Assembly: GCA_016870395.1 (NCBI GenBank)
Contig: VGBT01000020.1
Span: 1 to 45,193, forward strand
Length of the DNA stretch: 45,193 nt
Direction: 5' to 3'
DNA from: Actinomycetota bacterium
GTDB lineage: Bacteria; Actinomycetota; Acidimicrobiia; IMCC26256; JAENVU01
Shown here: positions 1 through 45,193 of the stretch, piece after piece
Position numbering within the stretch: position 1 is the stretch's first letter
How the letters are laid out: each line of letters opens with the position of its first letter
The notes under the pieces: generated by a model
Seen by the model: the letters and a program-made list of their open reading frames with translations, nothing else
What the model was told of the DNA's origin: nothing
Database searches by the model: none
Position numbers and translations under genes: made by a program

Positions 1-90
1 GAGCGCCGCCGGGGCCGCCCCGGGGCCGCATCGTTCGCCGACGAGCAGGCCGACCACGAGCGCGGCCAGGGCCGCGACCGCGCCGGTCAC
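1..90 (-). CDS. comEC: ComEC/Rec2-type DNA-uptake channel, N-terminal fragment
   Basis: Only the first 30 codons lie in the window; the gene runs off the left edge. The GTG start at 90 overlaps the comEA stop as GTGA, typical of coupled genes. The visible residues are hydrophobic (VTGAVAALAALVVGLLVGE), as expected for the first membrane segment of ComEC, the inner-membrane channel that passes single-stranded DNA into the cytoplasm. The identification rests mainly on position directly after comEA, the usual partner, because no diagnostic domain is visible in 30 residues. Confidence 0.6.
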   Translation of the reverse strand, partial: MTGAVAALAALVVGLLVGERCGPGAAPAAL

Positions 91-764
91 ACCGTGACCA
101 GGTCGCGCAGGTCGGCGAAGCGCATCTCGCCGATGCCTCGCACTTCGCGCAGCTGGGCGACGTCGGTGAAGCCCCCGAGCCGATCACGGGTCGTGAGGAT
201 CGCCGTCGCGAGCGTCGGACCGATGCCGGGCAGCGTCTCCAGCTCGGCCTGGGTCGCGGTGTTGAGGTCGATCGGGCCCGAGGTCGAACCGGCCTCGCCC
301 GAACCCGGTCCGGTCGCGGTCGCCACGGGGGCAGGCTGGCCGACCCTCGCCACCGCGACCCGCTGCCCGTCGCCGACCGGTGCCGCGAGGTTGAGCCGGT
401 CGAGATCGGCGTCGGCCAGTCCGCCTCCGGCCGCGGCGAGCGCGTCGGCCACCCGCGCACCGTCGCGCAGGCGGACGAGGCCGGGGTGCGCGACGGCGCC
501 CGCGACGTGGACGAGCACCTCGCGCGGCGCGCGCGTGGTGGAGGTGGTGGGGGTCGACGCGGCGACGGCCGGTCCTCGTATTGCGGTGCTGTCGTCTCCC
601 CCGCGTCCGAGATGGAACCAGACGAAGCCGGCGAGGCCGGCGACCACGAGCAGCGCGCCCGCGCGGACGCGTTGGCCTGTCGCGAGCTCACGGCCACGCT
701 GGACCAGCGCTGACCACGGGGCGCCCGGAGGCGCAGGACGGGGCGGATCTCGGGGTTCGGACAC
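87..764 (-). CDS. comEA: ComEA family helix-hairpin-helix DNA-binding protein
   Basis: A 225-residue membrane-anchored DNA receptor for uptake of external DNA. A transmembrane segment lies at about 35-52. A Thr/Ser-rich spacer follows at about 70-79, then an SLBB-like domain at about 82-140 (VHVAGAVAHPGLV). The C-terminus (165-225) is a double helix-hairpin-helix with IDLNTAT, LPGIGPTLA and VRGIGEMRF, the classic ComEA DNA-binding repeats. It overlaps comEC downstream by four bases. A 7-bp inverted repeat lies just upstream at 786-804. Family and length both fit well. Whether the host is naturally competent cannot be judged from this window. Confidence 0.9.
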   Translation of the reverse strand: MSEPRDPPRPAPPGAPWSALVQRGRELATGQRVRAGALLVVAGLAGFVWFHLGRGGDDSTAIRGPAVAASTPTTSTTRAPREVLVHVAGAVAHPGLVRLRDGARVADALAAAGGGLADADLDRLNLAAPVGDGQRVAVARVGQPAPVATATGPGSGEAGSTSGPIDLNTATQAELETLPGIGPTLATAILTTRDRLGGFTDVAQLREVRGIGEMRFADLRDLVTV

Positions 765-785
765 GGCTGCCTCCCGGATCGAGCA

Positions 786-804
786 CGCGTTCGAAGGGAA
801 CGCG
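786..804. terminator. Hairpin between HExxH gene and comEA
   Basis: A perfect 7-bp inverted repeat, CGCGTTC and GAACGCG with a 5-nt loop, sits in the 144-bp gap between the stop of the small HExxH gene (909) and the comEA start (764). There is no T-run on either strand. It could be a weak terminator or a processing or stabilising hairpin ahead of comEA. The remainder of 765-908 shows nothing recognisable. Confidence 0.3.
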
Positions 805-908
805 CACGGGGGCCACCTGGCGACCTGGCACGGCGAGGTGGCGCGGCGAGGTGAGGGGGAGGCGGCGGGGGAAGCCGGCTCGACGGTACCAGCCGCGTGC
901 GACGCCCG

Positions 909-1259
909 TCAGCGCGAGGCGCTACGGGCGCGGGCGCGGGCGTCGCGCTCGAACGAGATCGCAGCGTACGCCTGCTGGTGGGGCATGCCCGCGGCCCGGT
1001 GCCGCACGTACTCGCCGAGGTAGCGCGCGAGGAACGCGGCGCGGTGCTCGCGCCATTGCTGCACGTGCACGAGCTCGTGGGCGAGGAGCAGCTCGTCGTG
1101 CTCGTGCCCGCGACGGACCAGGACGAGCCGCCCGACGGTCATGGCCGCGACCCCGGGCACGAGCCACGGCACGACGACAACCCGAACCCGCACCCGATCG
1201 GTCATCGGGACGTGCCGGTACGCGCGCACGGCTTCGGGCGACAGCCGGTGCGCCCGCAC
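909..1259 (-). CDS. Small HExxH (gluzincin-like) protein coupled to leuS
   Basis: A 116-residue protein starting at GTG 1259, whose first base is the last base of the leuS TAG stop (TAGTG). A later ATG at 1205 would give 98 residues. The centre carries ELLLAHELVHVQQWREH, an HExxH zinc-protease-like motif followed by residues common in the DUF4157/M48-like superfamily. The C-terminus holds a tyrosine-rich stretch (RYLGEYVRH). It is far too short for a full metallopeptidase and no third zinc ligand is certain, so catalysis is unproven. Transcription with leuS seems likely from the overlap. It is not a recognised named gene. Confidence 0.6.
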   Translation of the reverse strand: MRAHRLSPEAVRAYRHVPMTDRVRVRVVVVPWLVPGVAAMTVGRLVLVRRGHEHDELLLAHELVHVQQWREHRAAFLARYLGEYVRHRAAGMPHQQAYAAISFERDARARARSASR

Positions 1260-4240
1260 TAGCCGACGACGAAGTTGACCAGCCGCGCGGGCACCACCAC
1301 GACCTTGCGGACGGTACGACCCGCGAGCATCGCGGCGATCGCGGGGTCGGCTCGCGCGACCGCCTCGGTGGTGTCGGCGTCGGCATCGGAGGGCACGGTG
1401 ACCCGGTGACGGACCTTGCCGTTCTCCTGCACCGGGACCTCGACGGTCTCCACCGCGAGCCACGCGGGATCCGCGACCGGGAAGGCGTCGTGGGCGAGCG
1501 ACGTCGCATGGCCCATCCGCTCCCACAGCTCCTCGGCGACGTGCGGCGCAAGCGGCGCGACCATCAGCACCAGGGCTGTCGCGACGTCGTCGGGCGCCGC
1601 TCCCCGATCGGCCACCACCTGCGTGAGGCGGTTGTTGAGGGTGATGAGCTTGGCGATCGCGGTGTTGAAGCCCAGGTCCGCCATGTCGCCGCGCACACCG
1701 GCGATCGTGCGGTGCAGCAGCCGGCGGGTCTCGTCGTCGGCCGGCTCGGTGGTCAGGCGCGCGAGTCCCGTGCCCTCGTCGACCAGGTTGCGCCACAGCC
1801 GTTGGAGGAAGCGGTGCACCCCGACGATGTCGCGCGTGCTCCAGGGCCGGGAGGCGTCGAGCGGGCCCGTGGACATCTCGTAGAGGCGCAACGTGTCGGC
1901 CCCGTACTCGCGGTACATCTCGTCGGGGGTGACGACGTTGCGCAGGCTCTTGCCCATCTTCCTGTACTCGCGGTCGACCGGCTGGTCGCCCAGGAAGTAC
2001 CGGCCGTCGCGCTCGACGACGTCGCTCGCCTCGACGTAGGCGCCGCGCGCGTCGGTGTACGCGTGGGCCTGGATGTAGCCCTGGTTGAAGAGGCGCTGGA
2101 ACGGCTCCGAGGTGGAGACGTGGCCGAGGTCGAAGAGCACCTTGTGCCAGAACCGCGCGTAGAGCAGGTGCAGCACCGCGTGCTCGACCCCACCCACGTA
2201 CAGGTCGACGCCTCCTACATGGTCGCGCTCGCTGCCCGCCGGGATACCCGGCGGGCGGTCGTTCGCCGCTCCGTCTGCGGCGTCGCGGGCACCAGCCATC
2301 CAATAGCGCTCGGCACTTGGAGACACGAACGCGGTCTCGTTGGTCGGGTCGAGGTAGCGCAGGTAGTACCAACAGGATCCGGCCCACTGCGGCATGGTGT
2401 TGAGCTCACGCCCATAGGTCTTCGGGCCGTCGCCGAGGTCGAGCTCCACCATGACCCACCGCTCGGCGCGTGCAAGCGGCGGCGCGGGGACGCTCTCGAC
2501 GTCGTCGGCCACGATCTCGGGCTCGAAGTCGGTGATCTCGGGGAGCTCGACGGGCAGCATCGCGTCGGGCAGGGCGACCGGCAGGTCGTGCTCGTCGTAG
2601 ACGATGGGGAACGGCTCGCCCCAGTACCGCTGGCGGCTGAAGAGCCAGTCACGCAGCTTGTAGGTGACCGTGGGGAGACCCAGGCCCTCCGCCTCCAGCC
2701 ATCCGTTGATCGCCTGCTTCGCCGCCTCGACGTGGAGGCCGTCGAGCGAGACGCCGTCGTTGGTCGAGTGCACGCCGACCCCGTCGCCGGTGAACGCCTC
2801 CGGCCACTCCCCCGCCGGCGTCCCGGCACCGACGCCGCGCTCGGACAGCCAGGTGTCGGAAGGCTGGACGACGCAGCGGATCGGGAGCGAGAACTCCTGT
2901 GCGAACTCGAAGTCGCGCTGGTCGTGCGCGGGTACGGCCATGATGGCCCCGGTGCCGTACCCCATCAGCACATAGTCGGCGACGAACACGGGCACGGGAG
3001 CACCGTTCACGGGGTTGGTCGCGAACGCGCCGGTGAACACGCCGGTCTTCACCCTCCCCTCGGCCTGGCGTTCGAGCTCGCTCTTCTGTGCGGCGAACTC
3101 CCGATAGCGCCGGATCGCCTCGGGCGGACCGACATCGGTGCCGAAGATGCCGCGCCAGTCGGCCGGGACGTCGTTGAGCTCCTCGCCGATCATGGCGTCG
3201 GGCCACTCGTTGGGGACGATCACGTCGAGCAACGGGTGCTCGGGCGCGAGCACCATGTAGGTCGCGCCGAAGAGGGTGTCGGGACGCGTCGTGAAGACGG
3301 TGATCACGGCGTCCTCGTGACCGGCGACGGGGAAGTCGACCTCGGCACCCTCGCTGCGCCCGATCCAGTTCCGCTGCATGAGCTTGATCGAGTCGGACCA
3401 GTCGAGCGCATCGAGGTCTGCGAGCAGCCGCTCCGCGTACGCGGTGATCCGCAGCATCCACTGCTTCAAGGGACGCCGGTAGACGGGATGGTTGCCCCGC
3501 TCGCTGCGGCCGTCGGCGGTGACCTCCTCGTTGGCCAGCACCGTGCCGAGCGCCGGACACCAGTTGACCTGGGCCTCGTCGAGATACGCGAGGCGGTACC
3601 CGTCGACGAGCTCACGGCGCTCGAGCTCGGTGAGCTCGGACCAGCCGACCTCGGGGTCGGCCTCGAGCAGTGGGATCAGCTCGTCGATCGGACGGGCCCG
3701 GTCGGCGTCGGCGTCGTAGAAGGCGTTGAAGATCTGCAGGAAGATCCACTGCGTCCAGCGGTAGTACGCGACGTCGGTGGTCGCGATGCTGCGGCGGGGA
3801 TCGTGGCCGAGCCCGAGCGCGCGCAGCTGACGGCGCATGTTGGCGATGTTCGCCTCGGTGGTGACACGCGGGTGCTGGCCGGTCTGCACCGCGTACTGCT
3901 CGGCCGGGAGCCCGAACGCGTCGTAGCCCATCGCGTGCAGCACGTTGTACCCGGTCATCCGCTTGAAGCGGGCGTACACGTCGGTGCCGATGTAGCCGAG
4001 CGGGTGACCGACGTGGAGCCCCGCGCCACTGGGGTACGGGAACATGTCGAGCACGAAGAGCTTGTCGCGCTCTGCAAACGCGGCGAAGCCCTCGGAGAGC
4101 GGGCCCGACGGGTTGGGCGCCCAGAAGGTGCGCCGCTCCTCCCAGCGGTCCTGCCACTTCGCCTCGATCTCGGTCGCGAGGCGTGCGTCGTAGCGGTGGC
4201 GCGGGGTGTCGTCAGCGGTCGGTGCGGCGGCGTCGCTCAT
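1259..4240 (-). CDS. leuS: Leucine--tRNA ligase
   Basis: A cytosolic class I aminoacyl-tRNA synthetase charging tRNA-Leu, 993 residues. The HIGH signature appears as [13 protein letters not shown] near residue 75. The KMSKS loop is KMGKS near 763, a variant I know from other actinobacterial LeuS. The CP1 editing region lies between them with [12 protein letters not shown], and an anticodon-binding C-terminal region ends in RLVNFVVG. The length is slightly above the usual 850-970, partly through a Gly/Asp-rich insertion just before [10 protein letters not shown]. It begins at ATG 4240 and is followed by the coupled HExxH gene and then comEA/comEC, an order I know from related actinobacteria. 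Confidence 0.97.
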
Positions 4241-4361
4241 GGTGCGGCGAGCGTACCGACCTCTCCCGTGCCGGCCGGGCCTGGCTGTCGCACCCCACCG
4301 GTACCGTCACGCACATGTGTTCGGTCTGCGAGAGCTTCGAGGCCCGCCAGGGCGCGGCTGG

Positions 4362-4367
4362 TATCGT
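4362..4367 (+). promoter_or_regulatory. Candidate -10 element for tRNA-Ala
   Basis: TATCGT lies 13 bases before the tRNA-Ala gene. It fits the TANNNT pattern of actinobacterial housekeeping promoters, and the same hexamer precedes tRNA-Pro in this window. No good -35 hexamer is seen at 16-18 bp. Confidence 0.35.
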
Positions 4368-4380
4368 TGACGTTCCCAAT

Positions 4381-4453
<73 letters not shown>

Positions 4454-4485
4454 CCGATCTAATAGCCGGTTTTCATCGACGGTGG

Positions 4486-4818
4486 AGATGCATCGGCTTC
4501 TGTCTCGTCGGCGTGGTAGCCGGGGAGAGCACCTTCGCGATCACGGACGCGAGCCGCCGCTTCCGGGTCGACGGCTCTCGCCGAAGGCGGTTCGTCCTCC
4601 AGGTCGCGATGGCGCGTCGAGATCGGCGACTCCTGGAAGCCCTACAGACGTTCCTCGGGTGCGGGTCGATCCATGACTCACCCGCGCGGGGCGCCGAGTG
4701 GCAGCCGATGAGCGCCTTTGCAATCGCCTCGCGAACGGCGCATGCCGCCGCAACGATCCCGTTCGCCGAGGCGTTCCCACCACCGTGTCCAAAGCGATCG
4801 CAGTACGAGGCATGGGTT
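4486..4818 (+). pseudogene. LAGLIDADG-type homing endonuclease remnant (copy 1)
   Basis: Directly after tRNA-Ala an open frame reads FCLVGVVAGESTFAI, matching the first LAGLIDADG helix and strand (the family pattern is LxGFxxGEGxF). It continues with VAMARRDRRLLEALQTFLG, CGSIHD and FAIASRTAHAAATIPFAEAF, then KRSQYEAW, all in the order expected for a single-motif LAGLIDADG DNA endonuclease. The only usable start is a GTG at 4513 inside the motif, and similarity stops at about 4818, where the next remnant takes over in another frame. The usual Gly of GEG is Ser. I read this as a decayed gene of a family that cuts DNA to spread itself. The family call is from pattern recognition only. Confidence 0.55.
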
Positions 4819-4819
4819 C

Positions 4820-5098
4820 ATGGTCGAATCTCGGCGCCGTCGACCTCACTACGACGACGAGATCCCGTTTGCCATCCGATCCCTGCGGGACCACCTCGCA
4901 GTGACGATCCCCTTCATGGACGTGCACCTGCCCGAGTCGTACAAGCGGACGCAGTACCTCGCGTGGCGGGCGGAGCTGATGGAGTACTGGGAGCACCGGG
5001 CCAAGCGGGTTCGGGCGTGCACGGTCGGCGGCTGCGAGGCGCCGCGGCGCGCCCACGGCCTCTGCCGCCATCACCTCTTCGCACTCAGGGGACACTGA
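4820..5098 (+). CDS. C-terminal part of a homing-endonuclease-like protein (copy 2), Cys/His motif
   Basis: A 92-residue frame from ATG 4820 (purine-rich CGAGG nine bases upstream). Its first half, FAIRSLRDHLAVTIPFMDVH followed by KRTQYLAW, repeats the pattern at the end of the upstream remnant (FAIASRTAHAAATIPFAEAF, KRSQYEAW). It is therefore a second copy of the same domain without its LAGLIDADG half. It ends with a compact Cys/His motif, CTVGGCEAPRRAHGLCRHH, of the kind used to bind zinc. It may be translated, but it is probably the surviving 3' part of a second gene. Deletion or recombination between tandem paralogues would explain the junction at 4819. Confidence 0.5.
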   Translation: MVESRRRRPHYDDEIPFAIRSLRDHLAVTIPFMDVHLPESYKRTQYLAWRAELMEYWEHRAKRVRACTVGGCEAPRRAHGLCRHHLFALRGH

Positions 5099-5155
5099 GC
5101 ATCCGGCGGCACCGTCCCGCATCGAGCCCCTAGCATCGACGGCCGGAGGGACGAC

Positions 5156-6751
5156 GTGGCCGAAGGCGCAGACGAGGGCAGGCAGACCGCGCGACGCCTG
5201 ATCCCTCCGGCCCTGGCAGTGACCGCGCTGTCGCTCGTCCTCTACGGCTGGCCGGCCCCTCGCCTCTCGGAGGAGCTCTACCTCCCTCTGGTCAAGCGCG
5301 CCGGCGACCCTGATTACCTCCGCGGCGACTGGACCTTCTCCGGCGCCTTCCCGGAGCACTGGGTCTTCAACCACCTGCTCGCGCCGCTCGGGCGCGCACT
5401 GCCGATCGAGGTGCTCGGCTGGGTCGGCCGGTTGGCGACCTGGCCGCTGCTCGCGTACTTGCTGGTCGGACTGGTCGGTCGGCTCCGGATCCGCCCGTGG
5501 GCCGCTGCCGGCGCGGTGATGCTCTGGCTCGTCGCCAATCAGGCCGTGTTGGGCGGCGAGTGGATCCTCGGAACGTTCGAGGCCAAGACGGTCGCCTACT
5601 GCTTCCTGCTCGGGGCGCTCCACGCATCGCTGTCAGGCCGGGTCCCGCTGGCCCTGGTGCTGCTCGGCACGACCCTCGCCTTGCATCCCGCCGTCGGGCT
5701 CTGGGGCGCGTGGGCCGGCAGCATCGCGCTGCTGGCCCTTCCCGAGACCCGCCGCGCGACACTCCGGTGGTGCTGGCTCGGACTGTGCTTCGCCGCTCCG
5801 GGACTGGTGGAGGGCTTCGCCGCGATCGGCCCGGCCACCGACGCGTTGCGTCAGTTCGTCGTCCTCGTCGCGATCCCCTACCACACTGACCCGTTCTTCG
5901 GGGGCACGACTGCGGGCGGGTGGCAGGCCGGGCTTCGGATCGGACTGCTGCTCGCGATGTTCGCTGCCAACCTGTGGGCGTTCCGCCGGTCGAGCCGCGA
6001 CCTCGCCCAGCGATACCTGGCCGCGTTCCAGATCGCCGCCGCGGTTCCGTTCGCGCTCGGCATCGTCGCTCGGGTCCTCGGGCTCTGGTCGTTCCTCCAG
6101 CTGATGCCGTTCCGGTCGTTCCCGCTCTTCGTCCCGCTCGTGTTCTTCGCCCAGGTCGTCCGGCTCGCAAGCGAGTCCTGGCACACCGGTCCCGCGCCCG
6201 GGACCAGCCGCCGTGCCAGACGCCGCGCCGAGAGGAGCGGGCGCCGGCGCGCGGTCGGCCTCGTCTCGGGCGCGGCGTTCATCGCGCTCCTCGGCACCGC
6301 GCCGCTACTCGCAGCACCGCGCATGGCGGCCCGCAACCTCGCGGCCTGGACGGGACGCGACGACGAGGGCGCGGCGTTCGAATGGATTCGTGAGAACACG
6401 ACGCCGTCGACACGCTGCATCGTTTCCGTCGACCGGCAGGACGCGTTCTCTCGCACCCAGCGCCCCCTCGTCGCGAACTGGCAGGCCATCCGCTACGACG
6501 ATCTCGCGGCGTGGAAGCGGAGGGTCGTCGATCTCGTGGGCAGTCCCGCGACCTTCGACGGACCCGGCTGGACCGGCGACCTCGAGCACCTACGAGACGC
6601 GTACGCCGGGCTCGACGCGACGCAGGTCGAGCGGATCGCTCGCCGTTACGACGCCACGTGCCTCGTCAGCACCACCCACTATCCGTTCCCGGTGCGCCAC
6701 CGCGAGGGCGACGTACGCATCTATCGGATCGACAAGGGCGGGCGTCCATAG
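5156..6751 (+). CDS. GT-C-like polytopic membrane protein
   Basis: A 531-residue integral membrane protein with roughly ten hydrophobic segments between 15 and 400 and a soluble C-terminal domain. The GTG start at 5156 is set by GGAGGG five bases upstream. The first large loop carries DPDYLRGDW (51-59), an acidic pattern like that in the first external loop of GT-C glycosyltransferases. The C-terminal domain opens with FEWIRENTTPSTR (near 408), a motif common after the membrane part of PMT/STT3-like proteins. It likely transfers sugars from lipid-linked donors outside the membrane, but substrate and catalysis are unproven. The downstream HisH/HisF-like pair suggests a role in a modified surface glycan. 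Confidence 0.6.
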   Translation: MAEGADEGRQTARRLIPPALAVTALSLVLYGWPAPRLSEELYLPLVKRAGDPDYLRGDWTFSGAFPEHWVFNHLLAPLGRALPIEVLGWVGRLATWPLLAYLLVGLVGRLRIRPWAAAGAVMLWLVANQAVLGGEWILGTFEAKTVAYCFLLGALHASLSGRVPLALVLLGTTLALHPAVGLWGAWAGSIALLALPETRRATLRWCWLGLCFAAPGLVEGFAAIGPATDALRQFVVLVAIPYHTDPFFGGTTAGGWQAGLRIGLLLAMFAANLWAFRRSSRDLAQRYLAAFQIAAAVPFALGIVARVLGLWSFLQLMPFRSFPLFVPLVFFAQVVRLASESWHTGPAPGTSRRARRRAERSGRRRAVGLVSGAAFIALLGTAPLLAAPRMAARNLAAWTGRDDEGAAFEWIRENTTPSTRCIVSVDRQDAFSRTQRPLVANWQAIRYDDLAAWKRRVVDLVGSPATFDGPGWTGDLEHLRDAYAGLDATQVERIARRYDATCLVSTTHYPFPVRHREGDVRIYRIDKGGRP

Positions 6752-6793
6752 ACTGAGCGGCCTCGACCGCGCACGAGGTGCCAACGCTTACCG

Positions 6794-6838
6794 ATGTTCG
6801 ACCCTGCCAACCCCTACGTCCGGGCCGCTCGGCAATGA
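6794..6838 (+). other. Possible 14-codon upstream peptide overlapping hisH-like start
   Basis: ATG 6794 opens a short frame reading MFDPANPYVRAARQ and ending in TGA at 6836-6838, which overlaps the ATG of the hisH-like gene as ATGA. Such an overlap could couple translation of the pair. Its ribosome-binding site (ACGAGG) is 13 or more bases away, so initiation would be weak. It may equally be chance. Confidence 0.2.
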
Positions 6839-7449
6839 TCGGTGTCGTCGACTACCGCGCGGGCAACGCTCCGAGCGTCATGTACGCGCTCGACCGGCTC
6901 GGTCTCGAAGCTCGGCTCGTCGCCGGTGCGCAGGACGTGCGCGCGGTCGACCGGCTCATCCTTCCCGGAGTCGGCGCCGCGCGGGCCACGATCGACTCGC
7001 TCGCGGCTTCGGGCCTCGTCGACGCCCTGACTCACCAGGCGCTGGTCGAGCGGGTCCCGTTCCTGGGCATCTGCATCGGCCTCCAGGTCCTGTTCGAACG
7101 CAGCGAGGAGGGTCCGACCAAGTGTCTGGGCTGGCTGCCGGGCGAGGTGCTCCGCTTCCCATCGACCGGCCGCGTCCCCCAGATCGGCTGGAACGGCGTG
7201 CGGTTCGACCGACCGCACCCGCTGGTGGCCGCGCTCCCCGACCCGTCGTACTGCTACTTCGTGAACTCGTATCACGCGATCCCGGCCGACCCGGCGGTCG
7301 TGCTCGGCCGCGCGGACTACAGCGTCGAGTTCACCGCGATGGTGGCGCACGGCAACATCGCGGCCACCCAGTTCCACGCGGAGAAGAGCGGTGAGCTCGG
7401 GCTCCGGATCCTCTCGGCCTTCGCGACCTGGGACGGCGCGCCGTGCTGA
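6835..7449 (+). CDS. HisH-like glutamine amidotransferase (imidazole glycerol phosphate synthase subunit paralogue)
   Basis: A class I glutaminase of 204 residues with a full triad: Cys80 in FLGICIGLQ, His181 and Glu183 in QFHAEK. The family supplies ammonia from glutamine to HisF for imidazole glycerol phosphate formation. The usual PHMGWN motif reads PQIGWN (115-120), a His-to-Gln change near the HisF interface. A GTG at 6778 would add 19 residues without family support, so ATG 6835 is preferred. It overlaps the HisF-like gene by 7 bases and is not near other histidine genes. It could be the host's histidine enzyme or, more likely, part of a surface-sugar amidination route such as HisH2/HisF2. 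Confidence 0.8.
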   Translation: MIGVVDYRAGNAPSVMYALDRLGLEARLVAGAQDVRAVDRLILPGVGAARATIDSLAASGLVDALTHQALVERVPFLGICIGLQVLFERSEEGPTKCLGWLPGEVLRFPSTGRVPQIGWNGVRFDRPHPLVAALPDPSYCYFVNSYHAIPADPAVVLGRADYSVEFTAMVAHGNIAATQFHAEKSGELGLRILSAFATWDGAPC

Positions 7450-8243
7450 CCCGGCGTCTGATCGCGTGCTTCGACGTCGTCGAGGGTCGGGTCACGAAAG
7501 CCCAGCAGTTCCAAGACAACATCGACGTCGCACCGGCCGCCGACCTGGCCCGACAGCTCTACGCGGACCAGATCGACGAGATCGTCTTCTACGACATCAT
7601 GGCCAGCGCCCAGAAGCGGCCCATCGACCTGGCGACCGTGCGCGACGTCGGCCAACACGTCTTCGTCCCCTTCACGGTCGGAGGGGGAATCCGCTCCGTC
7701 GACGACATGTTCGACGTGCTCAAGGCCGGGGCCGAGAAGATCAGCATCGACTCCATGGCCGTGCGCAACCCCCAGATCGTGCGCGACGGCGCCGAGGCAT
7801 TCGGCAGCCAGTGCGTGGTGCTGTCCACACAGGTGAAGCACGTCGGTGTCCGCGACGGCATCCCCAGCGGGTATGAGATCTTCATCGACGGCGCCCGCCA
7901 GGCCACCGGCCTCGACGCCGTCGACTGGGTGCGGCGCGGCGAGGACCTAGGCGCCGGAGAGATCGTGGTCAACAGCATCGACCGCGACGGCACCGCCTCT
8001 GGGTACGACCTGACGATCACGCAGGCGGTCGCCGACGCCGTGAACGTCCCAGTCATCGCGTCCGGGGGCGCCGGCACGGTCGACCACATCGCCGCGGGAC
8101 TCACCGACGGCGGTGCCTCGGCCGCGATCGTCTCCTCGATCCTCTACTCACCGCGCTTCGAACGGAACCTCGGGGTGCGCGAGCTCAAGGCAGCCCTGCT
8201 CGCGCTCGGGGTGCCGATGCGCCCCTGGGTCGAGGGCGGGTAG
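7443..8243 (+). CDS. HisF-like cyclase paralogue with Asp130 replaced by Gln
   Basis: A 266-residue TIM barrel clearly of the HisF family. Asp11 (IACFDVVEGRVTK), Lys19, the phosphate-binding FTVGGGIRS and ASGGAGT, and the SIDRDGT strand are all present. By alignment from memory to the Thermotoga HisF sequence, the second acid/base residue, Asp130 of VVVAIDAKRV, falls on Gln130 here (VVLSTQVKHV). The loop after it is longer (VGVRDGIPSGYEIFIDGA). Loss of a catalytic Asp argues against ordinary histidine synthesis and for a changed reaction or substrate. The gene overlaps the HisH-like gene, so the two very likely form a complex. The stop lies 22 bp from the convergent rsfS gene. Confidence 0.8.
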   Translation: MLTRRLIACFDVVEGRVTKAQQFQDNIDVAPAADLARQLYADQIDEIVFYDIMASAQKRPIDLATVRDVGQHVFVPFTVGGGIRSVDDMFDVLKAGAEKISIDSMAVRNPQIVRDGAEAFGSQCVVLSTQVKHVGVRDGIPSGYEIFIDGARQATGLDAVDWVRRGEDLGAGEIVVNSIDRDGTASGYDLTITQAVADAVNVPVIASGGAGTVDHIAAGLTDGGASAAIVSSILYSPRFERNLGVRELKAALLALGVPMRPWVEGG

Positions 8244-8265
8244 GCCGACCCGTCAGAAGGCCCGG

Positions 8266-8631
8266 TCAGAGAGCCGCGGTGGCGGGGCGTTCCCAGTCGA
8301 CGCGCGGGGCGTCGGCCCAGAGCCGTTCGAGGTCGTAGTACTCACGCGCATCCTGCAGGAACACGTGGACGACGAGGTCGCCGTAGTCCATCAACACCCA
8401 CGACGCGTCGGCCAGCCCCTCTACCGCGCAGGGAGCGGCGTCGGCCTCCAGCTTCAGCGCCAGCTGGACCTCGTCGCAGATCGTCCGCACCTGGCGCACG
8501 TTGCCACCGGTCGTGATGACGAAGGCGTCGGTGATCCCGATGATGTCGCCCACGCCCAGGACGACGGTGTCCTCGCCCTTCTTCTCGGCCGCCGCCCTCG
8601 CGGCGACGGCAGCTCGTCCGTACGCGTCCAG
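8266..8631 (-). CDS. rsfS: Ribosomal silencing factor RsfS (start codon unclear)
   Basis: A protein of the RsfS/Iojap family, which binds ribosomal protein L14 and blocks subunit joining under starvation. The core is clear: EKKGEDTVVLGVGDIIGITD, ITTGGNVRQVRTICDEV, VLMDYGDLVVHVFLQDAREYYDLERLW. The conserved N-terminal helix (YGRAAVAARAAAEKKGEDT) continues upstream of the first GTG (8553), but no ATG, GTG or TTG occurs in that frame for over 100 bases. The best candidate is CTG at 8631, five bases after AGGGG, which overlaps the stop of the lytR-like gene. That gives 121 residues, the usual length. Starting at GTG 8553 would remove a conserved part. Confidence 0.8.
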   Translation of the reverse strand: MDAYGRAAVAARAAAEKKGEDTVVLGVGDIIGITDAFVITTGGNVRQVRTICDEVQLALKLEADAAPCAVEGLADASWVLMDYGDLVVHVFLQDAREYYDLERLWADAPRVDWERPATAAL

Positions 8632-8639
8632 AAAGACCC

Positions 8640-9932
8640 CTATCCCGTTGCTGCGATCGCGGGGCAGTCTGCACCCACGATGACCGTGACGTCGACCACC
8701 CCGATAGCGGTCGTGGCCTTCTTCAGCACCCCACAGCCCAGCGCGTCCAGGAGCCGCTGCGCGTCGGCACGTTGTGCGTCGCGGTAGTACACGACCTGCG
8801 TGGTCGCCACACCGAACCCGGGGACGTTGCCGGTGAGCGTGACCTCGCCACCCGCCGGGACGACCTTGGCCGCCGCACCCTGTGCCACCCCGACCGCACC
8901 CGTTCCGTTCAGGATCTCGACTCGGGGCCGCTCGCCCGCTGGTGCGAGCAGGGCGTTCGCAAACGCACCGTTCACGTAGCGGGCGAGCGCGTCGCGACGT
9001 ACCTCGAAACGCTCACCGCCCCCCGTAGCGATGGACTCGACCGGCAACGTGTCGGTCCGGTGGGGCGCGCTCGCACCCGCGTCGACCAGGACGCCGAGCT
9101 CAGGACGTTTCGCCACCGTCGCCGCGGCCGCCCGTTCGTCACCCAGGCGAGCCATCCACGCGTCGAGCACGTCCTGCACGGTCACCAACCGGTCGAGCTC
9201 ACTGCCGGGCTGTGTCGCGGTGAGCACGCGCGCCGCAGTCGCCGCGTCGAGCTCCTGGGTTCCGCTCGGCACCGTGACCTCGTCGTCGAGACGCACTGAC
9301 CGCTGCATCTCGACCGTGAGCGGCTCGGCCGGCGCCAGAGCGGCTACGAGGTCGGCGTCGTCGACGACGAGCGTGGTACCGATCCTGACTCCGAGCATGT
9401 TCTCGACCGTGGTCCGGAGCAGGTCGTCGTCGCCCTGGGCCGGCAGGTCGGCCAGGGTCTGCACGCCGAGCGACGGAACCTCCACCTGGGTCGCCGCCGG
9501 CAACAGCAAGACCGAGGCGTCCTCGCCTCCGGTCCCGACCACCACGAGCAGGTCGGCGCGACCGGACGCGTCAGTGTGCGTGAGCAGCAGCGTGTCCGCG
9601 GGGACGTCGGCACTCGGCGGCGCGGTGGTGTCCTTACCGCCGTCGCTGTCGTCGGCTCGCACCAGCATGCCGACACCGACCGCCGCCGCGAGCGCGAGCG
9701 CGATCCCGGGCATCACCACCAGCCAGAACCGGCGCCGTTGGGCCCGCAGGCGGCGCTCCCGGCGCCTCGAGCGCTGGCCGGCTGGCGCGGCCGCGTCGAG
9801 TTCGCCAGGACGGGACGCCCGTGTTCGGCGCGAGCGCCCGGCCCGCCGGTAACGGGACCGCTCCTCCCGCCTCTCCCGGCGGCTGGGGCGCGGCGGCTCG
9901 TCCACGACTGTGCCGCCTGCGCGCTGCGCCAT
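8640..9932 (-). CDS. Membrane-anchored LCP-like protein with LytR C-terminal domain
   Basis: A 430-residue protein with a long Arg-rich cytoplasmic tail (17-68) and one membrane helix at about 69-91. The external domain resembles a diverged LytR-CpsA-Psr fold (TLLLTHTDASGRADLLVVV, LLRTTVENMLGVRI, GSELDRLVTVQDVLDAWMA). A typical LytR_C domain follows at about 330-415 (RVEILNGTGAVGVAQGAA). LCP enzymes attach polymers to peptidoglycan, but the usual arginine cluster is not evident here, so activity is uncertain. The start ATG 9932 overlaps the nadD stop as TGATG with no ribosome site of its own, implying coupling. The gene is followed at once by rsfS. Confidence 0.75.
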   Translation of the reverse strand: MAQRAGGTVVDEPPRPSRRERREERSRYRRAGRSRRTRASRPGELDAAAPAGQRSRRRERRLRAQRRRFWLVVMPGIALALAAAVGVGMLVRADDSDGGKDTTAPPSADVPADTLLLTHTDASGRADLLVVVGTGGEDASVLLLPAATQVEVPSLGVQTLADLPAQGDDDLLRTTVENMLGVRIGTTLVVDDADLVAALAPAEPLTVEMQRSVRLDDEVTVPSGTQELDAATAARVLTATQPGSELDRLVTVQDVLDAWMARLGDERAAAATVAKRPELGVLVDAGASAPHRTDTLPVESIATGGGERFEVRRDALARYVNGAFANALLAPAGERPRVEILNGTGAVGVAQGAAAKVVPAGGEVTLTGNVPGFGVATTQVVYYRDAQRADAQRLLDALGCGVLKKATTAIGVVDVTVIVGADCPAIAATG

Positions 9933-10510
9933 CAGGAGGAAGTGTAGAGGCCCCGATCCTTGATGAAGCGCACTACCGCCGGCGGCACGAGGCCGTCGAC
10001 CGGGCGCCCGGCGGCGATCCGGGCTCGCAGCTCCGACGACGAGATGTCGAGGCGCGGCACGGCGACGTGCCGCCACCGCCAGTTCGGGCCGGGCGGGTCG
10101 GCGTGCTCGCCGGCGCGCTCCATGACCACCACCGTGGCCAACGGCCGGGTGTCCTCGAGGCGACGCCAGGTCCCCATGTTGGCCGCGGCATCGGCACCGA
10201 GCACCAGGAACAGCTCCCGGTCCGTCCCGCCCAGGGCCTCCAGGGTGTCGGCGGTGACCGACGGCCCCACACGCTCGATCTCCACCGTCGAGCACTCCAC
10301 GCCGTCGACGCCCTCGCAGGCGCGCGTCACCATCTCCGCGCGCAGCGCTGCGGAGGCGACGACCGTTCCGCGCTTCTGCCACGGATCTCCGGCGGGAACG
10401 AGCAGCACTCGATCGAGGCCGACGACCGCGCGTACCTCTGCCGCGGCGGCAACGTGGCCGGCGTGCACCGGGTCGAAGGTGCCCCCGAGAATCCCCAGCC
10501 GCTCGACCAC
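9932..10510 (-). CDS. nadD: Nicotinate-nucleotide adenylyltransferase
   Basis: It adenylates nicotinate mononucleotide from ATP in NAD synthesis. The 192 residues begin ERLGILGGTFDPVHAGHVAA, holding the GGTFDP and HxGH motifs of the nucleotidyltransferase superfamily, and end with ISSSELRARIAAGRPVDGLV, the ISSTxIR motif, followed by a normal C-terminus. The GTG start at 10510 has no close alternative. It heads the nadD-lytR-rsfS cluster, an order common in actinobacteria, and is divergent from the LivG relic. Confidence 0.96.
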   Translation of the reverse strand: MVERLGILGGTFDPVHAGHVAAAAEVRAVVGLDRVLLVPAGDPWQKRGTVVASAALRAEMVTRACEGVDGVECSTVEIERVGPSVTADTLEALGGTDRELFLVLGADAAANMGTWRRLEDTRPLATVVVMERAGEHADPPGPNWRWRHVAVPRLDISSSELRARIAAGRPVDGLVPPAVVRFIKDRGLYTSS

Positions 10511-10549
10511 GACCCGAGTCTACGGGCGCCCCGAACACGGGGAGCCGAA

Positions 10550-10567
10550 GGTCCTGGTACCAAGACC
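10550..10567. promoter_or_regulatory. Imperfect palindrome between divergent genes
   Basis: GGTCCTGGTACCAAGACC is an 18-bp palindrome with one mismatched pair and a perfect TGGTACCA core. It lies midway in the 111-bp gap between nadD and the ABC-ATPase relic, where an operator would be expected. No regulator is known for it here. Confidence 0.3.
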
Positions 10568-10621
10568 TCGCAAGCGATCACGGGTTACCATGCCGCGCAC
10601 CTATAGCACCCAGGGGGCAAA

Positions 10622-11029
10622 GTGCCACTGCTGTCGGTGGAGGACATCGAGGTCGAGTTCGGGCGAATCCGCGCGCTCGACGACCTCGCGTTCGACGTCA
10701 ACACCGGACAGTTCTGCGCGCGCATCGGCCCGAACAGCGCCGGGAAGACCACGCTCTTCAACTGCGTGAGCAGCGTGTACACGACCCGCCGCGGTTCCAT
10801 TCGATTCGACGGACGCGAACTGCTCTTGATGGCCCCGCACCGCGTCGCGCGCGCCGGTATCGCCCGAACGTTCCAGAACCTGGCGCTCTTCCGCGCCCTT
10901 GCCGTGCGTGCGCGGGAGCTGCTGTGCCGCCTGTCACTCGACCAGGTCGTCGTGCTCGACTTCGGCCGCAAGACCGCGGAGGGCACACCGAAGCACGTCA
11001 GTGCCGACCCGAGAGCGATCAACGGTTGA
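10622..11029 (+). pseudogene. Internally deleted LivG-type ABC ATPase relic
   Basis: A 135-residue frame whose N-terminus is a good branched-chain amino acid-type ABC ATPase: LLSVEDIEVEFGRIRALDD, Walker A GPNSAGKTT (37-45), and the Q-loop region GIARTFQNLALF (79-90). Around residue 100 it jumps to the extreme C-terminus of the family (VVVLDFGRKTAEGTPKHVSA). About 110 residues are missing, including the signature LSGGQ, Walker B and H-loop, so ATP hydrolysis is impossible. The deletion kept the frame open. A strong ribosome site (AGGGGG) remains before the GTG start. No transporter partners are nearby. It is best read as a pseudogene from a single deletion. Confidence 0.75.
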
Positions 11030-11082
11030 GTCGGGCCGAGGAAGCAGCCGACACGACCCAGACCGACGGCGGGCCGGACCCG

Positions 11083-11664
11083 GTGAGTGCTCCCGCGCAC
11101 CTCCTGGTCCGGGTCCGGCTCCCCGACCGTCCCGGCGCGCTGGGCCAGGTCGCTTCGCGGATCGGGGCGGTGCGCGGCGACATCGTGCGCATCGACGTGC
11201 TCCAGCACGGCGGCGACGAAGCCGTCGACGAGTTCGCGCTGCGCCTCGCCGATCTCGGCCTCGTCCCCGTGCTGGTCCGCGAGATCGGCGAGGTCGACGG
11301 GGCGACCGTCGAGAGCGTCCGCGCGGTCGAGGTGGTTCCCGACGCCCGCCTCGACGCACTGGACTCCATCACCGAGCTGCTGGCTGCCCAGACGGTGCTC
11401 GAGCTGGCAGAACTCGTCTGTGTCTACGCCCGGCGCGAGCTGCACGCCGACTGGTGCAGTTTCGTGCAGGGCGACCGGCTCCTCGCCGTTGACGGCGTGG
11501 TGGCCGCCACCTCTCCCTCCGTCGCGGAATGTCCGCTCGCTGCGGCGGAGTGCCGACTTCGCGTCGGGCGAAACCCACCCTTCCACCCTCGTGAGCGGGC
11601 TCAGCTCGAGGCCATCGGCCGACTCACCGACGGCCTCTGGGCGCTCGTCGTCCGCCACGACTAG
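11083..11664 (+). CDS. ACT-domain protein with GAF-like C-terminus
   Basis: A 193-residue protein from GTG 11083; a TTG at 11026 overlapping the upstream stop (TTGA) would add 19 residues of low-complexity sequence. Residues 4-75 form an ACT domain (HLLVRVRLPDRPGALGQVAS, RIDVLQHGGDEAVDEF), a small-molecule sensing fold usually binding amino acids. Residues from about 90 on (DALDSITELLAAQTVLELA, HADWCSFVQGDRLLAV) look like a short GAF-type domain. No enzyme domain is attached, so a regulatory role is likely. The ligand cannot be read from the sequence. The gene ends at the tandem repeat block and converges on the VWA gene. Confidence 0.65.
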   Translation: MSAPAHLLVRVRLPDRPGALGQVASRIGAVRGDIVRIDVLQHGGDEAVDEFALRLADLGLVPVLVREIGEVDGATVESVRAVEVVPDARLDALDSITELLAAQTVLELAELVCVYARRELHADWCSFVQGDRLLAVDGVVAATSPSVAECPLAAAECRLRVGRNPPFHPRERAQLEAIGRLTDGLWALVVRHD

Positions 11665-11677
11665 CAGGAATCAGGCT

Positions 11678-11851
11678 TCTACCTCCTCTGGTCGGCTCCG
11701 CCTGCGCTCGCACTTCGGCTCGCTCCGGCTACGCCTCTACCTCCTCTGGTCGGCTCCGCCTGCGCTCGCACTTCGGCTCGCTCCGGCTACGCCTCTACCT
11801 CCTCTGGTCGGCTCCGCCTGCGCTCGCACTTCGGCTCGCTCCGGCTACGCC
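11678..11851. repeat. Three perfect 58-bp tandem repeats at a convergent gene junction
   Basis: Units 11678-11735, 11736-11793 and 11794-11851 are identical, starting TCTACCTCCTCTGGTCGGCT and ending CCGGCTACGCC, followed by a five-base partial unit. Each unit has internal near-repeats (CGGCTCCGC, CGGCTCGCT, CGGCTACGC). There are no spacers, so this is not a CRISPR array. The last unit contains the TAG stop of the minus-strand VWA gene, whose final codons lie just beyond the array. The block fills nearly the whole gap between two convergent genes. Confidence 0.95.
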
Positions 11852-13368
11852 TCTACGACCGCGGCGACGAAGCGCTCGAGCTGACGGAGGTTGCGGCACT
11901 CGTAGACGCCGTCGCAGTGGATCCCGTAGTCAGACACGATCGAATCGCCGGTGTCCCAGTAGCCACGCGGCTCGGGGTTGAGCCAGAACAGCCGCCGTGC
12001 CTTCTGGCGCAGCTCCTTGAGCACCCAGGCCTGCGACGCGTGGTAGTTGTTGCGGGCGTCGCCGAGCAGGATGATCGACGTCTTCGACGTGATCTCGTGC
12101 AGGTGCCGGTCGTGGAACACGTCGAACGCGTGCCCGTAGTCGGAGTGCCCGTCGACCCACACCACGTCGGCCTCGGTGTTGACCCGATGGATGGCCTCGG
12201 TAATCTCGTCGGACTCCGAGAAGTGGCGCGTGACCTCGTCGATGCCGTCGATGAAGACCCATGACCGCACCTTCGAGAACTGGCCGGCCATCGCGTACAC
12301 GAACTGCAGCGTGAACCGGGCGAAGCTCGCGACCGAGCCCGAGATGTCGGCCACAACCATGATGTCGGGCTTCGACGGGCGCGGGTGCTTGAACTTCGGC
12401 TCGGCCGGGACGCCGCCGTACGAGAGCGAGTGCCGCACCGTCGCCCGGAAGTCGAGATGCCCGCGGTTGCGGCGGCGGCGGCGCTGCGCGAGCCGGGCCG
12501 CCAGCGCCCGGGTCAACGGCTCGATCGCGTTCTGCAGCTGTGCCATCTCCTCACGCGACGCGTGCATGAAGTCGACGTCCTCGGGCAGCGGCTTGCGCAG
12601 CGTCCGCGCCATCGCCCCCACCCCACGGTCGGCGACCAGCCGGCGGCGGATCTCGGCCTCGACCAGATCGCGGAACTCCCGGAGCCGCGCCTCGAACTCC
12701 TCGCGCTGGAACCGCGATCCGAGCGGGTCCTCGGGCTCGCCCTCGTCGCCGGCCTGCTCGGCCGCGCGCTGGGCCATGCGACCGGCGAGCGCGTCGTAGT
12801 CGAGCTGCCGTAGGGTCCGGTACAGGTAGTAGGTGCCGCCCACCGGACGACCGGGCTCCATCCCGGCGAACCGGCTGACCGCCATCGCCGCGAGCTGGCG
12901 CATCTGCTCGCGGTCCATGTTCATCAGCGCGGAGAGGAGCATCTCGGCTAGCTCCTCGTTGCCCATCCCCTCACCGGACCCACCGCTGCCCTGTTGCCCG
13001 GGAACGCCCCCGGCCTCCTCGCCCTCCCCGAGCTCGCCCTCCTCGCCGTCGGACTCGGGGCTCACCCCCCCGCTGTAGAGCGCGAAGTACACGTCGAAGG
13101 CCGTGTCGAAGGCGGCTCGGTGGCGGAAGTGCTTCACGAGCGTGGCCGCGAGCACCTCGCGCAGCGAGTCGCGGTCCGTAAGCGGCACCAGCTCGACGGC
13201 CCGCATGGCATCGAGGTTCTCGGTCATCGACACCGGGAGCCCGGCCGCCCGCAGCTCGTGGACGAACCCCTGGAACACGTCGAGCATCACACCGCTGCCC
13301 ACGCCCGACGGGACCTCGACCTGGCTGCGCGTCATCGCGTCGACCATCTTCGCGGCGTTGAAGGCCAC
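11845..13368 (-). CDS. VWA-domain (CoxE-like) protein
   Basis: A 507-residue protein whose C-terminal half is a von Willebrand factor A-type domain with a metal-binding MIDAS motif, VADISGSVASF, near residue 340. The N-terminal region (FVHELRAAGLPVSMTENLDA) and a Gly/Glu-rich linker (about 100-125) match the CoxE-like family. Such proteins pair with a MoxR ATPase as a chaperone that matures or inserts cofactors into enzymes. The MoxR gene lies directly upstream, 51 bp away. The target is unknown, as no metalloenzyme genes are nearby. ATG 13287 is a possible later start. The stop lies inside the tandem repeats. Confidence 0.85.
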   Translation of the reverse strand: MAFNAAKMVDAMTRSQVEVPSGVGSGVMLDVFQGFVHELRAAGLPVSMTENLDAMRAVELVPLTDRDSLREVLAATLVKHFRHRAAFDTAFDVYFALYSGGVSPESDGEEGELGEGEEAGGVPGQQGSGGSGEGMGNEELAEMLLSALMNMDREQMRQLAAMAVSRFAGMEPGRPVGGTYYLYRTLRQLDYDALAGRMAQRAAEQAGDEGEPEDPLGSRFQREEFEARLREFRDLVEAEIRRRLVADRGVGAMARTLRKPLPEDVDFMHASREEMAQLQNAIEPLTRALAARLAQRRRRRNRGHLDFRATVRHSLSYGGVPAEPKFKHPRPSKPDIMVVADISGSVASFARFTLQFVYAMAGQFSKVRSWVFIDGIDEVTRHFSESDEITEAIHRVNTEADVVWVDGHSDYGHAFDVFHDRHLHEITSKTSIILLGDARNNYHASQAWVLKELRQKARRLFWLNPEPRGYWDTGDSIVSDYGIHCDGVYECRNLRQLERFVAAVVEA

Positions 13369-13419
13369 GCGGTCATCCCCGCGCGGCAGGCAACGACGGC
13401 GAGTCGACGAGCAACCCCT

Positions 13420-15581
<2,162 letters not shown>

Positions 15582-15918
15582 GCGGGTGAGTCTAATCCTT
15601 GACCGCCCGGTCTAGTCCGGCAGTTTCGCCCGTGACACCCGGCTCCGCGGCGCCCCATCAGCCTTCACGAGCCCCGCGCCGCGCGCGGAGTGTGGGCGAA
15701 CCCTTGCGAGCGGGGTGTGCCTCGGGTCACACTGTTCGGGTTCTCTCGCCCGCCGGAACGGGGGGAGGGCCCGAACCGGCGCCAGGAGACCGGCAGCGGA
15801 AGACCCGGGCCCACGGTGGGCGAGGAGTGGGGGTCGCAGGCGAGCAATCGCTGCGACCCCCACTCGCGTCCGGGCCCGGCCGAGCATCGAGGCGTCGCGT
15901 GGTGCGCTTCGGCGGCAC
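15582..15918. other. Intergenic region between proB and proA
   Basis: The 337 bp hold no convincing gene. Open frames here are Arg/Pro-rich, low in complexity and lack ribosome sites. The only clear structure is the 15-bp hairpin at 15825-15865, next to a smaller GCCCAC/GTGGGC inverted repeat around 15810. A promoter for proA could lie in the proximal half, but none is clear. Confidence 0.6.
15825..15865. terminator. Strong hairpin after proB
   Basis: GAGTGGGGGTCGCAG (15825-15839) and CTGCGACCCCCACTC (15851-15865) form a perfect 15-bp stem with an 11-nt loop, 54 bases after the proB stop. There is no U-run, as often seen in high-GC terminators. It would end or protect the obgE-proB transcript and limit read-through into proA. 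Confidence 0.55.
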
Positions 15919-17007
15919 TCAGCCCGGGAGCACGACGAGGTCGTCGCGGTGGATCACCTCGGGGGGTGAACCCTCGGGCAGCTCGGTGCTCCGACGTCCC
16001 GCCACCGTGCGCAGCGCAGCGGCTCCGTAGCGCACCAAGCCCTTGGCGAACGGACAGCCGTCCTCCGCGACGACCTCGACTGCGGCGTCGGCCTCGAAGT
16101 CGCCGACGACCTCGCGCACACCCGCGGCGAGCAGCGAGCGACCGCTGGCGACCAGTGCGCGCCGGGCGCCGTCGTCGACCACCACCCGCCCGGTGGCACC
16201 GACCGCGAACGCGATCCAGAGCTTCCGGCTCGGCAGCCGCTGCTCGCGTGGCTGCACGACGGTACCCACCGGGTCGCCACCGAGGGCACCCGTCACCACA
16301 CCGGGCTGTCCGGCAGCCGCGATCACCGCCCGAACGCCGGACCAGGAGGCGATCTTGGCCGCAGCCAGCTTGCTGGCCATCCCCCCGCTCCCCCTCTCCG
16401 AGCCGGTGCCACCGGCCACCGCCTCGAGCGCCTCGTCGATAGCGGCGATCTCCTCGATCAGCGACGCCTCGCCGTCGAGCCGGGGATCGGCGGTGTAGAG
16501 GCCGGGCGTGTCGGTGAGCAGCACGAGGAGCTCGGCATGCACGAGGTTCGCCACGAGTGCAGCGATTCGGTCGTTGTCCCCGTAGCGGATCTCGTCGTCG
16601 GCCACCGTGTCGTTCTCGTTCACCACGGGGACGACACCGAGGTCGAGGAGCCGGCCCAGCGTCTCGCGTGCGTGCAGGTACTGCGTCCGGTGCACGAAGT
16701 CGTACGGAGTCAGGAGCACCTGGCCGGCCACGACGCCGTCCGGAGCGAGGATCCCGTTGAGCCGTTCCATGAGCCGGGGCTGACCGACGGCGGCGATCGC
16801 CTGCAGCATGCCGATGTCGGTGGGTCGCGTCGTCAAGCCGAGCGCGGGCAGCCCGGCCGCGACCGCGCCCGAGAGCACGAGCACCACGGAGTGGCCCGCG
16901 CGGCGTACCTCGGTGAGCTCATTGCAGAGCTTGCGCAGCGCGCCGTCGTCCACCTCACCCGACGCGGCGGTGATCGACGAGGTGCCGATCTTGACCACGG
17001 CCCGCAT
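15919..17007 (-). CDS. proB: Glutamate 5-kinase
   Basis: It phosphorylates glutamate with ATP as the first step of proline synthesis and is usually inhibited by proline. The 362 residues hold the amino acid kinase domain (VVKIGTSSITA, VVLVLSGAVAAGLPAL, VVNENDTVADDEIRYGDND, GTGSERGSGGMASKLAAAKI) and a C-terminal PUA domain from about 275 on (GRVVVDDGARRALVASGRSL). Length matches the PUA-containing form. It follows obgE by 20 bp, the conserved obgE-proB order. Confidence 0.97.
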   Translation of the reverse strand: MRAVVKIGTSSITAASGEVDDGALRKLCNELTEVRRAGHSVVLVLSGAVAAGLPALGLTTRPTDIGMLQAIAAVGQPRLMERLNGILAPDGVVAGQVLLTPYDFVHRTQYLHARETLGRLLDLGVVPVVNENDTVADDEIRYGDNDRIAALVANLVHAELLVLLTDTPGLYTADPRLDGEASLIEEIAAIDEALEAVAGGTGSERGSGGMASKLAAAKIASWSGVRAVIAAAGQPGVVTGALGGDPVGTVVQPREQRLPSRKLWIAFAVGATGRVVVDDGARRALVASGRSLLAAGVREVVGDFEADAAVEVVAEDGCPFAKGLVRYGAAALRTVAGRRSTELPEGSPPEVIHRDDLVVLPG

Positions 17008-17027
17008 GTCGTCAGCCTTCCCTCATT

Positions 17028-18260
17028 TCAGAGGCCTTCCACGTACTCGAGCTCGACCGGACCGATTCGCACAGTGTCACCTTCGCGCGCGCCGGCACGA
17101 GAGAGCGCCTTTTCCACGCCCATGCGCCGAAGGCGGTCCTGGACGTACGCGATCGCCTCCTCGTTGGTGAGGTCCGCCATGGCCACGACCCGTTGCGCGG
17201 CGCGGCCCGTGACCCGCCAGGCGCCGTCGGGGTCGCGGGCGACGGCGAAGCCCTCCTCGACCGGGCGATGCACCACGAAGGGCTCGTGCTCGGGCGCTTG
17301 GGCGCGTGCCTCCTCCACCAGCGTGCCGAGCCGGCCGAGCAGCTCGTCGAGGCCCTGGTGGGCGACCGCGGAGATTTGCACGCCCTCGTAAGGCATCTGG
17401 GCGACGTCGGCCTTGGTACCCACGACAAGGCGTGGTCGGTCGAGGAGCTCGGGTCGGTAGCGACGCAGCTCGTCGAGCAGGATCCGCTCCTGGTCCTCCG
17501 GAGCGCGACCTTCGACGGAGGCCAGGTCGAGGAGCACCACGAGCACCCGGGCCCGCTCCACGTGGCGCAGGAATCGGTGACCGAGCCCACGCCCTTCGGC
17601 GGCGCCTTCGATCAGCCCCGGGATGTCGGCCAGGACGAACTCGTGGTCCCGGAAGCGCACGACGCCGAGGTGGGGCTCGAGCGTGGTGAAGGGGTAGTCG
17701 GCGACCTTGGGCTTCGCCGCGCTGACCGCGCTGATGAGGGTCGACTTGCCCGCGTTGGGGAATCCCACGAGCGCGGCATCGGCCATGAGGCGCAGCTCGA
17801 GACGCAGCCACCGTTCCTCGCCGTACTCACCCTGCTCGGCGAAGCTCGGTGCCCGACGTGCGTTCGAGAGGAACCGCGCGTTGCCGCGCCCACCTCGTCC
17901 GCCCGCGGCCGCGAGCCAGCGGTCCCCGTGGTGCACGAGATCCGCGAGCAGCTCCCCGGTGTCGTGACTCCGGATCGTGGTGCCCTCAGGCACGGCGACC
18001 GCCAGGTCGTCGCCGCCGGCCCCGTGGCGCTTGTTGCCCGAGCCGTGCGTTCCCGACTTGGCCTTGCGGTGGGGATGGTCACGGAACGCGAGCAGCGACG
18101 CGACGTTGCGGTCTGCTTGCAGCCAGACGTCGCCGCCCTGGCCGCCGTCGCCCCCGTCGGGACCGCCCTTCGGGACGTGCGCCTCCCGCCGGAAGGCAAC
18201 GCAGCCGGCACCACCGTCGCCGCCCTTCACGTTGAGCTGCGCCTCGTCCACGAAGGTCAT
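17028..18260 (-). CDS. obgE: GTPase Obg (CgtA), with OCT domain
   Basis: An essential ribosome-assembly and stress GTPase. The 410 residues start at ATG 18260 with the Gly-rich Obg fold (FVDEAQLNVKGGDGGAGCVA, HGSGNKRHGAGGDDL). The G domain follows with G1 GFPNAGKST near 165, switch DYPFTTLEPHLGVV, G3 DIPGLIEGA and G4 as GTKAD. A C-terminal OCT domain occupies about 340-410, as in actinobacteria and firmicutes. A frame extending upstream to 18611 lacks family support and is not used. A 253-bp gap with no recognised element separates it from rpmA. Confidence 0.97.
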   Translation of the reverse strand: MTFVDEAQLNVKGGDGGAGCVAFRREAHVPKGGPDGGDGGQGGDVWLQADRNVASLLAFRDHPHRKAKSGTHGSGNKRHGAGGDDLAVAVPEGTTIRSHDTGELLADLVHHGDRWLAAAGGRGGRGNARFLSNARRAPSFAEQGEYGEERWLRLELRLMADAALVGFPNAGKSTLISAVSAAKPKVADYPFTTLEPHLGVVRFRDHEFVLADIPGLIEGAAEGRGLGHRFLRHVERARVLVVLLDLASVEGRAPEDQERILLDELRRYRPELLDRPRLVVGTKADVAQMPYEGVQISAVAHQGLDELLGRLGTLVEEARAQAPEHEPFVVHRPVEEGFAVARDPDGAWRVTGRAAQRVVAMADLTNEEAIAYVQDRLRRMGVEKALSRAGAREGDTVRIGPVELEYVEGL

Positions 18261-18513
18261 GTCAGGTCCAGGATACGGACCCGGCTGGCCGAGCCTCTGT
18301 CCGTCGCTGTCCTCCCCCTCGCTTCCCCCGGTTCGTGCGAAGAGGAGCGCATCCCGCTCCTCGAACAACAAACCGGGAGCGCGGGTGGCAACGAGAAACA
18401 GGGCGGGCCGGCGCGTCCAAGCGCCGAGCGAGTTCGCGAGCGAAGCAAGCGCATGTTCGAGCGAACGCCGGACGCCCCGGCCGGCCCGGGGACGCGGCCC
18501 CCGGCACGGTGGG

Positions 18514-18771
18514 TCAGGAGCCGGCGGGCAGGACGTCGACCAGCTTGCGGCCACGGCGGTGACCGAAGCGCACCGTGCCGTCGACGGTGGCGAAGAGCGT
18601 GTCGTCACCACCGCGACCGACGTTCTCGCCCGGGTGGAACGTGGTGCCGCGCTGGCGCACGATGATCGTGCCCGCGCTCACCTCGGTGCCGCTGTAGACC
18701 TTGACACCGAGCCGCTGGGCGTTCGAGTCCCGACCGTTGCGGGACGACGCCGCACCCTTCTTCTTCGACAT
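18514..18771 (-). CDS. rpmA: 50S ribosomal protein L27
   Basis: An 85-residue L27, beginning [20 protein letters not shown], with the positively charged N-terminus that reaches the peptidyl transferase centre and the conserved [20 protein letters not shown]. No cleavable Firmicutes-type N-terminal extension is present. It lies 9 bp after rplU and is surely co-transcribed with it. Confidence 0.98.
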
Positions 18772-18780
18772 GCCGGCTCC

Positions 18781-19107
18781 TCAGCCCGCCGAGATCGCGG
18801 TGATCTCAATGGTCGTGTACTTCTGGCGGTGGCCCCACCGCCGCCGCTGGTTCGACTTCGGCTTGTAGGTGAAGCCGTCGATCTTCGGGCCTCGAGCCTC
18901 GCCCAGGACCTTCGCCTTGACGGTGACCCCACCGAGCTGGGCCGGTGTCGCGAGCACCGAGTCGCCGTCGACGAAGAGCACCGGCCGGAGCTCGACCTCG
19001 ACCTCCGCCGCACCCTCCGCCGCGTCGGTACCGAGGCGCTCGACGTCGAGCCGCTGACCCTCCTCGACCCGGTACTGCTTGCCGCCCGTGGCGATGATGG
19101 CGTACAT
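18781..19107 (-). CDS. rplU: 50S ribosomal protein L21
   Basis: A 108-residue L21 starting MYAIIATGGKQYRVEEGQRL and ending with KPKSNQRRRWGHRQKYTTIE, the 23S rRNA-binding signature region. It heads the rplU-rpmA-obgE-proB cluster. The 42 bp between it and the upstream RNase gene leave little room for a promoter, so read-through from the RNase gene is likely. Confidence 0.98.
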   Translation of the reverse strand: MYAIIATGGKQYRVEEGQRLDVERLGTDAAEGAAEVEVELRPVLFVDGDSVLATPAQLGGVTVKAKVLGEARGPKIDGFTYKPKSNQRRRWGHRQKYTTIEITAISAG

Positions 19108-19149
19108 GGCGCGTAAAAACCTCGAGATCCGTGCGGGAACCAGGAAACC

Positions 19150-21135
19150 CTACAGCATCGATCCGTCGACGGTGAAACCGCGCCCGGCGCAGACCTGGCA
19201 GGTCTCGGAGAACGCCTCGACGAGGCCCTCGGAGATCCGCTTGCGGGTCATCTCAACCAGTCCGAGCTCGGAGATGTCGAAGACCTGGGTCCGGGTCTTG
19301 TCCCGGGCCAGCGCCTCCTTGAGCGCCTTGACCACCTCGTCGCGGTTCTTGCGGATCTCCATGTCGATGAAGTCGATCACGATGATCCCGCCGATGTCGC
19401 GCAGGCGGAGCTGACGGGCGATCTCGTCGGCGGCCTCGAGGTTGTTCGCGAAGACCGTCTCCTCGAGGTTCGACTTGCCGACGTTCTTGCCGGTGTTCAC
19501 GTCGATGACCGTGAGGGCCTCGGTACGCTCCACGATCAGGGAGCCACCGGACGGCAGCCAGACCTTGCGGTCGAGCGCCTTGTGCAGCTGCTCGTGCACG
19601 TGGAAGCGCTCGAACACCGGCAGGTCGGAATCGTCGTAGTGCTCGACGCGCTCGGTGAGCTCGGGTGCGATCGCCTCGACGTAGGCGCGTACATCGTCGT
19701 AGAGAGCCTCGTCGTCGATGACGATGGAGCGGTACTCCTTCGTGAACTCCTCTCGGATGACGCGCACCACGAGCGGCGGCTCCTTGTACAGGAGGCTGCC
19801 GGGTCGGCTGCGCGACGCGAGCGAGCTGATCTGATCCCACTGGCTCTGCAGCCGCAGCAGGTCACGCTGGAGCTCGTCGGCCGTGGCCCCTTCCGCCGCG
19901 GTGCGCACGATCAGTCCCGCGTCGGACGGCCGGATGCCTTCGAGCACCTTGCGGAGCCGCTTGCGCTCGTCGTCGGAAAGGCGCTTCGAGATCCCGTAGG
20001 TGTCGGGCTGGCCCGGGACCATGACCACGAAGCGGCCCGCGAGGCTCACCTCCTGGGTGAGGCGAGCGCCCTTCGCCCCGATCGGGTTCTTGGTGACCTG
20101 CACGAGGATCGACTGGCTGTTGCGCAACACCGACTCGATCTTCGGGCCGTCCTTGTTGCCCGACTCCAGCTCGCTCGCGTCGAACTGGACGTCGCGCTGG
20201 TAGATCACGCCGTTCTTCGGCGTGCCGATGTCGACGAACGCGGCCTCCATGCCCGGCAGCACGTTCTGGACCTTGCCCAGGTAGATGTTGCCGTCGATTG
20301 ACGCGGCGTCGTCCTCGGGGCGCGAGACGTAGTGCTCGACGAGCACGCGACCTTCGAGCACGGCCATCTGGATGGTGCCGTCGGCATCGACGCGCACCAC
20401 CATCTGGTAGCGACCGGTAGGACGGCCCTTGCGAGTACGGCCACGGCGCCGCTTGAGCGTCTCCTCGTCGAGTGCCTCGAGGACCGACTGCCCGTCGTCG
20501 ATCGTCGCCGTGATCACCTCGCTGGTGCCGTCGGTCCGTGCACCGGCGCCGCCGCGACCCCGACCGCGACCGCCACGACGGCGACGCTTGCGCGGCGCAC
20601 CCTCGCCGACTGCCGGCGTGGCCGGGCGCGTTGTTGGGGGTGGCGCGGGCCGGGTGTCGCCGATCTGCGGCTTGGGGGCCGGCCTGGTGGCGCCCACCCG
20701 CGGCGGGCGGAGCCCCGCGTCCTCCATCGCCGTCTCGGCGAGGTCGTCGGTGGTCAGGCCACGATCGGCCGCCGCGTGGTCGTCGTGGCCACGTCGGTCA
20801 CCGCCCGCCAGAGCGCGCACCGCCGACCCGGTATCCGCGCCCGGTTGCGGGGCACCCTTCGGCTCGGAGTCGGTGCCGGACGCGTCGGCCGGCTTCTTGC
20901 GATTGCGGCCACCGCGTGAGCCCCGGCGACGGCGCCTCGGAGCACCGTCGGGCCGGGGACCTGCGGCGTCGTCTTGTCCGGCCAGGTCGGAGCCTGCCTG
21001 TCCGGCCAGGTCGGAGCCTGCCTGTCCGGCCAGGTCGGAGCCGGCGTCAGGGGCAGCCGCCGTGCCGGGCACCCGCGTGGGGGTCTGGGGAAGCTCGGAA
21101 GCCGGGGTCGGCTCCGTCGTCGTGTCGTCGGACAT
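19150..21135 (-). CDS. rne: Ribonuclease E/G
   Basis: An endoribonuclease of 661 residues for RNA turnover and rRNA maturation. The first 250 residues are disordered, charged and Arg/Gly-rich (RKRRRRGGRGRGRGGAGAR) and include three SDLAGQAG repeats. The S1 domain is near 282-330 (IYLGKVQNVLPGMEAAFVDI). The catalytic core carries both metal-binding aspartates (VIDVNTGKNVGKSN near 541, IIVIDFIDMEI near 582). A CxxC zinc link, CQVCAGRG, lies near 643. The enzyme ends shortly afterwards, so the tail is short and the disordered platform is N-terminal, as in other actinobacteria. Confidence 0.93.
   Translation of the reverse strand: MSDDTTTEPTPASELPQTPTRVPGTAAAPDAGSDLAGQAGSDLAGQAGSDLAGQDDAAGPRPDGAPRRRRRGSRGGRNRKKPADASGTDSEPKGAPQPGADTGSAVRALAGGDRRGHDDHAAADRGLTTDDLAETAMEDAGLRPPRVGATRPAPKPQIGDTRPAPPPTTRPATPAVGEGAPRKRRRRGGRGRGRGGAGARTDGTSEVITATIDDGQSVLEALDEETLKRRRGRTRKGRPTGRYQMVVRVDADGTIQMAVLEGRVLVEHYVSRPEDDAASIDGNIYLGKVQNVLPGMEAAFVDIGTPKNGVIYQRDVQFDASELESGNKDGPKIESVLRNSQSILVQVTKNPIGAKGARLTQEVSLAGRFVVMVPGQPDTYGISKRLSDDERKRLRKVLEGIRPSDAGLIVRTAAEGATADELQRDLLRLQSQWDQISSLASRSRPGSLLYKEPPLVVRVIREEFTKEYRSIVIDDEALYDDVRAYVEAIAPELTERVEHYDDSDLPVFERFHVHEQLHKALDRKVWLPSGGSLIVERTEALTVIDVNTGKNVGKSNLEETVFANNLEAADEIARQLRLRDIGGIIVIDFIDMEIRKNRDEVVKALKEALARDKTRTQVFDISELGLVEMTRKRISEGLVEAFSETCQVCAGRGFTVDGSML
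20975..21046. repeat. Three 24-bp tandem repeats inside the RNase E/G gene
   Basis: Units at 20975-20998, 20999-21022 and 21023-21046 start TGTCCGGCCAGGTCGGAGCC. The first two are identical and the third differs in its last bases. Being a multiple of three they keep frame and encode SDLAGQAG-type repeats in the disordered N-terminus. Copy number may vary between strains. Confidence 0.9.
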
Positions 21136-21147
21136 CCAATCCTTCTC

Positions 21148-21879
21148 TCATGACGCGCGCGCCTCGACGGCTGCACGCGGGTCGGCGTCGAGCGGCTCGA
21201 GCCGCACGCCAGCGCGTTCGATCCACTGCGCGACCCGGCGGGCCCGCAGCTCAACCAGATCGCCGCCCAGCGCGGCGATGAGCTCCCCGGGCCGGACGCC
21301 GATCGGTTGCGTGGACAGCTCGGCCCAGAGGCACACCCCGCGCTCTCCGACACCGCGCACCTCGACCGCGCGCACCGCCGGCCGAACGTCCTCGCAGCTC
21401 TCGCGTCCCTTGCGCGTGCGCGCGACGGGCAGGGTGGATGCCGCCAGCGCCGAGGCGGCGAGACGCGCCACGGCGAGCGGTGCCGGCGTCTCACCGGCAG
21501 ACGTGGTGACCTCGAGCTCCCACTCGAGGACGCTCACCGCCTCCTGCAGCGCAGGGGCACGGTCGGCGAGCGCGGCCGCGCCGAGCACCGCGATGCCCCC
21601 GGGGAGGGCGGCAGTGAGCGCGGCAGGCAGCGCCTCGACGTCGACGGGCTCGGCACACTCGACGTCGAGATACTCGGCGTCGGACTCGTGACCCACCGAG
21701 AGCGCCAGGCCGAAGCTGACCTTCGGCCGCGGCGAGAAGCCCTGGGTGAAGGCGATCGGCAGCGCCTGGATGCGAAAGGCCCGCTCGAAGGCACGGGCGA
21801 CGTCGCGATGGGAGATGAAGCGGACCTTGCCCTGCTTCGCGAACCGCAGCCGCACCGGGAACCCCGCGTCGCCCCTCAC
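21148..21879 (-). CDS. TIGR03936/DUF2344 family protein, partner of radical SAM gene
   Basis: A 243-residue protein starting at GTG 21879, which overlaps the upstream radical SAM stop as GTGA. It opens with PVRLRFAKQGKVRFISHRD and continues FTQGFSPRPKVSFGLALSVG, the hallmark of the DUF2344 family that accompanies, or is fused to, TIGR03960 radical SAM proteins. The family's function is not established; its placement before RNase E/G and L21 is common in actinobacteria and firmicutes. Frames extending further upstream are out-of-frame readings of the neighbour. Confidence 0.88.
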   Translation of the reverse strand: MRGDAGFPVRLRFAKQGKVRFISHRDVARAFERAFRIQALPIAFTQGFSPRPKVSFGLALSVGHESDAEYLDVECAEPVDVEALPAALTAALPGGIAVLGAAALADRAPALQEAVSVLEWELEVTTSAGETPAPLAVARLAASALAASTLPVARTRKGRESCEDVRPAVRAVEVRGVGERGVCLWAELSTQPIGVRPGELIAALGGDLVELRARRVAQWIERAGVRLEPLDADPRAAVEARAS

Positions 21880-23819
21880 GAGGCGCTCCGCGCCGGCAGC
21901 AGGGCGACGGGCACGCTCCCGCCCCGGCTCAGGTCCTGCCCGGTGCCCTGGCTCCCGCCGGCCGGGGGTACGGGGGAGGCGACGACGTGCTCGAGCGCGT
22001 AGTCGGTGCACACCCCGCAGTCGTAGCACGGGGTCCACCGGCAGTCGGGGAGCCCATGCGCAGCGAGGGCCGACTGCCAGTCGTGCCAGAGGAAGTCGCG
22101 GTGGAGGCCGGCGGCGATGTGGTCCCACGGCAGGACCTCGTCCTCGGTCCGGTGACGCGTGACGTACCACGCCGGGTCGAGGCCCTCGGCCGCCATCGCG
22201 TCGAGCCATAGGTCGAGCCGGAAGTGCTCGCTCCACTCCTGGAACGTCCCGCCCTCGCGCCAGACACGCTCGATCACACGACCGATCCGACGATCGCCTC
22301 GCGACACGATGCCCTCCGCGAAGCTCGCCTCAGGGTCGTGCCAGCGCACCTGGGCCGACGACTTGCGCAGCGAGTCGCGCAACATGTTGATCTTGCGGCG
22401 CAGCTCTTCGACGCCGTTCTGGCCGAACCACTGGAACGGCGTGTGCGCCTTCGGCACGAAGCCACCCACCGACACGGTTGCGCTCGCCTGCTTTGTGTGG
22501 CGCTTGCCCACCGCGATTACGTTGCGGGCGAGCTCGGCGATGCCGAGGGTGTCCTCGTCCATCTCGGTGGGCAGCCCGACGAGGAAGTAGAGCTTCACCC
22601 GTCGCCAACCCTGGGAGTAGGCGCCCTCCACTGCGGCGTACAGGTCGTCCTCGGTGATCAGCTTGTTGATCACCTGGCGGATGCGCCAGGACCCGCCCTC
22701 GGGCGCGAACGTCAGGCCGGTGCGCCGCACCTTCTGGATCTCGCTCGCGATGCCGACGGTGAACGCGTCGACCCGCAGCGACGGCAGCGAGACCCCGACA
22801 TTCCCGCAGCCTGCCTGCTCGCCGACGAGGGAGGCGACCAGACCGTCGATCCCGGAGAAGTCGGCCGACGACAGCGAGGTGAGCGCGACCTCGTCGTACC
22901 CGCTGCGGCGCAGCCCCTCGACGATCATCGTCCGTGCCTGGTCGAGCGGTCGCTCCCGCACCGGACGGGTGATCATGCCGGCCTGGCAGAACCGGCAGCC
23001 GCGGGTGCAGCCGCGGAACACCTCGACGTTGAGCCGGTCGTGCACCACCTCGATGAGGGGGACGAGCTGGCGCTTCGGGTACGGCCAGTCGGCGAGGTCG
23101 GCGACGGTGCGCTTGTCGACGCGCTCGGGGACGTCGGGATACCGGGGGGTGATCGCGACGACGCGGGGCCCGTCGTGCTCGACCTCGTACATCGACGGCA
23201 CGTACACACCGGGCACGGTCGCCAGGTCGTGGAGGACAGCCTCGCGGCCGCCGACGTGACCGCCGCGCTTCCACGCGGCGATGACCTCGGTGACCTCACC
23301 CGCCGCCTCTTCGCCGTCACCGATCACGAAGGCGTCGACGAAATCGGCCATGGGCTCGGGATTGAACGCGCAGTGACCACCCGCGATCACCAACAGGTCG
23401 GCCACCGCCCGGCACTCGGCCCGCACCGGCACCCCGGCCAGGTCCAGGCAGTTCAGGACGTTGGTGAACACGAGCTCGGCCGACAGGTTGAAGGCGAGCA
23501 CGTCGAAGTCGCGCGCCGACCGGTGGGTGTCCACCGAGAACAGCGGAACGTCGTGCGCGCGCAGCTCCGCCTCGAAATCGACCCAGGGCGCGTAGGCCCG
23601 CTCGGCCACCGCGTCGCGGCGCTCGTTGAGGATCTCGTAGAGGATCTGGAGCCCCTGGTTGGGAAGCCCGATCTCATAGGTGTCCGGGTAGACGAGCAGC
23701 CACGCCACCGCGTCGGGCCGGTGCTCCGGCGCCAGGCTTCCCCGTTCCATCCCGATGTACCGAGCGGGCTTCTCGACCCCGGCCAGGAGCGGTTCGATCC
23801 GCGGCCAGAGACTGGACAT
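21876..23819 (-). CDS. TIGR03960 family B12-binding-like radical SAM protein
   Basis: A 647-residue protein. An N-terminal B12-binding-like region (about 30-200) precedes a radical SAM core with the CxxxCxxC cluster motif CTRGCRFC near 270, which binds 4Fe-4S and S-adenosylmethionine. The C-terminal region has further cysteines (CYDCGVCTDYA near 596) that may hold another cluster. It is coupled to the DUF2344 gene. The reaction is unknown; RNA or ribosome modification has been suggested by gene context, which this window also shows. Confidence 0.9.
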   Translation of the reverse strand: MSSLWPRIEPLLAGVEKPARYIGMERGSLAPEHRPDAVAWLLVYPDTYEIGLPNQGLQILYEILNERRDAVAERAYAPWVDFEAELRAHDVPLFSVDTHRSARDFDVLAFNLSAELVFTNVLNCLDLAGVPVRAECRAVADLLVIAGGHCAFNPEPMADFVDAFVIGDGEEAAGEVTEVIAAWKRGGHVGGREAVLHDLATVPGVYVPSMYEVEHDGPRVVAITPRYPDVPERVDKRTVADLADWPYPKRQLVPLIEVVHDRLNVEVFRGCTRGCRFCQAGMITRPVRERPLDQARTMIVEGLRRSGYDEVALTSLSSADFSGIDGLVASLVGEQAGCGNVGVSLPSLRVDAFTVGIASEIQKVRRTGLTFAPEGGSWRIRQVINKLITEDDLYAAVEGAYSQGWRRVKLYFLVGLPTEMDEDTLGIAELARNVIAVGKRHTKQASATVSVGGFVPKAHTPFQWFGQNGVEELRRKINMLRDSLRKSSAQVRWHDPEASFAEGIVSRGDRRIGRVIERVWREGGTFQEWSEHFRLDLWLDAMAAEGLDPAWYVTRHRTEDEVLPWDHIAAGLHRDFLWHDWQSALAAHGLPDCRWTPCYDCGVCTDYALEHVVASPVPPAGGSQGTGQDLSRGGSVPVALLPARSAS

Positions 23820-23844
23820 CGCCCGAGAGACTACTCGCAGGGGC

Positions 23845-24819
23845 TCAGGGTCCCGGCGACGGGGGCACCGGGAGCGAGGTCGTGGTCGTCGTACTGCTGG
23901 TCGTGGTGGGTGCCTGCGTGGTGCTGGTCACCGGCGCCGCGGCCGCGGGCGTCGGCACGACGTCGCCGGGAGCCTGGTTGCGATCGGGCACGAGCGGGGG
24001 CATCGCGCTCCCGAACGGCGCCGGCACCTTGGGGCCGTTCAGGACATAGACCGGTGTGCCCACACCGAGCGCCGCGTAGATCCAGTCGGCCGAGCTCATG
24101 GGCACGCGCACGCACCCGTGGGACGCGGGGCCACCCGGCACCGACAGCGCGCCGTGGATCGCGATGTTCCCGTTGAAGTACGAGGGCTTGTAGAGACGGC
24201 CGAGATCGCCGGTCTGCCAGCCGCTCACCTTGCCGCGCACGCGGAAGGAGCCGCCCGGCGTCACCGCGCTGGCGCACCGGCCGCGCACGCAGTAGCGCTC
24301 GCCGCTCCCGGTCGACACGGCGACGATCCGGTGGAGCGCGTCGCCCGTGTAGAACAAGAGCACCTGGCGGGCGACGTCGACCTCTACCCTCGTGCCGCCC
24401 CCTCCCGGCACCGAGGGCGCCGGCGTGGTCGGCGCGGCCAGGCGCGCGAGCGTCTCCGGTCCGGCAACCCCGTCGCGTCCGAGGCCGTGCACCTTCTGGA
24501 ACGCCATGACCGCCTGCACCGTGCCGGGCCCGTAGCTCCCGTCGACGACCGGCACGTCATAGTGCAGCGCGGCGAGCTGCTGCTGGAGCGAGGTGACCTC
24601 GGGCCCGCTGTCACCCGGCCGCAGGCCGGGAAAGGGGGCCGTCGTCGACGTGGTCGGCGGCAGCGTCGTGGTCGTCGTGGAGGTGGTCGTCGTGGACCGC
24701 GCCGACCGATGCGCAGACAGGCGCTGCTCCGGTCCGCCACCACCTCCGCAAGCGGCCGCGACGGCGGCGACCGTCGCGACGGTCACCCAGGTCCGAGCGG
24801 GCATCGGCGCCGCGCGCAT
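23845..24819 (-). CDS. L,D-transpeptidase (YkuD) lipoprotein with peptidoglycan-binding domain
   Basis: A 324-residue exported wall enzyme forming 3-3 cross-links. The N-terminal signal ends in a lipobox-like VAAAC, then a Thr-rich linker (about 40-62). A PG_binding_1 domain follows (GDSGPEVTSLQQQLAALHY, GPGTVQAVMAFQKVHGL) and a YkuD domain with catalytic IHGALSVPGGPASHGCVRVP, Cys near 235. A second Thr/Pro-rich tail ends the protein. The ATG at 24819 overlaps the rodA stop as TGATG. Its place at the end of the mre-mrdA-rodA cluster suggests a role in elongation or wall reinforcement. Confidence 0.92.
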   Translation of the reverse strand: MRAAPMPARTWVTVATVAAVAAACGGGGGPEQRLSAHRSARSTTTTSTTTTTLPPTTSTTAPFPGLRPGDSGPEVTSLQQQLAALHYDVPVVDGSYGPGTVQAVMAFQKVHGLGRDGVAGPETLARLAAPTTPAPSVPGGGGTRVEVDVARQVLLFYTGDALHRIVAVSTGSGERYCVRGRCASAVTPGGSFRVRGKVSGWQTGDLGRLYKPSYFNGNIAIHGALSVPGGPASHGCVRVPMSSADWIYAALGVGTPVYVLNGPKVPAPFGSAMPPLVPDRNQAPGDVVPTPAAAAPVTSTTQAPTTTSSTTTTTSLPVPPSPGP

Positions 24820-25958
24820 CAGCTGAACCTCCGCATGTGCACGTTCGCGACGAGTCCGATGCACGCGAAGGAAACCACGATCGAAGAGCCGCCGTAGCTC
24901 ATGAAGGGCAACGGGATCCCGGTGATCGGCATGATGCCGATCGCCATCCCGACGTTCTCGAACACCTGGAACACGAACATGGCCAGGACCCCTACGCAGC
25001 AAAGCATGCCGAAGCGGTCGTCGGCGAGCACCGCGGCGCGCCAGGTCCGCCACACGACGAGGCCGAACAACCCGAGCAGCGTCGCTCCCCCGACGAAGCC
25101 CAGCTCCTCCCCCACGGCCGTGAAGATGAAGTCGGTGTGCTGCTCCGGGACGTAGGCCGACTGCGTCTGGGTCCCCTCGAAAAGCCCCTGGCCGGTGAGC
25201 CCGCCCGCGCCGACCGCGATCTCGGACTGGTCCTGGTTGTACCCGCTGCCGCGCGGGTCGCTGCCTTCGACTGCAAAGGACGTGAGGCGGTCGATCTGGT
25301 ACTGCTCGAGCACCCCCACATTGACCGCGACGACCGCCACCGAAGCGCCGGCGAGGGCGAGCACGATCAGGTGGCGCGCCTTGACGCCGCCGACCGCGAG
25401 GATCGTGAACGTGATCGCCATCAACACGAGATCGGTGCCGAGGTCGGGCTCGAGCATGATGAGGCCCATCGGCAGCCCGGCGATCACGAGCGCGACCAGG
25501 AGGTGCCCGGTGTCGAGGCCCTCTCGGTGCATCGCGACGTAGCCCGCGAGCACGAGGACGAGGAACAGCTTCACCAGCTCCGCCGGCTGGATCTGGATCG
25601 AGCCGATGTCGAAGCGAGCCTGGGCACCCTTCACGTCGGCACCGATGCCGAGCACCGCGACGAGCATCAGCGTCGTCACGCCGTAGCCCCAGATCGCGAG
25701 CTCGCGCAGCTTGTGGTAGTCGATCGCGATCATCGCGATCATCGCGACGACACCCAGGACGGCGGCGACCGCCTGACGCTTGACGAACTGGTATGGATCC
25801 TCGCCGAGCTGCTCGAGCTGGGTGCGCTTCGTCGAGTAGATCATCACGAGCCCGAGTGCGGTGATCAGCAGGGGCGGGATCACGAGCAGCGGGTCGAGAT
25901 GGCGCAAGGGTGACGCCTGCAGGCGCGCTCGCCGGTCGGTGAGGACGGCTCCGCTCAT
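24819..25958 (-). CDS. rodA: Rod-shape glycosyltransferase RodA (SEDS family)
   Basis: A 379-residue polytopic SEDS protein, the peptidoglycan glycan-strand polymerase that works with PBP2. Signatures include GADVKGAQARFDIGSIQIQP with ELVKLFLVLVLAGYV, QTQSAYVPEQHTDFIFTAVG and GIPLPFMSYGGSSIV, all typical of RodA/FtsW. The ATG at 25958 overlaps the mrdA stop as ATGA, so the pair is translationally coupled. Assigned to RodA rather than FtsW by its neighbours. Confidence 0.95.
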   Translation of the reverse strand: MSGAVLTDRRARLQASPLRHLDPLLVIPPLLITALGLVMIYSTKRTQLEQLGEDPYQFVKRQAVAAVLGVVAMIAMIAIDYHKLRELAIWGYGVTTLMLVAVLGIGADVKGAQARFDIGSIQIQPAELVKLFLVLVLAGYVAMHREGLDTGHLLVALVIAGLPMGLIMLEPDLGTDLVLMAITFTILAVGGVKARHLIVLALAGASVAVVAVNVGVLEQYQIDRLTSFAVEGSDPRGSGYNQDQSEIAVGAGGLTGQGLFEGTQTQSAYVPEQHTDFIFTAVGEELGFVGGATLLGLFGLVVWRTWRAAVLADDRFGMLCCVGVLAMFVFQVFENVGMAIGIMPITGIPLPFMSYGGSSIVVSFACIGLVANVHMRRFS

Positions 25959-27877
25959 GTGTCCGCCCCCCCACCGGCGGTCACGGCGATCTCGGTGAGG
26001 GGCATCCCGTTAATCGCCTGCATCACCCGTCGCACGATCGGAGCGGCGGTCGCCGCCCCATAACCCCCTTCCTCGACGACGGCGAGCACGACGTAGCGCG
26101 GGGCTGCGGCGGGCGTCATCCCGACGAACCACGAGGTGTTCTGCTTGTTGGCGACCTGGGCCGTCCCCGTCTTGCCCGAGACGATCCCCTCGGGGAACCC
26201 GGAGAACACTTCGACCGCCGTGCCCTTCGGGGCGTACACGGCGCCGGTGAGCCCGTCGATGATCTCGGCCCGCCCCGGAGTCGGCACCTGGCGAATCACG
26301 ATCGGCTCGGGCGTGCTCACCGCCTTGCCGGCGGCGTCGGTGATCTCGGCGGCAACGCGCGGCTGGAAGAGCGTGCCACCGTTGCCGAAGGCCGCGTAGG
26401 CGTTGGCAAGCTGGAGGGGGGTCGTGAGCACGTCGCCCTGTCCCACCGCGAATTGGATGTTGTCACCGGGCAGCCAGTCGGGGTACGGAAACGCGGCCGG
26501 GTTCGCTTGGTTGATCTGCTCCTTCCACGCCGCGTCCGGGACACGGCCCGACTGCTCGCTCGGGAGGGCGATGCCGGTCAGCGCGCCGAATCCGTACGCG
26601 CGCGCCGTCTCCTGGAACGCGTCGCCTCCCGGTAGGTCGCGGCGCTGGCGGTAGTAGAGGTCGCCCCCGATCGTGTAGAAGAACACGTCGCTCGAGACCG
26701 TGAGCGCACGGGCGAGGTTCACGCTCCCGTAGGCGATGCGATTGTCGTTGTCGAAGAAGCGTTGCGGGTCGGTCGGATACGAGTAGCGACCCTTGTCGGT
26801 GATCGACTTGCCTGGCGTGATGGCGCCGCTCTGAAGCCCGCCGATCGCCGTGACGAGCTTCCACGTGGACCCCGGCGCGTACTGTCCGGACAACGCCCGA
26901 TTGGTGAGCGGGAAGTGCCCGGACTTGTCGTTCAGCTGATCCCAGCGGGGCGTCGCGATCCCTCCGACGAACTCGTTCGGATCGAACGTCGGGTTCGAGG
27001 CCATCGCGACGACGGAGCCGTCGAGCGCGTCGAGCACCACGACCGCGCCCGCCGGCGCGGCGTAGGTCTTGTAGCCCTCCTTGAAGGTCTCGTCCTGCAT
27101 CGCCCGGGCACCGAGCATCCCCTGGGCGAGCGACTCCTCCGCCACGCGCTGGATGTCGAGGTCGATCGTGAGCCGCACGTCGTTGCCCGGTCGCGGGCGA
27201 CGGGTCTCGATCGTGCGGAGCACCCGACCACTGCTGTCCACCTCGAGTCGGCGGACACCAGGCTTGCCGCGCAGCTCCGACTCGTAGGTCTGCTCGACGC
27301 CGTTCTTCCCGATGGTGTCGCCGAGCTGGTACGCACCCTTGCCGAGCTGGGCGGCGAGCTCGTCCTCGTTGATCTCCCCCACGTAGCCGAGGAGGTGCGC
27401 GCCCAGCGACCCGTTGACGTAGCGCCGGTACGCGAGCTGCTCCCCGCGCACGGCCGGGAAGTCCTCTTGGTGCTCGCTCACGTAGACCAACGTCTCGTAC
27501 GGCACGTCGAGCGCGATCGGGACCGCCGTGTACGGCGAGACCCGTGGATCGTCGAGCTTCTCCTCGATCTCGGCAACGGTGATGCCGAGCAGCTCGGCCA
27601 GACGAGGCACAACGAGGCCACGTTCCTCGTCGGTGATCTTGCGATCGATCGTGATCGCGCTGGCGATCCGGTTGTCGACGAGTGCTCGCCCCTTCACGTC
27701 GAAAATCCGCCCGCGCAGCGGCGGCTCCTGGAGGGTCCGCACCGAGTTGCTCTGCGCCGCGGCGACGAACTCACCGCTGGCAGCGACCTGCAGGTACCAC
27801 AGGCGAGCGAAGAGCGCGCTGAAGAGCGCCAGCGCGATGACGCCGACGATGCTGACACGAACGCGATGCTCGTTCAC
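25955..27877 (-). CDS. mrdA: Penicillin-binding protein 2
   Basis: A class B transpeptidase of 640 residues for cell elongation. One N-terminal membrane helix (about 8-30) leads into the dimerisation domain (RGRIFDVKGRALVDNRIA). The transpeptidase domain has SxxK as STWK near 335, SSD in LTVSSDVFFYTIGG near 375 and KTGT near 567. Starts at GTG 27877. It sits between mreD and rodA, the classic elongasome order, and is coupled to rodA. Confidence 0.96.
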   Translation of the reverse strand: MNEHRVRVSIVGVIALALFSALFARLWYLQVAASGEFVAAAQSNSVRTLQEPPLRGRIFDVKGRALVDNRIASAITIDRKITDEERGLVVPRLAELLGITVAEIEEKLDDPRVSPYTAVPIALDVPYETLVYVSEHQEDFPAVRGEQLAYRRYVNGSLGAHLLGYVGEINEDELAAQLGKGAYQLGDTIGKNGVEQTYESELRGKPGVRRLEVDSSGRVLRTIETRRPRPGNDVRLTIDLDIQRVAEESLAQGMLGARAMQDETFKEGYKTYAAPAGAVVVLDALDGSVVAMASNPTFDPNEFVGGIATPRWDQLNDKSGHFPLTNRALSGQYAPGSTWKLVTAIGGLQSGAITPGKSITDKGRYSYPTDPQRFFDNDNRIAYGSVNLARALTVSSDVFFYTIGGDLYYRQRRDLPGGDAFQETARAYGFGALTGIALPSEQSGRVPDAAWKEQINQANPAAFPYPDWLPGDNIQFAVGQGDVLTTPLQLANAYAAFGNGGTLFQPRVAAEITDAAGKAVSTPEPIVIRQVPTPGRAEIIDGLTGAVYAPKGTAVEVFSGFPEGIVSGKTGTAQVANKQNTSWFVGMTPAAAPRYVVLAVVEEGGYGAATAAPIVRRVMQAINGMPLTEIAVTAGGGADT

Positions 27878-27931
27878 GAGGCGCTCACGGGATCGTCACA
27901 AGCGATGGGCCCCCGACACCGGGGCCCGCGG

Positions 27932-28453
27932 TCACCATCCTGGCCCACCCGATGCTCCGGCGGTACGCGGCCCGCCGGAACGGGCCGCGAATGCGGCCAC
28001 GGGGAACACGAGGGGCGCCACCACCGCGTCGTAGAGCGCCGAGAGGCCGACGATTCGCAGCGACCGGAGCGCCCAGAGCTGCTCCTGGCCCACCAGCGCG
28101 CCGATCCCCACGAACAACAGGCCACCGATCAGGCCCCCGAGCCCACCCAGCACCGGCGCCACCCACCAGGCCGTTTGCGCCATCGCTCCCTGCAGGATGC
28201 CCACGAGGTACCCGGTGAGGGAGAACGCGAGCGCGGAGAGCCCGAGCGGGGTCTGCAAGAAGAGGTCGATCGCGAGACCGGTCGCGAAGCCGAAGCCCGC
28301 GCCGAGCTCCGGCCCCTCGCGGTACGCGATCGCGACCGTCGCGACGAGACCCAGCTCGGGAACGACGTCACCCACGCGCAAGTACGGCATCACGGCGGTC
28401 TGCACGAGCACGATCGCGACGAGGAAGAGGGCGAGCCGCATGAAGCGGATCAA
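27932..28453 (-). CDS. mreD: Rod shape-determining membrane protein MreD
   Basis: About 170 residues with five or six hydrophobic helices (MRLALFLVAIVLVQTAVMPY, GLAIDLFLQTPLGLSALAF), the usual MreD profile. The start is not certain. TTG 28453 overlaps the mreC stop (TTGA) and has AGGAGG nine bases upstream; ATG 28441 gives MRLALFL; GTG 28477 would overlap mreC by 28 bases. I prefer the TTG. The C-terminus is Gly/Pro-rich. MreD links MreC to the wall synthases. Confidence 0.88.
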   Translation of the reverse strand: MIRFMRLALFLVAIVLVQTAVMPYLRVGDVVPELGLVATVAIAYREGPELGAGFGFATGLAIDLFLQTPLGLSALAFSLTGYLVGILQGAMAQTAWWVAPVLGGLGGLIGGLLFVGIGALVGQEQLWALRSLRIVGLSALYDAVVAPLVFPVAAFAARSGGPRTAGASGGPGW

Positions 28454-29292
28454 CCGCCCTGCCCTCCTCCGGGCCACAGCAGCACTCGAACATAGGTCGA
28501 GCGCCCGATGTCGACGAGCGGACGTACCAGCAACGACTGCGCGAGAGCGCCCGCGGGCTTGAGCACGGAGACCACGGTCCCGACGGGGATCCCGCCGGGG
28601 TAGAGCGAAGGCTCGGTTCCCGACGTGAAGACGAGCTCACCCTTGCGCACCTTCACCTCGAGCGGGACGTCGACGCTCAACAGGTCGCTTCCCTGCCGAC
28701 CGTCGGCGACGCCGAGGGTTCCGCTGTCCTCGAGTCGTACGCCGACACCCGACTTCGGGTCGGTGAGCATGAGCACGGTGGCGCGACGACCCGAGACGTC
28801 TGCAATCCTCCCCACGAGCCCGTCACCCGCGACCACCGGCATGTCGGCGGTGATGCCCTCGTTCGATCCCTTGTCGATCCCGACTGTCTCCTCGAAGTTG
28901 CCCGGCGACGCCGCGACGACCTGCGCGTCGACGCCCGGCAGGCCGGGGGCGAAGGTGAGGTCGGCGAGCGCCTTGAGCTCACGGTTCTCGCGGAGCGAGG
29001 CGCGGGACTCCGACGCCTGACCGAGCGCGCGGGCGAGATCACGGCGCAGCTTCGCGTTCTCCTCCTTCAGGTCACCCGAACGCACGACGCCGTCGAACCA
29101 GTCGTCGATTGGGTCGAGCACGTCACCGACCGCCTCCTGGGCGGGATCGATCGCGTCCTGGGCCGCATCCCTGACGCTGTCGGTGATCCCGGACCCGTTG
29201 CCCCGCGTGTCCAACGTGATCAAGGTGACGGCGGTCAGCAGGAGGAGGACGAGGATCGACCGGCGTCGGTTGCTGCGTCGATAGACCGCCAC
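28450..29292 (-). CDS. mreC: Rod shape-determining protein MreC
   Basis: A 280-residue bitopic protein: one N-terminal helix (about 12-28), a coiled coil (about 70-105, RSGDLKEENAKLRRDLARAL) and a periplasmic beta-rich domain (NFEETVGIDKGSNEGITADM, GDGLVGRIADVSGRRATVLM). This is the scaffold that activates PBP2. It lies 25 bp after mreB. Length is typical. Confidence 0.95.
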   Translation of the reverse strand: MAVYRRSNRRRSILVLLLLTAVTLITLDTRGNGSGITDSVRDAAQDAIDPAQEAVGDVLDPIDDWFDGVVRSGDLKEENAKLRRDLARALGQASESRASLRENRELKALADLTFAPGLPGVDAQVVAASPGNFEETVGIDKGSNEGITADMPVVAGDGLVGRIADVSGRRATVLMLTDPKSGVGVRLEDSGTLGVADGRQGSDLLSVDVPLEVKVRKGELVFTSGTEPSLYPGGIPVGTVVSVLKPAGALAQSLLVRPLVDIGRSTYVRVLLWPGGGQGG

Positions 29293-29317
29293 GGCGAAGA
29301 GCGCTCCCGGAGGCCGG

Positions 29318-30355
29318 TCAGCTCTGCTGCGACGAGATCAGCACCTGCTTGAGGGCGTCGAACTCCTCGAGGCACTGACCGGACCCGATCACCACGGAGA
29401 ACAGCGGGTTCTTGGCGATCAAGATCGGCATCCCGGTCTCGGCGTGGAGCCGGCGGTCGAGACCGTGAAGGAGCGCGCCCCCACCCGTGATCACGATGCC
29501 TCGCTCCATGATGTCGGCCGCGAGCTCGGGAGGCGTCTTGTCGAGCGTCACCTTGACCGCGTCGACAATCGCGGACACCGGCTCTTCGATCGCGTCACGG
29601 ATCTCCTCGGTCGACACGACGATCGTCTTGGGCAGGCCGGTGACGAGGTCGCGACCGCGGATCTCCGCGTAGAGCTCGTTTTCCAGCGGATACGCGCTCG
29701 CGAGCGCGACCTTGATCTCCTCCGCGGTGCGCTCCCCCAGCGCGAGCGAGTACTCCTTCTTCACGTAGTTGATGATCGCCTCGTCGAGCTCGTCGCCAGC
29801 GATGCGAATCGACTCGCTCGCGACGATGCCGCCGAGCGAGATGACCGCGACCTCGGTGGTGCCACCGCCGATGTCGACCACCATGTTCCCGGCAGGCTCG
29901 TGGACGGGCAGGCCTGCACCAATGGCCGCAGCCATCGGCTCCTCGATGATGTACGCCGGCTTGCGTGCGCCCGCGTACTCTGCCGCCTCCTGCACCGCTC
30001 GCTGCTCGACGCCGGTGATGCCCGACGGCACGCAGATGACCATCCGGGGCTTCGCCCACCGCCGCTGGTGCACGTGCCGGATGAAGTAGCGCAGCATCTT
30101 CTCGCAGATGTCGAAGTCGGCGATCACGCCGTCCTTGAGCGGCCGGATGGCCTGGATGTGGCCGGGTGTCCGGCCGATCATGCGCTTCGCCTCGACCCCG
30201 ACCGCGAGTGGGCGACCGTCTTTCACGTTGATGGCGACCACCGAAGGCTCGTCGAGCACGATCCCTCGGCCGCGGACGTACACGAGCGTGTTGGCCGTGC
30301 CGAGATCGACCGCCATGTCGCGGCCGACGATCGAGGAGTACCAGGGTTGGGACAC
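29318..30355 (-). CDS. mreB: Rod shape-determining actin-like protein MreB
   Basis: A 345-residue bacterial actin. The phosphate-1 motif is [36 protein letters not shown] and [15 protein letters not shown] follow. The GTG at 30355 ([18 protein letters not shown]) gives a normal N-terminus with the amphipathic start. The frame stays open upstream to 30703 but that part is not family-like and overlaps ndk. It heads mreB-mreC-mreD-mrdA-rodA; the 208-bp upstream gap probably holds its promoter. Confidence 0.97.
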
Positions 30356-30563
30356 GGGGAGGCCCTTCAGGAGGCGTGCCGGCGCACACAGGCTACGGGT
30401 TCGACCCTCTGCGAGCCAGCCCTGGGCCGCGCCGAGGTGCCCGGGATCACTGTCCCGAATATGACGTTTCTGCTCCGTCACACGCTGAGCGGCCCAGATC
30501 GCGAAGGGCGCGAGCCCGAGCACCGGCCTGAGGCGACCGAGCTGCAAGCGTCGTCGCGGCCGC

Positions 30564-30971
30564 TCAGAGCGCGGGGAAGAAGAGCGCGATCTCGCGCTCG
30601 GCCGACTCCGGTGAGTCGGATCCGTGCACGAGGTTCTCGCCCATCTCGATGGCGAGATCGCCACGGATGGTGCCCGGTGCCGCCTCACGCGGGTTCGTCG
30701 CACCCATGAGCGTGCGCACGACCTTGAAGGCCTCGGTGCCCTCCACCACCATCGCGACCAGCGGACCGCTGGTGATGAACGCGACGAGCTCGCCGAAGAA
30801 CGGCTTGCCGTCGTGCTCGGCGTAGTGACGCTTCGCGGTCGCCTCGTCCAGCCTGCGCAGCTCCATCGCGCGCAGCGTGAGCTGCTTGGCCTCGAGCCGG
30901 CGGACGATCTCGCCGACGAGGCCCCGCTCGACGGCGTCGGGCTTGCAGAGAACTAGGGTGCGGTCGGTCAT
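30564..30971 (-). CDS. ndk: Nucleoside diphosphate kinase
   Basis: A 135-residue enzyme that balances nucleoside triphosphates through a phospho-histidine. The sequence starts [20 protein letters not shown], includes [14 protein letters not shown] and ends with the active-site motif [20 protein letters not shown], His near residue 115. It lies 24 bp after folC. Confidence 0.98.
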
Positions 30972-30995
30972 GAGGGCGAAAGGGTAGCGGCTGAC

Positions 30996-32324
30996 CTAGG
31001 TGGCCTCCGACTCGGGATGCAGCGCCGCGCGGGCCGCGCCAACGAGGTAGAGCGAGCCGGTGACGATCACCTGCCCGTCGGCCGGCGTCACGTCGAACGC
31101 CCGCTCAAGCGCTGCTTCCGCGTCTACCACGACGTCGATGCGATCCACTGGCACGCCCAGGGACTCCGCGGCATCCGCGATCGCCATCGGGTCGAGGGCC
31201 CGCGGACTCGGCGGGCTCGTGCACACGATATGAGACGCGCCGAACGCCGCCAGCGCCTCGAGCATCTCGCGCGGCTCCTTCTCGCGCAGCAGGCCAACCA
31301 CGAGCGTGCGTTCACCACCTGCGAACTCCTCGTCGAGCGCGGCCACGAGCGCGTGCGCACCGGCGACGTTGTGCGCGCCGTCGAGCAGCACGAGGGGTCG
31401 ATGACCGACCACCTCGAGTCGGCCGGGTGATCGAACGGTCGCGAACACGTCGGCGACGACCTCCGGCGACAAGGGCACACCAAGATGCGCTTCGGCCGCA
31501 CAGAGCGCGACCGACGCGTTCTGGGCCTGGTGCGCGCCGTGCACGGCGAGGAAGACCTCTCCGTAGCGCGCGCCGGGGGTGTACAGGTCGACGAGGCGAC
31601 CGCCGTGCGCGAGCCGGTTCGCCCCGACGCCGAAATCGCGACCGCGCCGCAGGGTCAGGCCGGGCTCCCGGTCTGCGAAGTGCCGAAGCATCTCGGGCTC
31701 GTCCTCCCCGAGCACCAGCGTCGCGCCGGGCCGGATGATCCCCGCCTTGTCCGCCGCGATCTCGTCCCTCGTGCGCCCGAGGTACTCGACGTGGTCGATG
31801 CTCACGTTCGTCACCACCGCCACCCCGGCATCGAGCACGTTGGTGGCGTCCCAGGTCCCGCCGAGGCCGACCTCCACCACCGCCACCTCCACCGCCACGT
31901 CGGCAAAGAGGTCGAACGCCGCCGCGGTGAGCACCTCGAAGTAGCTGGGCCGGTGGGCCAGGTGGTCCTCCGCCGCGGCCACGTGCGTGAGCACCTCGGC
32001 CAGCATCGCGTCGCCGATGGGGTCACCGTCCCAGGCGATGCGCTCATTGACCCGCTCCAGGTGCGGGCTCGTGTACGAACCGACCGACAGTCCCGCGCCG
32101 CCGAGCAACGCCGTCGCCATCCGCACGGCCGACGTCTTGCCGTTCGTCCCGGTGACGTGGATCGCCGGGTACTCGACCTGAGGTGAGCCGAGCAGCTCCA
32201 ACAGCGCTCGGATCCGTTCGAGCGTGGGCGCCTGCTTGCGCCGGTCGGCACCGGTCGGCGCGCCGACCCCGGTCTCCAGGTTGACGTGCGCGTCGAGCCA
32301 GGCGATCGCCTCGAAGCGGGTCAC
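30996..32324 (-). CDS. folC: Dihydrofolate synthase / folylpolyglutamate synthase
   Basis: A Mur-ligase family enzyme adding glutamate to folates, 442 residues from GTG 32324, which overlaps the valS stop as GTGA. The P-loop is VTGTNGKTSAVRMATALLGG (58-77). LGGTWDATNVLDAGVAVVTN, SIDHVEYLGRT and LLDGAHNVAGAHALVAAL complete the family pattern. A frame extending upstream overlaps valS out of frame and is not used. Confidence 0.95.
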   Translation of the reverse strand: MTRFEAIAWLDAHVNLETGVGAPTGADRRKQAPTLERIRALLELLGSPQVEYPAIHVTGTNGKTSAVRMATALLGGAGLSVGSYTSPHLERVNERIAWDGDPIGDAMLAEVLTHVAAAEDHLAHRPSYFEVLTAAAFDLFADVAVEVAVVEVGLGGTWDATNVLDAGVAVVTNVSIDHVEYLGRTRDEIAADKAGIIRPGATLVLGEDEPEMLRHFADREPGLTLRRGRDFGVGANRLAHGGRLVDLYTPGARYGEVFLAVHGAHQAQNASVALCAAEAHLGVPLSPEVVADVFATVRSPGRLEVVGHRPLVLLDGAHNVAGAHALVAALDEEFAGGERTLVVGLLREKEPREMLEALAAFGASHIVCTSPPSPRALDPMAIADAAESLGVPVDRIDVVVDAEAALERAFDVTPADGQVIVTGSLYLVGAARAALHPESEAT

Positions 32325-34870
32325 GCCTCCGGTCCGTCGGCGAGCTCGACGACGACCGAGAAGCCGTCGCCCTCGACGGTGACGAGCTCGGCGACGCGCC
32401 CCGCCTCCCGGACGTCGGCGGCCGCGGCTTCCAGCGCGGCGCGGCGCGGCGCGGCGACGGTGACCGTCACGCGGGCCACGTCGGCACGCATCGACTGCTG
32501 CGCCTCGGACTTCGCCTTCCGGATCATCCCCAACACCTCGGCCGCGACGCGGAACACCTCGACGTCGGTGGCCTCGATCTCGACGGCAGCCTCGGGCCAC
32601 GCGGCTCGGTGCACGGACCCGGATTGCCACCAGGACCACACCTCCTCGGCGACGAACGGCAGGTGTGGAGCGAACAGACGGTGCAGCGCGTCGAGCACGA
32701 CGGCCAGCGTGGCGCGCGCCGAGGTGGTCGGCCCGTCGCCTGCGCTCCCGTAGGCGCGGTTCTTCACGAGTTCCAGGTAGTCGTCGCAGAAGCCCCAGAA
32801 GAACCGCTCGGTGCGCTCGAGGGCGCGCGAGTAGTCGTAGGCGGTGAATTCCTCGGTCGCGCCGGCGACCAGCTCGTCGAGCTCGGCGAGCATCGCCCGG
32901 TCGATCGGCTCCGTGACGAGCGTCCGGTCGCCGCCGGTGTCGCCGAGCACCCCGAGCACGAACTTGGACGCGTTGAGGAGTTTGATCGCGAGTCGCCGCC
33001 CCACCTTCATCTGGGCCTCGTCGGGCACGATGTCGACACCCGGCCGGCCGTTGAGCGCCCAGTAGCGAACGGCGTCGGAACCGAACTTCTCGAGCACGCC
33101 GATCGGGGTAACCACGTTGCCCTTGCTCTTCGACATCTTCTTACGGTCGGGATCCAGGATCCACCCGTTGATGGTGGCGTGGGTCCAAGGCAGCGTGCCG
33201 TGCTCGAGGGTCGACCGCAGCAGCGTCGCGAACAACCACGTGCGGATGATCTCGGGTCCCTGCGGCCTGAGGTCCATCGGGAACGTCCGACCGAACAGGT
33301 CCGGGTCGGTCTCCCACCCGGTGGCGATCTGCGGGGTCAGGGAGGAGGTCGCCCAGGTGTCCATCACATCAGGGTCGCCGACGAACCCTCCCGGCCGCCC
33401 GCGCTGGGACTCCTCGAACCCGTCGGGGACGTCGCTGGACGGGTCCACGGGCAGGCGCTCCTCGGCTGGGACGAGCCGACGGTCGAAATCGACCTCGCCG
33501 TCGGCGCGCACCGGGTACCAGAGCGGGAACGGAACCCCGAAGAAGCGTTGACGACTGACCAGCCAGTCGGTGTTGAGCCCTTCCACCCAGCTCTCGTAGC
33601 GGCTGAGCATGTGAGCCGGATGCCACTCCAGCTCCCGACCGTGCTCCAAGAGCCGGGCGCGCCGCTCGAGATCGCGCGCGCCGTTGCGGATGTACCACTG
33701 CCGGCTCGTGACGATCTCGAGGGGCCGCTCGCCCCTCTCGTAGAACTTCACCGGGTGGGTGATGGGCTCGGGCTCGCCGACGAGCTCGCCGGACTGGATG
33801 AGCATCTCGACGATCCGCCGCTGTGCCTGCTTCGCGGTGCGACCTGCCAGCTCCGCGTACCGTGACCCGGCTGCGTCATCTGCCTCCCCGAAGTCGGGGA
33901 CATCGGCAAGGAACCGGCCGTCGCGGCCCATCACGCTGCGGGTGGGCAAGTCGAGCTCGCGCCACCACACGACGTCGGTCGTGTCACCGAAGGTGCAGAT
34001 CATCGCGATGCCCGAGCCCTTGTCGGGATCGGCGAGCGGGTGGCCGAGAACGGGGACGAGCGCCCCGAAGATCGGAGTACGGACGTCGTGTCCGAAGCGG
34101 TGGCGGTACCGAGTGTCGTCGGGGTGGGCAACGAGTGCGACGCACGCCGGGAGCAACTCGGGACGCGTGGTCTCGATGACAAGGTCGTCGGCACCGTCGA
34201 GCCCGTGGAACCGCAGCGCGTGGTAGGCCCCGCCGACCTCGCGGTCCTCCAGCTCCGCCTGGGCGACCGCCGTGCGGAAGTCGACGTCCCACAGCGTCGG
34301 GGCCTCGGCCTGGTAGGCCTCGCCGCGTTCGAGGTTGCGCAGGAACGCACGCTGGGCAACGCGTTGGGCGTCGTCACCTATGGTGGTGTAGGTCAGCTCC
34401 CAGTCGACCGAGAGGCCGACCCGGCGCCACAGGCGCTCGAAGGCCTGCTCGTCCTCGGCGGTGAGGTGCAGGCAGAGCTCCACGAAGTTCTTGCGGGGCA
34501 GGTGGATCGGCTCGTCCCCGGCCCGCTCGGGTGGCTCGAAGCTCGGGTCGTACGGGAGCGACGGGTCGCACAGGACACCGAAGTAGTTCTGCACCCGCCG
34601 CTCGGTCGGCAGCCCGTTGTCGTCCCAGCCCATCGGGTAGAAGACCTCGCGGCCCGCCATCCGCTGGTACCGCGCGATCGCGTCCGTGTGCACGTAGCCG
34701 AAGAGCGAGCCCATGTGCAACGACCCCGAGACCGTGGGCGGTGGGGTGTCGATCGAGTAGACCGCGCCACGCGGACGGCTGCGGTCGAAGCGGAACGTGC
34801 CGTCGGCCTGCCAGCGGCCCGCCCACTTGTCCTCGAGCCCGTCGAGGCTCGGCTTCTCGGGGATCTGCAT
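32321..34870 (-). CDS. valS: Valine--tRNA ligase
   Basis: An 849-residue class I synthetase for tRNA-Val. HIGH region PPTVSGSLHMGSLFGYVHTD near residue 43; KMSKS as KKMSKSKGNVVTP near 578; the editing domain with IETTRPELLPACVALVAHPD lies between. It ends with an Ala-rich C-terminal helix region rather than the long coiled-coil arm of the enterobacterial form, so it resembles the shorter type known from some actinobacteria and archaea. A GCGCG-rich run near 32447 falls in this tail. Confidence 0.96.
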   Translation of the reverse strand: MQIPEKPSLDGLEDKWAGRWQADGTFRFDRSRPRGAVYSIDTPPPTVSGSLHMGSLFGYVHTDAIARYQRMAGREVFYPMGWDDNGLPTERRVQNYFGVLCDPSLPYDPSFEPPERAGDEPIHLPRKNFVELCLHLTAEDEQAFERLWRRVGLSVDWELTYTTIGDDAQRVAQRAFLRNLERGEAYQAEAPTLWDVDFRTAVAQAELEDREVGGAYHALRFHGLDGADDLVIETTRPELLPACVALVAHPDDTRYRHRFGHDVRTPIFGALVPVLGHPLADPDKGSGIAMICTFGDTTDVVWWRELDLPTRSVMGRDGRFLADVPDFGEADDAAGSRYAELAGRTAKQAQRRIVEMLIQSGELVGEPEPITHPVKFYERGERPLEIVTSRQWYIRNGARDLERRARLLEHGRELEWHPAHMLSRYESWVEGLNTDWLVSRQRFFGVPFPLWYPVRADGEVDFDRRLVPAEERLPVDPSSDVPDGFEESQRGRPGGFVGDPDVMDTWATSSLTPQIATGWETDPDLFGRTFPMDLRPQGPEIIRTWLFATLLRSTLEHGTLPWTHATINGWILDPDRKKMSKSKGNVVTPIGVLEKFGSDAVRYWALNGRPGVDIVPDEAQMKVGRRLAIKLLNASKFVLGVLGDTGGDRTLVTEPIDRAMLAELDELVAGATEEFTAYDYSRALERTERFFWGFCDDYLELVKNRAYGSAGDGPTTSARATLAVVLDALHRLFAPHLPFVAEEVWSWWQSGSVHRAAWPEAAVEIEATDVEVFRVAAEVLGMIRKAKSEAQQSMRADVARVTVTVAAPRRAALEAAAADVREAGRVAELVTVEGDGFSVVVELADGPEA

Positions 34871-34903
34871 CCCGATCAGTCTACGAAACGCCGAGGGCGG
34901 GGT

Positions 34904-36157
<1,254 letters not shown>

Positions 36158-36190
36158 GATGCGCCTCCCCCCGGAGCCGACGACCTCGGA

Positions 36191-36826
36191 CTAGCTGACC
36201 CCGGCTGGGACACTCAGCGCCGCGAGCTCCCGGTTGGTGATGACCTCATCGACGATGCCGTACTCCTTGGCCTCGGCCGCGCCCATGATGAAGTCGCGGT
36301 CGGTGTCGTGCGCCACCTTCTCGACAGACTGCCCGGTGTGGTGGGCGAGGATCTCGTCGAGGGTCTCGCGCATGCGCACGATCTCCTTGGCCTGGATCTG
36401 GATGTCGACCGCCTGGCCCTGGGCGCCGCCGTGGGGCTGGTGGATCAGCACCCGACTGTGCGGCAGGATGAACCGCTTGCCCTCGGTGCCCGCGGCGAGG
36501 ATGACCGCCGCGGCGGATGCGGCTTGGCCGATACAGATCGTCTGCACGTCGGGCTTGATGAACTGCATCGTGTCGTAGATCGCGAACAGGCCGGTGATCT
36601 CGCCGCCGGGCGAGTTGATGTAGATCGAGATGTCCTTGTCGGGCTCCTCGCTCTCGAGGTGCAGGAGCTGGGCCATCACGAGGTTGGCCACGAGGTCGTC
36701 GATCGGCGTGCCGAGGAACACGATGCGGTCCTTCAGCAGCCGCGAGTAGATGTCGGAGGTCCGCTCGCCGCGGGGGGTCATCTCGGTGACGTAGGGGACC
36801 ACCACGTTGCGGATCGGATCGCTCAC
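36191..36826 (-). CDS. clpP: ATP-dependent Clp protease proteolytic subunit
   Basis: A 211-residue serine protease starting at GTG 36826, which overlaps the trigger-factor stop as GTGA. The catalytic Ser is in [16 protein letters not shown] near 102, His in [10 protein letters not shown] near 127, and Asp in [20 protein letters not shown]. The frame is open further upstream but those codons are within tig in another frame. Only one clpP copy is seen here, whereas many actinobacteria carry two. Confidence 0.96.
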
Positions 36827-38205
36827 TCCTCGGACTCCTCTTCGTTGGTCGCGGTATCGGTCTGGGAGGTGGCGGCATCGGTGCTCGCCTCCGGCAGGGC
36901 CAGGTCGAGCTCGTTGCCGTCGCGATCGCACACGGTTGCGTGCTCCACGAGGTACTGCAGCGCCTTGCCTCGGGCGATGTCAGAGCGTACCGCCCCCAGC
37001 ACCCCGCGACGGTCGAAATCGCGACGCACCTTCGCGGGCTTCTCACCCATCCGCTCGGCCAGCCGCTCCACCTCGTCCTCGAGCTCCTCGTCGGTGGCCT
37101 CGATCTCCTGGTCGGCGACCACCGACCGGAGGCCGAGGTCGGCGAGCACGGCCTGGGTCGCGCCCGCGCGCACGCCGTCGAGGAAGGCCTGCTGATCCTG
37201 CCCGGTCGCCATCAGGTACTGCGGGATCGTGAGGCCCTGGGCCTCGAGCCGGTGCAGCAGGTCGTGGAGGCGTCGCTCCATCTCCTGGCCGACGAGGGCC
37301 TCCGGTGCCTCCACCGGCACGAGCCCGGAGAGCTCCTCGAGGACCCGGTCGCGCAACGCCATCTGGGCCTGGAGCCGGCCGACGAGGTCGAGGCGCTTGG
37401 CCGCGTCGTCGCGCAGCTCGTCGACGGTCTGGAACTCCGTGACCTCACCTACCCACGCGTCGGTGAGCTCGGGGAGCACCTTGTGCTTGGCGTCCTTCAC
37501 CAGCACCCGGAACGCCACCTCGGTGCCGGCTTGCTCGCCGAAGCGCTCGGGCAGCGCGTCGGTGAACTCGAGGATCGCGCCGGGACCGGTGCCACGAAGC
37601 TGGGCATCAAGCGCGGGGGTCACCATCGCCGAGCCCACCTCGTAGAGGAAGTCGGTGGCGCTCAGCGCGTCGACGGGCGCGCCGTCGACCGAGCCTTCGA
37701 GGTCGATCTGGGCGTAGTCACCATCGACGATCGGTTCGCTCGAATCGGACAGTGCGGCAAAGCGCTCGCGCAGACCGTCGAGCTGGGCGGTGATCGCCGC
37801 ATCGTCGGGCGCGGCGTAGTCGAGCTCGACGCGCAGCGAGTCGTAGCCGGCCACGTGAACCACGGGACGGACCTCGACGACCGCCTCGAATTCGACGTCG
37901 CCCGCCTCCTCCCCCGCGGTGATCTCGATCTCCGGCGCGGCGATCGTGTCGAGGTCCTCCGCCACCACGGCGTCGGCGTAGAACTCCGGCAGGCCGTCCT
38001 TGAGCGCATGCTCCCGCGCCACCTCGGGCCCGAAGCGCGCCTCCAGGAGCCGCCGGGGCGCCTTGCCCGGGCGGAATCCGGGGATCCGCACCTCTCGCGC
38101 GAGCTTGCGGAACGCCGCGTCGATCGCCGGCTCGAACTCGTCGGCGGGCACGGCGACGGTGAGCTTGACCTTGTTGCCCTCGAGCTGCTCGATCGAATGA
38201 TCCAT
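36823..38205 (-). CDS. tig: Trigger factor
   Basis: A 460-residue ribosome-bound chaperone. The ribosome-binding N-domain includes [20 protein letters not shown] (the GFRxGKxP signature near 43-50). The central PPIase domain (about 150-245) and a helical C-domain follow, ending in an acidic tail (TNEEESEE). The order tig-clpP-clpX is highly conserved. The ATG at 38205 faces the aldehyde dehydrogenase gene across a 135-bp divergent gap. Confidence 0.96.
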
Positions 38206-38340
38206 AGGGGGCGCTCACTGTACCCGGCCGGTTGCGCGCGCCCGTGACCCAGCACCAGCGCGCGTTCGACCGCGTTCGACCCGCTCGCGACCTCAGAAAG
38301 TAGGGTTCCCACGCCATCGGCGTCGACGCGGGAGCAACCG

Positions 38341-39789
<1,449 letters not shown>

Positions 39790-39802
39790 CCGGGCGGCGC
39801 GC

Positions 39803-40858
39803 TCAGGGAACCGCGCGCACGAACTGCTCGACGAGGGCGGCTCGCCATGCCGCCAGCTCCGGGTAGTGCTCGGCATCGGTGCGGCCGAGCCGCACGACGA
39901 CGAGGTCGAGCGCGGGACACACCAGGATCGACTGCCCCTCGTAGCCGTTCGCCCAGAAGGTCCCGTGGTCGTCCCCGGTGACCCACCAGTGCTCCCCGTA
40001 GCCCTTGCCGCCATCGGGATCGGTCGACTGCCACGTCCTCGCCCGGTCGACCCACCCCTCGGGAAGCACCCGCCGGCCGGCCCAGATGCCGTCACGCAGG
40101 TACAGCAGTCCGAACCGGGCGAAGTCGCGGGCAGTGGCATGCACGTACGAGGACGCGACCCAGGTGCCCGCCGCGTCGAAGCTCGCACGCGCGGAGCGCA
40201 TCCCGATGGGGCCGAAGAGGCGCTCGACGAGGAGCCGCTCGTAGCGCTCGCGTCCACCGAGCACCTCGCGCACCAGCCCGGAGATCAGGTTGCTCGTGCC
40301 ACTCGAGTAGTTGAAGCGGGTGCCGGGCGGCGCCGCGAGGGCGCGGTCGGCCGCGAATCCGGCGACGTCCTCCCGACCGCGGCCGAACAGCATCTCGATC
40401 ACGTCGGAGACGCCGGCGTCCACGTAGTCCTCGGCCCACACCAAGCCGTCGCGCATCGCGAGCAGCTGGGCGAGCGTGATCCGACAACGAGGGTCTTCGT
40501 CCCCCGACCACGCGGCGACGGGGACCGGCGCGTCGAGGTCGAGGCGACCCTCGGCCACGAGCATCCCCACCACGGCGTGGAGCATCGACTTGGCCATCGA
40601 CCACGACAGCAGCGGCGTCTCCGGCTCGACCGGCTCGGGTGCCCGGTCGAAGTGCGGGAGCGCGCCGCCGTAACGGTCTGCGACGACCCAGCCCCGGTGG
40701 ACGACCACCACGGCGTACGTGGTGGCGAGCGGGCCTTCGGGGTCGAAGGCCGCGCCGAGCAACGGCTCGAGCGCGACCCCCGGCGGCACCGGCGCCTCGG
40801 GCCAGGTCGCGCCGGGCCAGGGCACCCCGACGGGCTGGCCGGGCAGCGGGATCAGCAT
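39803..40858 (-). CDS. Beta-lactamase-fold serine hydrolase
   Basis: A 351-residue protein of the class C beta-lactamase/esterase family. SxxK appears as SMAK (87-90) and the Tyr motif as NYSS near 188; the C-terminus has ANGYEGQSILVCPALDLVVV. ATG 40858 follows GGGAG by nine bases. No signal peptide is visible, so it is probably cytoplasmic and an esterase or peptidase rather than a drug-resistance enzyme. It is divergent from the HD gene with a 116-bp gap that may hold both promoters. Confidence 0.88.
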   Translation of the reverse strand: MLIPLPGQPVGVPWPGATWPEAPVPPGVALEPLLGAAFDPEGPLATTYAVVVVHRGWVVADRYGGALPHFDRAPEPVEPETPLLSWSMAKSMLHAVVGMLVAEGRLDLDAPVPVAAWSGDEDPRCRITLAQLLAMRDGLVWAEDYVDAGVSDVIEMLFGRGREDVAGFAADRALAAPPGTRFNYSSGTSNLISGLVREVLGGRERYERLLVERLFGPIGMRSARASFDAAGTWVASSYVHATARDFARFGLLYLRDGIWAGRRVLPEGWVDRARTWQSTDPDGGKGYGEHWWVTGDDHGTFWANGYEGQSILVCPALDLVVVRLGRTDAEHYPELAAWRAALVEQFVRAVP

Positions 40859-40974
40859 CGCGGCAGCGCTCCCGTCCCCCACCTCCGGATCACCACGGCG
40901 ATGGTACGGAGCGTCGGTGCGCGAGTGCAACGAGCGTGCTGGCGGGGGCCGAGCCGGCCCCGTAGCGTCGAGAC

Positions 40975-41541
40975 GTGCCGACCGTCCCTCCCCTCGCCGA
41001 CACGGCCGCCGTCGTGGCCCGCCTGCGCGCGAGCACGGGCGCGTACGACCACGAGCCCGTCGACATCCTCGGTCACTGCCTGCAGTGCGCGGCCGCTCTG
41101 GCCGCGTCGCATCCCGACGACGAGCAGCTGCAGGTGGCCGGGCTCGTCCACGACCTCGGCTGGCTCGCCACCGACACGCACGGAGTGGAGGTCGTGCTGG
41201 ACGCGCGCCACGACCGAGTGGGCGCGGCCCTGGTTCGCGACGCGCTCGGACCGCGAGTTGCCCGCCTCGTAGGTGGGCACGTCGAGGCGAAGCGCTACCT
41301 CGTGGCGGCGGAGCCCGGCTACGCCGCCACCCTGAGCCCCCGCAGCGTCGCGACGCTGTCCTTCCAGGGCGGACCGTCGGATGCCGCAGAGATCGCACGG
41401 TTCGACCGCGACCCCGACCGGGACGCGCTGCTCGCGCTGCGCCGCGCCGACGACGCCGCGAAGGACCCGGACGCGGTCGTCCCCGGGCTCGACGTGTGGA
41501 TCCGCGTCATCGAGCGCGTCGCGGCCGCGGCGCGCGCCTGA
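40975..41541 (+). CDS. HD-domain protein resembling PhnZ-type oxygenase
   Basis: A 188-residue HD-fold protein. Positions recall PhnZ, the diiron enzyme that oxidises 2-amino-1-hydroxyethylphosphonate to glycine and phosphate: Tyr24, Glu27, His34, His59-Asp60, His79, His102, Lys106 and Asp160 are present (YDHEPVDILGHCLQC, AGLVHDLGW, HVEAKRYL, RRADDAAKDPDAVVPGLD). The place of PhnZ His62 is taken by Trp63. The comparison is from memory, not computed. No PhnY or phosphonate transporter genes are in the window, so the substrate is open. It is followed 15 bp later by a CMD-family gene and probably shares a transcript. Confidence 0.75.
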   Translation: MPTVPPLADTAAVVARLRASTGAYDHEPVDILGHCLQCAAALAASHPDDEQLQVAGLVHDLGWLATDTHGVEVVLDARHDRVGAALVRDALGPRVARLVGGHVEAKRYLVAAEPGYAATLSPRSVATLSFQGGPSDAAEIARFDRDPDRDALLALRRADDAAKDPDAVVPGLDVWIRVIERVAAAARA

Positions 41542-41556
41542 CCCGAGGAGACTGCC

Positions 41557-42174
41557 TTGCCCCGACTCCGCCAGGTTCCCCGCGCCGACGCGACGCCGTC
41601 GGTACGGGCCATGTACACGTACCTCTTCGGCGACCGGGACCCGGTCGCCGAACCGGGCACCGCGACCGGTTCACCCGGCGACTGGTGGACGGTGTTCGCG
41701 CTGGTCCCCGAGATCTTCGATCACTGCGTCGGCGGCTTCGCGATCTACCAGAACCCCGGACGGCTCCTCGACCCCCAGCTGCGCGAGCTCGGCCAGACAC
41801 GGGTGGGTTGGGCGTGCGGGAGCCAGTTCGTGTTCTCGCAGCACTGCAAGTCGTGTCGCACCGCGGGGATCTCCGAGGAGAAGATCGCCGCGATCCGGTC
41901 GTGGCAGGTCGCCGACTGCTACTCGCCCGTCGAGCGCGCGGTGCTCGCCTACACGGACGCGCTCGCGCTCGATCACGGACGCGTGCCGGACGGGGTCTTC
42001 GCGGCGCTGCGCGCGGAGCTCTCCGACGAGCAGATCCTCGAGCTCACGTACATCACGTCGCTGTACCTGATGCACGCGGTGATGTCGCGCGCGCTGCGCA
42101 CCGAATTCGACGACCAGGACGACCCTTGCGTGGAGATCCCGGCTCCCGGCGACGACCAGACGTTCCGAGTCTGA
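41557..42174 (+). CDS. Carboxymuconolactone decarboxylase (AhpD-like) family protein
   Basis: A 205-residue all-helical protein of the CMD family, starting at TTG 41557 with GAGGAG seven bases upstream. The fold's characteristic region reads GSQFVFSQHCKSCRTAGISE, with a CxxC pair at 97 and 100 after His96, as in redox-active AhpD-like proteins. An extra Cys sits at 87. Such proteins reduce peroxides or act on lactones, but the substrate is unknown here. It lies in the same direction as the HD gene and likely in one operon. A structured element follows the stop. Confidence 0.8.
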   Translation: MPRLRQVPRADATPSVRAMYTYLFGDRDPVAEPGTATGSPGDWWTVFALVPEIFDHCVGGFAIYQNPGRLLDPQLRELGQTRVGWACGSQFVFSQHCKSCRTAGISEEKIAAIRSWQVADCYSPVERAVLAYTDALALDHGRVPDGVFAALRAELSDEQILELTYITSLYLMHAVMSRALRTEFDDQDDPCVEIPAPGDDQTFRV

Positions 42175-42190
42175 CGCCGGACGTCCCCAG

Positions 42191-42250
42191 CGTTGGTGAC
42201 CGAACCCGTCACTACGACGGTCGTCACTACGACGGCTTGGATCACCAACG
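42191..42250. terminator. Nested inverted-repeat structure with two identical hairpins
   Basis: An outer 9-bp inverted repeat CGTTGGTGA (42191-42199) / TCACCAACG (42242-42250) encloses two consecutive copies of a small hairpin with the same loop: CCGTC-ACTAC-GACGG (42206-42220) and CGTC-ACTAC-GACG (42222-42234). It sits between the CMD gene and tRNA-Pro. It may end the upstream transcript, act as a bidirectional terminator, or be an operator in DNA form. There is no T-run. Confidence 0.5.
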
Positions 42251-42257
42251 CGCGATC

Positions 42258-42263
42258 TATCGT
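42258..42263 (+). promoter_or_regulatory. Candidate -10 element for tRNA-Pro
   Basis: TATCGT, the same hexamer as before tRNA-Ala, ends 11 bases before the tRNA. A possible -35, TTGGAT at 42237-42242, has a short 15-bp spacer and touches the right arm of the nested inverted repeat. Confidence 0.4.
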
Positions 42264-42274
42264 GTCTGGGTAGA

Positions 42275-42351
42275 CGGGGAGTGGCGCAGGCCGGCAGCGC
42301 ACCTGCTTTGGGAGCAGGAGGTCGGGGGTTCAAATCCCCCCTCCCCGACCA
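42275..42351 (+). tRNA. tRNA-Pro (anticodon TGG) with encoded CCA
   Basis: Acceptor CGGGGAG pairs with CTCCCCG, including the C1-G72 pair typical of bacterial proline tRNAs. The D-stem is GCGC/GCGC; the anticodon stem CCTGC/GCAGG encloses TTTGGGA with anticodon TGG; the T-stem is GGGGG/CCCCC with TTCAAAT. Discriminator A is at 42348 and CCA is encoded at 42349-42351. The last A is also the first base of the next gene's ATG. Confidence 0.97.
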
Positions 42352-42962
42352 TGGACGCCGGCGACGTCGTCGAACGCGCTGACCTGAGCTCGGCGCCCAC
42401 GGTCGGGCTTCGGCCGCTCGAAGCTCGAGACTTCCCCGAGCTGGTCGAGTGGCTCAACACTCCCCACGTCTACCGCTGGTGGGGCGTGTCGTCGGGCCCA
42501 GGCTCCCTGGGCGGTCCGGACACCGACGCCGCGACGCTCGCGCAGGTGGCGGAGAAGTACCGCGCCTCCGTCGACGGCAAGGACACGACCCACCGCTACG
42601 TGATCCTCTCGGACCGCCACCCAGTGGGGATGATCCAGTGGTACCGCCTCGCGGACGAGCCGGGGTACGCACTCGCGATCGGCGAGTCACCGAACGGCAC
42701 CGCCGGCATCGACCTCCTCGTCGGCGTGCCCGGCGCGATCGGTCGGGGCATCGGGCCCCGCGCCATCTCGACCCTGGTCGACGGCGTCGTGTTCGCCGAG
42801 GCCGACCTGCACCGGGTGATCGGCGGACCGCACCCCGACAATCGGGCCTCGGTCCGCGCTTTCGAGAAGGCCTGCTTCGCGTTCGCAAGGGACGCGATGG
42901 TTCCCGACGAGGGGCCCGAGCGCGTGATGGCCCGAGACCGTGGCGACTCAACGCGCAGGTGA
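42351..42962 (+). CDS. GNAT family N-acetyltransferase (AAC(6')-like)
   Basis: A 203-residue GCN5-related acetyltransferase. Typical elements are VGLRPLEARDFPELVEWLN at the start, the acetyl-CoA loop GVPGAIGRGIGPRAI near 125-139, and HRVIGGPHPDNRASVRAFEK. The layout resembles AAC(6')-Ib/Iy-type aminoglycoside or siderophore acetyltransferases, but resistance is only a guess. The ATG overlaps the last base of the tRNA-Pro CCA tail, so tRNA 3' processing would leave a leaderless mRNA. A later start would drop the first strand only partly. The gene end overlaps the convergent SulP gene by 15 bases. Confidence 0.85.
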   Translation: MDAGDVVERADLSSAPTVGLRPLEARDFPELVEWLNTPHVYRWWGVSSGPGSLGGPDTDAATLAQVAEKYRASVDGKDTTHRYVILSDRHPVGMIQWYRLADEPGYALAIGESPNGTAGIDLLVGVPGAIGRGIGPRAISTLVDGVVFAEADLHRVIGGPHPDNRASVRAFEKACFAFARDAMVPDEGPERVMARDRGDSTRR

Positions 42963-44696
42963 CGCGGGACCGCCCGAGCCGTCGATCGGGTCGTCCCATT
43001 CGACGCCGGTCGCGCGCAGGTATGCGTCGATGGCCGTGCCGAGCGTCGGCAGGAAGTGCTCGTCGCCGATCTTGTCGTAGAGCCCGTAGACGCGCAGCCG
43101 GTCCTTGACCGGGCCCTTGAGCTCGGCGAACGCGAGCACGCGACCTTCGGACTCGAGATCGCCGACCAGCTCCTCGAGCACCTCGGCCCCGGTGGTGTCG
43201 ACGTCGGTGATCGGCTCGGCCGCGACGACCACCCAACGAACGGCCTCGGGCTGGTTGGCGACGGACTCGCGGATGCGACGCGAGAACTCGTCTGCGTTGG
43301 CGAAGAAGACCGGCGCGTCCCACCGGTAGAGGACGAGCCCCGGGATCAGGTCGGCATCGGGATGGCGCCGGACGTCGTGGTAGCCCTTGCGGCCGACCAG
43401 GCGGCCGAGCTCCGCGTCGTAGGGACGCCACACCCGACGCACGAAGTTCGCGAGCGACAGGGCGATCGCGACGACGATCCCTTCGAGGACGCCGAAGACC
43501 ACGACCCCGACGAGCGCGGCCATCGAGAGCACGAGCTCGCTGCGACGGACCCGCCAGAGCCGGCTGAGCACCGGCAGGTCGAACAGCATCAGCGCGGCGG
43601 CTAGCACGACGGCGGCGAGTGTCGCCGACGGCAGGTCCGACAGGAGATCGCTCGCCGAGAGGAGCACCGCGAGCACCACGGCCGCACCTACGACACCCAC
43701 GAGCTGTGTGCGCGCGCCGCTCGAGAAAGCGACGGCGGTGCGCGAGGAGCTCGCGCTCACCGGAAACCCCTGGAAGAGGCCGGCCGCCACGTTGGCGGCA
43801 CCGAGACCCACCATGTCCTGGTTCGGGTCCGACACGTCGCCGACCTTCGCGGCGAACGTACGCGCCAGGACCGTGGTGTCCGCGAGCGTGACGAACGCGA
43901 TCCCGAGGGCGGCAACCGCGAGCGCGACCGCATCTTCGAACGAGACCGTCGGGAAGGTCAGCTCGGGGAACCCCTGGGGCACCGTGCCGACGACCGGGAC
44001 CTCGCCGGCGAGGTCGAGCAGCGACACCGTCGCCGTCGCGCCGACGACCGCCACCAGCACCCCCGGGACCTTCGGCAGGAACCGCCGGAACGCGACGATG
44101 ACCGCGAAGCTCAGCAGCCCGAGGAGCAGCGCGGTCGCGTTGGTCGCGCCGTCGGCCACCGCGTCGACGAATTCCCTGAGCTCGCCCACGGTGCTCGTCG
44201 CGTCGACCGAGAACCCGAAGAGCTTCGGAAGCTGGCTCACCACGATCACCAGCGCGATGCCGTTGAGGTAGCCCACCCGGACCGGCATCGAGAGGAGCTC
44301 GGCGAGGGCGCCGATGCGCGCGACCCCGGCGAGGATGCAGATCACCCCCATCAGCAGCGCGAGCATCCCGGCAAGCGCGATCGCCTGCGCCGGGTCGCCG
44401 CCGGCACCGACGAGCGGCAGGATGGCCGCCGCGATCATCGGGCCGAGCGACGAGTCCGGGCCGACCACGAGCGTCTTCGAGGGACCGAACAGCGCGTAGG
44501 CGAGCAGGCCGAGCACCGTGGTGTAGAGCCCGGTGACAGGTGGCAGGCCGGCCAGCTCGGCGTAGGCCATGCCCTGAGGGACGAGCAGCGCGCTGAGCAC
44601 CAGGCCGGCGACGAGATCGTGGCGCAGGTCGCCGCGGCGATAGCCGCGGGCCGCCGCGACCCCCGGGACCCAGCGGGCCCACCCCGAGCGGTTCAC
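42948..44696 (-). CDS. SulP family anion transporter with STAS domain
   Basis: A 582-residue SLC26/SulP secondary transporter. The membrane part (about 20-430) starts RHDLVAGLVLSALLVPQGMA with YAELAGLPPVTGLYTTVLGL, the family signature. A C-terminal STAS domain lies at about 445-560 (ITDVDTTGAEVLEELVGDLE). Likely cargo is sulfate, bicarbonate or a dicarboxylate; sequence alone does not decide. No carbonic anhydrase or sulfate-assimilation gene lies beside it. The start is ATG 44696, facing tRNA-Gly. Confidence 0.93.
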   Translation of the reverse strand: MNRSGWARWVPGVAAARGYRRGDLRHDLVAGLVLSALLVPQGMAYAELAGLPPVTGLYTTVLGLLAYALFGPSKTLVVGPDSSLGPMIAAAILPLVGAGGDPAQAIALAGMLALLMGVICILAGVARIGALAELLSMPVRVGYLNGIALVIVVSQLPKLFGFSVDATSTVGELREFVDAVADGATNATALLLGLLSFAVIVAFRRFLPKVPGVLVAVVGATATVSLLDLAGEVPVVGTVPQGFPELTFPTVSFEDAVALAVAALGIAFVTLADTTVLARTFAAKVGDVSDPNQDMVGLGAANVAAGLFQGFPVSASSSRTAVAFSSGARTQLVGVVGAAVVLAVLLSASDLLSDLPSATLAAVVLAAALMLFDLPVLSRLWRVRRSELVLSMAALVGVVVFGVLEGIVVAIALSLANFVRRVWRPYDAELGRLVGRKGYHDVRRHPDADLIPGLVLYRWDAPVFFANADEFSRRIRESVANQPEAVRWVVVAAEPITDVDTTGAEVLEELVGDLESEGRVLAFAELKGPVKDRLRVYGLYDKIGDEHFLPTLGTAIDAYLRATGVEWDDPIDGSGGPASPAR

Positions 44697-44747
44697 CGCC
44701 CCCTCTTCACCGCGGCAGCGCTACCGGGGGTGCGTCCCGCGCCTCGC

Positions 44748-44753
44748 TAACCT
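44748..44753 (+). promoter_or_regulatory. Candidate -10 element for tRNA-Gly
   Basis: TAACCT, matching TANNNT, ends 10 bases before the tRNA. No convincing -35 is seen. Confidence 0.35.
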
Positions 44754-44763
44754 CGGTGCCTTC

Positions 44764-44834
44764 GCGGGTGTAGCTCAATGGTAGAGCCCCAGCCTTCCAA
44801 GCTGGCCATGCGGGTTCGATTCCCGTCACCCGCT
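44764..44834 (+). tRNA. tRNA-Gly (anticodon TCC)
   Basis: A 71-base cloverleaf. Acceptor GCGGGTG pairs with CACCCGC. The anticodon stem CCAGC/GCTGG encloses CTTCCAA with anticodon TCC. The T-loop is TTCGATT and the discriminator is T at 44834. CCA is not encoded. The D-loop AATGGTA is the short form usual for glycine tRNAs. The next 110 bases hold no recognised element. Confidence 0.96.
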
Positions 44835-44944
44835 CCGTTGAAGAACTGCTGGTCACGACCAGAATGTGGCGCCGGACCCGGGGCGACCGGCGCCCGCTGT
44901 CCCTCGCCCATCGCGCGTCCATCGCGCGGAGGAGATCCAGCAGG

Positions 44945-45066
44945 ATGGCGGCATACCGACCGAAGGTGCCCAAGACGATCCGGACCGCGCTCCTTAAGGA
45001 GGCGGGGGGCAAGTGTGCCAACCCAGGGTGCGCCGCTGCACAGACTGCCGCTGCACAGACTCACAT
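44945..45066 (+). pseudogene. HNH endonuclease-type gene, 5' part, cut by an insertion sequence
   Basis: ATG 44945 follows GGAGGAG by about ten bases and opens YRPKVPKTIRTALLKEAGGK then CANPGC, the start of an HNH-type endonuclease domain with its first zinc-binding Cys pair. After QTH the frame enters sequence that resembles the end of an IS3-type element and the expected His-Asn-His part never appears. A perfect 15-bp tandem duplication (45032-45046, 45047-45061) lies just before the break and adds AAAQT in frame. The family is inferred from the first 30 residues only. Confidence 0.55.
45032..45061. repeat. 15-bp tandem duplication
   Basis: GCCGCTGCACAGACT occurs twice without a gap, six bases before the apparent insertion-sequence end. 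It could be replication slippage or a scar of an earlier insertion event. Confidence 0.85.
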
Positions 45067-45193
45067 TGAATCGCCCTGGGTTAGTTGGAGGCTCCAGACC
45101 TTGGAAACGAGGATGGAGTCATGCCACACGAGATGTCACCTGGGAAGCCGACCACGCGGCGGTATAGCGAGGCGGAGAAGGAGCGGGCGGTGC
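45067..45193 (+). mobile_element. Left end of an IS3-family-like insertion sequence (truncated by window)
   Basis: The segment starts TGAATCGCCCTGGGTTAGTT and continues GGAGGCTCC, which resembles terminal inverted repeats (TGAACCGCCCCGGG type) of IS3-group elements of actinobacteria. It precedes a transposase-like start by about 54 bp, the usual leader length. The right end and target duplication are outside the window. Confidence 0.6.
45121..45193 (+). CDS. IS3-type transposase OrfA, N-terminal fragment
   Basis: From ATG 45121, preceded by GATGGAG, 24 codons read MPHEMSPGKPTTRRYSEAEK then ERAV, matching the N-terminus of OrfA helix-turn-helix proteins (RRYSxxxKxxAV). OrfA would bind the element's ends; OrfB, the DDE transposase, would follow by frameshift outside the window. 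The fragment is short, so the call leans on the terminal-repeat-like sequence before it. Confidence 0.55.
   Translation, partial: MPHEMSPGKPTTRRYSEAEKERAV

Follow-up and report, generated by a model that had tools for sequence, protein, structure and literature searches.

Gene organization of the hisH-hisF locus

The window, i.e. the whole 45,193-nucleotide stretch of actinobacterial DNA that was analyzed (contig VGBT01000020.1), contains three consecutive genes on its plus strand, which code for a GT-C-like membrane protein, a HisH and a HisF (Table 1). The single known domain detected by Pfam in the GT-C-like protein is DUF6798 (PF20604), spanning residues 403-459. The start of hisH was placed at the ATG at 6835, within an open reading frame that opens at 6778; its Cys80 codon lies at 7072-7074, and the gene overlaps hisF by 7 nucleotides. 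The HisH protein passes the HisH equivalog model TIGR01855 with 194 bits against a cut-off of 105, and the catalytic triad, which an earlier note on this DNA had described as retained, is indeed present and is essentially invariant across the clade described below.

HisF serves as a model for the study of TIM-barrel catalysis, of allostery and of ammonia channelling, with Asp11 and Asp130 as its textbook catalytic pair. The window HisF matches PF00977 with 215 bits, and its AlphaFold model (pLDDT 93.5) forms a HisF barrel, for which Foldseek recovered HisF structures as the best matches (TM about 0.85-0.89). Its alignment with Thermotoga maritima HisF (1thf) is gapless up to residue 134 and bears out three features pointed out earlier, namely a Gln at the position of Asp130, the retention of Asp11 and Lys19, and a longer loop after Gln130, with about 6 added residues; past residue 134 the numbering of the window protein is that of T. 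maritima + 6. Two further changes that accompany Gln130 had been overlooked, Asn103 to Asp and Thr171 to Asn (N177 of the window protein). In the predicted structure residue 103 ends strand β4 and residue 130 lies within β5, the two strands being adjacent in the barrel. A sequencing or annotation error as the source of Gln130 was rejected, given its invariance in 86 orthologues and relatives.

Table 1. Genes and key codons of the locus, in coordinates of the window
Feature	Coordinates	Strand	Remarks
leuS	1259..4240	-	Conserved chromosomal neighbourhood, not part of the enzyme
GT-C-like multi-pass membrane protein	5156..6751	+	531 aa
hisH, glutaminase subunit	6835..7449	+	TIGR01855; catalytic Cys80, His181 and Glu183 kept
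hisF, Gln130 type, cyclase subunit	7443..8243	+	GTG start, 266 aa
Asp11 codon	7473..7475	+	First catalytic aspartate, kept (alignment)
Glu98 codon	7734..7736	+	Natural counterpart of the activating T. maritima fD98E (PMC8115485)
Asp103 codon	7749..7751	+	Asn103 in canonical HisF; end of strand β4; proposed replacement carboxylate
Gln130 codon	7830..7832	+	Position of catalytic Asp130, strand β5
Asp149 codon	7887..7889	+	T. maritima Tyr143; invariant clade-specific Asp just past the second strand of the β5 hairpin
Asn177 codon	7971..7973	+	T. maritima Thr171; clade-specific change, strand β6
nadD	9932..10510	-	Conserved chromosomal neighbourhood, not part of the enzyme

A distinct clade of HisF proteins

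In a maximum-likelihood tree the window protein and its relatives formed a single clade with support of 100/99, set apart from canonical HisF and from a HisF2-like group. The tree and the model scores thus agree with the earlier suggestion of a separate branch, distinct from both canonical HisF and the HisF2/WbuZ-like proteins. Judged by its sequence, the window HisF is a member of a distinct and widespread clade, which we term Q-type HisF, with representatives in several bacterial phyla. Membership of the AglZ/HisF2 family of acetamidino-sugar pathways (NF038364, 185 bits against a cut-off of 310) and of the WbuZ family (TIGR03572, 223 bits against 299.7), whose members are likewise HisF-like partners of a HisH-like glutaminase, was tried and rejected on these scores and on the tree.

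The clade is typified by the combination of Gln130 and Asp103, which occur together in 89 of the 89 ordinary members examined, with a single outlier that carries Arg130 (G372). Across 136 HisF sequences an Asp was found at either 103 or 130, and never at both or at neither (D103/Q130, n=89; D103/R130, n=1; N, G or S103 with D130, n=46). Gln130 is conserved in each of the order's 27 genomes with the window type, and in all 59 distant relatives, which without exception also possess Asp103, Asp149, Asn177, Asp11 and Lys19. Beyond these, the Q-type family carries Ala20, Glu98 is found in all 90 Q-type and allied sequences, and the ammonia gate residues Arg5, Glu46, Lys99 and Glu173 (T. maritima Glu167) are invariant. 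Overall, more than 80 positions are invariant across Q-type proteins, among them Asp11, Lys19 and those of the phosphate loops, and sequence identity amounts to 75-85% among members from 11 family groups of the order, and to 61-70% when phyla are compared.

Q-type proteins share with canonical HisF (TIGR00735; T. maritima structures 1thf, 1gpw and 7ac8) the fold, Asp11, Lys19, Phe23, the gate residues, the phosphate loops, the pairing with HisH and, in some Clostridia, the position in the his operon. They differ from it in having Gln130 for Asp130, Asp103 for Asn103, Asn for Thr171, Glu for Asp98, Ala for Gly20, Asp at the position of Tyr143 and a β5 loop that is longer by about 6 residues. 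Most of them, unlike canonical HisF, also fall under the TIGR00735 cut-off of 294.55: the window protein scored 271 bits, and one of five relatives tested passed, at 299.6. Given the absence of one defining HisF residue, we class the Q-type as a variant that would work like HisF and not as an ordinary member of the family.

The nearest sister of the clade (99/99) is the HisF of a Planctomycetaceae MAG (L195/L219), which has the VTK, NID, SGYE and VVNS motifs in common with it and differs in having Asn103, Asp130 and no adjoining HisH. As this nearest relative keeps Asn103 and Asp130, both Asn103 to Asp and Asp130 to Gln probably arose on the branch leading to the Q-type clade. The Arg130 protein of G372 has Asp11, Asp103, Glu98, Asp149 and the HisH pairing in common with the Q-type, and differs in the Arg itself and in a Thr at 177. 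The HisF2-like proteins of the window's order (group C), which form a separate clade, display the reverse pattern, i.e. Asp130 is kept and Leu occupies the position of Asp11.

Phyletic distribution and genomic context

We surveyed 61 genomes of the order (the window genome and its relatives), and found the window type in 27, a canonical HisF beside HisA and above the cut-off in 21, and HisF2-like extras, of which two lie in window-type genomes as an additional copy. No genome of the 61 held both the window type and a canonical HisF (hypergeometric P = 8e-8, uncorrected for kinship). Within the class of the window the Q-type is confined to this order (27 of 296 genomes). A search of named genomes recovered relatives with 61-70% identity from Clostridiales, Oscillospiraceae, Lachnospiraceae and Coriobacteriia, and also from spirochaetes (Treponema among them), one planctomycete and Plectonema radiosum, a cyanobacterium. 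Such proteins are rare in the order to which [Clostridium] polysaccharolyticum belongs: scores above 460 bits were obtained for 5 of 148 sampled genomes, with the Arg130 outlier of G372 at 371.

The window genome (2.98 Mb, 98.9% complete) contains two members of the HisA/HisF family, the window HisF and a HisA encoded beside hisC and hisB on another contig (C67), and the window copy is its sole HisH above cut-off. That contig carries a contiguous hisD-C-B-A and hisI without hisH or hisF; the pair therefore lies outside the his operon here, as had been stated earlier, and both hisB and hisI are present. Searches with PF00977, TIGR00735 and the clade alignment uncovered no hidden second canonical hisF. 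This bears on the proposal in the earlier note of a different substrate, which by its own account would be undermined if the genome held no other hisH/hisF and the gene complemented histidine auxotrophy; the genomic half of this is what we observed. The same account named an Asp aligned at position 130 as a further refutation, and the residue there is Gln.

The same arrangement is seen in isolate IMCC26256 (G021; CP011489.1), where the Q-type is the sole HisF and hisD-C-B-A is intact without H and F; this chromosome was assembled as one contig of 2.46 Mb, so a gap in the assembly does not account for the pattern. Among the 59 Q-type genomes hisB is found in 58 and hisI in 56. Moreover, at seven Clostridia-type loci (L127, L129, L131, L138, L148, L151 and L156, with L138 and L217 being one contig) the Q-type hisH-hisF pair is part of the his operon itself, in the order hisD-C-B-A-H-F-I, or in L156 with hisH-F followed by G-D-C-B-A. 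Of 32 genomes reached via relatives, 20 have the Q-type HisF alone and in 12 a further HisF exceeds the TIGR00735 cut-off, so that in these 12 the Q-type may have another or an added role. In G431 the match to the canonical hisF of the his operon is split over two frames, as a frameshift would cause, and the Q-type pair is intact, though this split may instead reflect a sequencing error. As most of the genomes are drafts, any one absence proves little. A control search of Bacillus subtilis gave no match with the hisF, hisB, hisI and hisH models at the thresholds used, meaning either that the profile search can miss genes or that the B. subtilis genome searched lacks them; hence the conclusion rests on the overall pattern and on one single-contig chromosome.

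Taken together, the loci inside his operons, the genomes with the Q-type as sole HisF, the retention of hisB and hisI and the pattern in G431 suggest that synthesis of imidazole glycerol phosphate (IGP) would be by far the likeliest job of the pair in the cell. We accordingly regard it as likely, on genomic grounds, that HisH and the Q-type HisF constitute a functional glutamine-dependent IGP synthase of a distinct clade, and, as part of the same explanation, that this clade took the place of canonical HisF in the window's lineage and order.

Gene neighbourhoods

In the window's order the conserved neighbourhood consists of leuS upstream, and nadD, an ACT-domain gene, a VWA gene, moxR and proA/proB downstream. 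A relative of the GT-C gene occupies the same place at just one of the 26 other loci (L054, 47% identity), and a linkage between this gene and the pair was therefore rejected; being there in one other genome alone, the GT-C gene is an incidental neighbour outside the conserved unit. Neither a glycan cluster nor a PseA/WbpG-type amidotransferase was found among the annotated neighbours of Q-type loci.

Outside the order, genes of nitrogen metabolism or glutamine amidotransferases lie within 4 kb at 22 of 52 non-operon Q-type loci, a figure that describes and does not prove enrichment, as the query panel was taken from the same loci and has no random background. The set comprises gltB/gltD, GS III, guaA, carB, pyrG, glmS, asnA, gatAB and murT-gatD, with arrangements such as carB-guaA-pyrG-hisH-hisF-murT-gatD (L225) and gltB-gltD-hisH-hisF-glmS (L222). 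No such neighbours were found at 40 loci from the window's order. In seven genomes (G302, G303, G306, G315, G319, G322 and G323) another HisF exists and the sole HisH found is that of the Q-type; the orphan HisF could either use free ammonia or borrow the Q-type HisH.

A proposed relocation of the catalytic carboxylate

In T. maritima HisF the general acid is Asp11 and the general base Asp130 (PMC11350729; PMC5919458), and Asp130 has been reported to be essential (PMC5919458). In the mechanism we propose for the Q-type, HisH would hydrolyse glutamine, the ammonia would pass the conserved barrel gate to HisF, and HisF would close the imidazole ring of PrFAR to yield IGP and AICAR, with the general-base role shifted from Asp130 on β5 to Asp103 on the neighbouring β4, and with Gln130 and Asn177 as matching changes. 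That Asp103 supplies the lost carboxylate is a more tentative proposition than the assignment of the pair to IGP synthesis, and Asp149 is a second candidate. Two further residues of the clade have counterparts in mutational studies: in T. maritima G20A lowers kcat about 100-fold (PMC11350729), and fD98E moves the complex into its active state and increases the turnover of the glutaminase (PMC8115485). The presence of Ala20 and Glu98 beside the active-site changes gives the impression that active site and allosteric interface were remodelled as one. It should be noted that changes matching those of the Q-type, i.e. the loss of Asp130 and G20A, are harmful in T. maritima, which speaks against reading the pair as a working IGP synthase.

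Alternative explanations

The other substrate envisaged earlier could be, for example, an amidino- or amino-sugar nucleotide or another surface-glycan precursor, with histidine made otherwise or not at all. The sub-threshold TIGR00735 score of the window HisF, its remodelled active site, the coexistence with a second HisF in 12 of the 32 genomes and the GT-C gene adjoining the pair would fit such a role, but the Q-type is the one HisF present in nearly all of the order's 27 Q-type genomes, two of which have a HisF2-like protein besides, and in 20 of the 32 others, with hisB and hisI retained, and the pair lies inside his operons at seven loci. Its scores are far under the WbuZ and AglZ/HisF2 cut-offs, the GT-C gene is not conserved and the annotated neighbours lack a glycan cluster, all of which renders this explanation quite improbable. 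Of the earlier interpretation, the separate branch, the intact glutaminase and the location outside the his operon hold, whereas the other substrate is not supported, in view of a clade that replaces canonical HisF across the order, lies elsewhere within his operons and is accompanied by hisA, hisB and hisI.

A decaying or inactive HisF, left with a glutaminase-activating role alone, would account for the loss of a residue reported as essential in T. maritima (PMC5919458), yet it is very hard to reconcile with 75-85% identity over the 11 family groups, 61-70% over phyla and more than 80 invariant positions in what is the sole copy in genomes that keep the rest of the pathway; we regard it as the remotest of the alternatives. 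Somewhat less improbable than another substrate, though still unlikely, is a bifunctional or specialized synthase that makes IGP and has a distinguishing job tied to nitrogen status, such as AICAR or histidine supply when glutamine is plentiful, with an orphan canonical HisF in some Clostridia working without HisH on free ammonia. In the absence of HisH, HisF is able to use ammonium (PMC5919458), the Q-type HisH is the sole HisH in seven genomes having another HisF, and Glu98 corresponds to a mutation that activates the glutaminase (PMC8115485). The nitrogen and amidotransferase genes at 22 of 52 non-operon loci point the same way, but this clustering was obtained with a panel from the same loci and has no random background, and 0 of the 40 loci of the window's order have such neighbours.

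Implications

GapMind defines hisF via TIGR00735 (PMC7311316). The cut-off of this model lies above the scores of the window protein and of most of its relatives, so annotation based on it may miss Q-type proteins and call false gaps in the histidine pathway. Our literature search, which covered few subscription papers, found no description of a natural HisF without Asp130.

As many genomes appear to have no such enzyme other than the Q-type, the textbook active site of HisF probably has a second natural version. Its specific form, in which the base has moved from Asp130 of β5 to Asp103 of β4 along with Gln130, Asn177 and a default Glu98, and which supplanted the canonical form in part of the Acidimicrobiia, some Clostridia, spirochaetes and others, is a proposal that we judge to be evenly balanced. 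Asp103 is the exact residue singled out by the clade, and the fixed Glu98 and Ala20, which match substitutions studied in T. maritima HisF, provide a direct link to mechanism and allostery. If the proposal is true, a clade spanning multiple phyla and lacking Asp130 would show that the HisF active site can be rewired.

Canonical hisF and HisA/HisF-like genes

The his operons of four genomes (L189 of G303, L192 of G315, L193 of G323 and L194 of G319) carry a canonical hisF without hisH, and the sole HisH found in each of these genomes is the partner of the Q-type HisF (the clade with Gln130 and Asp103). The canonical his-operon hisF of G431 gives matches in two different frames and is apparently frameshifted, with sequencing error a possible cause; the same genome holds an intact Q-type pair at a separate locus, L215. 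The his operon of [Clostridium] polysaccharolyticum (G320) encodes a divergent HisA-like protein and a 432-residue protein whose N-terminal half, a degenerate HisA/HisF-like barrel reading IIPFIN at the IIPCLD of HisF, is fused to HisI/HisE. Short HisA/HisF matches also fall within HisI-carrying ORFs of similar length in G321, G322 and G326.

Coordinates of individual genes and gene runs
Locus (genome)	Positions	Feature
L216 (G431)	4345-5113	canonical hisF, apparently frameshifted
L232 (G320)	8074-8808	HisA-like protein
L232 (G320)	6822-8117	432-aa HisI/HisE fusion
L214 (G372)	5572-6345	outlier HisF
L225	4587-14001	carB, guaA, pyrG, hisH-hisF and murT-gatD, glutamine amidotransferase genes in series
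Window	10622-11029	135-aa ORF

Gene neighborhoods and record titles

The window ORF resembles only the first ~95 residues of LivG-type ABC transporter ATPases and is a truncated or broken gene. Two Acidimicrobiia-type loci, L103 and L104, lie on contigs titled as a Bifidobacterium breve MAG; they match contigs C17 of G002 and C123 of G051, and the titles look wrong.

Other HisF variants

The outlier HisF of G372, which adjoins a HisH, has Arg at position 130 and retains Asp103. HisF2-like proteins, a third kind of HisF, occur in some genomes of the window's order (L045, L046, L062 and L064-L070), and the four that were scanned scored somewhat under the WbuZ and AglZ cut-offs. In these proteins Leu replaces Asp11 and Asp130 is retained, making them the mirror image of the Q-type HisF.
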